From Pseudomonas flavescens (GTDB lineage Bacteria; Pseudomonadota; Gammaproteobacteria; Pseudomonadales; Pseudomonadaceae), in assembly GCF_013408425.1 (NCBI RefSeq), contig NZ_JACBYV010000001.1, positions 5,642,001 to 5,706,000 of the forward strand: DNA of 64,000 bases. The letters are read 5' to 3'. Made by a program: the position numbers and the translations under genes. Positions within the stretch are counted from its first letter, which is position 1. The number at the start of each line of letters is the position of its first letter. The notes under the pieces were generated by a model. It ran no database searches. It worked only from the letters and a program-made list of their open reading frames with translations, and had not been told where the DNA came from. Positions 1-64,000 of the stretch are shown here, piece by piece.

Positions 1-167
1 AAGACCTTTCCAACCACTTCCTGCGCAGCGAGTCGATCACCTCGATCGCCTACAAGTGGGGTTTCACCGACTCGGCGCACTTCAGCCGTGCCTTCAAGAA
101 GCACTTCCAGTTGTCGCCCAAGGAATATCGCGCCATGGCGCTGATGGAGACTGCAGGCGTCGCCTGA
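1..167 (+). CDS. AraC-family transcriptional regulator, C-terminal end only
   Basis: The frame is open from the left edge (first whole codon at base 3) to the TGA at 165-167, so only the last 54 residues are seen. They carry the second helix-turn-helix of an AraC/XylS DNA-binding domain: AYKWGFTDSAHFSRAFKKHF followed by SPKEYR, which is the family signature. The effector-binding domain lies outside the window, so the signal cannot be inferred. The gene converges on the SDR gene at 212-979, so it may or may not control the minus-strand cluster that follows. Confidence 0.9.
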   Translation, partial: DLSNHFLRSESITSIAYKWGFTDSAHFSRAFKKHFQLSPKEYRAMALMETAGVA

Positions 168-211
168 AGCCGCCACCGCGTATCCGACGCTCGGCGGATA
201 CGCGGCTGGCA

Positions 212-979
212 TCATGCGCAAAGGGTCGCCAGGGTTTCCGGCAAGGTAGCGCCGCCATCGACGATGATGGTCTGCCCGGTGATATAGCGCGCAGCGTCCG
301 AGGCGAGAAACAGCATGGCGCCGGCGATGTCCTCCGGCTCGCCCAGGCGCCCCAGTGGAACCGCCGCAGCGATACGGGCGGCGAGTTGGGCGTCGCCCAG
401 ATTATCCATCGCCGGGGTACGGATCATGCCCGGCTCGACACCATTGACCCTCACACCCTGCTTGGCCAGCTCCAGAGCGGCGCTGCGGATGAAGCCGTTG
501 ACCCCAGCCTTGGAGGCGGCGTAATGGCTGAGCCCGGGATAGGCCACGCGGGGGCCGGTCACCGATGAGGTGACCAGTACGCAGCCGCTGCCTCGCTGGG
601 TGAACAGTGGCAGAGCGCCCTGGGTCAGCCAGAACAGCGCGCTGAGATTGACGGCCAGGGTGCGTTCCAGCGTTTGCGCATCGATATCGGCGAGTGCTGT
701 CAGCGGAAAGTAGCCTGCGTTATGTACCAGTATGTCGAGCTGCGCGAGGTTGCCCAGCAACTGCAGAGTCGCCTCGCGATCGACGAGATCGAGCCCGCGT
801 GCCGTGACGCTATGGCCCTCTGCGCCCAGGCGCTGCGCGACACGTTGTGCCGTCGGCAGATCGAGGTCGACGATCAGCACCTCGGCGCCAGCACGGGCGA
901 AGCCCTCGACGATGGCCGCGCCGATTCCCTGAGCGCCCCCGGTGACCAGTACGTGGCGCCCGCTGAAGTCATGATTCAT
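212..979 (-). CDS. SDR-family NAD(P)-dependent oxidoreductase (1)
   Basis: This is a 255-residue classical short-chain dehydrogenase/reductase. The Rossmann cofactor motif is VTGGAQGIGAA near residue 12, the NAG motif is HNAGY near residue 86, and the catalytic pair is YAASK near residue 152. The C-terminal TGQTIIVDGG is typical of the FabG-like branch. An acidic pair after beta-2 (IVDLDLP) suggests NAD(H) rather than NADP(H). The start codon overlaps the stop of the next upstream gene by 4 bp (ATGA), so the two dehydrogenases are translationally coupled. It is the last gene of the minus-strand cluster and its substrate is unknown. Confidence 0.88.
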   Translation of the reverse strand: MNHDFSGRHVLVTGGAQGIGAAIVEGFARAGAEVLIVDLDLPTAQRVAQRLGAEGHSVTARGLDLVDREATLQLLGNLAQLDILVHNAGYFPLTALADIDAQTLERTLAVNLSALFWLTQGALPLFTQRGSGCVLVTSSVTGPRVAYPGLSHYAASKAGVNGFIRSAALELAKQGVRVNGVEPGMIRTPAMDNLGDAQLAARIAAAVPLGRLGEPEDIAGAMLFLASDAARYITGQTIIVDGGATLPETLATLCA

Positions 980-1773
980 GTGGTGATCCCCATATTGGCG
1001 AAGGCGAGCGTCGGCACGTCGACGATGCTCGAGCCACCGTCGGCGACGATGCAGGCTCCGGTGATGATCGATGCCTGGTCGCTGATCAGGAAACGGCAGA
1101 CATTGGCGATTTCATCGGGTGTGGCAGGGCGTCGCAGCGGAACGTTGGCACACACGCGGGCATAGGCGGCATCCAGATCATCGCCATGGTGCTGCATCAG
1201 TGGCTGCATTTCCGCATCGGCCATCGGCGTGCGCACCCAGCCCGGGCAGACGCAGTTGACCCGAACGCCAACGGCGCCGTAATCGTTCGCCAGGGAGCGG
1301 TTGAGGCCGAGCAGCGCGTGCTTGGCCGTGGTGTAGCCGCAGACCTCGGGGCCTGCAGCGAGGGAGGCGATGGAACCCAGCAGCACGATGCCGCCGCGCC
1401 GCTCGATCAACAGGGGCAGGCACGCCCTGGCGCTATAGAAGGCGCTATCCAGGTTACTGCGCAGTGCCGCTTGCCAGGTCGCGTCGTCCGTATCGGTCAC
1501 ACTACCCAGACCGTGCCCGCCGGCGCAGGCCAGCAGGGCGTCGACACCGCCGAAGCGCTCGCGAATTCGTCCGATGAAGCCTGCCCAGGTTTCGCTGCTG
1601 GCCGCGTCGCCGACCAGCACCAGGCCACCGGTTTCCTCGGCGACCCGCTGCAGCGGCTCGGCGCGTCGGCCGATCAGAACCAGATTGGCGCCTTCGCCCG
1701 CCAACTGACGGGCGCAGGCTTCGCCTATCCCCGTGCCAGCTCCGGTGATGACGACGGTTCTAGTCATCGCCAT
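976..1773 (-). CDS. SDR-family NAD(P)-dependent oxidoreductase (2)
   Basis: This is a second classical SDR of 265 residues. The glycine motif is ITGAGTGIGEA near residue 9, the NAG-like motif is ACAGGHG near residue 82, and the catalytic Tyr/Lys is in CGYTTAKHA. The region after the active site reads VNCVCPGWVRTPM, as in 3-oxoacyl reductase-like members. The C terminus runs past the usual VADGG end by about 20 residues. It overlaps the MoaF-like gene by 14 bp at its start and SDR 1 by 4 bp at its end. Two coupled SDRs in one operon suggest successive alcohol or dihydrodiol oxidations, but the substrate cannot be read from the sequence. Confidence 0.88.
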   Translation of the reverse strand: MAMTRTVVITGAGTGIGEACARQLAGEGANLVLIGRRAEPLQRVAEETGGLVLVGDAASSETWAGFIGRIRERFGGVDALLACAGGHGLGSVTDTDDATWQAALRSNLDSAFYSARACLPLLIERRGGIVLLGSIASLAAGPEVCGYTTAKHALLGLNRSLANDYGAVGVRVNCVCPGWVRTPMADAEMQPLMQHHGDDLDAAYARVCANVPLRRPATPDEIANVCRFLISDQASIITGACIVADGGSSIVDVPTLAFANMGITT

Positions 1774-2581
1774 GCTCCGTGTGGTTGAGCAGGTCGCAAT
1801 AGGACGCTACCGGGAAATTGGACAGGGTCTCGAAGCCGTCACCGGCGTAGCCGAAGATCTTGCCGTCGCTGCGATGGTTCTTGAGGTCGATCATCACCAG
1901 GCCCAGAGTTGGGACGATCTTCTCGCGCCAGACGAACAGGTACAGCTCATCGGTGATCTTGTAGTAGTGACAGCGGTCGGTGTCGCACAGGCCCTGCTCG
2001 ACGCCTTTCAGGCACTGCCAGGCGTAGTAGTTCTGATTGAGGTAGATGTGTTCGTAGACCTCGGTCGGGCTGTAGCGATAACGGTTGCGGATGCCGACCA
2101 GTTCATCGGTTGGCGCATGCGGGCAGGCACCTTCGCGCCAGGGACGATCCAGCGTGCCATGGAAAAACGTCGCTTCGACGCTGGTCAGCGGTTTGCCAGC
2201 CAGCGCGCGGGCGTACAGCCCTTCACGGGTTTCGGTGGCGCTCGGCAGTTTGCCGATCACGGCGGTAAAGGACTGGCTGTGGGTATCCAGCACCAGGCTG
2301 ATCGACCAATCCTGACCCCGCTCGTTCTTGAGAAAGTCGACCAGATAGATGCCTGGGCGGATCGACGTGGCGCGGTAGCTGGCGCTGCCCGTGGAGTGGC
2401 CATCGGCGGCATGCCAGTGCAGTCGCTCGGCATCGAAGCGATGCGCGATCTCCCAGCCGTTGGCGAACAACAGCGTGAAGCTTTTGCCAGCCAGCTCGGC
2501 GAGGTTCGGCAGGATGAATGCTGCAGGGGCGAAACCGTCGGCCAGGGCGCCTACGGTGATCCAGTCGGATGTCGTGCTCAT
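1760..2581 (-). CDS. MoaF-like (calycin-fold) protein
   Basis: This is a 273-residue protein that I recognise as the MoaF family, with an N-terminal domain to about residue 120 and a C-terminal domain containing YHYY/ELYLFVWREK-type strands and GLVMIDLKNHRSDGKIFGY. The start at 2581 (MSTTSDW) was chosen because GGAAG lies upstream and because the residues that would precede it are unlike the family. Despite the historical name (molybdenum cofactor F), family members sit in monoamine or aromatic catabolic operons and have beta-barrel folds, so binding or turnover of a small hydrophobic ligand is more plausible than cofactor synthesis. It overlaps SDR 2 and lies 90 bp after the amidase gene. 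Confidence 0.72.
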   Translation of the reverse strand: MSTTSDWITVGALADGFAPAAFILPNLAELAGKSFTLLFANGWEIAHRFDAERLHWHAADGHSTGSASYRATSIRPGIYLVDFLKNERGQDWSISLVLDTHSQSFTAVIGKLPSATETREGLYARALAGKPLTSVEATFFHGTLDRPWREGACPHAPTDELVGIRNRYRYSPTEVYEHIYLNQNYYAWQCLKGVEQGLCDTDRCHYYKITDELYLFVWREKIVPTLGLVMIDLKNHRSDGKIFGYAGDGFETLSNFPVASYCDLLNHTEHGDD

Positions 2582-2671
2582 GATGATCTTCCAGTGGGTT
2601 GCGGGAAGTCCATGTTGCGTTGGCCGAGATGCGGCGGGTATCAACCGGATGGTTGATGCCCGCCACCTGTT

Positions 2672-4111
2672 TCAGCCGTGCAGCGCGTTGATCGGCGGCA
2701 CGCGTGCCGCCCAGGGTTGGGCCTGTTCGAGCTGTGCCGCCAGCGCGAGCAGGGTGCCCTCCTCGGCGAAGCGCGCGGCGAAATGCGAGCCGATGGGCAG
2801 ACCGTCCGGCGTCCAGTACAGCGGTACCGACATTGCCGGCTGGCCACTGGCATTGAACAGTGCGGTGAATGGCGAGTAACTGTGGAAGTGCTCGATCAGC
2901 GTGGCCAGATCGATACTCTCGTCGAAGACATCCAGGCTGCCGATCAGCGGTGGCTCGCGTGTCAGGGTAGGGGTCAGCACGATGTCGTAGTCGACGAAGA
3001 AGTGCGCCAGCCTGCGGCCAAGGGCGTGGATGCCTTCAACGGCGCTTGCATAGCGGGCACCGCTGACACCGCCCTTTTCACGCAGGATCACCCGCGTCCG
3101 CGGCTCCAGTTCCTCATTGACCACTGCCCGCCCACGCATCTCGCCGACCAGGTCGAGGTAGCTACGGGTACTGGCGCCGATCACGTCGAATACCTGATCG
3201 AGAAACTCCAGTGGCTCGACCGGCAGCACCGCCGGTTCTACATGGTGGCCCAGGGACTCGCACAGTCTTGCCGTATGGCGAACGGCGGCAAGCGCTTGCG
3301 GGCCGCTGCTCCAGGGCGCCAGGTTTTCCACCAGGGCGATGCGCAGTCGACGCCGTGGCCGGTGCAGACTGTCGACGAAGGGACCGTCCTGCCAGGGTGC
3401 AGCGTAAGGGGCACCCAGGTCGGCACCTGCCGTGATGTCGAGCAGCGCAGCGCTGTCGCGTACCGACAGGGTGATCGCATGGGGTGTGCCCATGCCGGCC
3501 CAGCCTTCGCCCACCAGCGGGCCGCTGGGCATGCGACCACGACTGGGCTTGAGGCCGAACACGCCGCAGCACGAAGCCGGTACCCGCAACGAACCACCAC
3601 CATCGTTGCCGTGGGCGAAGGGCACCACCCGTGCAGCCACCAGTGCCGCTGCGCCGCCACTGGAACCACCCGAGCTGTGTGCTGGATTCCAGGGGTTGCG
3701 GGTGGCGCCGAAGCGGGTCGACTCGGTGGTGTACGAAGTGCCGAATTCCGGCGATGTGGTGGTGCCGATGAACTGGCAGCCAGCCTCGCGCAGACGTCCC
3801 ACCACGGCGTCGTCCAGGCCCAGCCTGGATTCGCCGAGCGCCAGGGAGCCGTTGCTCATCCGCGCTTCGGCGAGTGGCGAAAAAAGGTCCTTGATCAGCG
3901 TCGGTACACCAGCGAGTGGCCCATCGACGGGAGCTGCGTTGCGGGCGCTGTCATAGAGCTTTTCGGCTACGGCATTGAGCTGCGGCTCGACCTTTTCCAG
4001 GCGGGAGATACTGGCTTCGAGCAGTTCGTTACGGCTAATTTCGCGATTGCCGATCAATTGCGCCAGGCCGGTGGCGTCGTGTCGATCCATGAGGGCGTGG
4101 ATGTCTTGCAT
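2672..4111 (-). CDS. Amidase-signature family hydrolase
   Basis: This 479-residue enzyme has the full amidase-signature triad: Lys in GVPTLIKDLF (about residue 74), the cis-Ser in HSSGGSSGG (about 150) and the nucleophilic Ser in DGGGSLRVPAS (about 174). Family members hydrolyse the C-N bond of amides. The start MQDIHALM at 4111 is preferred to an upstream ATG at 4153, whose extra 14 residues are not family-like. It lies between the MFS transporter (60 bp upstream) and the MoaF-like gene, so it may release an acid or amine from an imported amide. GatA and urea amidolyase are unlikely given the context, since there are no gatBC or carboxylase partners. Confidence 0.88.
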   Translation of the reverse strand: MQDIHALMDRHDATGLAQLIGNREISRNELLEASISRLEKVEPQLNAVAEKLYDSARNAAPVDGPLAGVPTLIKDLFSPLAEARMSNGSLALGESRLGLDDAVVGRLREAGCQFIGTTTSPEFGTSYTTESTRFGATRNPWNPAHSSGGSSGGAAALVAARVVPFAHGNDGGGSLRVPASCCGVFGLKPSRGRMPSGPLVGEGWAGMGTPHAITLSVRDSAALLDITAGADLGAPYAAPWQDGPFVDSLHRPRRRLRIALVENLAPWSSGPQALAAVRHTARLCESLGHHVEPAVLPVEPLEFLDQVFDVIGASTRSYLDLVGEMRGRAVVNEELEPRTRVILREKGGVSGARYASAVEGIHALGRRLAHFFVDYDIVLTPTLTREPPLIGSLDVFDESIDLATLIEHFHSYSPFTALFNASGQPAMSVPLYWTPDGLPIGSHFAARFAEEGTLLALAAQLEQAQPWAARVPPINALHG

Positions 4112-4171
4112 GGTGATCCTCGAACGATGATGGCCACCATGGGCAGTGCCCATGGTGGCGATGGAGGGTAT

Positions 4172-5401
4172 TCAGAGGTGAGTGCCGAGTGCGTCGTGGC
4201 GCGGCTTGAACAGGGCCGCCAAGGTCCATGCTGCGGCTGCCACCAGGCTGGCGATGGCCAGCCACTGGATGGCACTTCGCAGGTCGTGGCCGAAGCCGCC
4301 GAGCATGGCCACCACCAGCGGGCTGACGAACTGGCCGATGTACAGGCAGGCCGTGAAGATGCCCAGGCCCCGGCCGCGGGTACTGGCGCTCAGGGCGTTC
4401 ATGACCGGTGCCATGGCGTTGGGTACCAGCAAGCCTGCGCCGAGACCGTGGATGGTCACCGCCAGCAGAACCTCCTGGTAACTCTGCGCCCGCAACAGAA
4501 GCCACAGCCCCAGGGCCAGCAGCGTCAGCAGTAGAGCGTTGCAGCCGGCGATGCCCAGGGTTCTGCGCAGCACCGGCCAGGTCAGCGAGCCGCCCAGGGT
4601 TGCCAGCAGGCCGAGCCCGGCACAGGCACCGATCATCGTGCTGGAGGTGACGCCCATGCCGACCAGCAGAATGGGGGTCTGCACAGGCACGATGAAGTTG
4701 AGGATCATACCGCCGAGAACCAACAGATAACCGACCAGCAGGACGGGGATGGAGACCTGCTCATCTCCTTCGCGGGTGATGCTCGTGGTGGCTGTTCGCG
4801 ATGGTTCCCAAAGCACGCGGATCATCGCTGGAACCAGCAGCAGCGGTAGCAGGTAAAGGTAAAACGGCAGGCGCCAGGAGTGCTCGCCGAGTACGCCGCC
4901 GAGCACGAAGAACAGCGCGCCGACCAAACCGATGGTGACCACCTGCAGGTTGACGAAGCGCATGCGCTCCTCGCCACGCCAGTAGTCGGCGATCAGGGTC
5001 GCGCAGCAGGTCATGATCGCGGCCTCGGCGCAACCGAACAGCAGGCGTGCGCCGACGATGCTGGTCAGGTCGTTGAGCAGTGCCGGTACCACACCGAGCA
5101 CTGCGTACAGCAGCGTGGCGACCACCAGCAGTGCCTTGCGCCCGACCTTGTCGGCAAGCCAGCCGGCAAGTGGCGCGACGATGGCGATGGCCAGTGCCGG
5201 GCCGGTAACCGCCAGGGGAACCAGCAGGTCTGCACGTGGATCAACCGGGCCGAACTCGGCGCCGAGTTTGGGCAGAATCGGGGCGACCATTACCGCCCCC
5301 ATGATGGTCAGGCTGCTGCCCAGCAACAGCACAACCCCTTCACGACGACCGCTGGCCTGACGTGACGGCACCACCGCGGAAACGGATTGTTCTATGGACA
5401 T
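4172..5401 (-). CDS. MFS transporter
   Basis: This is a 409-residue inner-membrane transporter with about 12 hydrophobic segments. It has the MFS loop 2-3 motif GWLADKVGRKALLV near residue 83 and a central cytoplasmic loop around TATTSITREGDEQ. The N-terminal helix starts at GVVLLLGSSLTIMGAV. It is encoded only 10 bp after the outer-membrane protein gene, so the two probably provide outer- and inner-membrane passage for the same compound, feeding the amidase and dehydrogenases encoded downstream. The substrate cannot be inferred. Confidence 0.88.
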   Translation of the reverse strand: MSIEQSVSAVVPSRQASGRREGVVLLLGSSLTIMGAVMVAPILPKLGAEFGPVDPRADLLVPLAVTGPALAIAIVAPLAGWLADKVGRKALLVVATLLYAVLGVVPALLNDLTSIVGARLLFGCAEAAIMTCCATLIADYWRGEERMRFVNLQVVTIGLVGALFFVLGGVLGEHSWRLPFYLYLLPLLLVPAMIRVLWEPSRTATTSITREGDEQVSIPVLLVGYLLVLGGMILNFIVPVQTPILLVGMGVTSSTMIGACAGLGLLATLGGSLTWPVLRRTLGIAGCNALLLTLLALGLWLLLRAQSYQEVLLAVTIHGLGAGLLVPNAMAPVMNALSASTRGRGLGIFTACLYIGQFVSPLVVAMLGGFGHDLRSAIQWLAIASLVAAAAWTLAALFKPRHDALGTHL

Positions 5402-5411
5402 GGTGATGGCC

Positions 5412-6341
5412 TCAGAAACTGTGGGACATGCGCAGGGCGATGGTGTGGCCTTCGGCGCGGTTACGGGCGCCGAACTCCTTGTAGGCGTGCAGCCACACCG
5501 GCGGTAAGCCCGGTTTGAAGAAGCTCACAGCCGGGCCGACCGCCAGCACTCGTGCACGGTTGCCGTGATCCAGGTTGGGGCCGTCGTCGTCAGTCAGTTG
5601 ACGGTAGTAATAACCGCCAAGGCCGACCGTCCATGGGCCTACGTGCTGACCAACCGCGAACTCATGGCGGTACTCGACCCCATTGCGGTAGTCGGTGGCA
5701 TGGTTGCGGGTGTTGAAGTCCAGCTGGAAGCTGGAGGAGGCTTCGAAGCCGGTATCGCTGATCCAGGTGGCGTTGAGCAGTGGCGACACGGTCCAGTGAT
5801 TGAGGCCTGGCGATATCAGTCGATCTTCGTCGTAGTCACCGGTGGGGGCCTGGACCTGCAACTGGCTGTTGACGAACAGGTTGCGCGACAGGTTCCACTG
5901 CAGGATCAGCGGTATCACCTGCAGGTCCGCCTGGCGGAACACTTCCTCCTGAAAGCGCAAGGGGCCGAACGGCGTGTTGACCTTGAGGCGCGCGTCCATC
6001 TGGAAGAACGGCATCACCGCGCCGAAGCCGTATTGGGCGCCGAACAGCTGCTGGTCGGTCATGCGGATGTAGGCCAGACCGACCGACAGGACGTCCAGGG
6101 AAAAAGCGTTGTTGACCTTGTCGCCGTGACGATCCTTTTGAACGTTGGTCGAGTAGTACGCGGTGCGAATGCCCAATGTGCCGAACGGCGTGGCTGGCGG
6201 CGACATGCCAGCACCGAAATCGTAGACCCCGGCGGGAGTTGTGGGCGAGCCGTTCTCGGTGGCTTCTGCAGGTGTTGAGATAAGTAATGGAAATAGCAGC
6301 AAGCCTGATGCGATCAGCGGTGATTTTCTTTCTTTGTGCAT
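5412..6341 (-). CDS. Outer-membrane protein of the SphA / phenol-degradation MetA type
   Basis: This 309-residue protein has a cleavable signal peptide (SPLIASGLLLFPLLISTPAEA) followed by alternating beta-strand sequence, and ends in the outer-membrane signature MSHSF with a C-terminal Phe. The pattern YDFGAGMSPPATPFGTLGIR is typical of SphA / Phenol_MetA_deg proteins, which accompany aromatic or hydrophobic compound catabolic operons and are thought to let such compounds through the outer membrane. It is the first gene of the minus-strand structural cluster, 64 bp downstream of an AraC regulator on the same strand. A role in uptake is inference. Confidence 0.8.
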   Translation of the reverse strand: MHKERKSPLIASGLLLFPLLISTPAEATENGSPTTPAGVYDFGAGMSPPATPFGTLGIRTAYYSTNVQKDRHGDKVNNAFSLDVLSVGLAYIRMTDQQLFGAQYGFGAVMPFFQMDARLKVNTPFGPLRFQEEVFRQADLQVIPLILQWNLSRNLFVNSQLQVQAPTGDYDEDRLISPGLNHWTVSPLLNATWISDTGFEASSSFQLDFNTRNHATDYRNGVEYRHEFAVGQHVGPWTVGLGGYYYRQLTDDDGPNLDHGNRARVLAVGPAVSFFKPGLPPVWLHAYKEFGARNRAEGHTIALRMSHSF

Positions 6342-6405
6342 GGAAAACCCCTTTTCTTATGTTGGCTGGTACGGGCTCCAGCCTAGGGGCTCTCAATGGC
6401 GAGCG

Positions 6406-7416
6406 TTATCCGATTTCAGCACAGAAACCACGTGCCCGGCGCAGGGTGTCGGAAGGGCGTTCACCGAACAGTTGGCGGTAGTCCGTGGCGAAGCGGCTGA
6501 GGTGCCAGAAGCCCCAGTTCGCCGCTACTGCCTGCACCGAGTCGGTGCTGTTGCCCTGACGCAATTGGCGATGCACGGCGTTCAGCCGAAGTGCCCTCAG
6601 GTACGCCACCGGGTTGGTGCCCAGGGTTTCCTGAAAGCAGTACTGCAGCTTGCGTCGGCTGGCGCCAATCTGGTTGCACAACTCGAGAATGTTCAAGGGG
6701 CGGTCGCGGTTGGCCAGGGCGTAATCGCGGGCGCGGTCGACCATGCGCTTGCGGGCGCTGAGTGGCAGCGGGTGATCGTCTTCGCTGTCCATCAGTTCCA
6801 GCAGGTGCATCAGAATGGCATCGCGTATGGCGCCGCGGATGGTGATGTGATCGAGCAGCGCCGTGCCGTTGCCATACTGATCGAGCACGTCACCGAACAG
6901 GCGGACCAGCTCCTGCTGATTGGCGTCGCTGAGCAGTCGGTAGCATTTGGGCAAATGCTTCAAGTCGAGCTCGCGCTGCTGGCGCTGCAATGCCTCCTGC
7001 AGCGGCTGCTCGTCGATGGCGATGCAGATCAGATCCAGGCCGCCCGGTACGCGCAGCTCCGGCAGTTGCTCGGAGCGGGCCACCAGCAGGCTGGGTTGAT
7101 GGATCGAGTGGCCGGTGCAGTGAAAGTGCGGGTCTGCGCTTAGCGGCATGCTGAAGGTGATCGCACCGGGCCAGGCCGCACCATTCTTGACCATTGCCTG
7201 GCTGGCACGGTCGCGAATCAGCTGCATGCCACTGAGGTGGATCTCGGTCAGCTCACCATTGAATTGGCCGGCGCCGAGCTGGTCGTAGCGCAGCTGCCAG
7301 CCTTGCAGGCTCTGGGCATGCTCCTCGATGTCCTGGGTTTGCCGGTAGTGCACGAGGTTGTCTGCGATGGCAGCCACGGATCCGGGATTACTGCTGACGA
7401 CGGCATGACTGTGCAT
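6406..7416 (-). CDS. AraC-family regulator (cluster regulator)
   Basis: This 336-residue regulator has an N-terminal sensing domain and a C-terminal double helix-turn-helix from about residue 235: LNILELCNQIGASRRKLQYCF, then VQAVAANWGFWHLSRFATDYRQLFGERPSDTLRR. The layout and the GASRRKLQYCFQ motif resemble EutR-like and oxygenase-operon activators. The start MHSHAVVSS at 7416 is chosen over an ATG at 7464 because an AAAGGG sequence precedes it. It lies immediately upstream of, and in line with, the outer-membrane protein/MFS/amidase/MoaF/SDR genes and is therefore their likely local activator. Confidence 0.88.
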   Translation of the reverse strand: MHSHAVVSSNPGSVAAIADNLVHYRQTQDIEEHAQSLQGWQLRYDQLGAGQFNGELTEIHLSGMQLIRDRASQAMVKNGAAWPGAITFSMPLSADPHFHCTGHSIHQPSLLVARSEQLPELRVPGGLDLICIAIDEQPLQEALQRQQRELDLKHLPKCYRLLSDANQQELVRLFGDVLDQYGNGTALLDHITIRGAIRDAILMHLLELMDSEDDHPLPLSARKRMVDRARDYALANRDRPLNILELCNQIGASRRKLQYCFQETLGTNPVAYLRALRLNAVHRQLRQGNSTDSVQAVAANWGFWHLSRFATDYRQLFGERPSDTLRRARGFCAEIG

Positions 7417-7637
7417 TTTCGAAACCCTTTCACGACGACCGCTGATATTGCCGTGAACAGGCAATTTTCGTTCCTTCGGGCTGTTGAGGAGCGAGCTTTG
7501 CCGAAAACGGATAAAGCCCGCCAGCGCAGGGCTGTAGCCTGGCAGTCAGGGCCAAGAACAGTGGCAAGGCGGAACAAGCATCGGTGTCCGGCAGCGCGTA
7601 AGAAAGGGCTCGCCAATCACCCTGGGAGCGTCTCGTC

Positions 7638-9380
7638 ATGCTTAGAAGCTGGTTCAACAAACCGTCACCGCAGGACAGTGCGGTGCCTGTGATTGTTACC
7701 GAAGTACCACTTGCACCGCCGAGCGCGACACAGTGGCTGTCGCGGCGCCTACTGGAACTGCTGAGCAGTCTTACCGGCGCTGTCGCCACGGGCTTGGACA
7801 GCTCCCGTCAGGCTTGTATCGAAATTCACCGCAGGGGCCAGCAAATGGAGCACGCATTGGCCGACTCGGCCGGGCACATGAGCCAGAGCAGTGCGTTGGC
7901 CGAAGCCATGCAGCGGGCGTTGAGCGAACACCTGCAGCAGGTGGAGCGCGATATTCGTCAGCATCTGGATGACGTGGCCGTGCAGATCACCACCAAATCC
8001 GACGAGGTGATCACGGTGCTGAGCGACATTGGCGATATCGCCAAGCAGGTCAACCTGCTGGCGCTCAATGCGGCCATCGAGTCGGCCCGGGCCGGGGAGG
8101 CAGGGCGGGGGTTTGCAGTGGTTGCCGACGAGGTGCGCAAACTGGCGCAGCGCACTCTGCTCAGTGCCCGCGATGCGACCGAGCGCATGGACCTCAGTCA
8201 CCTGCAGAAACGCATGAACAGCGTGTCGTCCCATAGCCAGGGTAGCTTCGACCTGCTGACTCGCCGCCTGAACGATTCGCTGGGGCAGATGAACGCACTG
8301 TTCGCCACCGTCAGCGGTAACGTCGGAGGTCTGCAGCAGACCAACCGGGTTATTTTGGAAAGTGCCCCGCAGCTGGAGCAGCGGTTGGGCTACCTGCTGG
8401 GGCTTGCCGAGCGTGCCGCCAGTCTGGGGCGCGGCGCCGCACAGGTGCTGGCCAAGGATGCTGCGTTGCCGGAGCAAGGCCTGCAGCGGCTGCTTGCCGA
8501 GCAGCACATCGCCATCCGCCCCGATCAGGATCGCCTGGCCGACGTGCTCCAGCGTGGCCGCCTGCGGGTGGCCATCGAGCCACAGCTGGTCGGTTTGTCG
8601 TTTCGCCAGCGGCCTGGCGAACCGTTGCGTGGCATGGATGCCGATTACGTCAGAGCCTTCGCGCAGTGGCTCGGCGTCGAGGTGGAGTTCGTCGAGTATG
8701 GCTGGGAGCAGTGCATGTCGTTGCTGGCCTTTGGCCGTCGCCCGGCGGAGGCACCGGCCGACCTGATGTGGAGCGCGCTGCCTGCTTCGCCTGCTTTCGA
8801 GGATCTGGCGTTTTCCCGCCCCTACAGTTTCGCTCCGCTGATTCTCGCGCGCCGCAAGGGTGACGAGCGCATCGGCGGTCTGGCCGACCTGCAGGGGCGG
8901 GTGCTCGGTTGCGGAAACGATCCCGTGGCCCTGGAAACCCTGGCCCAGCTGGGTGTGCGCTGGCCCGCCAATCGCCACATGCCCGGTGGCCGTGTCGAGC
9001 TGGCCAATCTGATGGTGTTCTCCGATCAGACCCGTATCCATGACGCCCTGGCTGAAGGCGTGGTGGATGCCTTCACCGTCGAGCGGCCGATCTATCACTG
9101 GGCCGCTACCCATCGCCAGAGCCGCTGGTTCGGCAAGCTGGACATATTGCCGCAACCGCTTGGTGATCGACTTTGGTGCTACAGCGTCGGGGTGGCCAGG
9201 CGGGCGGAAAACGCCAGGTTGCTGGCCAAGGTCAATGAGTTCCTCGTGCAGTTCCAGGACAGTCCGCGGCGCAAGGAAATCGAAACCAACTGGCAGGGCG
9301 GAGCACTGACTCCACCCGCGGGCAGCTTCGAACTCAAAGGTGTTGTGGATGCCAGTGAGCTGGCCCGTCTACCGTGCTGA
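7638..9380 (+). CDS. Soluble methyl-accepting chemotaxis protein with C-terminal solute-binding domain
   Basis: This 580-residue protein has an unusual layout. Residues ~60-260 form a coiled-coil MCP signalling region with the conserved hairpin tip ([20 protein letters not shown], then [12 protein letters not shown], at ~140-172), which contacts CheA/CheW. From ~297 ([20 protein letters not shown]) to ~560 the sequence is a family-3 periplasmic solute-binding domain (SBP_bac_3; [32 protein letters not shown]). I see no signal peptide, no membrane-spanning segment and no HAMP domain, so the binding domain should be cytoplasmic, sensing an internal small solute such as an amino acid. This order reverses the usual sensor–membrane–signalling layout. 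It is divergent from the AraC gene. Confidence 0.85.
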
Positions 9381-9452
9381 GAACGATCAGGCAGGCGACC
9401 CGAATCCGCGGCGCCTGCGACGGGTTAGGGCCCCGGCAGCCCAGGCCTGGTT

Positions 9453-10124
9453 TCAGAGAAACAGGCTGCTGATCAATTCGGTGCGGTTGCTCACACCGAG
9501 CTTGCGATAGAGATGCAGCAAGTGCGTCTTGATCGTCGGCAGCCCAAGGCCCAGCTGGCGCGCGAGGAGTTTGTTCGGCAGGCCGTCGCGCAGCAGCAGG
9601 GCAAGCTCGCGCTCCCGCGGTGTGAGCGCCTTCAGGCGATCGCCGGCACTCTGTGGCTGGCTGCGCGCAGCCAGCTCCATCAGACCATGCAGGGGCAGCA
9701 GGCACTGCAGTTCTTCGGGGCGAAAAGGCCCCAGGTGGGCGCCGCGCAACAGCGAGACGCCAGCGCTCGGCTTGCCATCGACATGGGCGATGATTTCCAC
9801 CACGTCCACCACGGCATGATGCTGCAGAAAGCGGCGGTATTGACGGTTGTCTGCCTCGCTCTGCTGCGCCAGGCCCGTGCGCAACGGTACCACCGGCAGG
9901 CCGGCGGCCTGGCAATGGTCGGGGCGTAGCGGGTCGACATGGCGATAGTGGCGCAGATAGGCATCGTGCATGGGTTCGAGCATGTCCAGCAGGATGAAGT
10001 CGTACGCCTGCAGGTGTGCATCGATACGGTAGAACGCACCTTGCGAGGCGGGCACCACCTGGCGGAAGGCATTGAGGCAATGGCGACCGAAGTCGCCGCA
10101 GGACCCGCTGGCAGGTGGATGCAT
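9453..10124 (-). CDS. LuxR-family transcriptional regulator
   Basis: This 223-residue protein has a GerE/LuxR helix-turn-helix at its C terminus (LTPRERELALLLRDGLPNKL, then TIKTHLLHLYRKLGVSNRTEL, about residues 158-215). The N-terminal ~150 residues look like a GAF/PAS-type sensing domain and lack a response-regulator Asp pocket. It is encoded on the same strand just downstream of the cupin and PuuB-like oxidase genes, so it probably regulates amine or amino-acid use. No autoinducer-binding motif is seen. Confidence 0.85.
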   Translation of the reverse strand: MHPPASGSCGDFGRHCLNAFRQVVPASQGAFYRIDAHLQAYDFILLDMLEPMHDAYLRHYRHVDPLRPDHCQAAGLPVVPLRTGLAQQSEADNRQYRRFLQHHAVVDVVEIIAHVDGKPSAGVSLLRGAHLGPFRPEELQCLLPLHGLMELAARSQPQSAGDRLKALTPRERELALLLRDGLPNKLLARQLGLGLPTIKTHLLHLYRKLGVSNRTELISSLFL

Positions 10125-10172
10125 GGCGTGTCCTCGGCAAATGAGGCGCCAGCCGAGGCTGGCGCAGCTGGA

Positions 10173-10538
10173 TCAGGCGACCGCGTAGTAGTGTTTGACG
10201 AAGCTGTCGCTGACGATTTCCCACAGCACGGGCGTGCCCTTGGTCACGAACCAGGTGTCGCCGGTCTTGAAGCGACTGGTCTGGCCGGTGGATTCGTCGG
10301 TCAGCAGCACTTCACCGGTGACGACCGTGGCCTGCTCGCTGAACGGATAAGTCATGCGGAACTTGCCCTTGGTGGTGCCGAAGTAGGCCGAGCTGACCGG
10401 GTCGGTCGGCGCGCCGGCGGTCATCTTGCCGAAACACCTGACTTCGCCTTCGAGGATTTCCGAGCCGAGATCGACAACGGTGCCCCAGGCATCCAGCTGG
10501 TCGAGGGTGATGCCGTTCTTGATGGCAGTGAGGGACAT
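10173..10538 (-). CDS. Small cupin-domain protein (EutQ-like / DUF861)
   Basis: This is a 121-residue single cupin barrel. The second-half motif reads GEVLLTDESTGQTSRFKTGD followed by TWFVTKGTPVLWEI, typical of the cupin_3/EutQ-like group often found beside amine oxidases and aldehyde dehydrogenases in Pseudomonas. It is 69 bp downstream of the FAD oxidase and probably cotranscribed with it. Its function is not established; binding of a small ligand or metal is the usual suggestion. Confidence 0.8.
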   Translation of the reverse strand: MSLTAIKNGITLDQLDAWGTVVDLGSEILEGEVRCFGKMTAGAPTDPVSSAYFGTTKGKFRMTYPFSEQATVVTGEVLLTDESTGQTSRFKTGDTWFVTKGTPVLWEIVSDSFVKHYYAVA

Positions 10539-10607
10539 GGGTGGTTGCTCCTGTTAGAGGGTGTGAATGCTTCGATGAGCAAGTACCTGTGATGGCCTTG
10601 CCCGGTA

Positions 10608-11906
10608 TCAGCGGCGACCGTTCCAGTAGCCGGACAGTTGGTGCAGGGTCTTGCCGCCGGTAAGCAGCAGAGGGCGGAAGTGATCCTTGCCGATGACCTT
10701 GATGCGGCGCACCGAACTGACCAGGTCGTAGCGCGCGGAGCCTTCGCTCATACCCTCTGCCAGCACCTTGCAGATGATGTGACTGGGCGTGACACCGAAC
10801 CCCGAGTAGCCCTGCACGAAGAAGGCGTTGGGGCGACCCGGCAGGCTGCCTATCTGCGGAAACAGATTCGGGCTGGTAGCCATCGGGCCGCCCCAGGCCA
10901 GGTCGATCTTCACGTCCTTGAGGTAAGGGAAGATCTTCAGCATCAGGTTGCGGTTCCAGGCCTTGAGGTCGTTCGGGATGTGTTCGATGAAAGGCGTGGC
11001 GGCCCCGAACAGCAGCCGGTTCTCCTTGGTGACGCGGTAGTAGTCGATGACCGGGCGGATGTCGCTGTAAGCACCGCGGATCGGGCTGATGCGCTGGATC
11101 ATCTCGTCCGACAGCGGCTCGGTCATGATCTGGAAGGCGTAGGTGTTGATGGTGCTGCGGTGCAGCTCCGGTTCCAGTTTGTTGAGGAAACTGTCACAGG
11201 CCCACAGTAGTTTGCTGGCCTTGACCGAGCCCTTGCCGGTGCGCACGGTGATGCGCTCGCCGTAGGTCACTTCCAATGCCGGGCTGTACTCGAAGATCCT
11301 CACGCCATGGCTGCTCAGGGCCTTGGCCTCGCCCAGCAACAGGTTCAGCGAATGCACGTGACCGCCGCCCATGTGCAGCAAGGCGCTGCCATAGGCATCG
11401 GAGCCGATGATCTGCTTGACCTCGGAGCCACCCAGAAAACGGATTTCATGCGGCGAGCCGAGGGATTTGAATTCCTTCTCCCAGGTGCGCAGGGTCTTTT
11501 CCTGGCGCGCGTTGAAGCCCAGGTAACCATAACCGTGGCAGAAGTCGGCATCGATCTCGTACTTGGCGATCCGGTCCTTGATGATGTCGGCACCCATGTC
11601 GCTGATCTCGAAAATCTGCCGCAGGCCGTCTTCGCCTACGTCCTTGCGGATCTTCTCCATGTCGTGACCGATGCCGGCCATGATCTGCCCGCCATTGCGC
11701 CCGGTGCCGCCGAAGCCGAGGTAGCGCGCTTCCAGCACGACGATATTGGTGATGCCTTTCTCCGCCAGCTCCAGCGCCGTGTTGATGCCGGAGAAACCAC
11801 CGCCGATCACGACTACATCCGCCTCCAGATCCTGATCCAGTGAAGGAAAGCTGAGGTCGTACTTCTTGGTAGCGGTGTAGTAGGTAGGTGTTTCGATGTT
11901 GATCAT
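10608..11906 (-). CDS. FAD-dependent amine oxidase, PuuB-like (DAO family)
   Basis: This 432-residue flavoprotein of the D-amino-acid-oxidase fold has an FAD-binding motif (VVVIGGGFSGINTALELAE) near residue 32, GFGGTGRNGGQIMAGIGHD after it, and a C-terminal FVQGYSGFGVTPSHI flavin-contact motif. It resembles gamma-glutamylputrescine oxidase PuuB, which oxidises a primary amine to an aldehyde with release of ammonia and H2O2. The start MINIETPTYY at 11906 is preferred to 12083, whose added residues are low-complexity Arg-rich and not family-like. The gene diverges from an HpaR paralogue, which raises the possibility of control by aromatic acids and of a tyramine-type substrate (inference). Confidence 0.82.
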   Translation of the reverse strand: MINIETPTYYTATKKYDLSFPSLDQDLEADVVVIGGGFSGINTALELAEKGITNIVVLEARYLGFGGTGRNGGQIMAGIGHDMEKIRKDVGEDGLRQIFEISDMGADIIKDRIAKYEIDADFCHGYGYLGFNARQEKTLRTWEKEFKSLGSPHEIRFLGGSEVKQIIGSDAYGSALLHMGGGHVHSLNLLLGEAKALSSHGVRIFEYSPALEVTYGERITVRTGKGSVKASKLLWACDSFLNKLEPELHRSTINTYAFQIMTEPLSDEMIQRISPIRGAYSDIRPVIDYYRVTKENRLLFGAATPFIEHIPNDLKAWNRNLMLKIFPYLKDVKIDLAWGGPMATSPNLFPQIGSLPGRPNAFFVQGYSGFGVTPSHIICKVLAEGMSEGSARYDLVSSVRRIKVIGKDHFRPLLLTGGKTLHQLSGYWNGRR

Positions 11907-12323
11907 GGCAACGACCTGGAAACGGTGAGAGATACCTGCGTTGAGGGATAGTAGTCCCCTGCACCCCCTGTGCGTCTTGTCCCTGTCTGTCGTCAGTCTT
12001 GACCGGGACTGACAAGGCGCCTCGCGCTGCTCTCGCCCGCCTGGCGCAGCGTCCTCGCGCGCGCGAGGGTGCCCCGTGTGCACGACTCATCGAGCGCTTG
12101 AGAAACCAGTGCCGGATGGTGTGCGTTCGTCGTGATCGTGCAAGGCCGTGAACAGATTAACGACAGGGCGGGGGTGTGATGGCCCTGGCACGCCGGTGCA
12201 AAAGCCTGGCAGGCACGTGCATGACCGCTGGCGTTTCGCTGTTTCAAATGGCGATGCCTGCCTCGTCATGGCGTAAGCTGGCGGCCTGGTTAAATTATTA
12301 ACGAATCATCATTGCCTGAGATC
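11907..12323. other. Divergent intergenic region, puuB-like / hpaR paralogue
   Basis: This 417-bp gap separates the oxidase gene (leftward) from the hpaR paralogue (rightward). No gene is supported in it. It is GC-rich except for an AT-rich patch at 12289-12306, which holds an inverted repeat listed separately. Promoters for both genes must lie here, but no clear -35/-10 pair stands out. Confidence 0.6.
12289..12306. promoter_or_regulatory. Candidate HpaR-type operator (site A)
   Basis: GTTAA at 12289-12293 and TTAAC at 12298-12302 form a perfect inverted repeat around ATTA, continuing into the shared core TTAACGA. The core recurs at 21079-21085 and 22743-22749, in front of or near the other hpa regulatory genes. 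MarR proteins bind such short AT-rich palindromes and usually repress their own gene. Confidence 0.5.
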
Positions 12324-12746
12324 ATGTCGAGCCCACGTCTTTCCCTGACCCTTACCCTGTTGCAGGCCCGCGAGTCGGCCATGCGTTTCTTTCGTCCTCA
12401 ACTCAATCTGCACGGGCTCACCGAACAGCAATGGCGGGTGATTCGCATCCTGCGTCAGCAGGGCGAGCTGGAGAGCCATCAGCTGGCGCGTCTGGCCTGC
12501 ATTCTCAAACCGAGCATGAGTGGCGTGCTGGTGCGTCTCGAACGCGATGGCATGGTCTGCCGGCGCAAGATGAGCGAAGACCAACGCCGCGTGCTGGTCG
12601 GGCTGACGGAAAAGGGCGAGCAATGTTTCCAGGCCATGAGCGTGGAAATGGAGCGTAACTATCAGCGTATCGAGGAGCAGATCGGCGCGGAAAAATTCGC
12701 CCTGTTGCTGGATCTGCTCAAGGATCTGAAAGCGGTCAAGCCCTGA
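12324..12746 (+). CDS. HpaR-type MarR regulator, paralogue next to the amine oxidase
   Basis: This 140-residue MarR-family repressor has a winged helix: LTEQQWRVIRILRQQGELES, then ACILKPSMSGVLVRLERDG and the wing RRKMSEDQRRVLVGLTEKG. It aligns along its whole length with the HpaR at 21283-21705, with identical blocks such as TEQQWRVIRILRQ, ACILKPSM and MERNYQRI. In E. coli, HpaR represses the meta-cleavage operon and is released by 4-hydroxyphenylacetate or homoprotocatechuate. An in-frame TTG at 12312 is an alternative start; the ATG (MSSPRLSL) fits family length better. It faces away from the PuuB-like oxidase, which is probably its target. Confidence 0.85.
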   Translation: MSSPRLSLTLTLLQARESAMRFFRPQLNLHGLTEQQWRVIRILRQQGELESHQLARLACILKPSMSGVLVRLERDGMVCRRKMSEDQRRVLVGLTEKGEQCFQAMSVEMERNYQRIEEQIGAEKFALLLDLLKDLKAVKP

Positions 12747-12794
12747 TCGCGTGCAGGCCGCGCGCTGCTGGCCGTGACGGCACAGCATCGCCAT

Positions 12795-13343
12795 TCACTG
12801 CAGCGGGGCGTTGAACTGCTCTGCGACAAAGCGCTGCAGGGTCGCCGCAGCAGCGTCGTAATCCCCCTCTCTGGCCTGTGCCAGTGCCTCGACCTGAACG
12901 CGCTCCTGTTCGATCACATAGGCCCAGAACGCCTGAGTCTCTGCGTCGCCCGGGCGCGGTACGGCCTGCCGCTCGGCAAGGTAGTCGGCCGTGGCATTGG
13001 CCAGCATCTTCACGAACGCCTTTTCCTGCAGCCAGGAGAATGCCAGTGAGGCCTGAGCCTTGAAGCCGCCACTGCGTGTTCGCTGCAGATCATGGCGGCG
13101 GGCTTGAGCCTGGTAGCGAGGCAACTGGGCGGCCTCGAGCACCGCATAGGCACTCCAGAACCGACCTTGCGCGGTGCCGGCGTGGCGCTCAGCCAATGCC
13201 GGTACTACGTCGAGGGCAACCGCTCGGTTGTCCAGCTCCTTGTCCAGCGCAGCGAGATAGGCCGCATCGTCCGCCACGGCCGGACGTACCAGCGCCAGCA
13301 GGCACAGCATGTGGACAAGGTGTTTCAGGGGCTGGCGCAGCAT
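12795..13343 (-). CDS. Exported protein of unknown function
   Basis: This 182-residue protein has a signal peptide (LVHMLCLLALVRPAVA, cleavage near ADD) followed by a helical, Ala/Gln-rich mature part (AYLAALDKELDN, FVKMLANATADYLAER, RFVAEQFNAPLQ). No catalytic motif or named domain was recognised. It is encoded downstream of and convergent with the hpaR paralogue. The helical repeats suggest a periplasmic binding or chaperone-like role, but this is only an impression. Confidence 0.6.
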   Translation of the reverse strand: MLRQPLKHLVHMLCLLALVRPAVADDAAYLAALDKELDNRAVALDVVPALAERHAGTAQGRFWSAYAVLEAAQLPRYQAQARRHDLQRTRSGGFKAQASLAFSWLQEKAFVKMLANATADYLAERQAVPRPGDAETQAFWAYVIEQERVQVEALAQAREGDYDAAAATLQRFVAEQFNAPLQ

Positions 13344-13412
13344 CGAGAAATCTCCAAAAAAATGGCCCTATCAAGGGCCCAAGGGTGACAAGCAGCGGGA
13401 GATACCTCGGCC

Positions 13413-14867
13413 TCAGTGGATGCCCAGGCACATGTACTTCAGCTCGATGTAATCATCGATGCCATATCGGGAACCTTCGCGGCCGAGGCCGGACTGCTTG
13501 ATGCCGCCGAAGGGCGCCACCTCGGTGGATATCAGCCCCTCGTTGACGCCGACCATGCCGTACTCCAGCGCTTCGCTGACGCGCCAGGCGCGGCCCAGAT
13601 CACGGGTGTAGAGGTAGGACGCGAGACCGAACTCGGTGTCGTTGGCCATGGCGATGGCCTGCTCCTCGCTGTCGAAGCGGAAGATCGGTGCCAGCGGGCC
13701 GAAGGTTTCGTCGCGGGCGACCAGCATGTCCGGGGTGACATCGCCCAGCACCGTTGGCTCGAAGAAGTTGCCCCCGAGGCGATGGGGCTTGCCACCGGCC
13801 AGCACCTTGGCGCCTTTGCCGAGCGCGTCCTCGATGTGCTCCTGAACCTTGGCCACTGCCTTGGCGTTGATCAGCGGGCCTTGCTGGGCTCCTTCGTCAT
13901 CGGCCGGGGCTACCTTCAAGGCATTCACGGCGGCGACCAGACGCGCGCTGAATGCCTCGTATACGCCGCTCTGCACCAGCAGGCGGTTGGTGCACACGCA
14001 GGTCTGCCCGCTGTTGCGGAACTTGGAGCCGAGGGCGCCCTGTACGGCAGCGTCCAGATCGGCGTCATCGAAGACGATGAAGGGGGCATTGCCACCCAGC
14101 TCGAGGCTGACCTTCTTGATGCTGTCGGCGCACTGCGCCATCAGCAGTTTGCCGATGCCGGTGGAACCGGTGAACGACAGCTTCTGCACCTGCGGGTTGC
14201 CGGTCAGTTCAGCGCCGATCTCCCGCGAGCGGGTACCCGGAACGATGTTCAGAACACCGGCCGGAATGCCGGCACGTTCGCCGAGCACGGCCAGCGCCAG
14301 TGCCGACAGGGGCGTTTCCGAGGCGGGCTTGAGCACTACCGTGCAGCCGGCAGCGAGGGCCGGACCGACCTTGCGGGTGATCATGGCGTTGGGGAAATTC
14401 CACGGGGTGATGGCAGCGACCACACCGATGGCCTGCTTGATCACCACCAGACGGCGGCCTTGCTTGTCATGCGGGATGACGTCGCCGTAGATGCGTTTGG
14501 CTTCCTCGGCGAACCATTCGATGAAGCTGGCGCCATAGGCGATTTCGCCACGACTTTCGGCCAGCGGCTTGCCCTGTTCCCAGCTCAGCAGGCGGGCGAG
14601 GTCTTGCTGATTTTCCAGTATCAGGTTGAACCAGTTACGCAGGATGCTGCTGCGCTCCTTGGCGGTCTTGCCACGCCAGGCAGGCAGCGCAGCTTGGGCC
14701 GCGTCGATGGCCCTGGCTGTTTCGGTGCGGCCAAGGGAGGCGACTTCGGCGATCAGCTCGCCGTTGGCCGGGTTGGTCACGGCGAAGCGTGCCTCGTCGT
14801 CGGCTTCGATCCACTGGCCATCGATGTAGGCCTGTTCGCGCAGCAGGTTAAGGTCGGTGAGTTTCAT
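13413..14867 (-). CDS. gabD: Succinate-semialdehyde dehydrogenase (NAD(P)+)
   Basis: This 484-residue aldehyde dehydrogenase has ITPWNFPNAMI (oxyanion Asn region), the catalytic Glu in LELGGNAP and the catalytic Cys in NSGQTCVCTNR. The start (MKLTDLNLLREQAYIDGQW) and the QGKPLAESRGEI motif are those of GabD. It oxidises succinic semialdehyde to succinate. It is 39 bp downstream of hpaI, whose aldolase produces pyruvate and succinic semialdehyde, so here it closes the 4-hydroxyphenylacetate pathway into the TCA cycle. Confidence 0.92.
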   Translation of the reverse strand: MKLTDLNLLREQAYIDGQWIEADDEARFAVTNPANGELIAEVASLGRTETARAIDAAQAALPAWRGKTAKERSSILRNWFNLILENQQDLARLLSWEQGKPLAESRGEIAYGASFIEWFAEEAKRIYGDVIPHDKQGRRLVVIKQAIGVVAAITPWNFPNAMITRKVGPALAAGCTVVLKPASETPLSALALAVLGERAGIPAGVLNIVPGTRSREIGAELTGNPQVQKLSFTGSTGIGKLLMAQCADSIKKVSLELGGNAPFIVFDDADLDAAVQGALGSKFRNSGQTCVCTNRLLVQSGVYEAFSARLVAAVNALKVAPADDEGAQQGPLINAKAVAKVQEHIEDALGKGAKVLAGGKPHRLGGNFFEPTVLGDVTPDMLVARDETFGPLAPIFRFDSEEQAIAMANDTEFGLASYLYTRDLGRAWRVSEALEYGMVGVNEGLISTEVAPFGGIKQSGLGREGSRYGIDDYIELKYMCLGIH

Positions 14868-14906
14868 TGAGGTCTCGGCAATGCGTGGATATCGTCGTGG
14901 CGGCGC

Positions 14907-15710
14907 TCAGTAGACGCCGCCCCCGCGGGTAGTCGGCGCTGGCGCAGCCTTGAAATCGGCCGCCAGGGTCTGCAGGCCGCGCATCAGTACCGTGGTGTCG
15001 ACCCCGACCGCGACGAAGCGCGCGCCCAACTCGATATAACGGCGGGCCAGTGTCTGATCGGCGCTGAGAATGCCCGCCGCCTTGCCAGCCTTCTGGATGC
15101 GCACGATGGCGTCCTCGATGGCGGCCTGGACGTCCGGGTGGCCGGGGTTGCCACGCTGGCCCATGGAAGCGCTGAGATCGGCCGGGCCGATGAACACGCC
15201 ATCGACCCCGTCGACCGCGACGATCTCGTCCAGCCGGGCCAGGCCGTCGAGATTCTCGATCTGCACCAGCAGGCACATCTGTTCGTCGGCCTTGTCCAGG
15301 TAGCCGGGGATGCTGTTCCAGCGCGAAGCGCGGGCCAGCGCACTACCAACGCCACGTACGCCCGACGGCGGATAGTGAATGGCGCGCACCAGCTCGCGTG
15401 CCTGTTCGGCACTTTCCACCATGGGCACCAGCAGGGTCTGGGCGCCGATGTCGAGAATCTGCTTGATCAGCGCGGTGTCGCCGATCACCGGGCGAATCAC
15501 CGCTTGTGAGGGGTAGGGCGCCACGGCCTGCAACTGACCGAGCAGGCCGCGCAGATCGTTGGGCGCGTGTTCACCATCGATCAGCAGCCAGTCAAAGCCA
15601 GCGTTGGCGGCCAGCTCGGCGCAGTAGGGGTCGGCCAGGCCCAGCCACAGGCCGATCTGCGCATCGCCCGACTGCAGGCGTTGTTTGAAGCTATTGATGG
15701 GCATGTCCAT
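14907..15710 (-). CDS. hpaI: 4-hydroxy-2-oxo-heptane-1,7-dioate aldolase
   Basis: This 267-residue class II pyruvate aldolase of the HpcH/HpaI family has [31 protein letters not shown] (His/Asp), the metal-binding region [26 protein letters not shown] and [11 protein letters not shown]. It splits 4-hydroxy-2-oxoheptanedioate into pyruvate and succinic semialdehyde, using a divalent metal. The C terminus carries a short extension ([13 protein letters not shown]) beyond the E. coli protein. It lies 17 bp after hpaH in the meta-cleavage operon. Confidence 0.93.
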
Positions 15711-15727
15711 GGCAGGCTCCTTGCAGC

Positions 15728-16531
15728 TCAGACGAATCGGCAGGCGATGCTGCCAAGCTGGTCGTAGTCGACGTGGAAGGTGTCACCGGGGTTGGCCGCG
15801 ACCGGGCGGGTGAACGAGCCGCCAAGAATGATCTGGCCAGGCTCCAGGGTGACGTCATAGGGCGCCAGCTTGTTCGCCAGCCAGGCCACACCCTTGGCCG
15901 GGTGGTTGAGCACCGCGGCGGAAACGCCGGACTCTTCGATCACGCCATTGCGATAGAGCACCGCAGGCACCTTGCGCAGGTCGATCTCGGTCGGGCGCAC
16001 GGCGCGGCCTCCCATCACCACGCCGGCATTCGCCGCATTGTCGGAAATGGTGTCGAACACCTTGCGGGTCGCCCTGGTATCCGGGTCGACCTGCTGGATA
16101 CGTGCATCGATGATCTCCAGCGCAGGGATCACCCATTCGGTGGCCTCGAGTACATCGAACAGGGTCACGTTCGGCCCCTTCAGCGGCTTGCCAAGGATGA
16201 ATGCCAGCTCCACTTCCACACGCGGCACGATGAAGCGGTCGAAGGGAATGTCGCTGCCCTCGTCGAAGAACATGTCGTCGAGCAACGCGCCGTAGTCCGG
16301 CTCGGTGATGTTCGACGATACCTGCATGGCGCGGGAGGTCAGACCGATCTTGTGGCCGACCAGCCTGCGGCCGTCCTCGATCTTGCGCGCTACCCAGGCA
16401 CGCTGGATGGCGTAGGCATCCTCGATGGTGATCTGCGGGTGATCCAGGGAAAACTGGCGCACCTGCTGGCGTGACCGCTCGGCGGCGTCGAGGCGGGCGG
16501 CAGCCTGCTGGATGAAGGAGGAGTCGAGCAT
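15728..16531 (-). CDS. hpaH: 2-oxo-hept-4-ene-1,7-dioate hydratase
   Basis: This 267-residue protein belongs to the MhpD/HpcG hydratase group: [49 protein letters not shown] and [14 protein letters not shown]. The acidic residues in the VEVELAF segment bind the divalent metal. The reaction adds water to 2-oxohept-4-enedioate to give the HpaI substrate. The length matches the E. coli enzyme. The gene is 8 bp downstream of hpaF. Confidence 0.93.
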
Positions 16532-16539
16532 GGAAAACC

Positions 16540-16950
16540 TCAGGAAGTCTTGTTGAAAAGAGGGTGCAGGCTGCTGTGCTTGCCGTCGTAAACCTGGGCC
16601 TGGCCTTCGTCGATCTGCAGGGTGATGCCCACCGGGCGCTGCTCGAGGATGTCGCCCAGGCAGGTACGCAATACCGCCAGCAAGCTGTCGCCGACGCGTC
16701 GGTGTACTGCGGCGCTGCGGCCTGTCCCCATGCGCAGATTGGCGTACAGAAAACCGTAATCGCCATTGCCGTCGGCGACCGCGCAGTGCGTCGCCGGGTA
16801 GGCCAGCACGCGGGTGCCGCCAGTGGGAAACACCGCCTTGCCTTGCTCGTCACGCTGCGCCAGCATGCTGTCGGCCAGTGCCCGGCACAGGCCGGGAATG
16901 TCTGCCTCGCGCTCGAGGTCGGGGGTGTAGAGCAGCACCAGGTGGGGCAT
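16540..16950 (-). CDS. hpaF: 5-carboxymethyl-2-hydroxymuconate delta-isomerase
   Basis: This 136-residue protein begins [13 protein letters not shown]; the Pro after the initiator Met becomes the catalytic N-terminal proline as in the tautomerase superfamily. The start at 16950 is therefore functionally required; the open frame continues upstream to 17097 but any longer form would block the proline. It isomerises 5-carboxymethyl-2-hydroxymuconate before decarboxylation. The segment [20 protein letters not shown] matches HpcD. Confidence 0.92.
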
Positions 16951-17029
16951 GTCGATCTCCAGTTGCGCCAACACGAGCGCAGTCGTGCCAGCGCCAGTTG
17001 CACGGTGGCGTTGAGGTGACGGCGTGTGG

Positions 17030-17953
17030 CTACAGACGGCTGGTCGAGACCACGCCCGCCGGGTTGGCGGCCTGTGGCGGCGGCAGTGCCGAGCCATCCT
17101 GTGGCGTCACCGGGAAGACCGCGTTGATCTGCCCGGTGCCCGAGGCGGCGAAGTAGGGCGTCAGCACCTCGACATTGCCGTCGTACTTCGACCAGCCCAT
17201 GGCACCCAGCAGCATGGCGGTGTCATGCATGAAGCCTTCGCCGTGCCCCTTGGCCGCGTACTCGGGCAGCATGTCGCAGAACGCTTCCCACTCGGCGTTC
17301 TGCCACATCTGCACGACGCGCTCGTCGAGGGTTTCCAGGAACGGGCTCCAGATTCTGGTGGCGAACTCCGGCGCCTGGCCGTTCTGGGCAAAACGATGCG
17401 ACAGCGAGCCGCTGGCCAGAAACGCCACGGTGCCGTCGTAGTGCTCTTCCACCGCCTTGCGCATGGCCCAGCCGAGGCGTGCACTGTCGTGCAGGTAGTG
17501 CGAGGTGCACAGCGAGGAGACCGAGATCACCTTGAAGTGCTGATCCTTGTTCATGTAGCGCATCGGCACCAACGTGCCGTATTCCGGGGCGAGCGTGGTG
17601 GCGTGGTGAGCCATGGTCTCGACGCCGAAGCGGTTGCACGCGTCGGCGAGAATCTTGCCCAGCTCCGGGTTGCCCGGAAACTCGTACTCCATGTTGCTGA
17701 TGAAGTGCGGCAGCTCGTTGCTGGTGTACAGGCCCTTGAAGTGAGGCCCGCAGTTGATGTGGTAGTTGGCGTTGACCAGCCAGTGGGTATCGAACACCAC
17801 GATGGTGTCCACACCCAGTTCCCGGCAGCGTCGGCTGATCTCCAGATGACCGTCGATGGCCGCCTTGCGAAAGCCCTGGCGTGGGCCTGGCAGCTCCGAC
17901 ACATACATCGACGGCACGTGGGTGATCTTTGCGGCCAGAGCGAGTTTGCCCAT
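17030..17953 (-). CDS. hpaD: 3,4-dihydroxyphenylacetate 2,3-dioxygenase
   Basis: This is a 307-residue extradiol ring-cleavage dioxygenase of the LigB superfamily. MGKLALAAKITHVPSMYVSE at the N terminus supplies a metal His, and VDTIVVFDTHWLV and YTSNELPHFI are as in E. coli HpcB. It opens homoprotocatechuate to 5-carboxymethyl-2-hydroxymuconate semialdehyde. The start at 17953 has GGAGAA seven bases upstream. The C terminus is longer than in E. coli (ending QAANPAGVVSTSRL). It is separated from hpaE by 111 bp and from hpaF by 79 bp. Confidence 0.93.
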   Translation of the reverse strand: MGKLALAAKITHVPSMYVSELPGPRQGFRKAAIDGHLEISRRCRELGVDTIVVFDTHWLVNANYHINCGPHFKGLYTSNELPHFISNMEYEFPGNPELGKILADACNRFGVETMAHHATTLAPEYGTLVPMRYMNKDQHFKVISVSSLCTSHYLHDSARLGWAMRKAVEEHYDGTVAFLASGSLSHRFAQNGQAPEFATRIWSPFLETLDERVVQMWQNAEWEAFCDMLPEYAAKGHGEGFMHDTAMLLGAMGWSKYDGNVEVLTPYFAASGTGQINAVFPVTPQDGSALPPPQAANPAGVVSTSRL

Positions 17954-18064
17954 GACGGTTCTCCTTGCGGGGCCGCTGCCGGCCCAGGTTCTTGTGATTG
18001 CTATGCACGCAGGAATGGAGCGCCCGTACCGGGTCATACGGCCAGGTACGGGGCGAGCGAGTCG

Positions 18065-19525
18065 TTACACGCCCCAGCGAGGAATGTGGTGACTGCCCAT
18101 GGAAATGCACACGTTCTTCACTTCGCTGAATACCTCGAAGCTGTACTCACCGCCTTCGCGGCCGGTACCCGAGCCCTTCACGCCGCCGAATGGCTGGCGC
18201 AGATCGCGCACGTTCTGACTGTTGATGAATACCATGCCGGCCTCGATACCGCGGGCCAGGCGATGAGCCTTGCCGATGTCCTGGGTCCAGATGTACGAGG
18301 CCAGGCCGTAATCGGTTTCGTTGGCCAGGCGCAGGGCTTCGGCCTCGTCCTTGAATTTGATCAGGCACACCACCGGCCCGAAGATTTCTTCCTGGGCGAT
18401 GCGCATGCGGTTGTCCACGTCAGCGAATACCGTCGGCTGGATGAACTGGCCTTTGGACAGGTGCGCTGGCAGGTTGGCTGGGCGCTCCAGGCCGCCAGCC
18501 AGCAGGTTGGCGCCTTCCTCGATGCCGATCCTGATATAGCCGGTGACCTTGTCGTAGTGGGCCTGGGTAATCATGGAGCCGACCTGGGTCTTCGGGTCCT
18601 GCGGGTCACCGACGATCAGGCGCCTGGCGCGGGCCGCGAACTCGGCGACGAACTGGTCGTACACGGTTTCCTGGATGAAGATGCGGCTGCCCGCCGTGCA
18701 GCGTTCGCCATTCAGGGAGAAGATGGTGAACAGCGCGGCATCCAGCGCACGATCGAGATCGGCGTCGTCGAAGATCAGCACCGGGCTCTTGCCGCCCAGC
18801 TCCATGGAGTATTTCTTCAGGCCCGCGGTCTGCATGATCTTCCGGCCGGTGGCGGTGCCGCCGGTGAAGGAAATCGCACGCACATCGGGGTGGCGAACCA
18901 GGGCGTCGCCGGCAGTGGCGCCATAACCCTGCACCACGTTCAGCACGCCCGGTGGAATGCCCGCTTCCAGCGCCAGGCGGCCCAGCTCGTTGGCGGTCAG
19001 CGGTGACAGCTCGCTCATCTTCAGTACGGCGGTGTTGCCCAGCGCCAGGCAGGGCGCGGTCTTCCAGGTGGCGGTCATGAACGGCACGTTCCAGGGCGAC
19101 ACCAGGCCACAGACACCCACCGGCTGGTACAGGGTGTAGTTGAGCATCTGATCGTCGACCGGGTAGCTGTGGCCGTCCATGCGCGTGCAGACTTCGGCGA
19201 AGAAGTCGAAGTTGTGCGAAGCGCGCGGGATCAGCACGTTTCGGGTCTGGTGGATCGGCAGGCCGGTGTCGAGGGTTTCCAGTTCGGCCAGTTGCGGCAC
19301 GTTCTGGTCGATCAGCTCACCCAGCTTGCGCATCAGACGGGCGCGCTCCTTGGCCGGCGTGTTTGCCCATTTCGGGAAGGCGTCCCTGGCGGCGGCGACC
19401 GCCAGGTTGATCTCCTCGGCGCCGCCGCTCGCCACTTCGCCAATGGCGTCACCGGTGGCCGGGTTGTAGTTGGTGAAGGCGTCCCGGCTCTCGACTTCCT
19501 GGCCGTTGATCCAGTGCTTGATCAT
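18065..19525 (-). CDS. hpaE: 5-carboxymethyl-2-hydroxymuconate semialdehyde dehydrogenase
   Basis: This 486-residue aldehyde dehydrogenase has SPWNVPFMTATWK, the catalytic Glu in MELGGKSPVLIFDDAD and the catalytic Cys in LNGERCTAGSR. The N-terminal MIKHWINGQEVES and the C-terminal VKNVCISMGSHHIPRWGV are diagnostic of HpaE/HpcC. It oxidises the ring-cleavage semialdehyde to 5-carboxymethyl-2-hydroxymuconate with NAD+. It is 24 bp downstream of hpaG2. Confidence 0.93.
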   Translation of the reverse strand: MIKHWINGQEVESRDAFTNYNPATGDAIGEVASGGAEEINLAVAAARDAFPKWANTPAKERARLMRKLGELIDQNVPQLAELETLDTGLPIHQTRNVLIPRASHNFDFFAEVCTRMDGHSYPVDDQMLNYTLYQPVGVCGLVSPWNVPFMTATWKTAPCLALGNTAVLKMSELSPLTANELGRLALEAGIPPGVLNVVQGYGATAGDALVRHPDVRAISFTGGTATGRKIMQTAGLKKYSMELGGKSPVLIFDDADLDRALDAALFTIFSLNGERCTAGSRIFIQETVYDQFVAEFAARARRLIVGDPQDPKTQVGSMITQAHYDKVTGYIRIGIEEGANLLAGGLERPANLPAHLSKGQFIQPTVFADVDNRMRIAQEEIFGPVVCLIKFKDEAEALRLANETDYGLASYIWTQDIGKAHRLARGIEAGMVFINSQNVRDLRQPFGGVKGSGTGREGGEYSFEVFSEVKNVCISMGSHHIPRWGV

Positions 19526-19549
19526 CTGCTGTTCCTCTCTTGTTCCGGG

Positions 19550-20314
19550 TTAGCCGCGCGCGGCGAAGAATTCGCGTTCGCTGACGATGTGGTTGACCAG
19601 GCGGCCAACGCCTTCCACTTCCGTCACCACCACGTCGCCCGGTACCACGTCGGCCAGGCCCTCGGGGGTGCCGGTGGCGATCATGTCGCCCGGTTGCAGG
19701 GTCATGAAGCTGGAGAAGTATTCGATCAGGTAGGGGATGTCGAAGATCATGTCGGCGGTGGAGCCTTCCTGCTTCAGCTCACCGTTGATCCAGGTGCGCA
19801 GCGTCAGCCTCGAGGGATCCGCCACGTCGGCGGCGTCGACGATCCATGGGCCCACCGGGGTGGTGGCGTCACGGTTTTTAACGCGCAGGTTGGGGCGGTA
19901 GTAGTTTTCCAGGTAGTCGCGGATCGCGTAGTCGTTGCACACCGTGTAACCGGCCAGGTACTGCAGGGCATCCTCGCGCTTGACGTTGCGCGCCGGCTTG
20001 CCGATTACCGCCACCAGCTCGCACTCGTAGTGCATGTACTTGACGTTGTCCGGGCGCCAGGTGACCCCGTGGTGGCCGGTGTAAGTGCCGGGCGACTTGA
20101 TGAATGCCAGGGGTTCGGTGGGCGCCTTGAAGGCCAATTCCGCGGCGTGGTCGGCGTAGTTCAGGCCCAGGGCGAACATGCTGCCCTCGGCCGGTGGCAG
20201 CCACTCGACGGCGCCTTCGGCGAGCAGGCGACCGTCTGGCAGGCGTACGGCGTTGTCGGCTTCGACGGTGACCGCGTGAACGGCATTTTCAAAGCGAATG
20301 CGTGCGTGCTTCAT
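19550..20314 (-). CDS. hpaG2: Homoprotocatechuate pathway decarboxylase/isomerase, subunit G2
   Basis: This 254-residue fumarylacetoacetate-hydrolase-fold protein has SMFALGLNYADHAAELAF, FIKSPGTYTGHHGV, HYECELVAVIGKPARNVKRE with metal-ligand acids, and MIATGTPEGLADVVPGDVV. It corresponds to the C-terminal half of the bifunctional E. coli HpaG, which decarboxylates 5-oxo-pent-3-ene-1,2,5-tricarboxylate and isomerises the product. In Pseudomonas the two halves are separate genes, as here, with a 10-bp gap. Confidence 0.9.
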   Translation of the reverse strand: MKHARIRFENAVHAVTVEADNAVRLPDGRLLAEGAVEWLPPAEGSMFALGLNYADHAAELAFKAPTEPLAFIKSPGTYTGHHGVTWRPDNVKYMHYECELVAVIGKPARNVKREDALQYLAGYTVCNDYAIRDYLENYYRPNLRVKNRDATTPVGPWIVDAADVADPSRLTLRTWINGELKQEGSTADMIFDIPYLIEYFSSFMTLQPGDMIATGTPEGLADVVPGDVVVTEVEGVGRLVNHIVSEREFFAARG

Positions 20315-20324
20315 GTGCGTTTCC

Positions 20325-20972
20325 TTATTGCGCCACGACGGTATTGGTCAGGCGGCCCAGGCCGCTGATCTCGACGACCACTTCGTCGCCCGGCTGAACG
20401 TCTACGCGCCCCTCCGGTGTGCCCGTGATCAGTACATCGCCTTCGTGCAGGGTCATGAACTCGCTCAGTTCGGCGATCAGCTGGGGGATACTGCGCACCA
20501 GATTGGCGGTGCTGTTTTCCTGGCGGACCTCGCCGTTGACCAGCAGCTTGAGGCTCAGTGCGTGCGGGTCGGCCAGTTCGATCACCTCGCTGCCCAGCGC
20601 GCAGAAGCCGTCGCGGCATTTAGCCTTGACGGCCGGCCGGTAGTAGCTCTCTTCCGGCAGGCTGAATTCATTGACGATCAGGTACCCGGCCACGTGGGCG
20701 AGGGCATCGGCCTGGCTGACCCGGCTGGCGCGCTTGCCGATCACCACGCCGAGCGCCGGGCCCGGTTGCAGGCGCTCGCCAGCTGGCGCGACCACGGCCT
20801 GGCCATCGCCGTTGCGGGTGTTCGGCGTCTTGATGAACAGCACCGGCTTGACGGGTGGTTTCTGGTAAGGGGGTTCGTTGAACTCGCTCAGGCGGCTGTC
20901 CAGCAGGCCTTTGTAGTTCAAGGCGATACCGAACAGAGTACCTGTGGCGATTTCGCTAGCGGCGCGACCCAT
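20325..20972 (-). CDS. hpaG1: Homoprotocatechuate pathway decarboxylase/isomerase, subunit G1
   Basis: This 215-residue protein of the same FAH fold as G2 carries TLFGIALNYKGLLDSRL, KPVLFIKTPNTRNGDGQ, GPALGVVIGKRASRVSQ and LITGTPEGRVDVQPGDEV. It matches the N-terminal half of E. coli HpaG. It is the first gene of the minus-strand meta-cleavage operon (G1-G2-E-D-F-H-I-gabD) and diverges from hpaR. Confidence 0.9.
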   Translation of the reverse strand: MGRAASEIATGTLFGIALNYKGLLDSRLSEFNEPPYQKPPVKPVLFIKTPNTRNGDGQAVVAPAGERLQPGPALGVVIGKRASRVSQADALAHVAGYLIVNEFSLPEESYYRPAVKAKCRDGFCALGSEVIELADPHALSLKLLVNGEVRQENSTANLVRSIPQLIAELSEFMTLHEGDVLITGTPEGRVDVQPGDEVVVEISGLGRLTNTVVAQ

Positions 20973-21282
20973 GCTTCACTCCTGAATCGGACTGGAGCTA
21001 TCCCAGGTGGAGAACACAGGCTGCCGTGCAAGGCGACTCGCCCGATCGGGTTAGCATCTCGATTATTTAATTAATATGTTAACGATGATCGGGCCATGGT
21101 TCGCATCGGCTCGATCCCCGAGGGCTATTTAAACCGTCATCGACGCTTATCGATTGTCTCGGGCTGCCAGGCTTCTTGATCGAGCGTGCCAAAGGTCGAA
21201 CGGGCTTCACCCGTGTTTGCGCAGGCCCGGCAGTTGTTGCTTAAATCGGGCCTGCCGTTACCCACCTGCCATGAGCGAGCCG
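20973..21282. promoter_or_regulatory. hpaG1 / hpaR divergent control region with operator-like site B
   Basis: This 310-bp gap between the meta-cleavage operon and hpaR has no supported gene. An AT-rich stretch at 21061-21085 contains TTAATTAA, the palindrome GTTAAC (21078-21083) and the core TTAACGA (21079-21085) shared with the other two hpa intergenic spaces. It is the expected place for HpaR repression of both directions. Confidence 0.55.
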
Positions 21283-21705
21283 ATGTCCGCACCCAGACCC
21301 TCACTGACCCTGACGCTGCTGCAAGCCCGTGAAGCGGCCATGGGGTTCTTTCGGCCGTCGCTCAACCAGCATGGCCTGACCGAGCAGCAGTGGCGGGTCA
21401 TCCGCATCCTGCGCCAGAGCGGGGAGATGGAGAGTTACCAGCTGGCGCAGCAGGCGTGCATCCTCAAGCCGAGCATGACCGGCGTTCTCGCGCGCATGGA
21501 GCGCGATGGCGTGGTGCGCCGCTGGAAGGCACCGCAGGATCAGCGCCGCGTGTACGTCGGCCTCACGGAAGCGGGCCAGCAGTGCTTCGTCGCGATGAGC
21601 GAGGACATGGAGCGCAACTACCAGCGAATCCTCGAGCAGTTCGGCGACGACAAGCTGCAGCAACTGCTGGGCCTGCTCAACGAACTGAAGCAGATCAAAC
21701 CCTGA
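21283..21705 (+). CDS. hpaR: Homoprotocatechuate degradation operon regulator (MarR family)
   Basis: This 140-residue MarR protein carries SLTLTLLQAREAAMGFFRPS, LTEQQWRVIRILRQSGEMES, ACILKPSMTGVLARMERDG and a wing RWKAPQDQRRVYVGL. It matches E. coli HpaR, the repressor of the meta-cleavage operon. ATG codons at 21271 and 21283 are both possible; the second fits the E. coli length, while the first gives a four-residue extension (MSEP) similar in position to one possible in the paralogue. It diverges from hpaG1 and is followed 19 bp later by hpaA. Confidence 0.92.
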   Translation: MSAPRPSLTLTLLQAREAAMGFFRPSLNQHGLTEQQWRVIRILRQSGEMESYQLAQQACILKPSMTGVLARMERDGVVRRWKAPQDQRRVYVGLTEAGQQCFVAMSEDMERNYQRILEQFGDDKLQQLLGLLNELKQIKP

Positions 21706-21724
21706 GCCCCGGGGAGGGTGAGCC

Positions 21725-22642
21725 ATGGCGAGCCGCCCACCGATTCCCAATATCGACATCGGCCAGGTCTACGACCAGCGCTATGCCGACTCCGATGTGC
21801 ACTACGAGGCACTGGGCAAACTCGCCGATTTCTTCGGGCGCAACATGCCGGTGCATCGGCATGACCGCTTCTTTCAGGTGCATTACGTCAAGAGCGGCAC
21901 GGTGCGCGTGTTTCTCGATGACCAGCGCTACCAGCAGCAAGGGCCGATGTTCTTTCTCACGCCACCTACCGTTCCTCACGCCTTCGTCACCGATGCCGAG
22001 GCCGATGGGCATGTGCTGACCGTGCGTCAGGAATGGGTATGGCCCTTGCTCGAAGCCAGCCATGGGCTGGCTGATGGCCCGCGCATCGGTGCGGTGTGCG
22101 TGGCCTTCGACGAGCTGGGCGGCAGTGTCGATGCGGAAGTCGCCCGGCTCGATCTGTGCTTCGAACAGTTGCGCAGCGAGTTCGCCGCCACCCGTCCTGG
22201 CCGGGCCGCCAGCCTGGAGGCGCTGACGCGGCTGATCATGATCGGTCTGCTGCGCTTGTCCACACGCTCGCTCAAGGCCCAGCCGGAGCGGCGTGATGAC
22301 CTGCAGTTCTTCCATCGCTTCAATGCGCTGATCGAGCGGCATTACCAGCAGCATTGGCCCTTGGCTGCCTACGCGACCGCCATCGGCGTCACGGAGGCGC
22401 GCCTCAATGACATCTGCCGGCGCATTGCCGGTCTACCCTCCAAACGCCTGGTTCACGAGCGCCTGATGCAGGAGGCCAAGCGGCTCCTTCTGTTCGGCGG
22501 CGCCTCGGTCAGCGAGGTCGGCTATCAGCTCGGCTTCAAGGATCCCGGTTACTTCAGCCGGTTCTTCGCCCGTAATGCCGGCATGGCCCCTGGTGAATAC
22601 CGGCAGCGGCACTGGGAAGACAAGCAGGACGCCTGGCGCTGA
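21725..22642 (+). CDS. hpaA: 4-hydroxyphenylacetate catabolism activator (AraC family)
   Basis: This 305-residue regulator has an N-terminal cupin-like effector domain (MPVHRHDRFFQVHYVKSGTV, FFLTPPTVPHAFVTDAEADG) that matches E. coli HpaA, and a C-terminal AraC helix-turn-helix (WPLAAYATAIGVTEARLNDI, then VSEVGYQLGFKDPGYFSRFF). In E. coli it activates the 4-hydroxyphenylacetate hydroxylase genes with the substrate as effector. Here it probably activates the C2/C1 hydroxylase genes that follow the MFS gene. It lies 19 bp after hpaR. Confidence 0.92.
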   Translation: MASRPPIPNIDIGQVYDQRYADSDVHYEALGKLADFFGRNMPVHRHDRFFQVHYVKSGTVRVFLDDQRYQQQGPMFFLTPPTVPHAFVTDAEADGHVLTVRQEWVWPLLEASHGLADGPRIGAVCVAFDELGGSVDAEVARLDLCFEQLRSEFAATRPGRAASLEALTRLIMIGLLRLSTRSLKAQPERRDDLQFFHRFNALIERHYQQHWPLAAYATAIGVTEARLNDICRRIAGLPSKRLVHERLMQEAKRLLLFGGASVSEVGYQLGFKDPGYFSRFFARNAGMAPGEYRQRHWEDKQDAWR

Positions 22643-22986
22643 ATCCGCACCGCCGTCCAGGCTGGCGGTCTGCTGTCTGTTTTTTATTTCTGGTGCTCGC
22701 CGTGTTGGCGCTTGTTGATCGTTATGAAAATAAATTAACTTATTAACGAAATTGTCGCGGGTCAGCCTGAATCGGCCTGGAGCAGAGGCGCAGATAACCC
22801 ATGAGTGCCGTAGCCAGAGCGTGGCAGGCACGACTGTCGCCAGCCGCCGGACTGCTCATCCTCGCTGCCGTGCAGTTCCCAACCATTACTTCCAGCGGCC
22901 AGCCCTGCGGCGTCGAGCCCGGGTGATCGCTGTGCTCTATCGGTCGCCCGTGGCCGGCGTTCTTCCCTGACTGCCTGGAGTCTTGC
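22643..22986. promoter_or_regulatory. Intergenic region hpaA / MFS gene with operator-like site C
   Basis: This 344-bp gap contains no supported gene. At 22731-22750 ATTAAC occurs twice with a two-base spacer (22734-22739 and 22742-22747), and the second copy extends to the shared TTAACGA core (22743-22749). The position upstream of the transporter gene suggests HpaR control of the transporter. Confidence 0.45.
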
Positions 22987-24162
22987 ATGTCACTCGTTCA
23001 CCAGCCTAAACGGCTGATCGTCCTGCTTGCCGCCCTGGTGGCGTTCGGCCCGCTGTCGATCGATATGTATCTGCCCAGCGTGCCGCTGATCGCTGGTGAC
23101 CTGCAGGCCAGCGAACGCCAGGTGCAAATGACCATCGGCCTGTTCCTCGCCGGGTTCAGCCTGGGCATGCTGTTCTACGGGCCCTTGTCCGACCGCTTCG
23201 GTCGTCGACGCCTGCTGCTGGGTGGCATCTGCCTGTACATGCTGGCCAGTCTCGGTTGCGCACTGGCCAGCGAGCCGGAGCACCTTATCGCTTGGCGCCT
23301 GCTACAGGCTGTTGGTGGGGCCTCCGCGTCGGTGCTGGCGCGGGTCATCGTGCGTGACCTGTTCCCGCTCGACGAGGCGGCGCGGGTGCTGTCGCTGATG
23401 CAGCAGGTGACCATGATCGCCACGCTGATCGCGCCATTGCTCGGTGGCTACCTGATTCTGCTCAGTGGCTGGCGAGTACTGTTCTTCATCCTGCTGGGTT
23501 TCGCCGGGGTGTGCCTCGTGCTGGTCTGGCGCGGCATTCCCGAGACCCTGCCCAGGGAATCGCGAGGCGCCTCGCTGGGGCTGGCCTTCGGCGCCTTCGT
23601 TGATATCGCCCGGCAGCCACGGGCCATCGGTTACATCCTGTGCATGGGCCTGGCGTTCGCCGGCATGTTCGCCTTCATCACCGCTTCACCCTTCATCTAC
23701 ATCGAGTTCTTCGACGTATCGATGCAGCACTATGGCTGGCTCTTCTCGCTGAACATCCTTGGCATCATGTGCATGAGCTTCGTCAATGCCCGCCTGGTGC
23801 GACGCCTCGGCTCATCGAGCATGCTGGGTTTTGGGGCCAGCATCAGCGCGCTGTCAGGGATTGCCCTGCTGCTTTGTTGCGCCACGGGTTGGGGCGGCTT
23901 GCCGGCTGTGGTGGTGTGCGTGCTGGCCTACGTCAGCGTGACCGGGATGATCGCGGCCAACTGCCTGGCCTGTCTGATGTCGCTGTTTCCCCGTCAGGCC
24001 GGTGCTGCTGCCGGCCTCGCGGCGGCCATGCAATTTGGCCTTGGCACCCTGGGTAGCGCCTTGGTCAGCATGCTGTATGACGGCAGCCCTTGGCCGATGG
24101 GCCTGCTGATCGGCTGTGCCGGAGTCGGTGTGCTGCTGGCCTACGTTCTGAGCCGTCGCTGA
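22987..24162 (+). CDS. MFS transporter, Bcr/CflA type
   Basis: This 391-residue inner-membrane transporter has about 12 hydrophobic segments. The first helix and loop (AFGPLSIDMYLPSVPLIAGD) and GPLSDRFGRRRLLLGG are the Bcr/CflA signature. Family members export drugs or sulfonamides, so the annotation by family would be efflux. Its position between hpaA and the hydroxylase genes suggests movement of 4-hydroxyphenylacetate or relief from toxic catechol intermediates (inference). It is not HpaX-like in sequence. Confidence 0.85.
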   Translation: MSLVHQPKRLIVLLAALVAFGPLSIDMYLPSVPLIAGDLQASERQVQMTIGLFLAGFSLGMLFYGPLSDRFGRRRLLLGGICLYMLASLGCALASEPEHLIAWRLLQAVGGASASVLARVIVRDLFPLDEAARVLSLMQQVTMIATLIAPLLGGYLILLSGWRVLFFILLGFAGVCLVLVWRGIPETLPRESRGASLGLAFGAFVDIARQPRAIGYILCMGLAFAGMFAFITASPFIYIEFFDVSMQHYGWLFSLNILGIMCMSFVNARLVRRLGSSSMLGFGASISALSGIALLLCCATGWGGLPAVVVCVLAYVSVTGMIAANCLACLMSLFPRQAGAAAGLAAAMQFGLGTLGSALVSMLYDGSPWPMGLLIGCAGVGVLLAYVLSRR

Positions 24163-24453
24163 ACCCCGGCCAAGCCCCTCACGAGCCATGCGGCGCGCGC
24201 AATGGCAACCTCGCGGGGCGCTCGGCCAGCGGCCTGACGCTTTTCCAGAGAGCGTCGAAATGGCCATGAAAAGTACATTATTGCCTGTGGAACGTGCATG
24301 TTTGCCGCCCATGGTGCTCTGCATAATGAACTCGCAAACGTTCCGGTATACCCGTACAGCACAGGCGCTGCGTGACCTACACGCCGCCTCTATCCCTTCG
24401 GGAAGCGTCTCGGGGTGCATGGCCGACATCTAAAAACAAACAGGTCGAACAGC
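24163..24453. other. Intergenic region before the hydroxylase genes
   Basis: This gap of about 290 bp has no supported gene. It has lower GC than its surroundings around 24260-24350 and must hold the promoter activated for the hydroxylase. I found no TTAACGA core here, unlike the three other hpa spaces, which fits activation by HpaA rather than HpaR control. Confidence 0.5.
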
Positions 24454-25623
24454 ATGAAAAAGTCAAATTCGCGCCTTGTCGCGCTACGTGAAATTCTTCC
24501 TGCCATCGCCGCCAACGCGAGCCAGGCGGAGAAGGATCGGATGGTCCCCGCCGAGAACATCGCCCTGCTCAAGGGCATTGGCCTGCATCGCGCCTTTCAG
24601 CCCGAAGCCTATGGCGGCCTGGAAATATCCCTGCCCGAGTTCTGCGACTGCATCGCGCTGCTGGCGGGGGCCTGCGCCAGTACCGCCTGGGCCATGAGCC
24701 TGCTGTGCACCCATAGCCACCAGTTGGCGATGTTTCCGAAAAAACTGCAGGACGAAGTCTGGGGGGATGACCCCCATGCCACCGCCAGCAGCTCCATCGC
24801 GCCCTTCGGCAAAGTGGAGGAGGTCGAGGGTGGCGTGCTGTTCAGCGGCCAGATGGGCTGGAGCAGCGGCAGTGATCATGCCGAGTGGGCCATCGTCGGT
24901 TGCCGTCGCCAGAATGCCGAGGGCGGCCAGGATTACTGCTTCGCCGTGCTGCCGCGCAGCGACTACCAGATCCGTGACGACTGGTATGCCGTGGGCATGA
25001 AGGGCAGCGGCACCAAGACCCTGATCATCGACAACGTGTTCGTGCCGGAGTATCGCATCCAGAAAGCCAAGGACATGATGGAAGGCAAGTCGGCGGGCTT
25101 CGGCCTGTACCCGGACAGCAAGATCTTCTACAGCCCCTATCGCCCGTACTTCGCCAGTGGTTTCTCTACCGTCAGCCTGGGCGTTGCCGAACGCATGCTC
25201 GAAGCCTTCCAAGAGAAGACTCGCAACCGTGTGCGTGCCTATACCGGCGCCACCGTCGGTGCTGCCACCCCGGCGCTGATGCGCCTGGCCGAGTCCACTC
25301 ACCAGGTCGCTGCCGCCCGCGCCTTCCTCGAGAAGACCTGGCGCGAGCACGCCGAGCATGGCGAGCGTCACCAGTACCCCAGCCGCGAGACGCTGGCCTT
25401 CTGGCGCACCAACCAGGCCTACGCGGTGAAAATGTGCGTTCAGGCCGTTGACCGCCTGTTCGAAGCGGCGGGCGGCACCGCCTGGATGGAGAGCAACGAG
25501 CTGCAGCGCCTGTGGCGTGACGCGCACATGACCGCCGCCCACGCCTACACCGACTACGACGTTTGCGCGCAGATCCTCGGCCGCGAGCTGATGGGGCTGG
25601 AACCTGACCCGAGCATGGTCTGA
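24454..25623 (+). CDS. 4-hydroxyphenylacetate 3-hydroxylase, oxygenase component (C2 type)
   Basis: This 389-residue flavin monooxygenase has the acyl-CoA-dehydrogenase fold. It carries FQPEAYGGLEISLPEF, ACASTAWAMSLLCTHSHQL, VLFSGQMGWSSGSDHAEWA and DDWYAVGMKGSGTKTLIIDN, the pattern of C2 of the Acinetobacter baumannii p-hydroxyphenylacetate hydroxylase. It uses reduced FMN/FAD from the partner reductase to form homoprotocatechuate. It is unrelated to E. coli HpaB. The start MKKSNSRLVAL at 24454 follows AGGTCG and gives family length; an upstream in-frame ATG at 24415 is not favoured. The reductase gene follows 60 bp later. Confidence 0.88.
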   Translation: MKKSNSRLVALREILPAIAANASQAEKDRMVPAENIALLKGIGLHRAFQPEAYGGLEISLPEFCDCIALLAGACASTAWAMSLLCTHSHQLAMFPKKLQDEVWGDDPHATASSSIAPFGKVEEVEGGVLFSGQMGWSSGSDHAEWAIVGCRRQNAEGGQDYCFAVLPRSDYQIRDDWYAVGMKGSGTKTLIIDNVFVPEYRIQKAKDMMEGKSAGFGLYPDSKIFYSPYRPYFASGFSTVSLGVAERMLEAFQEKTRNRVRAYTGATVGAATPALMRLAESTHQVAAARAFLEKTWREHAEHGERHQYPSRETLAFWRTNQAYAVKMCVQAVDRLFEAAGGTAWMESNELQRLWRDAHMTAAHAYTDYDVCAQILGRELMGLEPDPSMV

Positions 25624-26619
<996 letters not shown>

Positions 26620-26720
26620 CGCGAGGCTACAGGCTGCCTGAGGTGGCTGCGGAGATTCGAGTACTCGGTGAGCTGCGGCTCACCGGGATTTGGCCGCGTC
26701 CGCGCATTGCCGCACCCCCC

Positions 26721-27242
26721 TCATCTTCCCTGGCGCAAGCCATCGCGCCACCAGCGCCCCAGCCACGAACCTGCCGGGGAGGGCGCCGCCTGCGGTTGCC
26801 CATGCAGGCGCGGCAGTTCATCCAGCGCGACCCACAGCTCACCCTGCCACGCCAGCAGATTGACCTGCCCGTTGCCCCAGGCCATCAGGCAACGTGACGG
26901 CTCATGCGCCTCGGCCGCGTCGCTGTCGCGCAAGGCAGGCAGCGCCACGTGGCTGAGCCAGCGCCGCAGGTGACGGTTCTCCGGGTGCGAGAAGCGGCAC
27001 AGCGCCCGGTACATCCCCGACTCACTGAGCACCTCCACGGCCTCCAGCTGCCCGTTGGGCAACTGCAGATGCACCCTGCGCAACTGGTCGGCATCCATCA
27101 ACCGACAGACCCGCTCCGGGCGCCGATGCCCCAGCAAACGCGCGAACTCCACGGCGCAAACCCAAGGCTGCCGATCGATCATAACCCCGCGCAGCGGTTG
27201 GCGATGGCGCATCAGCACCAGGGGAGTAAAGGCTTCATCCAT
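26721..27242 (-). CDS. Bro-N domain (phage antirepressor-like) protein
   Basis: This 173-residue protein has an N-terminal Bro-N domain: RQPLRGVMIDRQPWVCAVEF, ARLLGHRRPERVCRLMD, ESGMYRALCRFSHPENRHLR and RWLSHVALPALR. Such domains are DNA-binding parts of phage antirepressors and also occur as solitary chromosomal genes. A strong AGGAGG lies just before the start. No integrase or other phage gene is nearby. It diverges from an XRE repressor, as a repressor/antirepressor pair would. Confidence 0.75.
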   Translation of the reverse strand: MDEAFTPLVLMRHRQPLRGVMIDRQPWVCAVEFARLLGHRRPERVCRLMDADQLRRVHLQLPNGQLEAVEVLSESGMYRALCRFSHPENRHLRRWLSHVALPALRDSDAAEAHEPSRCLMAWGNGQVNLLAWQGELWVALDELPRLHGQPQAAPSPAGSWLGRWWRDGLRQGR

Positions 27243-27333
27243 AAGGCCTCCTGAATACAGCTTCGAACGTTAATAGCGTGTGGTCGTACTGTCGGGATCG
27301 CAGCGCTCTGCATCCAGATAGTCTCGCAATGAA

Positions 27334-27358
27334 CAGTATACGCTGTAGCAGTATACTG
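27334..27358. promoter_or_regulatory. Candidate operator of the XRE regulator
   Basis: CAGTATAC occurs at 27334-27341 and again at 27349-27356, 15 bp apart; the second is part of the perfect palindrome CAGTATACTG (27349-27358). It lies in the divergent promoter region between the Bro-N gene and the XRE gene, and the spacing places the two boxes on nearly adjacent helix faces, as for cooperative repressor binding. Confidence 0.5.
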
Positions 27359-27406
27359 CGCGTAATGGCTCGATTGGCTACTCATCATTAACTGGGTAGT
27401 GGATCG

Positions 27407-27697
27407 GTGGAGCTGAAAAAGGCATTCGGCGCGGCGTTGAAGCACGCGCGAGCGGTTCAAAAAAAGACGCAGGAAGATTTTGCTGTCGTCAGTAGTCGTA
27501 CGTACCTGAGCGCTCTGGAGCGCGGGATGTACAGTCCCAGCATGGATAAGCTAGATACGCTGGCCTCAGTGTTGGAACTGCATCCGGTCACATTGGTGGC
27601 GTCGAGTTACCTGAACGCGGAGCCTGAGATGGGGGTTGATGTGTTACTGGAGAGGTTGAAGGAGGAGCTCATGGTGCTCCATGGTCCTGGTAAGTGA
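27407..27697 (+). CDS. XRE-family helix-turn-helix regulator
   Basis: This 96-residue protein has a Cro/CI-type helix-turn-helix at residues ~7-62: FGAALKHARAVQKKTQEDFA, VSSRTYLSALERGMYSPSMD, KLDTLASVLELHPVTL. It probably starts at a GTG (27407). The remaining ~30 residues may mediate dimerisation. It is divergent from the Bro-N gene and has repeated palindromic boxes upstream. The GC content is lower than in the neighbouring catabolic genes, compatible with acquisition by transfer. Confidence 0.8.
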   Translation: MELKKAFGAALKHARAVQKKTQEDFAVVSSRTYLSALERGMYSPSMDKLDTLASVLELHPVTLVASSYLNAEPEMGVDVLLERLKEELMVLHGPGK

Positions 27698-27785
27698 TCC
27701 ATGTGTTCTGCGAGGGCGTTAGCTCCAAACCTTTGTCTGTTCTCACTGAACATGCCTTGCTGAGATGAGATCCTTGCGCATCGGA

Positions 27786-27815
27786 TTGGCGCTCGGCCAG
27801 GTGCATCGGTATAAT
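27786..27815 (+). promoter_or_regulatory. Promoter of the tRNA gene
   Basis: TTGGCG (27786-27791) and a perfect TATAAT (27810-27815) are 18 bp apart and end 14 bases before the tRNA 5' end, a sigma70-type promoter in the expected position. Confidence 0.6.
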
Positions 27816-27829
27816 CCGCCGGCCTCTGA

Positions 27830-27906
27830 GGGCCTATAGCTCAGTTGGTTAGAGCAGAGGACTCATAATCCTTTGGTCCACGGTTCGAGTCCGTGTGGGC
27901 CCACCA
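27830..27906 (+). tRNA. tRNA with CAU anticodon, probably tRNA-Ile2 (k2C34)
   Basis: A 77-nt cloverleaf ends in an encoded CCA. The acceptor stem GGGCCTA pairs with TGGGCCC, the D stem is GCTC/GAGC, the anticodon loop is CTCATAA and the T loop is TTCGAGT. CAU can be methionine or lysidine-modified isoleucine-2. The acceptor pairs C4:G69 and C5:G68 are those used by TilS to recognise tRNA-Ile2 and are not those of elongator tRNA-Met in E. coli, so Ile2 is favoured. A terminator follows directly. Confidence 0.93.
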
Positions 27907-27911
27907 CCTTC

Positions 27912-27935
27912 AAAGCCGCGCACTGCGCGGCTTTT
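27912..27935 (+). terminator. Terminator after the tRNA
   Basis: A perfect 10-bp stem (AAAGCCGCGC, loop ACT, GCGCGGCTTT) runs into TTTT six bases after the CCA end. The same stem core appears at 33251-33270. Confidence 0.85.
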
Positions 27936-28472
27936 GCGTTTCTGATTGGTGAGAAACGAGCGGCTTCTCCGGGTTGGGTGTCCACGTTTGGCGTAATTAG
28001 CGCGGCGTTCGGTGAGGTCCGTGCTGTTGCCTCAAGATCGCGATGGCCTGCCGTACTTTCTCTTCAGCTTGGTCACGATAAGGTTCAGAGGGCGGCTGAT
28101 ATGCAGGAAAGGCTCGTGCTGGACCACTGATGCGCTATTCCCCTTTCACTGCGGTTTAGGCGGGAGCGTCCATTGGTTTGGTCCGTTCACGAGGTGCGTG
28201 AATGGATTTTTCTCTTTGCTGAGAACCCTGAATATTTCCCTCTCGGCTTTTGCAGATGGCCCTTCTGGCGTGTCCCAGAGCCGCTCTTTTGCCAGACGCT
28301 CGTCTCATTTCCGAGCAAATTGTGCTGACTCATGAGTGCTTTATTGCCAAATCTGCCCACGCTCAGGATCTTTTCAAAGCATCCGGGGGTCTATGTCGCT
28401 TGGCTGGCATCTGCAGGGAGCGATAGGCCAGCCCAATCCGGCGCAGACTGAGAACCAGATCGTGGCGCCTCC
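27936..28472. other. 537-bp stretch without a recognised gene
   Basis: Only short open frames occur and none has a ribosome-binding site or protein-like composition. The base composition is less GC-rich than the flanks, which may mark decayed foreign DNA next to a tRNA gene. I see no repeat of the tRNA 3' end in this stretch, so no integrated element is supported. Confidence 0.4.
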
Positions 28473-29150
28473 ATGGATATGACCGTAGTCTCAGCTCATG
28501 ATGAAAATATCCTTATGATCGATCGTTCCCCGCAAGACCGCATCATCGTGGCCGATGATCACCCGGTCTTTCGCGAAGGCCTTAGCCGTATCGCGCAACG
28601 CGTTTTTCCCCATGCCTGCATTCTCGAAGCCGGTGACATGGACGAGGTGCTCGACCTGGCAACTGCCGGCGCGCCACCTAGCCTGTTCATGCTCGATCTG
28701 CTGTTCCCGGGGCAGTCGCCGCAGGCCATTGGCGCGTTGCGCCAGCGCTTTCAGCGCAGCTCTATCGTGATCGTGTCGATGGTCGACAACCGCGAGCTGA
28801 TCGACGAGGTGATGGCGGCGGGGGCCGATGGTTTCATTGGCAAGGCGACACCGCCCGATGAAATTGCCGATGGGCTGCTGGCGGTGTGCGCGGGAGATTT
28901 CGTCCTCAGCCTGGGCCCCGCCGGGGTGCCGGCCTTTACCGAGGGCAGGCAACTGCTGGAGCAACTGACGCCACGCCAGCAGGACGTGCTGCGGCTGGTG
29001 GTGCGCGGCCTGTCGAACAAGGAGATCGCCCGCGAGCTGGACATCTCTCCCTTCACCGTGCGCATTCATGTCTCGTCGTTGCTGCGCACGATGGATGTCA
29101 GCAGCCGTGCAGCGGCAGCCGCCAAGGCCGCACAGGCCGGGCTGCGCTGA
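28473..29150 (+). CDS. LuxR/NarL-type response regulator
   Basis: This 225-residue two-component output protein has a receiver domain at ~20-140 with the acidic pair in [11 protein letters not shown], the phospho-acceptor Asp in [10 protein letters not shown], and Lys in [11 protein letters not shown]. The helix-turn-helix is at ~160-215 ([39 protein letters not shown]). The start may be 28473, 28479 or 28515; none has a strong ribosome-binding site. It converges on the hybrid kinase gene, ending three bases before that gene's stop. A scrap of a second copy of its 3' end lies at 30922-30962. Confidence 0.88.
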
Positions 29151-29153
29151 TCG

Positions 29154-30785
29154 TCAGGCAGCCTGCGTTTTGAGCTTCAGCGCCACCAACAGCGAGCGCA
29201 GCTCGGCGGGCTGTACCGGCTTGGAGAGGATCGGGATATCGTCGTCGCCCAACTGTTCCTGCACGCGGCGCACGTCGTGGCCGGTCATGATGATCGCCGG
29301 TACGTTGCGCCCGCTGAGGGCGCGCACATGGGCGATGCAATCGGCTCCGGAGGCCTCGCGGCCAAGGTCGAAGTCGGTGACCACCAGATCGAAGTCTGGC
29401 GACACGTTCGGTAGCGAGGTGAAGGTGGCGACTTCGCAGCCCCACTTCTTCAGCAGGGTGGCGGTGGCCAGCAGCACGTTCTGATCATCCTCGATCAGGC
29501 ACACCCGCAGCCCATCCAGCATACGCGGTGCCTGGCTGACGCCCGTTGCCGGAGAGGTGCGTTCGACCGGGGCCGCTACCCGTTGCAGGCCGTCGATGGC
29601 CGCGAGGGTGCCGCGGCCCTCCACGGAGTGGATACGGATGCGCAGGTCCATCAGCGTAGCCAGCCGCCTGACGATGGTCAGCCCCAGGCCCATGCCTTCG
29701 ACATCGCTGTCGCGGGCCTGACGCACCCGGTAGAACTCTTCGAAGATGTTATCGAGGTGCGCTTCGGCGATGCCTCGGCCCTTGTCGTAGAGCTCGATCG
29801 ACAGGCCCGTGCCTTTGCGTCGGCAGGCGATCAGCACCGGTTGCCCGGGGGCGTACTTCAGCGCGTTGGAGAGCAGGTTCTGCAGCATGGTGGTCAGCAG
29901 GCCATGATCGGCGCGCACGTATAGGGGCGGGCAGTGCAGGCGAATATCGACCCCGGCCCAACGAGCGGCCTCGGTGTTCTGCTGGACCAGGTGCTGCAGC
30001 AACTTGTGCAGTGGCAGAACCTCCATCTGGGCAACCACCTTGCCGCTGTCCAGCGAGTAGATGTCGAGAATCGAGCGGAACAGGCGGGCAACGCTGTGCA
30101 GCGATTTGTCGATGTTCTCCACCAGCCGCTGTTGTTCGGCGCCCAAGCGGCTGTCGCGCAAACACGCGGTAAACAGGCTGATGGAATGAATGGGCTGGCG
30201 CAGGTCGTGGCTGGCCTGTGCCAGGAACTGCGACTTGGCCAGGTTGGCGGCCTGCTCGGCTTCCGTTGCCAGGCGCGAGCGCTTGAGCAGCGTGTGTATG
30301 TAAGCGGGCACCATCAGGGTGGTGAGCAGCAGGGTGATGATCAGATAAGGTTGCGACTGCCAGTAGGCCGAAGTGCTCGCGATGATTAGCAGCGAGAGTG
30401 TCGCCATGATGGTCGCCAGCAGCAGGTAGCCCGACCTGTAACGCAACCCATAGCCGACGGTTATCCAGAGTAGCGCTGCGTAGATCGGCAGCATGAGCGC
30501 GCCACCCGTGGCAATGGCCAGCGTGATGGCGCAGTAGTCGATGAGCATGGTCAGCACTCGTCGCACTGGTCGGTTGCCGGGGCGGCGACAGATATCGAAC
30601 CAGAGCGTCAGGGCGGCGACACAGAACACCGCTTCGAGTGGGAAGATCTTCCAGGCCAGCGCTTCCCCGATTATGGATTGCTGGAAAAGCACCAGTGTGT
30701 AACCGATGGCGATAGGCGTGATGATCAAGCGCACCGCCGCCTGTGCACGCTCTGTATCGTATGTGGGAGAGCCGGTCGCGAACAT
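29154..30785 (-). CDS. Hybrid sensor histidine kinase (copy 1)
   Basis: This 543-residue membrane kinase has about six N-terminal hydrophobic segments (residues ~15-165) with no large periplasmic domain. The HisKA box is QASHDLRQPIHSISLFTACL (His ~191), followed by N (LLSNALKYAPGQ), G1 (YDKGRGIAEAH) and G2 (GMGLGLTIVRRL) boxes, and a C-terminal receiver domain with Asp in LVVTDFDLGREASG (~469). The membrane domain is probably the sensor. It is a tandem duplicate of the kinase at 30966-32597, nearly identical in the catalytic and receiver parts and most different in the first 110 residues. It converges with the response regulator gene, its probable partner. Confidence 0.92.
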   Translation of the reverse strand: MFATGSPTYDTERAQAAVRLIITPIAIGYTLVLFQQSIIGEALAWKIFPLEAVFCVAALTLWFDICRRPGNRPVRRVLTMLIDYCAITLAIATGGALMLPIYAALLWITVGYGLRYRSGYLLLATIMATLSLLIIASTSAYWQSQPYLIITLLLTTLMVPAYIHTLLKRSRLATEAEQAANLAKSQFLAQASHDLRQPIHSISLFTACLRDSRLGAEQQRLVENIDKSLHSVARLFRSILDIYSLDSGKVVAQMEVLPLHKLLQHLVQQNTEAARWAGVDIRLHCPPLYVRADHGLLTTMLQNLLSNALKYAPGQPVLIACRRKGTGLSIELYDKGRGIAEAHLDNIFEEFYRVRQARDSDVEGMGLGLTIVRRLATLMDLRIRIHSVEGRGTLAAIDGLQRVAAPVERTSPATGVSQAPRMLDGLRVCLIEDDQNVLLATATLLKKWGCEVATFTSLPNVSPDFDLVVTDFDLGREASGADCIAHVRALSGRNVPAIIMTGHDVRRVQEQLGDDDIPILSKPVQPAELRSLLVALKLKTQAA

Positions 30786-30921
30786 GGGAGTTCTCTAGAA
30801 GCCATGTGGTTCTGGTACCCGCACACCATGGTCCGCGGGCATTTATTTACAGGCGCAATACAGCAGTGAACGCGCACAGCACCTTTCGCACCCTGGTACT
30901 CGCTGGGCGTCGCTACCCGCC

Positions 30922-30962
30922 CGGTTGCCGCTGCCAAGGCGGCGCAGGCTGGGTTGCGCTCA
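30922..30962 (+). pseudogene. Remnant of a duplicated response-regulator 3' end
   Basis: This plus-strand sequence encodes [11 protein letters not shown], identical to the last residues of the response regulator at 28473-29150, and is followed by the same downstream bases. The stop codon TGA of the intact gene is TCA here. It sits immediately beside the stop of kinase copy 2, in the same arrangement as the intact pair, so it is what is left of the second regulator after tandem duplication. Confidence 0.8.
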
Positions 30963-30965
30963 TCG

Positions 30966-32597
30966 TCAGGCAGCCTGCGTTTTGAGCTTCAGCGCCACCA
31001 GCAGCGAGCGCAGCTCGGCGGGCTGCACGGGCTTGGACAGGATCGGAATGTTCTCGTCGCCCAGTTGCTCGTGCACGCGGCGCACGTCGTGGCCGGTCAT
31101 GATGATGGCCGGTACGTTGCGGCCGCTGACTGCGCGCACATGGTTGATGCAGTCAGCCCCGGAGGCCTCACGGCCGAGATCGAAGTCGGTGACCACCAGA
31201 TCGAAGTCCGTCGACACGTCGGGTAGCGACGTGAAGGTGGCGACATCACAGCCCCACTTCGTCAGCAGGGTGGCGGTGGCCAATAGTACGTTCTGATCAT
31301 CCTCGATGAGGCACACCCGCAGCCCATCCAGCATGCGCGGCGCCAGGCTGTTGCTCCGTGCCGTGGCGATGCGTTCGAGCGGTGCCGCTACCGTCTGCAG
31401 GCCGTCGATTGCCGCGAGTGTGCCTCGGCCTTCAACGGAGTGAATGCGAATGCGCAGATCCATCAGCGTGCCTAGCCGCCTGACGATGGTCAGCCCCAGC
31501 CCCATTCCGTCGACATCGGAGTCGCGCGCCTGACGCACGCGGTAGAACTCTTCGAAGATGTTCTCGAGATGCGCTTCGGCGATGCCGCGACCTTTGTCGT
31601 ACAGCTCGATGGACAGGCCCGTGCTTGTGCGCCGGCAGCCGATCAGGACGGGTTGCCCGGGGGCGTACTTCAAGGCGTTGGAGAGCAGGTTCTGCAGCAT
31701 GGTGGTGAGCAGGGCATGATCGGTACGCACGTAGACTGGCGGGCAGTGCAGGCGAATATCGACCCCGGCCCAGCGAGCCGCTTCGGTATTCTGCTGGATC
31801 AATTGCTGCAGCAGCGTGTGCAGCGGCAGGGTTTCCATCTGCGGATCCACCTTGCCGCTGTCCAGCGAATACATGTCGAGAATCGAGCGGAACAGGCGCG
31901 AGACGCTGTGCAGCGATTTGTCGATGTTCTCCACCAGGCGCTGCTGTTCGGTGCCCAAGCTGCTGTCGCGCAAACACGCGGTAAACAGGCTGATGGAGTG
32001 GATGGGCTGGCGCAGGTCGTGGCTGGCCTGTGCCAGAAACTGCGACTTGGCCAGGTTGGCGGCCTGCTCGGCCTCAGCGGCGCGGCGCGAGCGCTTGAGC
32101 AGGGTGTGTATGTAGGCTGGCACCATCAGGGTGGTGAGCAGCAGGGTGAAGATCAGATAAGGCTGCGACTGCCAGTAGGCCGAAGTGCTCGCGATGATTA
32201 GCAGCGAGAGCGTGGCCATGATGGTCGCCAGCAGCAGGTAGCCCGACTGGTAACGCAGGCCGTAGCCGACGGTCACCCAGAGCAGGACGGCATAGATCGG
32301 CAGCATGGCCGCGCCACCTGCGGTAATGACCAGCGTGATGGTGGTGTAGTCGATGATCATGGTCAGCACTCGCCGTACCGGCCGGTTGCCGGGGCGGCGG
32401 CGGATGTCGAGCCAGAGCGCCAGGCCTGCGGCAAAAAACATCGCCTCAAACAGGACTATCTGCCAGGCCACTATGGCCTCGACCATGGATAGCAGGTAGA
32501 GCATCAGTGTGTAGCCAATGGCGATTGGCGAGATGATCAAACGCACCACCGCCTGAGCACGCTCGGCGTCGTACGCGCGGGGCGCGGTCACGGACAT
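30966..32597 (-). CDS. Hybrid sensor histidine kinase (copy 2)
   Basis: This 543-residue paralogue of copy 1 has the same architecture: multi-pass N-terminal membrane domain, HisKA box SHDLRQPIHSIS, HATPase boxes (LLSNALKYAPGQ, YDKGRGIAEAH, GMGLGLTIVRRL) and a C-terminal receiver (VVTDFDLGREASG). Differences from copy 1 cluster in the first membrane segments (LMLYLLSMVEAIVAWQIVLF against LVLFQQSIIGEALAWKIFPL) and in the linker before the receiver. The upstream DNA (32600-32700) resembles that of copy 1, including the CTCGCACACCAT/CCGCACACCAT stretch, so the promoter was duplicated too. Confidence 0.92.
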   Translation of the reverse strand: MSVTAPRAYDAERAQAVVRLIISPIAIGYTLMLYLLSMVEAIVAWQIVLFEAMFFAAGLALWLDIRRRPGNRPVRRVLTMIIDYTTITLVITAGGAAMLPIYAVLLWVTVGYGLRYQSGYLLLATIMATLSLLIIASTSAYWQSQPYLIFTLLLTTLMVPAYIHTLLKRSRRAAEAEQAANLAKSQFLAQASHDLRQPIHSISLFTACLRDSSLGTEQQRLVENIDKSLHSVSRLFRSILDMYSLDSGKVDPQMETLPLHTLLQQLIQQNTEAARWAGVDIRLHCPPVYVRTDHALLTTMLQNLLSNALKYAPGQPVLIGCRRTSTGLSIELYDKGRGIAEAHLENIFEEFYRVRQARDSDVDGMGLGLTIVRRLGTLMDLRIRIHSVEGRGTLAAIDGLQTVAAPLERIATARSNSLAPRMLDGLRVCLIEDDQNVLLATATLLTKWGCDVATFTSLPDVSTDFDLVVTDFDLGREASGADCINHVRAVSGRNVPAIIMTGHDVRRVHEQLGDENIPILSKPVQPAELRSLLVALKLKTQAA

Positions 32598-32793
32598 GTA
32601 AATTTCCTACGAGCTATTTGATTCGGATACTCGCACACCATAGGCCGCCAGCCTTAACAGGCGCAAGACAACAATAAGGCGACAAAGTGCCTCTAGCACA
32701 CCCGTACTATTTCGCCGCGACTATACCCTTCTTAAAATCGCGGGCATCGCTTCGGCAATGGGTCGAAGGCAGGTCGTCGAGGAAGAATCTCAC

Positions 32794-33186
32794 ATGAGCA
32801 TCAAAGGAACGCTTGGGGCTCTGCTCATTGCCCCGATGCTGGCTACCCTTGCCGGGTGCCTGCCGCAGAATACGCAAAGCCAGGGCTTGCTGAATAACAC
32901 GCAGGCGGCCAATGCCAGCGGTCCTTGCACGCCGAGCACGTCCGATAACCTGATCTCCACTGGCCGCAGCCTGTTGAGCATTGCCAACTCCGTGCTGGAA
33001 ACCCAGCAGAGCTTCCAGGGTGACTCGACCACCTACGCTCAGCGCATGCAGGCTGCCGAGAAGGCGCAGAAGGTCAACCAGGGTAATGACGTGCTCAACA
33101 ACGTCGAAAGCATGACCGCCGGCCTCGGTGCCAGCGCGCCGTGCACGGCCACCGCTACTGCCGCACCGGCCGCTGCATCGCGTTGA
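32794..33186 (+). CDS. Small secreted lipoprotein of unknown function
   Basis: This 130-residue protein has a lipoprotein signal peptide: MSIKGTLGALLIAPMLATLA followed by GC, with lipobox LAGC. The start at 32794 has GAGGAAG upstream; an earlier in-frame ATG at 32758 would spoil the signal peptide. The mature part has a helical section (LISTGRSLLSIANSVLETQQ, YAQRMQAAEKAQKV) and an Ala/Thr-rich tail (CTATATAAPAAASR), with two further Cys residues. No family was recognised. The position next to glyA/morA resembles P. aeruginosa gene order as I remember it. Confidence 0.8.
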   Translation: MSIKGTLGALLIAPMLATLAGCLPQNTQSQGLLNNTQAANASGPCTPSTSDNLISTGRSLLSIANSVLETQQSFQGDSTTYAQRMQAAEKAQKVNQGNDVLNNVESMTAGLGASAPCTATATAAPAAASR

Positions 33187-33246
33187 TCACGCCTGGGGCA
33201 TGAGTGCCCCGTCAGCCTGTTCGGGAGCCCGAGCAGGTTCGCCACC

Positions 33247-33275
33247 GAAGAAGCCGCGCACTGCGCGGCTTCTTC
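33247..33275 (+). terminator. Terminator after the lipoprotein gene
   Basis: A perfect 13-bp stem (GAAGAAGCCGCGC, loop ACT, then the complement) is followed by only a short pyrimidine run. The core GCCGCGCACTGCGCGGC is identical to the tRNA terminator at 27912-27935. Confidence 0.65.
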
Positions 33276-33341
33276 GCGTGTGGCGTGTGCTTTCGGCGGT
33301 GAGATGGCAGGCATCCTGGGGCCCTTGTTTTTCACCGGCAT

Positions 33342-33366
33342 GAAAAAGCCCGGCATCGGCCGGGCT
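33342..33366 (-). terminator. Terminator of glyA
   Basis: Read on the minus strand, AGCCCGGC (loop CGAT) GCCGGGCT runs directly into TTTTTCA. It lies 23 bases past the glyA stop codon. Confidence 0.85.
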
Positions 33367-33388
33367 CCTTCGTTTGCAGCGCTGCCGC

Positions 33389-34642
33389 TTACTTGCCGTA
33401 AACCGGCAGTTTGGCGCAGATGGCTTTGACCTTCTCGCGAACGGCGTCGATCACCGCTTCGTCGTTCAGGTCGGCCAGGATGTCGCAGATCCAGCCAGCC
33501 AGTTCCTTGCACTCGGCTTCCTTGAAGCCGCGAGTGGTGACTGCCGGGGTGCCGAAGCGCAGGCCGGAGGTCACGAACGGGGAGCGTGGGTCGTTCGGCA
33601 CCGAGTTCTTGTTGACGGTGATGAAGGCTTTGCCCAGGGCGGCGTCAGCGTCCTTGCCGGAGATTTCCTGCTTGATCAGCGAGAGCAGGAACAGGTGGTT
33701 TTCGGTGCCGCCGGAAACGACGTCGAAGCCACGCTCGATGAACACGCCGGCCATGGCCTGGGCGTTCTTCACGACCTGCTGCTGGTAGGTCTTGAACTCA
33801 GGCTGCAGCGCTTCCTTGAAGCAGATCGCCTTGGCAGCGATGACGTGCTCCAGCGGGCCGCCCTGGGCGCCCGGGAATACCGCGGAGTTGAGCTTCTTCT
33901 CGATGTCGGCGTTGGCCTTGGCGAGGATCAGGCCGCCACGCGGGCCGCGCAGGGTCTTGTGGGTGGTGGTGGTCACCACGTCGGCGAACGGCACCGGGTT
34001 CGGGTACACGCCAGCAGCGACCAGGCCGGCCACGTGGGCCATGTCGACGAACAGGTAGGCACCTACCTTGTCGGCGATGGCGCGGAAGCGCGGGAAGTCC
34101 AGAACCTGGGAGTAGGCGGAGAAGCCGGCGACGATCATCTTCGGCTTGTGCTCGACGGCCAGGCGCTCGACTTCGTCGTAGTCGATCAGGCCGTTGCCGT
34201 CGATGCCGTACTGCACGGCGTTGTACAGCTTGCCCGACGAGGAAACGCTGGCGCCGTGGGTCAGGTGACCGCCGTGGGCCAGGCTCATGCCGAGGATGGT
34301 GTCACCGGCGCTCAGCAGTGCCAGGTAGACGGCGGCGTTGGCCTGGGAGCCGGCGTGCGGCTGGACGTTGGCGTAATCGGCGCCGAACAGTTCCTTGGCG
34401 CGGTCGATGGCCAGTTGCTCGACCACGTCGACGTACTCGCAACCACCGTAGTAGCGCTTGCCCGGGTAGCCTTCGGCGTACTTGTTGGTCAGCACCGAGC
34501 CCTGGGCTTCCATGACTGCCGGGCTGGTGTAGTTTTCCGAGGCGATCAGCTCGATGTGCTCTTCCTGGCGCAGAGCTTCTTGCTGCATGGCTTCGAAGAG
34601 CTCGGCGTCGTACTTGGCAATGGTCAAATCACGGCTGAACAT
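33389..34642 (-). CDS. glyA: Serine hydroxymethyltransferase
   Basis: This 417-residue cytosolic PLP enzyme interconverts serine and glycine with tetrahydrofolate. It carries [53 protein letters not shown] and the PLP lysine in [16 protein letters not shown] (~229). The length is that of the family. The downstream hairpin is a good terminator. It lies 138 bp downstream of morA on the same strand, an arrangement known from P. aeruginosa (glyA beside morA), so the gene probably has its own promoter in that gap. Confidence 0.97.
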
Positions 34643-34780
34643 GGCAATCCCCTGAAAGTCAGCTGGGCGGATGAAATAGGGTGCGGATTCTAACGCATCC
34701 GAGCTGGCCAGGCATATGAAGCGTGATCATGGCCAGGACAAGCGGCGCTCACTCGCCGGCCACGCCACGCTTTGCGCGGC

Positions 34781-37700
34781 TCACTCGAGCATGAACAGGC
34801 TGCGCCCGCAGAACTGCGCCTCGAACTGGTGGGCAGGCATCGGCCGGCCGAGCAGGTAGCCCTGCACTTCGTCGCACTCGTGGTTGCGCAGGAAGTCGAG
34901 CTGCTCCTGGGTCTCCACGCCTTCGGCGATCACCGTCATGTTCAGGCTGTGGGCCATGGCGATGATGGCGCGGGCGATCTGCCCGTCCTGTTCGCCCTGG
35001 GGCAGGCCGTCGACGAAGCTGCGGTCGATCTTCAGCACGTCGATGGGGAACTGCTTGAGGTAGTTGAGCGATGAGTAGCCGGTACCGAAGTCGTCGATGG
35101 CGATGCACAGGCCGAGGTTCTTCAGGTCCTTGAGGGTTTGCATCGCCGCGCCCACGTCCTGCATGAGGATGCTCTCGGTCAGTTCCAGCTCCAGGCAGGC
35201 GGCCGGGATGTTGCAGGCGCTGAGCGTCCGGGCGATGCGCTGGTGCAGATGGCCGTCGCTGAACTGCCGGGCGGAGAGGTTCACCGAGACTTTCGGTACG
35301 CGGATCTTGTTGTGGTGCCAGATGTTCATCTGGCGGCAGGCTTCGGCCAGCACCCAGTCGCCGACCTGCACCACCAGGCCGAGCTCTTCCAGAACCGGGA
35401 TGAAGGCGTCCGGGGCGACCAGGCCGCGCTTGGGATGCTGCCAGCGCAGCAAGGCTTCGACGCCGGTCAGGCGTTTGCCGTTGCCGGAGAACTGCGGCTG
35501 GTAGTGGAGCAGGAATTCGCCCTGTTCCAGCGCGTGGCGCAGGTCGCCTTCGAGCTCCAGGCGCTCCAGGGCGCTGGCGTTCATGTCCGCCTGGTAGAAC
35601 TGGAAGTTGTTCTTGCCGCGCTCCTTGGCGTGGTACATCGCGGTGTCGGCGTTCTTCATCAGTTGGCTCAGCTCGTTGCCATCCTGCGGGCTGAGCGCGA
35701 TGCCGATACTGGCGGTGACGAAGAACTCGCGGCCTTCCAGCACGAAGGCTCGGGCCAGGCTGGCGAGGATCTGTTCGGCGACGTGGATGGCCCGGTGCAG
35801 TGCACCCTGGCGGGTGCTGTTGGATTGCAGCAGCAGGGTGAACTCGTCACCGCCCATGCGCGCCACGGTGTCGTCTTCGCCCACGCAGGCGGCCAGGCGA
35901 ACCGCCACGTCCTTGAGCATGCGGTCGCCGGCGGCGTGGCCCAGGGAGTCGTTGATCGGCTTGAAACGGTCGAGGTCGAGGAACATCAGCACCACCCATT
36001 CACGATGCCGTTCGGCATGTTGCAGGGCGGTGTGCAGGCGATCCTGGAACAGGGTGCGGTTGGGCAGCTGGGTCAGGGCGTCGTAGTAGGCCAGGCGGTG
36101 GATACGCTGTTCGCTGGCCTTGCGCTCGCTGATGTCGCTGAAGAAGCACACGTAGCTGACCAGGTCGCCCTCTTCATCATGGACCGCGGTGATGCCCACC
36201 CAGGCCGGGAAGTTCTCGCCGTTGCGGCGCTTCAGCCAGATCTCGCCTTCCCAGGTCCCGCGCTGGTTGAGCTGAGCGAGCACGTACTGCAGGTGCTTGC
36301 TCTGCTGGCTGTCGGCGGTGAGCATGCCCGGCAGTTGGTCGAGCACCTGCTCGGAGCTGTAGCCGCTGACCCGGCTGAAGGCGTTGTTGACCTGCACGAT
36401 GTAGCCCGCCGGGTCGGTGACCAGAATCGCCGCGGTGGAGTGTTCGAATACCGTGGCCGCCATGCGCAGGTCTTTCTCGGCGCGGCGCTGCTGGGCGATG
36501 TCGCGGCCCACGCCGAGCAGGCCTTCGAAGTGCCCGTTGTCATCCCACATGGGCACCAGGCGCAGCTCGACAGGGATCTTGCGGCCATCGGCGCGCAGGC
36601 AGTCGAAGACGAACAGCTGGGGTGTCAGGGTCTGCCGCAGCTCCTGCAGATGCTGAGGGGTGCCGAGGGCGGAGCGAATGCGTTCGAGCAGGGCGTAGAT
36701 GCCGCCGAGTTGCTGCGGGTTGGTGGCCAGGCCTTCGAAACCATGCTGCTGCACCCACTGCGGTGGATAGCCGAGCACCGTCTGCACCGATGGGCTGATG
36801 TAGTTGAGGGTCAGCTGGCTGTCGGTGGAGAAGATCACGTCGCTGATGCTTTCCGCCAGCATGCGGTAGCGCTGTTCGTTGTCGCGCAGCGATTCGTTGC
36901 GGGCGATCTGCTCGGTGATGTCCTTGGCCACGCCGATCAGGCGGCTGACCCAGCCATTGGCGTCTCGCGAGAGTGCCTGCTCGGTAATGCTCAGCCAGCG
37001 CCATGAGCCGTCGCGATGACGGGCACGGATCTGCGACTCGAGCAGTACGCCGTTGCTCAGCACGCTTTGCAGGTTGCGCACGCGGCCGTAGAAGTCACTG
37101 TCGTCGGGGTGGACGATGTGTTTCCAGAAGCCGTCGCCCTGGGCTTTGACGAAGGCGGGGTCGTAGCCCAGCTTGCTGCCGATGTCATGGTTGCTGAACA
37201 GCACGGTACGCGACGGGATGTCGTTGACGTAAAGGGTGTCCGGCACCGCGCGCACCACTTCCGACCAGAAGCGTTCGCGCTCGACCAGCGACAGTTCCAT
37301 GCGCTTGCGGCTGGTGATGTCGCTGATGCTCAGGGCCACGGCGTGCAGGTCCTGGGGGCATTCCGGCAGGCGCATCACCAGCCACAGGTGACGAATGATG
37401 CCGTTGGCGCCCTCGATATGGCTTTCCAGCTCGAGAAGGCCGCCGCCGTCGAGCAGGGCGGCACTGAGCTGGGCACGGAAGCCGTCCGGGTTGACGTCGC
37501 CACGGTTGATCAGGTGTTCCCAGGCCTGCTCCGGCGTGCTGACACCGAGCAGGCGCAGGGCGACCTGGTTGGTTTCGGTGAAGCGCATGTGGCGCAGCAG
37601 TTCGCCGTGGCGCTGCGGGTGGTTTTTGAGCCAGGGCTGTAGCTGGGCGCCGCTGCTCAGCCCTTCTTCACGCAGGAAGTGGTAGAGCCCGGCGAGGTCG

Positions 37701-39007
37701 AGTACGCAGAGCGCCGTGCCGGTACCGTCGAAGATGTCCTGATAGCGGCGCCTGGTCTCCTGCAGCACACGGGTGGCCTGCTGCTCTTCGGTGACGTCGC
37801 GCAGCACCCAGACGAAGCCCAGGTGGCGCGCTTCATCGCCCAGATCGCTGCGGGTGATGGTGAACAGGCGCACGTCGCCGTCCTGGCGGATCTCCACCAG
37901 GTCCGGGCCGAGGTCGCTGTGAAACGCCGTGGCGTGCAGCAGCAATGGGTCGAGGCGTGGCAGCAGTTCCAGCAGGTGCCATTCGCGAGCATGCCGGTTG
38001 GTCAGCCCGAACAGCGCTTCGGCCTGCGGGTTGAGGTAAGTCAGGCGGCCGCCACTATCGGTCACCAGTACCCGTTCTTCGATAACGCCCAGGGCACTGG
38101 CAGCCTGGTGCAGGGAGCGCCCCGACGCTGCGTTGAGCGCGTGCAGATTGCTTTGCTCACGCACCAGGCGATAGAGGGCGAACAGCGTCAGCAGGCTGCA
38201 AAGGGTGAACAGCAGGAACTTGCCGGCCATTTCCGGCAACACCTGGGCCTGCACCTGGCGCTCGTCGAGCAATGCGCGCAGTTGCCAGTCGGAGCCGGGC
38301 AGGCCCTGCAGGAGGATGGTCTGCGCCTGATGGGCGGCGGTGACCATTGGATAGTTGCGTTCTTGTGGGCTCACGCCCCGCGAGTCGGCGATCACCCGCT
38401 CACTCGAGACATCTTCCAGCAACCAGGGAAAATCGCCCTGCTGGCTGTTCTGCATCCAGCCTTCCAGGGTGTCGGCACTCAGGCGCAGCGCCCAGTAGCC
38501 GTCGTCCGTGGGGGCTTGCAGCAGCAGGTAGATGCGTCCTTCGCCCTCGGCATCGGAAGCGTAGTGGTAGCGCTGGTTGGCAGTGCGCCTGGCCATTTCG
38601 ATCAGCCGCCGCTGGTCGCTGCTCTGCGGTGCGCTGTCGTGCAGCAGCCTGCCGGTGGCGTCCAGGTGGGCGATGCTTTGTAGGGAGGGGAAGACCGCGC
38701 GCAGGTTGTCCAGGTAGTGATCGTGCTGATCGACGGCTTCTTCGGGATCGCTGGTGGCATTGAGTACCGCTTGGCCGGCATTGGCCATGGAGCCCATGCT
38801 CAGGCTCAACTGCTTGGCCAACTGCTCGCTCACCGCCAGGCTGAGGTCGCGCTGGTTTTCCTTCAACTGGCGGAATTCGAGCTGCAATTGCCAGAGCAGC
38901 AGGACCAGAAGCCCAAGCACCAGTACCACCAGTGCGCCTTTGAACGAGCGGCGCATGGGCACGAGCGGAGGGTCGCGGTGGGGGCGCGTGGTCTTGGGCG
39001 CTGACAC
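34781..39007 (-). CDS. morA: Membrane GGDEF/EAL cyclic-di-GMP protein (motility regulator MorA)
   Basis: This ~1408-residue protein has two membrane segments (~24-44, GALVVLVLGLLVLLLW; ~260-282, FLLFTLCSLLTLFALYRLV) enclosing a periplasmic domain, then several PAS/PAC modules (for example SISDVIFSTDSQLTLNYISP). A GGDEF domain with intact RMGGDEFTLLL (~1050) and an EAL domain with GVEALLRWQHP and IAIDDFGTGYSSLNYL follow. Both active sites look intact, so it may make and break c-di-GMP. The GTG start at 39007 has AGGA nine bases upstream; ATGs at 39100 and 38956 lack one. Size and the glyA neighbour match MorA, which affects flagellar timing and biofilm. Confidence 0.9.
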   Translation of the reverse strand: MSAPKTTRPHRDPPLVPMRRSFKGALVVLVLGLLVLLLWQLQLEFRQLKENQRDLSLAVSEQLAKQLSLSMGSMANAGQAVLNATSDPEEAVDQHDHYLDNLRAVFPSLQSIAHLDATGRLLHDSAPQSSDQRRLIEMARRTANQRYHYASDAEGEGRIYLLLQAPTDDGYWALRLSADTLEGWMQNSQQGDFPWLLEDVSSERVIADSRGVSPQERNYPMVTAAHQAQTILLQGLPGSDWQLRALLDERQVQAQVLPEMAGKFLLFTLCSLLTLFALYRLVREQSNLHALNAASGRSLHQAASALGVIEERVLVTDSGGRLTYLNPQAEALFGLTNRHAREWHLLELLPRLDPLLLHATAFHSDLGPDLVEIRQDGDVRLFTITRSDLGDEARHLGFVWVLRDVTEEQQATRVLQETRRRYQDIFDGTGTALCVLDLAGLYHFLREEGLSSGAQLQPWLKNHPQRHGELLRHMRFTETNQVALRLLGVSTPEQAWEHLINRGDVNPDGFRAQLSAALLDGGGLLELESHIEGANGIIRHLWLVMRLPECPQDLHAVALSISDITSRKRMELSLVERERFWSEVVRAVPDTLYVNDIPSRTVLFSNHDIGSKLGYDPAFVKAQGDGFWKHIVHPDDSDFYGRVRNLQSVLSNGVLLESQIRARHRDGSWRWLSITEQALSRDANGWVSRLIGVAKDITEQIARNESLRDNEQRYRMLAESISDVIFSTDSQLTLNYISPSVQTVLGYPPQWVQQHGFEGLATNPQQLGGIYALLERIRSALGTPQHLQELRQTLTPQLFVFDCLRADGRKIPVELRLVPMWDDNGHFEGLLGVGRDIAQQRRAEKDLRMAATVFEHSTAAILVTDPAGYIVQVNNAFSRVSGYSSEQVLDQLPGMLTADSQQSKHLQYVLAQLNQRGTWEGEIWLKRRNGENFPAWVGITAVHDEEGDLVSYVCFFSDISERKASEQRIHRLAYYDALTQLPNRTLFQDRLHTALQHAERHREWVVLMFLDLDRFKPINDSLGHAAGDRMLKDVAVRLAACVGEDDTVARMGGDEFTLLLQSNSTRQGALHRAIHVAEQILASLARAFVLEGREFFVTASIGIALSPQDGNELSQLMKNADTAMYHAKERGKNNFQFYQADMNASALERLELEGDLRHALEQGEFLLHYQPQFSGNGKRLTGVEALLRWQHPKRGLVAPDAFIPVLEELGLVVQVGDWVLAEACRQMNIWHHNKIRVPKVSVNLSARQFSDGHLHQRIARTLSACNIPAACLELELTESILMQDVGAAMQTLKDLKNLGLCIAIDDFGTGYSSLNYLKQFPIDVLKIDRSFVDGLPQGEQDGQIARAIIAMAHSLNMTVIAEGVETQEQLDFLRNHECDEVQGYLLGRPMPAHQFEAQFCGRSLFMLE

Positions 39008-39430
39008 GTGATGAGGTCCTGCGACGGCGGGTCGGGAAGGCAGGTAATGCTGCGAAAAAGGTGTTGAACAGGGGCGTCCGCTTCCCAGGGCGGCTAGCAT
39101 GCCACAATTGTGGCGAAGTGCCAGCCCAGGCGACGAGTGTCGTGTGTCAACTGGCCCTTTCTCGCTGCTGCAAGATCGCCGAAAATGCCGCTACGTGGGT
39201 TCGCCGCAGCTTCTCGAATGATCTCTTCCTTTATAGATGCTGCTGCGCCCGCGCACCAACGCTCCCTGTGGCGTGCCCCGACGCTGTCGAATGGCATAGG
39301 CTAGTCTTGCCGTTCCAGCGTGCGGGCTGCCGGGCTTGGTGGCCCTGCGCGACATTTCTCCGTTTGCGTGACGCATCGTCTTCGCATAGGGTGCGCGCCA
39401 TCGTTGCCATTTATTAGTGAGGTCTGAATT
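39008..39430. other. Divergent intergenic region morA / ettA
   Basis: This 423-bp gap has no supported gene. It must contain the promoters for morA (leftward) and ettA (rightward). The last 40 bases before ettA are AT-richer. No repeat or operator stood out. Confidence 0.5.
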
Positions 39431-41095
<1,665 letters not shown>

Positions 41096-41107
41096 GCGCT
41101 GCTGTAG

Positions 41108-41136
41108 AAAACGGAGCCTCAGGGCTCCGTTTTTTA
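41108..41136 (+). terminator. Terminator of ettA
   Basis: Stem AAACGGAGCC / GGCTCCGTTT with loop TCAG runs into TTTTTT, 13 bases after the ettA stop. Confidence 0.93.
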
Positions 41137-41229
41137 TGCGTGCATTTCGAGTCTGGAGCCTATTTCCGACCTTTCGATGCAATCTCAAGTGCAGTGGCCG
41201 CAGAGCGGGAAACGGACATTGGTGTATTG

Positions 41230-42295
41230 CCTGTGGGAGCGGGCCATGCCCGCGAAAAATCACGGGCATGGCCCGTTCCCACGATCAGTGTCCGGATGAC
41301 CATTTCTGTTTTGTCACCGTCGAGCCATGGCATACGAACTCCAGTCGAGGTTCGCGATCTTCGACGAAATGCCTGCGCAATGACCGAAAAGTGACGCGCG
41401 CGGCCATTCGGCTCAGGTACCTGTGGGAGCGCGCCATGCGCGCGAAGCGTCACGGGCATGGCCCGTTCCCACGATCAATCGCTGGATGACCGTTTCTGTT
41501 TTGTCACCGTCGAGCCATGGCATACGAACTCCAGTCTAGGTTCGTGATCTTCGACGAAATGCCCTGTGCGATGACCGAAAAGTGACGCGCGCGGCCGTTC
41601 GGCTCAGGTGCCTGTGGGAGCGGGCCATGCCCGCGAAGCGTCACGGGTATGGCCCGTACCCACGATCAATCGCTGGATGACCGTTTCTGTTTCGTCACCG
41701 TCGAGCCATGGGCATACGAACTGCAGTCGAGGTTCGCGATCTTCGACGAAATGCCCTTTTCGATGACCGAGAGGAGTGCGCGGCCGTTCGGCTCAGGTGC
41801 CAGTGGGAGCGCGCCATGCGCGCGAAGTATCACGGGCATGGCCCGTTCCCACGATCAATCGCCGGATGACCGTTTCTGTTTTGTCACCGTCGAGCCATAG
41901 GCATACGAACTCCAGTCGAGGTTCGTGATCTTCGACGAAATACCCTGTGCGATGACCGAGGGGAGTGCGCGGCCATTCGGCTCAGGTACCTGTGGGAGCG
42001 CGCCATGCCCGCGAAGCGTCACGGGCATGGCCCGTTCCCACGATCAATGTCCGGATGACCGTTTCTGCTTTATCACCATCGAGCCATGGGCATACGAACT
42101 CCAGTCGAGGTTCGTGATCTTCGACGAAATACCCTGCGCAATGACCGAAAAGTGACGCGCGCGGCCATTCGGCTCAGGTACCTGTGGGAGCGGGCCATGC
42201 CCGCGAAGCGTCACGGGCATGGCCCGTTCCCACGATCAATGTCCGGATGACCGTTTCTGTTTTGTCACCGTCGAGCCATGGGCATACGAACTCAA
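41230..42295. repeat. Tandem array of ~190-bp REP-containing units
   Basis: Six copies of CCTGTGGGAGCG (or CAGTGGGAGCG) start near 41230, 41421, 41611, 41801, 41990 and 42182, a period of 189-192 bp; the array is about 5.6 units. Each unit has a palindrome: left arm GTGGGAGCGGGCCATGCCCG, short spacer, right arm CGGGCATGGCCCGTTCCCAC (one mismatch between arms). It is followed by ~140 bp of conserved spacer (GGATGACCGTTTCTG, GAGCCATGG, CGAGGTTCGTGATC). In copies 2 and 4 the left arm reads GCGCCATGCGCGCG, so it no longer matches the right arm well. The array fills the space between the convergent ettA and rtcA genes. The period is not a multiple of three, so frames inside it are not genes. Confidence 0.92.
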
Positions 42296-42324
42296 CTCTA
42301 CGTTCTGGAGCAGGATCCAAGTTC

Positions 42325-43350
42325 CTACGCTCGGCTGCTGACCTCGACCCGCAGTGCCTTGTCCGTTGGCGTGCAGCTGACGGTCACCGGGCAGAAGGCC
42401 TCGATCACCTGGATATTGCTTTGCAGGTGCTCGCTCAGGTGCGTGGTGGTGAAGCTGCCCGCACCCGCCAGTGCCATGGGCAGCAAGAGTTGGTCGGCCA
42501 GGTGCTCGGCTACCGCCGCCTCGCTGGCAAGCCACTGACGCAGCGGTTCGATGGCCCGGTCGGCGACCGCTTCGGCCCGCACGCTGGTCTGTCCGAAGGC
42601 GCAGAACTGTTCCGTCAGGTTCTCGCAGGCCACCGTCAGCATGAGGATGTTGCCGGGACCGTGACTGTGATCCAGCCAGGTGCAGTGCAGATCCTCGTCC
42701 GCCCACTTCAGGCGCTTGCCGACACGCTCCAGTTCGCGCTCACCGACATGCCCGGCGATCCCGGCCAGCAGCACCTGTGCGTGCTGCCCGGTTATCGCAC
42801 CGCGTTCGGTCAGGTGCAGCGGCAGCAGTTGCGAGGGCTGAATGAAGGCCTCCAGTTCGCCTCCACCGGCCGGCACGAAACCGTGGCGGTGCAATTGCAG
42901 TTCGACCTGCGCGCCCATGCGCCGCAGCAGCGGTAGCCAGGCCTGATCGAGAAAGTCGAAAGGCGGCGCCGCCGGGTTGTGGGTACCACCACTGATGTGT
43001 ACGCGGCTCGGTTCGGCGGCACGCAGCAGGGCCGGCAGAATGGTCTGCAGCACCAGGGTGCAGCTGCCCGCCGAGCCGATGGCGAAGCGGTAGTCACCGC
43101 CGCGCACTGCCTGCGGGCGGAAGGTCAGGGTAGTGGCGTGCATCTGCGCACCCTCGACCTCGGCCGTGCTGATCTGCGCGGCAGCCAGTACGGCGGTCAA
43201 GTGCTGACGCAGCAGGCCCGGCCGGCTGCGCTTGGCGCGGATGTTGTGAATACGCAATGGCGTGCCGGTGATCATCGACAGGCTCAGCGCGGTGCGCAGC
43301 ACCTGGCCGCCGCCGATGGCGCCATCCAGTTCGAGAATTTCCTTGTTCAT
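42325..43350 (-). CDS. rtcA: RNA 3'-terminal phosphate cyclase
   Basis: This 341-residue RtcA converts RNA 3'-phosphate to a 2',3'-cyclic phosphate through an RNA-adenylate. It begins LELDGAIGGGQVLRTALSLS, with IRAKRSRPGLLRQHLTA, GSAGSCTLVLQTILPALL, HISGGTHNPAAPPFDFL and the nucleotidyl-acceptor His region near the C terminus (AVAEHLADQLLLPMALAG, SFTTTHLSEHL). It is the last gene of the rtc operon here. It is separated from the rest by a REP-like element and an rlaP remnant, and its 3' end abuts the 190-bp repeat array. Confidence 0.95.
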   Translation of the reverse strand: MNKEILELDGAIGGGQVLRTALSLSMITGTPLRIHNIRAKRSRPGLLRQHLTAVLAAAQISTAEVEGAQMHATTLTFRPQAVRGGDYRFAIGSAGSCTLVLQTILPALLRAAEPSRVHISGGTHNPAAPPFDFLDQAWLPLLRRMGAQVELQLHRHGFVPAGGGELEAFIQPSQLLPLHLTERGAITGQHAQVLLAGIAGHVGERELERVGKRLKWADEDLHCTWLDHSHGPGNILMLTVACENLTEQFCAFGQTSVRAEAVADRAIEPLRQWLASEAAVAEHLADQLLLPMALAGAGSFTTTHLSEHLQSNIQVIEAFCPVTVSCTPTDKALRVEVSSRA

Positions 43351-43359
43351 CTGTGAATC

Positions 43360-43499
43360 CTTTGATCGTTCCCACGCTCCGCGTGGGAATACCTATCGGG
43401 ACGCTCCGCGTCCCACTCAGCGGTAGGCTGGGTCGAGCAGGCGACACCCGAGATATCGCCCTGGGTATCGCTTCGCTCGACCCGGGTAAAGAACGCGGC
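43360..43499. repeat. REP-like dispersed element, copy a
   Basis: The sequence contains several short inverted repeats (TTCCCACGCTCCGCGTGGGAA; GGGACGCTCCGCGTCCC) and then GGGTCGAGCAGGCGACACCC, AGATATCGCCCTGGGTATCG and CTTCGCTCGACCCGGG. The second half recurs nearly unchanged at 45148-45242. In both places it lies directly after the stop codon of an rlaP sequence. Confidence 0.8.
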
Positions 43500-43673
43500 T
43501 CAGGCGTAGTACCTGACCATCTCGCGCAGGTAGTCATCCAGCACGCGGCTGCCCGACTCGCAGGCGTACAGCACCTTGACGTTGCGCTCGCGCTCGACGC
43601 GTTGCAGCCCTTCAAGCACCCGCTCGCGCATGGCGTCGCTGAGGGGGTGGCGTTCTTCCGTTGCCATGTCCAT
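43500..43673 (-). pseudogene. Internally deleted rlaP copy
   Basis: This 57-codon frame encodes the first ~43 residues of RlaP (RHPLSDAMRERVLEGLQRVE, NVKVLYACESGSR) joined directly to its last ~14 (VLDDYLREMVRYYA). The intact paralogue at 45244-46032 has about 205 residues between these points, including the catalytic Asp-x-Asp strand. The frame is kept across the junction. Both deletion ends resemble GCGGCTGCCCG/GCCGCTGTCCG, suggesting deletion by short homology. It cannot be an active nucleotidyltransferase, though a short peptide could still be made. Confidence 0.85.
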
Positions 43674-43693
43674 TTCCTTTCTTCATTACGCGC

Positions 43694-45046
43694 TTAACGC
43701 AATCGTTCGTAACTGCCTTTCAATACAAGTCCATCGGCTTCAAGTCGTTCGACACGCTGCAGTAACGCTGCTCGTTCGCCCTTCGAGGTTGTCGGGTCGA
43801 CCATCAGGTATTGTTTGCTGCACCAGACGCTCAGTTGCTCCAGCCAATACCCTTGTTCTTCAGGGGTTCTATCCAGGCGTATCAACAGGTACTTCAGTTG
43901 CTGCCAGCGTGGCCGCATCCCGAGTATTGCCGCACGCCGCCTGTTGGTTAGCTCATACCATCCATGATCCAGCCTGGCGTCGAGTTCGCTGGCCAGCTCG
44001 TTCCAGTCCTGCGAACTCAAGCGCTCTACCGCTTTGGCGAACACCTTGTCGCAGGCGTCATCCAGTGCCACCAACTGCCTCGATAGATCCGCCTGTTTCA
44101 GGCTCTCGACAGCAGCTAGACGCACGCTGCTCATGGGCGCCTGCTGGGCCTGGTCTTTCCAGCGGTCGTCCAGGTCGACCGCCAGCTCGCAAGCCAGGCC
44201 AAGCAACCCTAGCCATTCGCGCTTGTTGGCTGGCGTCCGCTGTTCGAGGCGGGCACCCAGTACTTCGCGTGCGTCGATCTGCCAGCGTGGAGCAGCCCAG
44301 CGTGCCAGGTTGCGTACTGCAGGTGACGCATCCAGCAGCGCTTGGCGCAGCAATGGGCGTGGGTCATCGAGCGACGTCAGCAGATACCGCAAGGCATTGA
44401 CCCGAACACTGGCGCCCGGTGTCGCTAAAGCCCTCAGCAACAATGGACGCGCCAGATCCGCTGGCAGCATCTGGCAGGCCGACACCGCCATTTGTCGTAC
44501 TGTCATCTCACGATGCACCAGTGCCTTGCCGAGCAGGCTGGTTGGCTCGTCGCTTGCCTCCAGCAACAGCTCGAAAAGAAACCGGGCGCTTTTGCCGTGC
44601 TGTACGAGGAAGGCCGCCAGCACCGCATCGCGCACTTCGGGCCCCTGCAACACCGTGCGCGCTGCCTCCAGCGTTTTGCTGTGATCGGCGCGGTGACGCT
44701 CTGCAAGCGCCATCAGGGGCTGCAGGGCATACAGCAACGTTGGCGCATGCTCGGACATAAGATATTGCCGTACGCCGGCATTGGCCTGCTGGCGTACCGG
44801 CGGTACCCAGTCGTTGACCCGTTCGAGCAGGACAGCCAAAGCTGCTGGCGACGGCAACTCGCGCAGTTCACGCACCGCGATCTCGCGCACGAAGCCATTG
44901 CCGTGACTGCTCAGCGTTAGCCAGTCGGCGTCGTCCTTGCAGCCTGCGAGGACTTCCAATGCTTCGCGGTGACGATAGTTTTCCCAATAATTATCGGAAG
45001 CAGGGCGGCTGTTCAGCCACTGCAGCCAGTCTTTCAGATGTTTCAT
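43694..45046 (-). CDS. HEAT-repeat-like protein in the rtc operon
   Basis: This 450-residue all-helical protein has degenerate HEAT/ARM-type repeats: FVREIAVRELRELPSPAALA, PPVRQQANAGVRQYL, MTVRQMAVSACQMLPADLAR, ASVRVNALRYLLTSLDDPRP and PAVRNLARWAAPRW. It has no catalytic motif. The start at 45046 (MKHLKDWLQWLNSRP) lies 5 bp after an rtcB 3' remnant, whose sequence would be misread as part of the gene if the upstream ATG at 45145 were used. HEAT solenoids bind proteins or nucleic acid. Position between rtcB-derived and rlaP-derived sequence makes it an RNA-repair accessory by association; its own function is unknown. Confidence 0.85.
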   Translation of the reverse strand: MKHLKDWLQWLNSRPASDNYWENYRHREALEVLAGCKDDADWLTLSSHGNGFVREIAVRELRELPSPAALAVLLERVNDWVPPVRQQANAGVRQYLMSEHAPTLLYALQPLMALAERHRADHSKTLEAARTVLQGPEVRDAVLAAFLVQHGKSARFLFELLLEASDEPTSLLGKALVHREMTVRQMAVSACQMLPADLARPLLLRALATPGASVRVNALRYLLTSLDDPRPLLRQALLDASPAVRNLARWAAPRWQIDAREVLGARLEQRTPANKREWLGLLGLACELAVDLDDRWKDQAQQAPMSSVRLAAVESLKQADLSRQLVALDDACDKVFAKAVERLSSQDWNELASELDARLDHGWYELTNRRRAAILGMRPRWQQLKYLLIRLDRTPEEQGYWLEQLSVWCSKQYLMVDPTTSKGERAALLQRVERLEADGLVLKGSYERLR

Positions 45047-45051
45047 ATTCT

Positions 45052-45147
45052 CTATCCTTTCACGCACACCACCTGACGCAGGGTGTGCATGATTTCTACC
45101 AGCTCGCGCTGGGCGTTCATGACATGGTCGAGCCTTGTGGGCCATCG
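45052..45147 (-). pseudogene. rtcB 3'-end remnant
   Basis: Minus-strand codons read DHVMNAQRELVEIMHTLRQV followed by VCVKG and TAG, matching the last 25 residues of RtcB encoded at 46636-47868 with two substitutions. DNA similarity continues upstream through GCCCACAAGG with a two-base loss and stops at about 45147, where the REP-like element begins. It marks the edge of a duplicated rtcB–cargo–rlaP block. Confidence 0.88.
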
Positions 45148-45242
45148 ATCGGTCCCACGCTCCGCGGTGGGCTGGGTCGAGCAGGCGACACCCGAGATAT
45201 CGCCCCGGGTATCGCTTCGCTCGACCCGGGCTAATAACGCGG
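45148..45242. repeat. REP-like dispersed element, copy b
   Basis: GGGTCGAGCAGGCGACACCC, AGATATCGCCCCGGGTATCG and CTTCGCTCGACCCGGG match copy a at 43360-43499 almost base for base. It abuts the rtcB remnant on one side and the rlaP stop codon on the other. Confidence 0.8.
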
Positions 45243-45243
45243 C

Positions 45244-46032
45244 TCAGGCGTAGTGCCTGACCATCTCGCGCAGGTAGTCATCCAGCATGCCGCTGTCCGC
45301 CTCGGTGCGCGGCAGTTTCGGCACCGGCCGTTCCAGCTGCGCCTCGATAAAGCCGTGCAGGGCCGTGCGCCGAGGGCCATAGGCCGACTCATCGGCCCTG
45401 CGCTTGAGGGCCAGCAGTTCGTCGACTTCCTCCAGCAGTGCACGGTCGTCCACCGTCTGCAGCAGGTCGGCGAAGGTCATTGGCGGCCGGCCGCGGCCCT
45501 GGTCGATCCAGCGTACGGCCAGCAGCGGGCGCAGCACGTAGAAGTACTTCTTGAAACGCACCGACTCGCCTTGCAGGTAGCCACGAAAGTTCTTCTTGGC
45601 CATCGACAGGTAGTGGTTGCGCGCTGCCGGCGGGCTGTAGAACCGTTCGGCCAGTTCGCGCAGCCGCACCGTGGCGTCGCCTTCCTGGCGATACACCAGG
45701 GGCGAGTCCAGCCATTCCAGCAACGTGGGGTTGGATTTGCGCAACAGCCCGAGGGTCTTGCGCAGCTCCCAGCCACTGACGTCCAGCTCGTCATCCAGTG
45801 GACGCTCTATCACGTCACGGCCTTCATCGACCTGGACGAACCAGTCCGGCTTTTCCACGTAGACGAAGCGCACGTCATAGTCACTATCGGTCGAAGCGAA
45901 CCCCCAGGCGCGGCTGCCCGATTCGCAGGCGTACAGCACCTTGACGTTGCGCTCGCGCTCGACGCGTTCGAGTTCAGCCAGTACCCGAGCGCGCATGGCG
46001 TCGCTGAGGGGGTGGCGTTGTTGCATGTCCAT
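45244..46032 (-). CDS. rlaP: RNA-repair-associated nucleotidyltransferase (RlaP, DNA polymerase beta fold)
   Basis: This 262-residue protein of the YcgL/RlaP group has the polymerase-beta core GSRAWGFASTDSDYDVRFVY (GS motif and Asp-x-Asp catalytic pair near residues 41-57), then a helical C-terminal part (KKNFRGYLQGESVRFKKYFY, LRPLLAVRWID, DELLALKRRADES). Family members are regularly linked to RtcB or other RNA ligases and are proposed to add nucleotides to, or modify, damaged RNA ends. It is 15 bp downstream of the unknown gene at 46048-46626. Confidence 0.85.
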   Translation of the reverse strand: MDMQQRHPLSDAMRARVLAELERVERERNVKVLYACESGSRAWGFASTDSDYDVRFVYVEKPDWFVQVDEGRDVIERPLDDELDVSGWELRKTLGLLRKSNPTLLEWLDSPLVYRQEGDATVRLRELAERFYSPPAARNHYLSMAKKNFRGYLQGESVRFKKYFYVLRPLLAVRWIDQGRGRPPMTFADLLQTVDDRALLEEVDELLALKRRADESAYGPRRTALHGFIEAQLERPVPKLPRTEADSGMLDDYLREMVRHYA

Positions 46033-46047
46033 GTGTTCGATCCTTGT

Positions 46048-46626
46048 CTAATCCGTCGCGCTGGCGGCCAGCGCGGACAATGTTCGGCGTCGCGGGTTGT
46101 ACAGTGTGAGGCACCAGATGCCCCACCATTCCTTGCCGTCGTCGAAGTAGCTGCTCCAACTGCTGCGCTGCGGTTCGACGTCTGCATTGCCGACCCAGTC
46201 GAACACCTGCAGTCCCTCGTCGGGGTGCAGCTTCAGCACCTGCAGCCATTCGCGGAAGTCCGTCACCTGCAGCCCGGTCCCGTAGGGAGGATCGCGGAAG
46301 TTTCGGCACAGCAGGCCGTCGTCGCTGATCAATTCACGCACGTCATCAGCCGTGAGCACCTGCGGGCGAGCCTGGGCCAGATTCGCTGGCACAGGTTGCC
46401 AGCGCTGCTCGGCATAGCGGGGCTCGCGTGCAATCAGCTCCTGCCGCCAAATTCGTGCGCGCTCCTCAATGGTCTCGAAGAGCATCTGCAGCGCCAGGCG
46501 ATGTTCCGCTTCGCCTGGCGTGGCGGTTGGGTCGAGCGTTGCCACCGCGAAGTCAAAGACGCAGCCCGCCTGTTCCAGGCGGGTGCGCAGTTCATCGAGT
46601 CGCTGGTTTCGTACGGGTTGCAGCAT
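46048..46626 (-). CDS. Unknown protein between rtcB and rlaP
   Basis: This 192-residue protein has no family I recognise. It has a helical N-terminal half (LDELRTRLEQAGCVFDFAVA, RIWRQELIAREPRYAEQRWQ) and an aromatic-rich C-terminal part (DFREWLQVLKLHPDEGLQVF, WSSYFDDGKEWWGIWCLTLY). A GTGAGG precedes the ATG, nine bases after the rtcB stop, so it is coupled to rtcB expression. It occupies the slot that the HEAT-repeat gene fills in the duplicated block, suggesting an interchangeable accessory role. Confidence 0.75.
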   Translation of the reverse strand: MLQPVRNQRLDELRTRLEQAGCVFDFAVATLDPTATPGEAEHRLALQMLFETIEERARIWRQELIAREPRYAEQRWQPVPANLAQARPQVLTADDVRELISDDGLLCRNFRDPPYGTGLQVTDFREWLQVLKLHPDEGLQVFDWVGNADVEPQRSSWSSYFDDGKEWWGIWCLTLYNPRRRTLSALAASATD

Positions 46627-46635
46627 GTCCTCACC

Positions 46636-47868
46636 TCATCCTTTCACGCACACCACCTGACGCAGGGTGTGCATGACTTCTACCAGCTCGCGCTGGGCGT
46701 CCATGACATGGTCGATGTCCTTGTAGGCCATCGGGATTTCGTCGATCACGTCGGCGTCCTTGCGGCATTCGACGTGGGCCGTGGCCTTGATCTGGTCGGC
46801 CACGGTGAACAGCTTCTTGGCCTTGGTGCGGCTCATGGTTCGGCCGGCGCCGTGGCTGCAGGAGCAGAACGCTTCCTCGTTACCCAGCCCGCGCACGATG
46901 AAGCTCTTGGCACCCATCGAGCCGGGGATGATGCCCAGTTCGCCCTTCTTGGCGGACACCGCCCCCTTGCGCGTTACCAGTACCTCTTCACCGAAGTGGC
47001 GTTCCTTCTGCACGTAGTTGTGGTGGCAGTTGACCGCTTCCAGGGCGACTTCGAACGGTTTGGCGATGACGCCCCGGGCCGCTGCGATCACCGCATGCAT
47101 CATCAATGCACGGTTCTGCTTGGCGAAGTCCTGAGCCCAGCCCACCGCTTCCACGTAGTCGGCGAAGTGCTGGCTGCCTTCTTCGAAGTAGGCCAGGTCG
47201 CGATCCGGCAGGTTGGCGATGTGCTGGCGCATATCGGCCTGGGCCAGTTCGATGAACAGGTTGCCGATGGCGTTACCCACACCGCGCGATCCGCTGTGCA
47301 GCATGAACCAGACCCGGTTGGCTTCGTCCAGGCAGACCTCGATGAAGTGGTTGCCGGTTCCCAGCGTTCCCAGGTGCTTGCGGTTGTTGGTCTTCTCCAG
47401 TTTCGGGTATTTGTCGGTGATCACCTTGAAGCGATCGCTCAGCGCCGACCAGGCGTGATCGGCCAGGTCCGGTACGTTTTCCCAGGCACCACGGTCGCGA
47501 CCGGCGCGGGTGTTGCTGCGGCCATGGGGAACGGCTTTCTCGATGGCGGCGCGCAGCCCGGCCAGGTTGTCCGGCAGGTCGGTGGCAGTCAGCGAGGTAC
47601 GTGCGGCGATCATTCCGCAGCCGATATCCACGCCGACCGCAGCCGGGATGATGGCGCCGATGGTGGGAATCACGCTGCCGATGGTCGAGCCCTTACCCAG
47701 GTGCACATCCGGCATCACGGCCAGGTGCTTGAAGATGAAGGGCATCTTCGCGGTATTCATCAGCTGCTGGCGGGCCTCTTCCTCGACCGGAACGCCTTGC
47801 GTCCACAGTTTGATCGGCTTGCCGTTGGCGACTTCCAGCAGGTTGTAGGTCTTGGTTTGCATCATCAT
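46636..47868 (-). CDS. rtcB: RNA-splicing ligase RtcB
   Basis: This 410-residue ligase uses Mn and GTP to join 2',3'-cyclic phosphate or 3'-phosphate RNA ends to 5'-OH ends. It carries MPDVHLGKGSTIGSVIPTIG, GVDIGCGMIAART (metal Asp/Cys), GTLGTGNHFIEV, HSGSRGVGNAIG, AVNCHHNYVQKE and the guanylylated His in CSCSHGAGRTMSRTKAKK. Three consecutive ATGs (47868, 47865, 47862) could start it. The leader between it and rsr contains the small RNA array. The last 25 codons are duplicated at 45052-45147. Confidence 0.96.
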   Translation of the reverse strand: MMMQTKTYNLLEVANGKPIKLWTQGVPVEEEARQQLMNTAKMPFIFKHLAVMPDVHLGKGSTIGSVIPTIGAIIPAAVGVDIGCGMIAARTSLTATDLPDNLAGLRAAIEKAVPHGRSNTRAGRDRGAWENVPDLADHAWSALSDRFKVITDKYPKLEKTNNRKHLGTLGTGNHFIEVCLDEANRVWFMLHSGSRGVGNAIGNLFIELAQADMRQHIANLPDRDLAYFEEGSQHFADYVEAVGWAQDFAKQNRALMMHAVIAAARGVIAKPFEVALEAVNCHHNYVQKERHFGEEVLVTRKGAVSAKKGELGIIPGSMGAKSFIVRGLGNEEAFCSCSHGAGRTMSRTKAKKLFTVADQIKATAHVECRKDADVIDEIPMAYKDIDHVMDAQRELVEVMHTLRQVVCVKG

Positions 47869-47881
47869 TCACTCGTATTCG

Positions 47882-47898
47882 TGCTGGCCGTGCCAGCG
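47882..47898 (-). other. Short hairpin between RNA element 5 and rtcB
   Basis: On the minus strand GCTGGCACGGCCAGC can fold as a 6-bp stem with loop ACG, 14 bases before the first rtcB ATG. It has no T run, so it is more likely an RNA end or translation-affecting hairpin than a terminator. Confidence 0.4.
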
Positions 47899-47907
47899 TT
47901 TGCAGTG

Positions 47908-48023
47908 CGGCGACAATCGTTGGTGAAACATGCGCGTTGCTCTATCCAGTTGAGCTACCCGTTGCCGGGGCGGGAGTCGAACCCGCAACCTTCACGTTCT
48001 GTAGTTCCACCGGCATTCGCCGG
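47908..48023 (-). ncRNA. Y-RNA-like tRNA mimic, element 5 (full: T, acceptor, D arms)
   Basis: On the minus strand the basal stem CGGCGA/TCGCCG encloses a second stem GGTGGAAC/GTTTCACC, with the 5' signature CGAATGCCGGTGGAACTACA and 3' TTGTCG. Inside lies a permuted tRNA: T arm GCGGG-TTCGACT-CCCGC (canonical T loop), acceptor-like stem CCCG-GCAA-CGGG closed by a GNRA tetraloop, then D arm GCTC-AACTGGATA-GAGC. There is no anticodon arm. The order T–acceptor–D is that of a circularly permuted tRNA, as in YrlA-type bacterial Y RNAs. It is the element nearest rtcB. Confidence 0.85.
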
Positions 48024-48030
48024 ATCAATC

Positions 48031-48052
48031 AAAAAGTGGAGGCTAAGCCTCC
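48031..48052 (-). terminator. Terminator-like hairpin between elements 4 and 5
   Basis: Read on the minus strand, GGAGGC-TTA-GCCTCC is followed by ACTTTTTG, a compact intrinsic terminator three bases after element 4. It would separate elements 1-4 from element 5 and rtcB, lowering rtcB expression relative to the RNAs. Confidence 0.75.
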
Positions 48053-48054
48053 GT

Positions 48055-48161
48055 GCAGCGACAAGTTCAGCGGGCATGTGCTCTGCCAGATGAGCGTCTT
48101 GCTTTCGCAAGGTGGGATTCGAACCCACAGTTCCGATGGAATGCCCGGCCGCATTCGCTGC
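48055..48161 (-). ncRNA. Y-RNA-like tRNA mimic, element 4 (full)
   Basis: Basal stem GCAGCGA/TCGCTGC; second stem GGGCAT/ATGCCC. The 5' signature is CGAATGCGGCC and the 3' signature CTTGTCG. The inner module has T arm GTGGG-TTCGAAT-CCCAC, acceptor-like stem CTTGC-GAAA-GCAAG with a GNRA tetraloop, and D arm GCTC-ATCTGGCA-GAGC. Its second stem differs in sequence from elements 3 and 5 but keeps pairing, which is covariation-like support for the fold. A terminator follows. Confidence 0.87.
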
Positions 48162-48173
48162 GTTGTTTAAAGA

Positions 48174-48305
48174 TGCGACGACAAAGGTGGTGAAACGTAT
48201 TTTCGTGTTCTGCCATTGAACTACGGCCCCCCAGTGATGGAGCCGACGGGATTCGAACCCGCATCTCGACCGTGGAAGGGTGTAGTTCCACCGGCATTCG
48301 TCGCA
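48174..48305 (-). ncRNA. Y-RNA-like tRNA mimic, element 3 (full, 7-bp acceptor)
   Basis: Basal stem TGCGACGA/TCGTCGCA (8 bp); second stem GGTGGAAC/GTTTCACC; signatures CGAATGCCGGTGGAACTACA and TTTGTCG. The inner module has T arm GCGGG-TTCGAAT-CCCGT, a full 7-bp acceptor-like stem CGGCTCC/GGGGCCG joined by the loop ATCACTGG, and D arm GTTC-AATGGCA-GAAC within GTAGTTCAATGG, very close to a real tRNA D arm. It is the most tRNA-like of the five and looks like a tRNA cut in the anticodon region and rejoined at the acceptor end. Confidence 0.87.
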
Positions 48306-48322
48306 AAACCGTTGAATCAGGT

Positions 48323-48408
48323 GGCACGACAAGATGAGTGACTGTTCCGTGTTGCCACGGGCGGGAATGAACCCGCTTAACCGATGTACAGCCACTGGCA
48401 TTCGTGCC
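48323..48408 (-). ncRNA. Y-RNA-like element 2 (reduced: no D arm)
   Basis: This is the shortest element (86 nt). Basal stem GGCACGA/TCGTGCC; second stem AGTGGCTG/CAGTCACT (one G-U); signatures CGAATGCC and CTTGTCG. The inner part keeps a T-like arm GCGGG-TTCATTC-CCCGC, whose loop lacks the conserved A58, and an acceptor-like CCGTG-GCAA-CACGG. After this it passes straight to the second stem; no D arm is present. Confidence 0.78.
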
Positions 48409-48411
48409 TCG

Positions 48412-48539
48412 CTTCGCCATGACCAGGTTCGCCGGGACTGTTCGCGCTAGCGCGTTGCAGGGCTTGAACCTGCTCGCTCTTACCGGTTTTGCCGGTTTGG
48501 CTTACCTGTAGTCCCAGCGGCATTCATGACGCCGCGAAG
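48412..48539 (-). ncRNA. Y-RNA-like element 1 (diverged, no D arm)
   Basis: The basal stem can be CGTCATGA/TCATGGCG, extended by CTTCG/CGAAG with a bulge; the second stem is GGGACT/AGTCCC. The 5' part ATGAATGCCGCTGGGACTACA resembles the shared signature, but the 3' TTGTCG is replaced by TGGTCATG. It contains an extra hairpin ACCGG-CAAAA-CCGGT, a canonical T arm GCAGG-TTCAAGC-CCTGC and a short CGCG-CTAG-CGCG stem in place of the acceptor; no D arm. It is the element next to rsr and the least certain member. Confidence 0.65.
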
Positions 48540-48550
48540 TTGCTTCTTTG

Positions 48551-48577
48551 GGTGCTTCGCCCGTTGCACGAAGCACC
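48551..48577 (-). other. Hairpin just after rsr
   Basis: GGTGCTTCG and CGAAGCACC form a 9-bp stem with a 9-base loop, six bases past the rsr stop and before RNA element 1. Without a T run it is more likely an mRNA 3'-end stabiliser or processing site that separates rsr mRNA from the small RNAs. Confidence 0.5.
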
Positions 48578-48582
48578 ACTTT

Positions 48583-50133
48583 TCATATCTCCATCTGCTC
48601 GATGGCGTCTACCCAGTGGGCTGCGCCATAGGTACCGTTGGCGAACTGTGCCACCACATCGAACACCGCGTCGCTGAAGCCGCCGACATTCAGGATGTCT
48701 GCACGATCCGGCGCCTGGGTGGTGCCATGGGGCTGCAGGTCGATGCAGATCAACCGCGCTTGCGGGTTGAGGTGCTTGATCCGTTCCCATTGCCGCAGGG
48801 TTTGCGTGGCGCCATGACGTCGGGCGTCGATCCAGGATTCGTTGTCGGAAACCAGAATCAATGTATCCACCCGGGCCTTGGCGTCCGCCAATTGTTGCAG
48901 GGGGGCCGAGCAACTGGTTCCGCCGCCACCGATTGCCGCCAGTTTCTGGGCATTGCTCATCACGCTGTCACGCGGGTTGAGCGTTACCTTCACCACCTTG
49001 TTCTCGAACGGCAGCACCTGGGCATGCGGTTGCTTGCGCAGGATAGCCGCTGCCACCAGTGCCGCGACGTCGATGCAGCGCACCGCCGTGGTCGCACCCT
49101 GGCGGTAGCCGGTTACCGGGCTCGCCATCGAACCCGACACATCCGGGCAGACCACCACGTTGCCGCTCAGCACCGGCACGTTGGCCAGCGACAGCTCCAG
49201 GGCATCCTGCAGCGCTTCGCGCACCACCAGCGGTACTTCGCTGCTGGCCATGCGGTAGGCCGCCAGCAGCTGGTAGGGGTAAACCCGCGCCTTGGCCACC
49301 GCCTCTGCGTCGGCCAGCCGTGCGGCGACGATCTCCGCGCAACCCCTGATCTCGAATGCGCCATGGCGCAGCAGCGTGTTCAGGTTCATGCGCAGTGCCT
49401 GCCAGCCCATACGTCCTGCCAGTTCGGCCCATTGCGCCTTGTTCAGCGTCTCGTTACCGAGCAACTGGAATGGCACGTCCGGCAGTTCGCTGCTGGTGCC
49501 GCTGCGAAACGCCAGCAGGGAGCGGGTCAGCGGTGGCAGCGCAGCGACATCCGCCGGTTTGCCGATCAGCCAGGCGAAGAACGCCTCGCGCCATGCTTCT
49601 GCCGGCTTGGGGTGAACCATCTTCACCACGTCTGCCAGGGAGGGCTGGTTGCCGATCGCCGCCTGCAACAGTTGGCGCTCGCTGGCCGTGTTGAGCCAGT
49701 TCTGCACCAGTCGCTTGGGTTGCGAGCCCAGGGATTTACGCCCAGTCACACCACTACGTAGGATCTGCACGAAGGTGCGCAGCATCTTGCCGTTATCCAC
49801 CACCTCGGCGAACAGCGCCGGTACCAGGCTCGAACGTTGCGCCGCCAGGGCAGCCAGCAGCAGGGCGGGCATGTCCTTCATGTGGCCTTTCTTGCGGGCA
49901 TACAGGGCGGCCTTGGCCACGTAGCGGCTATCCAGTTGAGCGACCAGCGCCAGCACGTCGGCCAGTTGGGTCTCGGCCGCGGCGTAGTAGGTCTGGTTCA
50001 GGCAGCCGGTTACCGCCAGTTGCGCCAGTTTGTGCTTGGGCTTGTAGGTGTAAGCCGGAGCCTGTGCCTTGTTCAGCGTATCGCTGGTTGGCAGGTGCGC
50101 TTCCTGGGTATTGAACAGCTTGAAGTTGGCCAT
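48583..50133 (-). CDS. rsr: Ro60 orthologue Rsr (TROVE + von Willebrand A domain)
   Basis: This 516-residue RNA-binding protein has a TROVE domain at ~20-320 of helical HEAT-like repeats (LAQLAVTGCLNQTYYAAAET, YVAKAALYARKKGHMKDMPA) and a vWA domain at ~325-510 with an intact metal site motif (VVCPDVSGSMASP, DxSxS; ILVSDNESWID). Ro proteins form a ring that holds misfolded RNA ends and bind Y RNAs on the outside; bacterial Rsr works with PNPase and RNases. It is the first gene after the sigma54 promoter, and the RNA array that follows encodes its probable ligands. Confidence 0.94.
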   Translation of the reverse strand: MANFKLFNTQEAHLPTSDTLNKAQAPAYTYKPKHKLAQLAVTGCLNQTYYAAAETQLADVLALVAQLDSRYVAKAALYARKKGHMKDMPALLLAALAAQRSSLVPALFAEVVDNGKMLRTFVQILRSGVTGRKSLGSQPKRLVQNWLNTASERQLLQAAIGNQPSLADVVKMVHPKPAEAWREAFFAWLIGKPADVAALPPLTRSLLAFRSGTSSELPDVPFQLLGNETLNKAQWAELAGRMGWQALRMNLNTLLRHGAFEIRGCAEIVAARLADAEAVAKARVYPYQLLAAYRMASSEVPLVVREALQDALELSLANVPVLSGNVVVCPDVSGSMASPVTGYRQGATTAVRCIDVAALVAAAILRKQPHAQVLPFENKVVKVTLNPRDSVMSNAQKLAAIGGGGTSCSAPLQQLADAKARVDTLILVSDNESWIDARRHGATQTLRQWERIKHLNPQARLICIDLQPHGTTQAPDRADILNVGGFSDAVFDVVAQFANGTYGAAHWVDAIEQMEI

Positions 50134-50173
50134 CTTGGCGTCTCGCTCTGTGTTTCCGTGTTGCCAGAGCTAT

Positions 50174-50189
50174 TGCAGTCGCTGTGCCA
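50174..50189 (-). promoter_or_regulatory. Sigma54 (-24/-12) promoter of the rsr–rtc operon
   Basis: On the minus strand TGGCACAGCGACTGCA matches TGGCAC-N5-TTGCA with one change, and GG and GC are exactly 10 bases apart. It ends 41 bases before the rsr start, giving a predicted leader of about 28 nt. RtcR, encoded divergently, is a sigma54 activator. Confidence 0.85.
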
Positions 50190-50380
50190 GCTTTTCGTTT
50201 TTTGCGCTTATTTAATTTCAAATAACTGATTTATAAGGATTTAAATTTATTTTTTGAGGATTATTTGACGAAGCGATTGGTGGGTTATCTCTGATTTTTA
50301 TAGATGAATGGATAGTGTTTTATATTTTTAGATAAAATTTGAAAATCGTCTTCCATCCGTAAAATCAAGAGGCAGCTGAC
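50190..50380. promoter_or_regulatory. AT-rich rsr/rtcR divergent region
   Basis: This region is strikingly AT-rich for the window (long runs of A/T at 50206-50262 and 50290-50350). It should contain RtcR binding sites upstream of the sigma54 promoter, a bend-prone segment, and the rtcR promoter. TTGACG at 50265-50270 could be a -35 element, but no convincing -10 pairs with it. Confidence 0.5.
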
Positions 50381-51988
50381 ATGGCACGCAAGCGCACGGT
50401 CGCAATCGGTTTCATCGGCGCGACCCTGGATCGAGTGGGCAAGGGCGCCAACCGCTGGAACAAATGGCGACCCAGCATTGGCTTGTGTCAGCAGCCGGAT
50501 CTGCTCATCGATCGCCTCGAGCTGATTCATGGCGCCGATGCACGCGACATCAGCCTGGCTGAGCGCGTGCGTGCCGATATCGAGCAGATATCCCCGGAAA
50601 CCGAGGTGCGCCTGCGGCCGATGCCTCTGCGCAATCCCTGGGATTTCGAAGAGGTCTATGGGGCGCTGCACTATTTCACCAGTGCCTATGCGTTCGACAC
50701 CGAGCAGGAGGATTACCTGGTGCACATCACCACCGGGACCCACGTGGCGCAGATCTGCTGGTTCCTGCTCACCGAGGCGCGCTACCTGCCGGCGCGTCTG
50801 GTGCAGACCTCGCCAGCGCGTAAGCGTGATGACGATGCTCAGGTCACCGGTACCCATGCGCTGATCGATCTCGACCTGTCGCGCTACGACCGGATCGCCA
50901 GCCGTTTCCAGCACGAGCGCCTGGAGGGGCTGGCTTTTCTCAAGTCGGGGATCGCGACGCGTAATGCCGCCTTCAACCGTTCCATCGAGCAGATCGAGCG
51001 GGTGGCGGTGCGCTCCAGGGCGCCCATGCTGCTGATCGGCCCGACCGGTGCGGGCAAGTCCTTTCTGGCTCGGCGTATCTATGAGCTCAAGCGCAGCCGG
51101 CATCAGGTCGAGGGACGCTTCGTCGAGGTGAACTGCGCGACCTTGCGCGGTGACGGCGCCATGTCGACTCTGTTCGGTCATATCAAGGGGGCCTTCACTG
51201 GCGCGCAGAATGCCCGTGACGGTCTGTTGCGGGCGGCCGATGGCGGCATGCTGTTTCTCGACGAAATCGGCGAGCTGGGGCTGGATGAGCAGGCCATGCT
51301 GCTCAAGGCCGTCGAGGAGAAGCGTTTTTTCCCGCTCGGCTCCGACAAGGAAGTGGCCAGCGACTTCCTGCTCATTGCCGGCACCCACCGGGACCTGCGG
51401 GCGCGGGTCGCGCAGGGCGTGTTCCGTGAGGACCTGTTCGCGCGTATCAACCTGTGGACCTTCGAACTGCCAGGGTTGGCCGGGCGTCGCGAGGACATCG
51501 AGCCGAACATCGACTTCGAGCTGCAGCGCCATGCTCGCGAGCAGGGGCGCCTGGTGCGCTTCAACCTGGAGGCGCGGCGCCGCTACCTGGCCTTCGCCAG
51601 CTCTGGCGACGCAGCCTGGCAAGGTAACTTCCGGGAGCTTTCCGCCTCCATCACGCGCATGGCTACCCTGGCCGACAGCGGGCGAATCGATGAAGCCCAG
51701 GTGCAGGAGGAAATCGAACGCCTGCGTCGCGCCTGGGGGCTGGCTGACCAGAACGACGAGTTGGACGAGCTGCTGGGCGGATCGGCAGCGGATCTCGATC
51801 TGTTTGATCGCCTGCAGCTGCGCGCGGTGATTGCGGTTTGTCGCGAGGCTGGCAGCCTGTCCGACGCGGGGCGGCGCCTGTTCGACATCTCCCGCCAGGC
51901 CAGAGCCCAGCCCAACGATGCCGATCGCTTGCGCAAGTACCTGGCGCGATTCGGCCTCGACTGGAAAGCGCTGCGGCAGGTCGATTGA
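50381..51988 (+). CDS. rtcR: Sigma54-dependent RNA-repair regulator RtcR
   Basis: This 535-residue bacterial enhancer-binding protein has an N-terminal regulatory domain at ~1-185 of the CARF-like RtcR type (GFIGATLDRVGKGANRWNKW, HITTGTHVAQICWFLLTEA). A AAA+ core at ~190-420 follows, with Walker A IGPTGAGKS, the sigma54-contact loop KGAFTGAQ (~269) and Walker B GGMLFLDEIGE, then a C-terminal helix-turn-helix-like part. In E. coli the regulatory domain represses ATPase activity until a 2',3'-cyclic-phosphate RNA ligand binds. An AGAGG precedes the ATG. Confidence 0.96.
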   Translation: MARKRTVAIGFIGATLDRVGKGANRWNKWRPSIGLCQQPDLLIDRLELIHGADARDISLAERVRADIEQISPETEVRLRPMPLRNPWDFEEVYGALHYFTSAYAFDTEQEDYLVHITTGTHVAQICWFLLTEARYLPARLVQTSPARKRDDDAQVTGTHALIDLDLSRYDRIASRFQHERLEGLAFLKSGIATRNAAFNRSIEQIERVAVRSRAPMLLIGPTGAGKSFLARRIYELKRSRHQVEGRFVEVNCATLRGDGAMSTLFGHIKGAFTGAQNARDGLLRAADGGMLFLDEIGELGLDEQAMLLKAVEEKRFFPLGSDKEVASDFLLIAGTHRDLRARVAQGVFREDLFARINLWTFELPGLAGRREDIEPNIDFELQRHAREQGRLVRFNLEARRRYLAFASSGDAAWQGNFRELSASITRMATLADSGRIDEAQVQEEIERLRRAWGLADQNDELDELLGGSAADLDLFDRLQLRAVIAVCREAGSLSDAGRRLFDISRQARAQPNDADRLRKYLARFGLDWKALRQVD

Positions 51989-52140
51989 GCGAGGTGCTCT
52001 TTTGGTGCTTGTAGCGCACTAAGTTCGTGCTTAAAGGTCGCGAATTTATCTGGGTTACAGCGGTTTATTTATAGCTTGGCACCAAAAACTTTCATAAAAG
52101 CGTCATTTTGCCCTTTTTTAGGGCGTGTCGTTCTTGCTAG

Positions 52141-53520
<1,380 letters not shown>

Positions 53521-53533
53521 CGTCCCTGACGCA

Positions 53534-53552
53534 CGGCAGGGCAATCCTGCCG
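53534..53552 (+). terminator. Possible gdhA terminator
   Basis: CGGCAGG-GCAAT-CCTGCCG lies 14 bases after the gdhA stop; the following GCGTTCTGTTTC is only weakly T-rich. Confidence 0.45.
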
Positions 53553-53779
53553 CGCGTTCTGTTTCATGAGTGCGCCGGTGGCCGCCGGCGTTCCGGTCAA
53601 GCAGGCGATCACTCGCCGCCCAGCCCAGGCTGACCACCGGTCAGTCCGCTCGGCAAAAAACACTCAACCATCTCCCACTGTCACGACTCCTACACACAAG
53701 AGGATGAAAATGCCTCCCCGTTGCGGCAGCAGGATGTCGTCGCGGGTCAGAACAAAACTGGATTAGCGAGAGTCGTGCA

Positions 53780-54244
53780 ATGAAATCGATCCCTGGAATG
53801 CTCGAAGGCGCGATGGCCGTCCGCTTCTATCAAAGCGTGAATGGTCCTTTCCCCATCGAAGTCGGCGCTGCCGTGCCCGGCTCCAGCATGTCCGCCATCG
53901 TCAAGCCGACCGCTGGGCTGGCGATGCTCGATCCCATGAGTGAAGAGGACCTGGGGCTGTCGCTGCTCGAGGCCGAGGCCACCGGGCTGCAGCCGGAAAA
54001 GGTCTGCGATCAGCTCAATGCGTTCATTGGCGGGCGGCGGGTCAATTGCACCAGTGCCGCCGAGGTCGAGGCGATCACCCATCTGTTCCGCGCCTGCGCC
54101 ATCGAGCCGGAGTTCGCGCTGGCCACCCTGGACGCGGCGGCGCTGTACCTGCCCAAGGCACTGCCCGTGGATCAGTACCCGGAAACCATCGCCCGGGATC
54201 TGTTCATCCTCGCCAGGCCGTTCGAGACCCCGCGTCTGCGTTGA
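53780..54244 (+). CDS. Conserved-looking protein of unknown function
   Basis: This 154-residue soluble protein has no recognised domain. The second half is helical (SEEDLGLSLLEAEATGLQPE, VCDQLNAFIGGRRVNCTSAA, EAITHLFRACAIEPEFALAT) and reads like a regulatory or adaptor protein; there is no signal peptide or membrane segment. Codon use resembles the host genes. It lies alone between gdhA and the iron-responsive genes. Confidence 0.65.
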   Translation: MKSIPGMLEGAMAVRFYQSVNGPFPIEVGAAVPGSSMSAIVKPTAGLAMLDPMSEEDLGLSLLEAEATGLQPEKVCDQLNAFIGGRRVNCTSAAEVEAITHLFRACAIEPEFALATLDAAALYLPKALPVDQYPETIARDLFILARPFETPRLR

Positions 54245-54366
54245 CGCTGCTCAGCGGGCCGCACTCACGTACCGTGCTCTGGAGGGCGATGACGATTGCC
54301 TCGCTTCGGTGAGCGATCGCCGTTTATTTGCCTTCTCAGGCTTCTCTCGCTCGCTTGTTGCGCCTT

Positions 54367-54381
54367 AGAATCATTATCTTT
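54367..54381 (+). promoter_or_regulatory. Fur-box-like site upstream of piuC
   Basis: AGAATCATTATCTTT contains the ATCATTATC half of the Fur consensus, 25-40 bases before the piuC start. Confidence 0.5.
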
Positions 54382-54404
54382 AAGGTGCCCGCGAGATCCC
54401 GATC

Positions 54405-55085
54405 ATGATGTTGACCCTCCCCGATGTGCTGACGCCCGAGCAGTTGCGCCAATGCCGCGCGGCGCTTGAGCAGGCGGCCTGGCAGGATGGTCGCGGCACC
54501 GCCGGACACGTCGCTCAGCGCGCCAAGGATAATCGGCAGCTCGCTCACGACGATCCCCTGGCCGTGCAGATTGGCGATTTCATCGTCGATTGCCTGGGCG
54601 CCAATCCACTCTTCGTCTCTGCGGCATTGCCGCTCAAGGTGCTGCCCCCGCGCTTCAATCGCTACGAGGGTGGCGGCACCTATGGCAACCATGTCGACAA
54701 TGCCATTTTCAGTGTGCCCGGCACGCCACATCGGGTGCGCAGCGATCTCTCCGCGACGCTGTTCTTCAGTGACCCCGACGAGTACGACGGCGGTGAGCTG
54801 GTGGTCGAGGACAGCTATGGCAGCCACAGCGTGAAGCTGCCTGCCGGGCACCTGATTCTCTATCCCGGCACCAGCCTGCACCGTGTCATGCCGGTGACCC
54901 GCGGCGTGCGGTTCGCCTCGTTCTTCTGGATTCAGAGCCTGGTCCGCGAGGACAGCCAGCGCAGCATGCTGTTCGAACTGGATCAGGCGATTCAGGGCGT
55001 CACCCGGCAACTGCCTGAAAGCCCGGAGGCGGTGCGCCTGACGGGCGTGTATCACAACCTGCTGCGGCACTGGGCGAATACCTGA
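54405..55085 (+). CDS. piuC: Fe(II)/2-oxoglutarate-dependent PKHD-type hydroxylase
   Basis: This 226-residue oxygenase has the double-stranded beta-helix fold. Iron ligands are His and Asp in [16 protein letters not shown] and the distal His in [18 protein letters not shown], with Arg for 2-oxoglutarate nearby. N-terminal [20 protein letters not shown] and C-terminal [10 protein letters not shown] match PiuC. It is iron-repressed and linked to siderophore-receptor genes in Pseudomonas; its substrate is unproven. Three bases separate it from the next gene. Confidence 0.92.
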
Positions 55086-55087
55086 GC

Positions 55088-56182
55088 ATGGAAACCGTGC
55101 AGCAGATACCGCCGGGCATCGCGTCGGTCAGCGATTATCGCGCCATCGCCCAGACGCGCATGAGCGAGCAGGCCTGGGCTTATATCGACGGCGGCGTTGC
55201 CGATGAGCTGACCCTGCAGGCCAACGTCGCGGCCTTCCAGCACCTGCGCCTGCGCAGCCGGGTGTTGCGTGACCTCAGTGGGGGGCATACCCGCAGGCAA
55301 CTGTTTGGCGTCACCCACGATTTCCCGATCCTGCTGGCGCCGGTCGCTTACCAGAAGCTCGCCCATCCGGCGGGCGAGTTGGCCACGGTGATGGCTGCGT
55401 CGGCCTTGCAGGCCGGGATGATCGTCAGCACTCAGGCGAGCACCAGCCTGGAAGCGATTGCCGCAGCGGCCAGCAACCCGTTGTGGTTTCAGCTGTACAT
55501 CCAGCCCGACCGGGCTTTTACCGAAGCCCTTGTACGGCGCGCTGAAGCGGCCGGTTATCGTGCGCTGGTGCTGACGGTGGACGCGCCCGTCAACGGCGTG
55601 CGCAACCGCGAGCAGCGTGCAGGGTTCGTGCTGCCTGAGGGTGTGCAGGCAGTCAATCTGCAGGGCATGCGCACGCCCGTCATCAAACCCGCACCGGACA
55701 ACGGCGCCTTGCTGCTCGGTGGCAGCCTGCTCGCTGCGGCGCCGACTTGGGCAGATATACGCTGGCTGCGCTCGATCACCACGTTGCCGCTGCTACTCAA
55801 GGGTGTCACCGAAGTGGATGACGCCAATGAAGCCCTGGCGCAGGGCGTGGATGGTTTGATCGTGTCCAACCATGGCGGCCGAACGCTCGATGGCATGGCC
55901 GCCAGCCTCGACTCCCTGGAGCCGATTGCCGATGCACTGCAGGGCCGAATGCCGCTGCTGTTCGACGGTGGCATTCGGCGCGGCAGCGACATCCTCAAGG
56001 CGCTGGCGCTGGGCGCCGATGCGGTGCTGATCGGCAGGCCTTACCTCTATGGCCTGGCCGCTGCCGGGGCCGCTGGTGTGGCCCATGTGATCCAGCTCTT
56101 GCGTGCCGAGCTGGAGGTGGCCATGGCGTTGACCGGTTGCCGTGATCTGGCGGCCATCGACAAACGGGTGCTGGCACGCTGA
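55088..56182 (+). CDS. FMN-dependent 2-hydroxy-acid oxidase/dehydrogenase (LldD/GOX family)
   Basis: This 364-residue TIM-barrel flavoprotein carries AWAYIDGGVADELTLQANVA, FPILLAPVAYQKLAHPAGEL, LWFQLYIQPDR, the FMN/substrate motif IVSNHGGRTLDGM (active-site His) and FDGGIRRGSDILKALALGAD. It oxidises an (S)-2-hydroxy acid such as lactate or glycolate. It sits between piuC and the TonB receptor, where P. aeruginosa (as I remember it) has no such gene, so it is an addition to the iron-responsive operon. A role in degrading hydroxy-acid siderophore parts is speculation. Confidence 0.88.
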   Translation: METVQQIPPGIASVSDYRAIAQTRMSEQAWAYIDGGVADELTLQANVAAFQHLRLRSRVLRDLSGGHTRRQLFGVTHDFPILLAPVAYQKLAHPAGELATVMAASALQAGMIVSTQASTSLEAIAAAASNPLWFQLYIQPDRAFTEALVRRAEAAGYRALVLTVDAPVNGVRNREQRAGFVLPEGVQAVNLQGMRTPVIKPAPDNGALLLGGSLLAAAPTWADIRWLRSITTLPLLLKGVTEVDDANEALAQGVDGLIVSNHGGRTLDGMAASLDSLEPIADALQGRMPLLFDGGIRRGSDILKALALGADAVLIGRPYLYGLAAAGAAGVAHVIQLLRAELEVAMALTGCRDLAAIDKRVLAR

Positions 56183-56277
56183 CCGATCAACAGGGCGGCT
56201 TCACTGATGAGCAAGGCTGGAGCGCTGGCCCTGCGCGTCAGCCGCCATTCGAGATCGAACCGATGCATGCCGCCAAT

Positions 56278-56296
56278 GAGAATGATTGTAATTAGC
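56278..56296 (+). promoter_or_regulatory. Fur-box-like site upstream of the TonB receptor
   Basis: GAGAATGATTGTAATTAGC matches about 13 of 17 comparable positions of the Fur consensus GATAATGATAATCATTATC and lies ~50 bases before the receptor gene. Confidence 0.65.
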
Positions 56297-56347
56297 TGAT
56301 GGTAGTATATATCATTTGCTCTTCACGACTTTTCGGGGGGAGCTTTC

Positions 56348-58567
56348 ATGTTGCACATAAAAAAATCGCTAACGCGTCGTCCTCAACCTAGCCTGCTGGC
56401 CTCGGCCATCGGCTTTGCCTTGGCTTCTTGTGCGTGGGGTGCGGTTGCCCAATCGGCCACCAAACCAGGCTCGCTCGAGCTAGGTGACGTAAGGATTCAG
56501 GGCCAGCAGGAGGAAAATTACCGGGTCGAGCAGTCTGCATCGGCAAAGATCGCGACGCCCTTGCTCGATACTCCACAGACCATCACGGTAGTGCCGCAGA
56601 AACTCATCGAGGAGCAGCAGGCGCTGAGTTTGCGCCAGGTGCTGTCCAATGTGTCCGGTATCACCTTCAACGCCGGGGAGGGCGGTGGTGGTTCGGGTGA
56701 CAGCATCAACATTCGTGGCTTCAGTGCCAACGCCAACATGCAGATCGACGGCCTGCGTGACAGCGCGCAGACCAGCCGCACCGACACCTTCAACATCGAT
56801 CAGGTCGAGGTCATCAAGGGCCCGAACTCGGTATTCGGTGGCGCCGGCACCACGGGCGGCAGCATCAACGTGATCAGCAAGCAGCCGCAGGATCGCGCCT
56901 TCACGCGTATCGGTGGCAGCGTGGGCACCGACAGCTACTACCGCATGACGCTCGACACCAACCAGCCGCTCGAAGGTGTGGGCACCGACAGCGCCGTGCG
57001 CCTGAACCTGATGGGCCACAAGAACGACGTAGCGGGGCGCGACGAGATCGACCGCAAGCGCTGGGGGATTGCCCCGTCGCTGCGCCTGGGGCTGAACGAC
57101 TCCACCCGTCTGACCCTCAGCCTGCACCACCAGCAGGACGACAACCTACCGGATTACGGCGTGCCAGCACTGGACGGCAAGCGCCTGGCCGGTGTCGATC
57201 GCGAGGCCTACTTCGGCTGGAAGAACCTCGACAAGGAAGAGATCGAGCAAAGCGCGTTCACCGCCAACTTCGAGCACGAGTTCAACGATGACCTGAGCAT
57301 CCAGAACCTGACCCGCTACAGCCTGGTCAACCGCGATACCACGGTGTCGGCGTCCCACGTCAATACCACCGGGTTGCCGGCAGGCAGTTACCGGCCAGCG
57401 GGCCCGCAAGGTTATGGCCGCGATGCCGAGACTGAAATGTGGATCAACCAGACCAACCTGAAGGCGGCTTTCGATACCTTCGGCCTGGCGCACAATCTGG
57501 TGGTCGGAGCGGAAATTTCCCGCGAGACTCTGGATCTGCGCACTTACAGCTACAACCTGACCAGCGCGGCGCCTTATCCGGTTGCCAATCTAGGCAATCC
57601 TCCCAAGTACTGGAGCGGTGCGACCAACAAGGCCAACAGCGGTTACACCGAGACCAAGCTGACCGACAAGGCGATCTACTTCTTCGACACCATTGCCCTC
57701 AATGAGCAATGGGACCTCAATGGCGGCGTGCGGGTGGACTGGATGGACGGCCAAGCCCGCGCCTTCAATGCCACGCAGCAGCCAACTACCCGTTTCGACT
57801 CCAATGATCGCAAGGCCAGCAGCCGCGTCGGTTTGGTCTACAAGCCTGTGGAGAACGGACGGTTCTATGTCGCCTGGGGCAACTCCTTCAACCCGTCGGC
57901 CGAAAACCTGGCGTCTACAGGCGGTGGCTTGACCGTCGCGACAGCGAACCTGGACCCGGAAAAGAACGAGACGTGGGAGCTGGGTACCAAGTGGGAGCTG
58001 TTCGACCGCCGAGTGGAACTGGACGCGGCGGTATTCCGGGTGGAGAAGAGCAATGCTCGGGAAACCATGTCCGACGGCTCGACGCAGTTGGCGGGCAAAC
58101 AGCGTGTCGATGGCTTCGAGCTGGGCCTGACCGGTCATGTGACCGAACAGTGGGATGTGTTCGCCAACTACACCTTCCTCGACAGCGAGACGCTCAAGGC
58201 CGCCGATACTCCGGCAGGTGTGGGGCGCGTAGGGCAGGCGCTGGGCAATACACCGCCACGCTCCTTCAACCTGTGGACAACCTACGAGCTGCCTGCAGGC
58301 TGGAGCATCGGCTACGGCGCTCGCTACGTCAGCGAGCGCAACGTGACCTCCAGCACGCGCGCCAAACTGGATGACTACTGGCTGCACAACGCCATGGTTG
58401 CCTACAAGGTCAACGAGAATCTGGATCTGCAGCTCAACGTCAACAACCTGTTCGATAAGGATTACGTCGAGCGAGTGCGCCAGCAGGCTGGTGCGGTGGC
58501 ACGTTCTTCAGCTATCGAATATGGCGATGGCCGTTCTGCCCTGTTGTCTGCGACCTACAACTTCTGA
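56348..58567 (+). CDS. piuA: TonB-dependent siderophore receptor (PiuA-like)
   Basis: This 739-residue outer-membrane receptor has a signal peptide (LLASAIGFALASCAWGAVAQ), a plug domain at ~50-190 (LLDTPQTITVVPQKLIEEQQ, DSINIRGFSANANMQIDGLR, NIDQVEVIKGPNSVFGGAGT) and a 22-strand barrel ending in SALLSATYNF with the terminal Phe. Gene order piuC–(extra gene)–receptor–PepSY reductase matches the P. aeruginosa piu locus, whose receptor takes up catechol-type siderophores and siderophore-drug conjugates. A strong terminator follows. Confidence 0.88.
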   Translation: MLHIKKSLTRRPQPSLLASAIGFALASCAWGAVAQSATKPGSLELGDVRIQGQQEENYRVEQSASAKIATPLLDTPQTITVVPQKLIEEQQALSLRQVLSNVSGITFNAGEGGGGSGDSINIRGFSANANMQIDGLRDSAQTSRTDTFNIDQVEVIKGPNSVFGGAGTTGGSINVISKQPQDRAFTRIGGSVGTDSYYRMTLDTNQPLEGVGTDSAVRLNLMGHKNDVAGRDEIDRKRWGIAPSLRLGLNDSTRLTLSLHHQQDDNLPDYGVPALDGKRLAGVDREAYFGWKNLDKEEIEQSAFTANFEHEFNDDLSIQNLTRYSLVNRDTTVSASHVNTTGLPAGSYRPAGPQGYGRDAETEMWINQTNLKAAFDTFGLAHNLVVGAEISRETLDLRTYSYNLTSAAPYPVANLGNPPKYWSGATNKANSGYTETKLTDKAIYFFDTIALNEQWDLNGGVRVDWMDGQARAFNATQQPTTRFDSNDRKASSRVGLVYKPVENGRFYVAWGNSFNPSAENLASTGGGLTVATANLDPEKNETWELGTKWELFDRRVELDAAVFRVEKSNARETMSDGSTQLAGKQRVDGFELGLTGHVTEQWDVFANYTFLDSETLKAADTPAGVGRVGQALGNTPPRSFNLWTTYELPAGWSIGYGARYVSERNVTSSTRAKLDDYWLHNAMVAYKVNENLDLQLNVNNLFDKDYVERVRQQAGAVARSSAIEYGDGRSALLSATYNF

Positions 58568-58580
58568 TTCAAACCTGACC

Positions 58581-58615
58581 AGCCCCGCCAACGCACCAGC
58601 GTTGGCGGGGCTTTC
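58581..58615 (+). terminator. Terminator of the receptor gene
   Basis: A perfect 14-bp stem (AGCCCCGCCAACGC, loop ACCA, complement) ends in TTTCTC, 14 bases after the stop. Confidence 0.88.
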
Positions 58616-58667
58616 TCGCAGGTGGGGTCTGGATGGCTGTAAAGGTCGGGTAAATATCGAGCATTCC

Positions 58668-58682
58668 AAATGATTCTCATCT
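58668..58682 (+). promoter_or_regulatory. Fur-box-like site upstream of the PepSY reductase gene
   Basis: AAATGATTCTCATCT (reverse AGATGAGAATCATTT) resembles a Fur half-palindrome, and a terminator separates this gene from the receptor, so it likely has its own iron-regulated promoter. Confidence 0.55.
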
Positions 58683-58718
58683 AGAGTCGCGCGGTTTCAT
58701 GTCAGGTCCATCTGCTGA

Positions 58719-61250
58719 GTGTTAATCGTGTTCAAGAAAGTCTTGTTCCAACTGCACTGGTTTTTTGGCATCACTGCCGGCCTGGTGCTTGCCCTGATGG
58801 GCGTGACCGGTGCGCTGTACAGCTTTCAGGAGGAAATCCTGCTGGCGATCAATCCGCAGATGGCGGTGACGGCGCAGCCGGGATCGGTACTCGAGCCCGG
58901 CGAGATGATCGAGCGGCTGCAAGCTCAGGGCATCGGTGTGTCCGGCCTTTATGTGGATACCGAAGGCGGCCAGCCAGCGCGGGTGTTCCTGACCCCGCCG
59001 CCGGGTGAGCGACGTGGCGGTGTGCGCTTCGTCGACCCTTACACCGCCGAGTCACTGGGCGAGCCGCGGGGCATGGCGTTCTTCGGTCTGATGCTGCAAC
59101 TGCATCGCTTCCTCGCCATGGGCCAGACGGGCCGGCAGATCACCGGCGCCTGTACCATCGCCCTGGTGTTCTTCTGCCTGTCCGGGCTCTATCTGCGCTG
59201 GCCGCGGCGGGTGTTCAGCTGGCGCGCCTGGCTGACGTTCGACTGGGCCAAGAAGGGCCGTGCTTTCAACTGGGATCTGCATGCAGTGGTCGGCACCTGG
59301 TGCCTGCCGCTTTATCTGTGTGCGGCGCTGACGGGCCTGTATTGGTCATACGACTGGTACCGCAGCGGCCTGGAAACCCTGCTCAGCGATACGCCCCGTG
59401 AGGCAGGCGAGGGGCGCGGCCGACGCGGCCCACCGCCCGATGGCCAGCCAAAGCCTGAGGTGAACTACGCGAACCTCTGGCAAGGCATTCAGCGAACGGC
59501 GGGCGACAAGCTCGGCGTTTACAGCCTGCAGCTGCCCAATGCACTCGGCCAGCCGGCGCGGGTGTTCTTCATGCTGCGCGACGCCGAGCACACACGCGCC
59601 TTCAACCAGATGCAGCTCGACCCGCTGACCGGCGAAGCCAAGCAGGTCGAGCGCTACGCCGACAAGTCGTTCAAGGCGCAACTGCTGGCCAGTGTCTACG
59701 CCCTGCATACCGGTGAGTACTTCGGCATGCCCGGGCGGGTGCTGATGATGGTCGCCAGTTTGCTGATGCCATTGTTCTTCATCACCGGCTGGTTGCTGTA
59801 CCTGGACCGACGACGCAAGAAGCGTGCGGCGCTGGCAGCCCGCCAGGCGCTGGCTGGTGGCGAAGGCGGTGAATCCTGGTTGGTGGCGTTCGCCAGCCAG
59901 AGCGGCTTCGCCGAGCAACTGGCCTGGCAGACGGCCGGGCAGTTGCAGGCGGCCGGCATGACGGTGGAGGTGCAGCCGCTGGCGCGCATCGATACCGCCA
60001 GGCTGAGTACCACGCCCCGTGCCTTGCTGGTGCTCAGCACCTTTGGCGACGGCGAGGCGCCGGATAGCGCTCGCGGCGTGGAAAGGCAATGGCTGGCGGC
60101 GACCCTGGATCTGCCGCAGCTGCGCTATGCGGTACTGGCTCTCGGTGATCGGCAGTACAGCCAATTCTGCGGCTTTGCCCGGCGCCTCGACGACTGGTTG
60201 TACAGCCGTGGAGCCCTGCGTCTCGGCGAGCGTGTCGAGGTCGACGGTGACGACGAGGCGGCGCTGCTCGCCTGGCAACGGCAATTGGCCGATCTGACCG
60301 GCGTGCAGCCGCTACCGGTGCAGCACGTACCCTTCGATGGCTGGACGCTGCGCGCGCGTGAATGCCTCAATCCCCACGGCCAGGGTCAGAGCACCTGGCT
60401 GATCGGCTTGCAGCCACCGACCGGCGTCTCGTGGGAGGCCGGCGATATCCTGGAGATTGTGCCGCGCAATGGCGAGGCTCAGGTTCGTCACTGGCTGCAC
60501 GAGCATGGCTTGCAGGCACTGGAATCCGTGGTCATCGAGCCGTTGGGGCACACGCTTGGCGAGGCGCTGAGCGCTCGTCAGTTACCGTTCAGCGCCAGCC
60601 ATCTGGTTGGTCTGCATGCCCAGGCGCTGCTCGATGCGCTGGTGCCGCTGGCGAGCCGCGAGTACTCCATCGCGTCCTTGCCCGAGGAGGGCAAGCTGGA
60701 GCTGATCGTACGCCAGCAACACCTTGCTAACGGGCAGCTGGGCGCGGGCTCCGGCTGGGTGACCGCGCATCTGCCGGTCGGTGCACAGCTGCTGGCGCGG
60801 GTGCGTCGCAACAGTGGTTTCCATGCTCCCGTGGATGATCGACCGGTGATCCTGATCGGCAACGGCACGGGCCTGGCGGGTCTGCGCAGCCTGCTCAAAG
60901 CACGCATCGCGGCAGGCCATACGCGCAACTGGCTGCTGTTTGGCGAGCGCAGTGTCGAGCACGATTTCTACTGCGGTGAGGAACTGCAGGGCTGGGCGAA
61001 TGGCGGCCAGCTGCAGCGTCTTGATCTGGCCTTCTCCCGCGATCAGGCACAGCGCATCTACGTGCAGGATCGACTGCGTGAAGCAACCGAGGAGCTACGT
61101 GCATGGATCGCCGATGGCGCTGCCGTCTATGTATGCGGCAGCCTGCAGGGCATGGCGGCGGGGGTGGATCAGGTGTTGCGCGAGGTGCTGGGCGAGGCGG
61201 TGGTCGAGGAGCTGGTGGAGCAGGGACGGTACCGGCGGGATGTGTACTGA
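58719..61250 (+). CDS. PepSY-membrane / flavodoxin / FAD-NAD(P) reductase fusion
   Basis: This 843-residue inner-membrane protein has PepSY-type transmembrane segments at ~1-370 (FFGITAGLVLALMGVTGALY with haem-type His residues; LLMPLFFITGWLLYLDRR), a flavodoxin domain at ~385-530 (LVAFASQSGFAEQLAWQTAG, LSTFGDGEAPDSA) and a ferredoxin-reductase-like module to the end (REYSIASLPEEGKLELIVRQ, LIGNGTGLAGLRSL, VYVCGSLQGMA). It passes NAD(P)H electrons through FMN/FAD across the membrane and is proposed to reduce ferric siderophore. A Fur-like site precedes it. The start is probably a GTG or TTG at 58719-58730. Confidence 0.88.
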   Translation: MLIVFKKVLFQLHWFFGITAGLVLALMGVTGALYSFQEEILLAINPQMAVTAQPGSVLEPGEMIERLQAQGIGVSGLYVDTEGGQPARVFLTPPPGERRGGVRFVDPYTAESLGEPRGMAFFGLMLQLHRFLAMGQTGRQITGACTIALVFFCLSGLYLRWPRRVFSWRAWLTFDWAKKGRAFNWDLHAVVGTWCLPLYLCAALTGLYWSYDWYRSGLETLLSDTPREAGEGRGRRGPPPDGQPKPEVNYANLWQGIQRTAGDKLGVYSLQLPNALGQPARVFFMLRDAEHTRAFNQMQLDPLTGEAKQVERYADKSFKAQLLASVYALHTGEYFGMPGRVLMMVASLLMPLFFITGWLLYLDRRRKKRAALAARQALAGGEGGESWLVAFASQSGFAEQLAWQTAGQLQAAGMTVEVQPLARIDTARLSTTPRALLVLSTFGDGEAPDSARGVERQWLAATLDLPQLRYAVLALGDRQYSQFCGFARRLDDWLYSRGALRLGERVEVDGDDEAALLAWQRQLADLTGVQPLPVQHVPFDGWTLRARECLNPHGQGQSTWLIGLQPPTGVSWEAGDILEIVPRNGEAQVRHWLHEHGLQALESVVIEPLGHTLGEALSARQLPFSASHLVGLHAQALLDALVPLASREYSIASLPEEGKLELIVRQQHLANGQLGAGSGWVTAHLPVGAQLLARVRRNSGFHAPVDDRPVILIGNGTGLAGLRSLLKARIAAGHTRNWLLFGERSVEHDFYCGEELQGWANGGQLQRLDLAFSRDQAQRIYVQDRLREATEELRAWIADGAAVYVCGSLQGMAAGVDQVLREVLGEAVVEELVEQGRYRRDVY

Positions 61251-61395
61251 GGGCTCGCTCTGTCGTTATGGGCAAGTGCTGAAGTGGGTGCGGCCCGTGC
61301 GCTAATCGCGGGCATGGCTAGGCGTCCCCGCCCGCTACCACCGTCGAGCTGACCTCCTGACCCGCTGCTGCATTCGTCACGCTGGCTGCCTGAGT

Positions 61396-61426
61396 CGTCG
61401 GGCGCAGCGTGCTGCTGCGCCCGACG
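61396..61426. terminator. Shared hairpin between convergent reductase and dppF genes
   Basis: CGTCGGGCGCAGC and its complement form a 13-bp stem with loop GTGCT, six bases beyond the dppF stop. There is no clear T run on either side, so termination is likely but not certain. Confidence 0.5.
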
Positions 61427-61431
61427 TGCGG

Positions 61432-62403
61432 TCAGAGAAACTGCTCGGCGTGATGGCAGGCCACTTGGCGGCCATCGAGCGGGCGCAATAGCGGAAGTTC
61501 GCTCTGGCAGCGTTCGGTAGCGTAGGGGCAGCGCTTGTGGAAGGCGCAACCCGATGGCGGGTTCAGCGGGTTGGGCAGTTCACCGACGATCTTGATCTTC
61601 GGCTTGGCCGGATCCGGGTGGATGGTCGGCGTGGCCGACAGCAATGCCTTGGTGTACGGGTGCAGCGGGCGTTCGTAGATGCGCTCGCTGGGGCCGATCT
61701 CCGCCGGGCGGCCGAGGTACATGACCAGCACGTCGTCCGCTACGTGACGCACCACCGAGAGGTTGTGGGAGATGAACACGTAGCCGGTCTTGAACTCTTC
61801 CTGCAGGTCCATGAACAGGTTGAGCACCTGCGCCTGGATCGACACGTCCAGCGCCGAGGTCGGCTCATCGGCCACCAGCACCTTGGGGGTGAGCATCATG
61901 GCGCGGGCCAGGGCGATACGCTGGCGCTGGCCGCCGGAGAACATGTGCGGGTAGCGCTGATAGTGCTCGGGGCGCAGGCCCACCTGGCTCATCATCGCCT
62001 GGACTTTCTCACGACGCTCGAGACGTGACAGACCGGTATTGATGAGCAGTGGCTCTGCCAGCTGATCACCGATCTTCTGGCGTGGGTTGAGCGAGGCATA
62101 GGGGTTCTGGAAGACCATCTGCACGTCGCGACGCAGTTGCTTGCGCTTCTGGGCATTGGCGCCCGCGACTTCCTGGCCGGCGATCTGCAGCGAGCCCGAA
62201 GAGGGTTCTTCGATCAGTGTCAGGGCACGGGCCAGGGTGGATTTGCCGCAGCCGGATTCACCGACCACGGCCAGGGTCTTGCCAGCTTGCAGCTCGAAGG
62301 ACACACCATTGAGCGCCTGCACCGTGGCACTGGGTTTGAACAGCCCCTGGGAAACGGTGTAGTGACGTGTCAGTTCGCGTGCGGTCAGGACGGTCGTCAT
62401 CAC
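61432..62403 (-). CDS. dppF: Dipeptide ABC transporter ATP-binding protein DppF
   Basis: This 323-residue ABC ATPase has Walker [18 protein letters not shown]-loop region [20 protein letters not shown], signature [16 protein letters not shown], Walker [13 protein letters not shown], and the oligopeptide-family C-terminal [19 protein letters not shown] with Cys residues (iron-sulfur-type motif). It energises peptide import with DppD. Its start overlaps the dppD stop by 4 bp. Confidence 0.94.
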
Positions 62404-63374
62404 GCCACCTCGGCATTCAGGTTGAGCGGGAAATGGCAGCGCACGGCGCCACGCTCGTGGGGTTCCAGGGCCGGGCGGCGGTCACGGCAGCTCTGCTGCA
62501 CGTAAGGGCAGCGCGGCGACAGCAGGCAGCCATGCGGCCGGTCGTAGCGCCCGGGTACGATGCCGGGCAGGGTCGACAGGCGAGTGGCGCCCAGGCTGTG
62601 TTCGGGGATCGCCTTGATCAGCGCCTCGGTATACGGGTGGGTGGGCGCATCGAACAGCGCCGGCACCTGGCCCAGCTCCACCGCCTGGCCGGCGTACATC
62701 ACGCAGACCCGGTTGGCGGTTTCGGCGACCACGGCCAGGTCGTGAGTGATCAGCACCAGGCCCATGTTCTGCTCGCGTTGCAGGTCGAGCAGCAGCTCCA
62801 TGATCTGCGCCTGAATGGTCACGTCCAGGGCGGTGGTGGGTTCGTCGGCGATCAGCAGCTTGGGCTCGGCAGCGATCGCCATGGCGATCGCGACGCGCTG
62901 GCTCATGCCGCCGGACAGCTGGTGCGGGTAGGCCTCGAGGCGGCTCGCCGCCCCTGGAATCTCCACCCGCTCGAGCAGTTGCAGGGCTCGCTGACGAGCT
63001 GCCTTGCCCTTGAGGCCGAGGTGCTGGCGGAGTACTTCCTCGATCTGGAAACCCACGGTGAAGCTGGGGTTCAGCGCGGTCATCGGGTCCTGGAAGATCA
63101 TCGACAGATCCTTGCCGACGATGTGGCGACGCTGGCGGCCCTTGAGGGTGAGCATGTCGGTACCGTCGAAGACCAGGCGGTCCGCGCGCACGATGCCGGG
63201 GGAGTCGATCAGGCCCATCAGCGCCATCATGGTCACCGACTTGCCGGAGCCGGACTCACCGACGATGGCCAGCACTTCGCCCTTGTCGACGCTCAGGTCG
63301 AGACCGTCGACCACCGGTACGGCGTTGGCGTCGCCGAAGCGCACGCTCAGGTTACGGATTTCCAGCAGGCTCAT
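62400..63374 (-). CDS. dppD: Dipeptide ABC transporter ATP-binding protein DppD
   Basis: This 324-residue ABC ATPase has Walker [38 protein letters not shown], signature [16 protein letters not shown], Walker [17 protein letters not shown] and C-terminal [18 protein letters not shown]. The ATG is shared with the stop of a 20-codon frame lying between it and dppC. Confidence 0.94.
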
Positions 63375-63433
63375 CGGGCGGCCTCCATCTGCAGGCGAGG
63401 CGCCTGGTGGATAGTGATGCGGAGGTTATTCAT
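63371..63433 (-). CDS. Possible 20-residue coupling peptide between dppC and dppD
   Basis: An ATG with GGAGG six bases upstream opens the frame [20 protein letters not shown], which ends in TGA overlapping the dppD ATG. The arrangement would couple dppD translation to ribosomes entering after dppC. It may instead be a former N-terminal extension of dppD lost by a frameshift. No function for the peptide itself is claimed. Confidence 0.5.
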
Positions 63434-63444
63434 GATCGGCCTCC

Positions 63445-64000
63445 TCAGATCGCGTTCTTGAGCTTGGGATCCAGCGCATCGCGCAGGCCGTCGCCCATCA
63501 GGTTGATCGCCAGCACGCTGAGCAGAATCGCCAGCCCCGGCAGGGTCACGACCCACCAGGCGCGCTCGATGTAGTCGCGTGCGGAGGCCAGCATGGTGCC
63601 CCACTCGGGGGTTGGCGGTTGTACGCCAAGGCCGAGGAAGCCCAGTGCTGCGGCGTCGAGGATCGCCGAGGAGAAGCTCAGGGTCGCCTGCACGATCAGC
63701 GGTGCCATGCAGTTGGGCAGCACGGTGATGAACATCAGCCGTGGCAGGCTGGCGCCGGCCAGGCGTGCCGCGGTGACGTAGTCGCGGTTCAGCTCGCCCA
63801 TCACCGCGGCGCGGGTCAGGCGCACGTAGGACGGCAGCGAGACGATGGCGATGGCGATCACGGTATTGATCAGCCCAGGGCCGAGGATGGCGACGATGGC
63901 GACCGCCAGCAGCAGCGACGGCAGAGCCAGCATGATGTCCATCAGACGCATGATCGACGGGCCCATCAGGCGCGGGAAGAAGCCCGCGACCAGGCCCAGC
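63445..64000 (-). CDS. dppC: Dipeptide ABC transporter permease DppC (5' end beyond window)
   Basis: The frame is open to the right edge, giving the last ~184 residues of an inner-membrane permease. The EAA loop region is GASLPRLMFITVLPNCMAPL, preceded by IMRLMDIMLALPSLLLAVAI and ending LNLMGDGLRDALDPKLKNAI, as in DppC. The ATG at 63966 is internal. Operon order dppC-D-F with an intervening short frame. Confidence 0.93.
   Translation of the reverse strand, partial: LGLVAGFFPRLMGPSIMRLMDIMLALPSLLLAVAIVAILGPGLINTVIAIAIVSLPSYVRLTRAAVMGELNRDYVTAARLAGASLPRLMFITVLPNCMAPLIVQATLSFSSAILDAAALGFLGLGVQPPTPEWGTMLASARDYIERAWWVVTLPGLAILLSVLAINLMGDGLRDALDPKLKNAI

Follow-up and report, generated by a model that had tools for sequence, protein, structure and literature searches.

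The region between rsr and rtcB in Pseudomonas flavescens carries a tandem array of five Y RNA elements (E1 to E5) on the minus strand, each closed by its own basal stem. The array is a real feature of the window (the whole 64,000-nucleotide stretch analyzed here); its kind had been correctly named in an earlier, sequence-only reading, and it belongs to a known system as a variant form and is not peculiar to this genome. On the reading that we regard as probable, the five are Y RNAs that are transcribed together in an RNA-repair message under RtcR control and then released from it as separate molecules, each with its own basal helix and predicted Rsr face, and their differing upper modules would make them tethers for Rsr.

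The element detector, which combines GAAT[GA][CTG] with GTC and a closing stem, found five elements in the window region, whereas 5,000 dinucleotide shuffles gave none in 4,619 cases, one in 370 and two in 11. On 109 locus regions, 2,180 shuffles yielded a mean of 0.08 elements per locus and never more than 3; on the reverse strand, 100 of these regions had no element and 9 had one. The detector can overcount, as the shuffles of these regions with up to three elements indicate, and it can undercount, as at L197 (one element versus three Rfam YrlA matches) and at L075, where two Rfam matches fall outside the stretch read. Bacterial Y RNAs are recognized by a gene adjoining that of Rsr and by paired ends with a signature; the array adjoins rsr, and all five elements possess the stem and GAATGC (GAAUGC in RNA). 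TTGTCG (UUGUCG) is present in four of the five, as had been claimed, and E1 has TGGTCA instead. The basal stems, which agree letter for letter with those first reported, are, from E1 to E5, CGTCATGA/TCATGGCG, GGCACGA/TCGTGCC, TGCGACGA/TCGTCGCA, GCAGCGA/TCGCTGC and CGGCGA/TCGCCG; each ends in GA, leads into AATGC and is closed by GTC plus the complementary stem.

The operon runs on the minus strand from rsr, encoding a Ro60-related protein with vWA_Ro60 and TROVE domains (48583..50133; 94.2 bits against NCBIfam RNA-bind_Rsr, model cut-off 900), through the five RNA elements to the RNA ligase gene rtcB (46636..47868; PF01139, E 1.7e-130), a 192-aa ORF listed for its operon position between rtcB and RlaP (46048..46626), which had no match in Pfam at E<=0.001 or NCBIfam at E<=0.01, RlaP, an RNA repair pathway protein of the DNA polymerase beta family (45244..46032; PF10127), a HEAT-repeat protein (43694..45145; PF13646) and the RNA cyclase gene rtcA (42325..43350; PF01137). 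The sigma54 activator gene rtcR is divergent, on the plus strand (50381..51988; PF06956 and PF00158). A sigma54-type -24/-12 site, TGGCACAGCGACTGCA, lies 56 nt upstream of the rsr start codon (50174..50189, minus strand). It is one of three one-mismatch sites of this type in the window, in which two-mismatch sites are no commoner than in shuffles (39 versus 44), and its support comes from conservation of the motif upstream of rsr, because TGGCACN4-5YTGCW occurs within 250 nt upstream of the gene in 61 of 77 loci; the controls taken inside rsr contained none. Gene content and this conserved site together bear out the earlier placement of the elements within an RtcR/sigma54-type rtcBA operon. 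In Salmonella, RtcR is activated by 5' tRNA halves that bear a terminal 2',3'-cyclic phosphate and then turns on rsr-yrlBA-rtcBA (PMC7790460); by analogy, the same activation may apply in Pseudomonas. By eye, a GC-rich hairpin, GTGCTTCG/CGAAGCAC, stands immediately 3' of the rsr stop codon, ahead of E1 (48551-48577, minus strand).

The upper domains of the five elements fall into three grades, so that the two structural classes proposed earlier were roughly right but too few. E1 (48415..48531, minus strand, 117 nt; detector and fold) has above its basal stem and GAATGC an upper stem and then hairpins, including a T-arm-like GCAGG TTCAAGC CCTGC, and folds with z = -3.26 relative to shuffles. 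It is a long form: at the other Pseudomonas loci where a first element was detected, this is a stem-loop of 57 to 67 nt, except in L034 (113 nt). E2 (48323..48408, minus strand, 86 nt), identified by the detector, class alignment, fold (z = -4.81 relative to shuffles) and a weak RF02553 match, adds to its basal stem a T-arm-like hairpin, whose loop is 6 nt in the window, and an acceptor-like hairpin, with no D arm when folded alone. The T-arm pattern missed the window E2 but called orthologs, such as that in L033; the E2-class consensus fold comprises basal and upper stems only (15 pairs, 4 compensated), and 8 of 26 sequences of the class lack the acceptor-like hairpin. E3, E4 and E5 carry the full tRNA-like domain of T, acceptor-like and D arms, as judged from Rfam alignment and folds, and E1 and E2 do not. 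E3 (48174..48305, minus strand, 132 nt; RF02553, class alignment and consensus fold) consists of a T arm, a 7-bp acceptor-like stem, an A at position 73 followed by UCA, a short linker and a D arm; folded alone, its minimum-energy structure differs from the tRNA-like one (z -2.68). E4 (48055..48161, minus strand, 107 nt; RF02553 and fold) has a 5-bp acceptor-like stem with a GAAA cap, and its D arm, aligned by the Rfam model and present in the fold, was missed by the D-arm pattern, which called it in orthologs, whereas E3 and E5 were called in full; the E4-class consensus fold lacks the acceptor-like hairpin. E5 (47908..48022, minus strand, 115 nt) is a canonical YrlA that fits the model fold yet is no more stable than shuffles (z -1.20; 29 of 200 shuffles did as well).

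The covariance-model search proposed in the earlier reading scored the three tRNA-like elements strongly, E2 weakly and E1 not at all. RF02553 (YrlA) scored E5 at 89.5 bits (E 1.5e-20), above the gathering score of 69, and E3 at 56.3 bits (E 5.8e-11), E4 at 50.0 bits (E 4e-9) and E2 at 25.2 bits (E 0.059), below it; E1, in which the UUGUCG half is missing, had no Rfam match at E<=1, and the Rfam YrlB model (RF02565) matched nothing in the window at this threshold, E1 and E2 included. ARAGORN called no tRNA or tmRNA within the array, its sole call in the window being a tRNA-Met at 27830-27906, and where the Rfam tRNA and tmRNA models matched parts of the array, the scores stayed under their cut-offs. 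The permuted tmRNA model gave 29.9 bits at 48222-48262 (minus strand), and the tmRNA model gave 39.7 bits at a tRNA-like module in L191 (3415-3492), the cut-off being 47 in both cases. Elsewhere, ARAGORN placed a tRNA-Pro(tgg) among Y RNA elements downstream of rsr in L224 (3520-3597) and L225 (951-1028, minus strand), and a tmRNA with an unusual tag, which could be spurious, in the Diaphorobacter caeni array (L096, 5660-5896).

Pairing of the basal stems was assessed on 303 elements from 80 of 81 loci, selected by their sequence motifs regardless of whether the ends could pair; 58 further GAATG sites were skipped for want of a 3' motif. The outer 4 bp were fully paired in 222 of 303 cognate combinations (73%) as against 90 of 1,006 non-cognate ones from the same loci (9%), and elements with three or four outer pairs showed all four Watson-Crick types at each position. 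Compensatory change, which the sequence-only reading had expected in these stems across Pseudomonas, is thus seen when cognate and non-cognate halves are compared, but classes 2 to 5 hardly vary within the genus; therefore, most of the covariation lies between paralogs and between lineages, and the expectation is answered mainly at that level. Within the genus, covariation is seen in the short form of class 1: both sides changed at 8 of 18 pairs among 22 sequences, in an alignment that excludes the long E1 of the window. In the other class consensus folds, compensated pairs numbered 5 of 32 (E3), 4 of 29 (E5) and 3 of 19 (E4).

The array could instead be a cis-acting structured leader of rtcB that works by operon attenuation and releases no free small RNAs, which we hold to be extremely unlikely. 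A putative terminator-like hairpin with a U run between E4 and E5 (48038..48052, minus strand; terminator scan) would suit such a leader, and similar hairpins were seen by eye in most of 18 spacers viewed, with a U run in some only; terminator-like sites in the array region, however, are no commoner than in shuffles (2 versus 3.6), each element is closed by its own stem with an Rsr-type signature, and PMC9879122 and PMC8394870 present the Salmonella homologues as small noncoding RNAs.

The earlier interpretation was right about Y-RNA-like identity, adjacency to rsr and operon type, but it had also held the arrangement to be more elaborate than any known, and this does not stand. Accounts of bacterial Y RNAs seem mostly to deal with one or two in a genome. 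Among the named rsr loci, which are the best 80 of 90 relatives and include near-identical species, one element was found in 4, two in 13, three in 24, four in 12, five in 20, six in 3 and seven in 4; five copies are therefore ordinary, with at least three elements in 63 of 80 and at least five in 27 of 80. The four loci with seven elements, within the same best 80, belong to two Undibacterium, one Massilia and one Burkholderiales MAG, and the 41 Pseudomonas loci hold two to five; L049 and L103 (P. protegens) are among those with a five-element array. L030 to L032, in which the stretch has no rsr, were left out of the counts. In L050 and L098, a pair of E1-E2 type is doubled in tandem, giving five elements by another route. 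The rsr gene is patchy, occurring in 28 of 298 Pseudomonas genomes and in 10 of 398 genomes drawn evenly across the phylum; the eight rsr loci of the latter sample outside Pseudomonas contained 5, 4, 5, 7, 4, 4, 4 and 1 elements, where for five loci without rtcB in the stretch the 1,200 bases after rsr were read instead. At least three elements were likewise found in 27 of 39 loci from L190 to L228, some of which are cut or partial. In an independent Rfam scan of 11 relatives, 10 had two or more YrlA matches at E<=0.01, most of them short of the gathering score, and RF02565 matched in L087 alone (34.6 and 35.9 bits; cut-off 97). Thus, the copy numbers and the Rfam scan indicate that tandem Y RNA arrays are the usual state of the operon in our sample. 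In L188 and L189 (G108), rsr is in two overlapping pieces with a stop and is probably broken, and four Y RNA elements are still detected.

How old the separate elements are was judged from their inner sequences, with basal stems removed, in a set of 161 elements that covers 41 Pseudomonas loci and the window. The closest relative that was not identical belonged to the same stem class in 149 of 161 cases and to the same genome in none; on these counts, the classes look older than these species and free of homogenization. By this measure, the five elements look like old, separately inherited Y RNAs. Modules have also been lost and gained, with E1, E2 and an E4-like element in one group and E1, E2 and an E5-like element in another. 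That the copies are neutral duplicates of one function, five being kept for dosage, would agree with the variable copy number among the 41 Pseudomonas loci and with the doubled E1-E2 type pair, yet each class has its orthologs in other species, no element has its nearest neighbor within its own genome, the order of elements is kept and the modules differ in kind, so we consider it very unlikely.

The array can be placed beside several known systems. E3 to E5 resemble YrlA (RF02553; Salmonella and others) in the GAAUGC/UUGUCG stem, the T arm, the acceptor-like hairpin, the D arm and the adjacency to rsr and rtcB, but the window has three such paralogs, with a full-length acceptor-like arm of 7 bp in E3 and one of 4 to 5 bp in the E4 class. 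E1 and E2 recall the Salmonella YrlB (RF02565), which lies between rsr and yrlA and whose upper part is no full tRNA mimic, although no sequence match was found in the window at E<=1. Salmonella has two Y RNAs in the order rsr-yrlB-yrlA-rtcB (PMC9879122), and the window echoes this order, with the less tRNA-like elements first and the tRNA-like ones next to rtcB. The Salmonella operon, its activation by tRNA halves with cyclic phosphate and the Rsr-Y RNA-PNPase complex are all in the literature (PMC7790460, PMC9879122 and PMC8394870). The pairing of Rsr with a Y RNA also recalls the Deinococcus RYPER (Rsr-Y RNA-PNPase), from which a tethering mode is expected by analogy; the difference is that the window has a five-element array in an rtcBA operon and that contact with PNPase is putative here. 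In the literature searched, seen in part and lying apart from the main Y RNA papers, we found no prior report of Y RNA arrays or of CCA inside bacterial Y RNAs, and we could not find in print the array as a common state, five old classes or the CCA register of related Y RNAs described below.

The tRNA-like modules of E3 relatives have a feature of their own. In E3, the acceptor-like arm of 7 bp is stacked on a 5-bp T stem, with three pairs compensated among 19 sequences, whereas E4-class arms have 4 to 5 bp in 28 of 28. A full-length arm occurs in 44 of 63 non-redundant T-arm/acceptor/D-arm modules of the discovery loci, and 9 of these 44 have CCA one base after the 7-nt acceptor strand (binomial at 1/64, 2.4e-8), a register that we take to be tRNA positions 74-76. 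In a later set of 31 further rsr loci chosen by Rsr alone, CCA was in register in 11 of 18 full-length modules (3.9e-16) and at another of five checked offsets in one; since the modules are related and the binomials treat them as independent, both probabilities overstate. At least two families (f51 and f13), perhaps more, occur in both sets, and outside f51, the best-represented shared family, 6 of 12 later-set modules had CCA.

These module counts demand a paired acceptor arm, so that there "full-length" holds by selection. When acceptor pairing was not demanded, 34 of 321 T arms were followed by eight bases and then CCA. Four of the 34 lie inside ARAGORN calls of tRNA (L216 and one each in L224 and L225) or tmRNA (L096) and were left out of the A7 alignment and the module counts. 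Of 21 non-redundant CCA matches with a D arm, 20 paired 7/7 in the acceptor and one 6/7; non-cognate acceptor arms had a mean pairing of 5.0, with full pairing in 62 of 420. The next commonest position was offset 5 (28 of 321), by eye largely a CCA spanning acceptor positions 71-73 of Pseudomonas E3. A7, which aligns the window E3 with 21 CCA elements, showed 98.7% standard pairs versus 85.2% in shuffles and 37-47% with slid partners, and 19 of 31 pairs, including 6 of 7 in the acceptor helix, change on both sides; its rows were chosen by basal and T stems, so this is circular for helices 1 and 3 but not for helices 2, 4 and 5. It took in 22 of 27 references, leaving out long linkers (L191, L203, L206), the broken L220 and the near-duplicate L225:1041-1168, and seven CCA matches gave no reference, either for lack of a Y signature or basal stem or because L096 and L216 were left aside. 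The retention of N-CCA while the acceptor strands diverged widely suggests selection on the CCA and not mere inheritance.

The window E3 itself reads UCA at this site, which is UCA, UUA, AUA or GAA across the window and Pseudomonas orthologs. A permuted tRNA with CCA at 74-76 in its linker is accordingly absent from the window E3 and found among relatives, in 11 of 18 later-set modules; Budvicia aquatica (L082) is one species whose loop holds CCA. E3 appears somewhat closer to the CCA class than the other elements of the window: among the best 10 non-Pseudomonas matches, CCA-type sequences number four for E3, three for E5, one for E4 and none for E1 and E2 (28 of 287 overall), and the two best for E3 are not CCA-type. 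Permuted tRNA genes of algae and archaea and permuted tmRNA have the same order of 3' half, linker and 5' half, and the CCA of the related Y RNAs lies in their linker, but E3 has an Rsr-type stem in place of an anticodon arm and UCA in place of CCA. Permuted tRNAs of the archaeon T. pendens also encode CCA, one of them with a 1-nt linker (PMC3978253), and superposition of the solved YrlA domain on tRNA, in circularly permuted order, is already published (PMC11472068 and PMC13355120).

We also considered whether E3 belongs to a widespread Y RNA class that is a circularly permuted tRNA whose acceptor loop encodes a CCA, this CCA being selected because tRNA-processing enzymes (RNase P, 3' trimming) would open the loop, splitting the Y RNA in two and exposing a CCA end that might even be aminoacylated, and then decaying to UCA in the window lineage with the fold kept. 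As a whole, we think this quite unlikely; if it were true, Rsr would carry a chargeable tRNA mimic during tRNA damage. YrlA was reportedly described by Wang in 2018 as having no free CCA end. An alanine identity was rejected: G.U at pair 3 was the commonest in the discovery set (14 of 44), but in the later set pairs 3 and 1 each had it in 4 of 18 modules. The window E3 has, by eye, G3.U70 and A73, which we take to be the alanine identity rule, and 13 of 15 acceptor-arm letters match tRNA-Ala(tgc). A single parent tRNA was likewise rejected, none of the 41 distinct tRNA sequences of the genome being best for E3, E4 or E5. As an impression, sequence resembling a tRNA 3' half lies 5' of the T arm in some relatives, such as CTGTTAACC in L198 and L202; it varies and rebuilds no anticodon stem, and an anticodon remnant was not accepted.

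The likeness to tRNA could also mean that the elements are decoys and not tethers, competing with tRNAs for an anticodon nuclease or tRNA enzymes during damage, with the copies serving as baits. E3, E4 and E5 each mimic a full tRNA, and their T and D arms are conserved, the E3 acceptor plus D and T arms score 36 at best against the tRNAs of the genome, equal to the median of 36 between tRNAs for different amino acids, and the idea of a competitive inhibitor is raised in PMC7790460, which also states that YrlA itself is not cut by the anticodon nuclease. Against this, E1 and E2 are not full mimics, there is no unique parent tRNA, and the Y stem replaces the anticodon arm, so an anticodon nuclease would have no loop to bind; we therefore regard decoys as unlikely, with some residual plausibility.

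In the tether reading that we prefer, damaged-tRNA signals would switch on RtcR, and sigma54 transcription would yield Rsr and all five Y RNAs together. Each Y RNA would present its own basal helix and GAAUGC/UUGUCG face, in E1 without the UUGUCG half, for predicted Rsr binding. The upper modules differ, being hairpins with a T-arm-like element in E1 and E2 and apparently a circularly permuted tRNA body in E3 to E5. Rsr may take them up as tethers or gates that can be exchanged for one another and that couple it to different partners, with a putative division of labor among the five. Candidate partners are PNPase, by analogy with Deinococcus, and tRNA-handling enzymes for E3 to E5.

The CCA register makes two ideas testable, namely the descent of YrlA from a permuted tRNA and the opening of a closed acceptor loop. 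More broadly, most of the named loci (63 of the best 80 of 90 relatives) have three to seven Y RNAs of graded tRNA likeness, whose kinds stay distinct across Pseudomonas species, and the array makes the contribution of each Y RNA to Rsr a direct genetic question within one operon.
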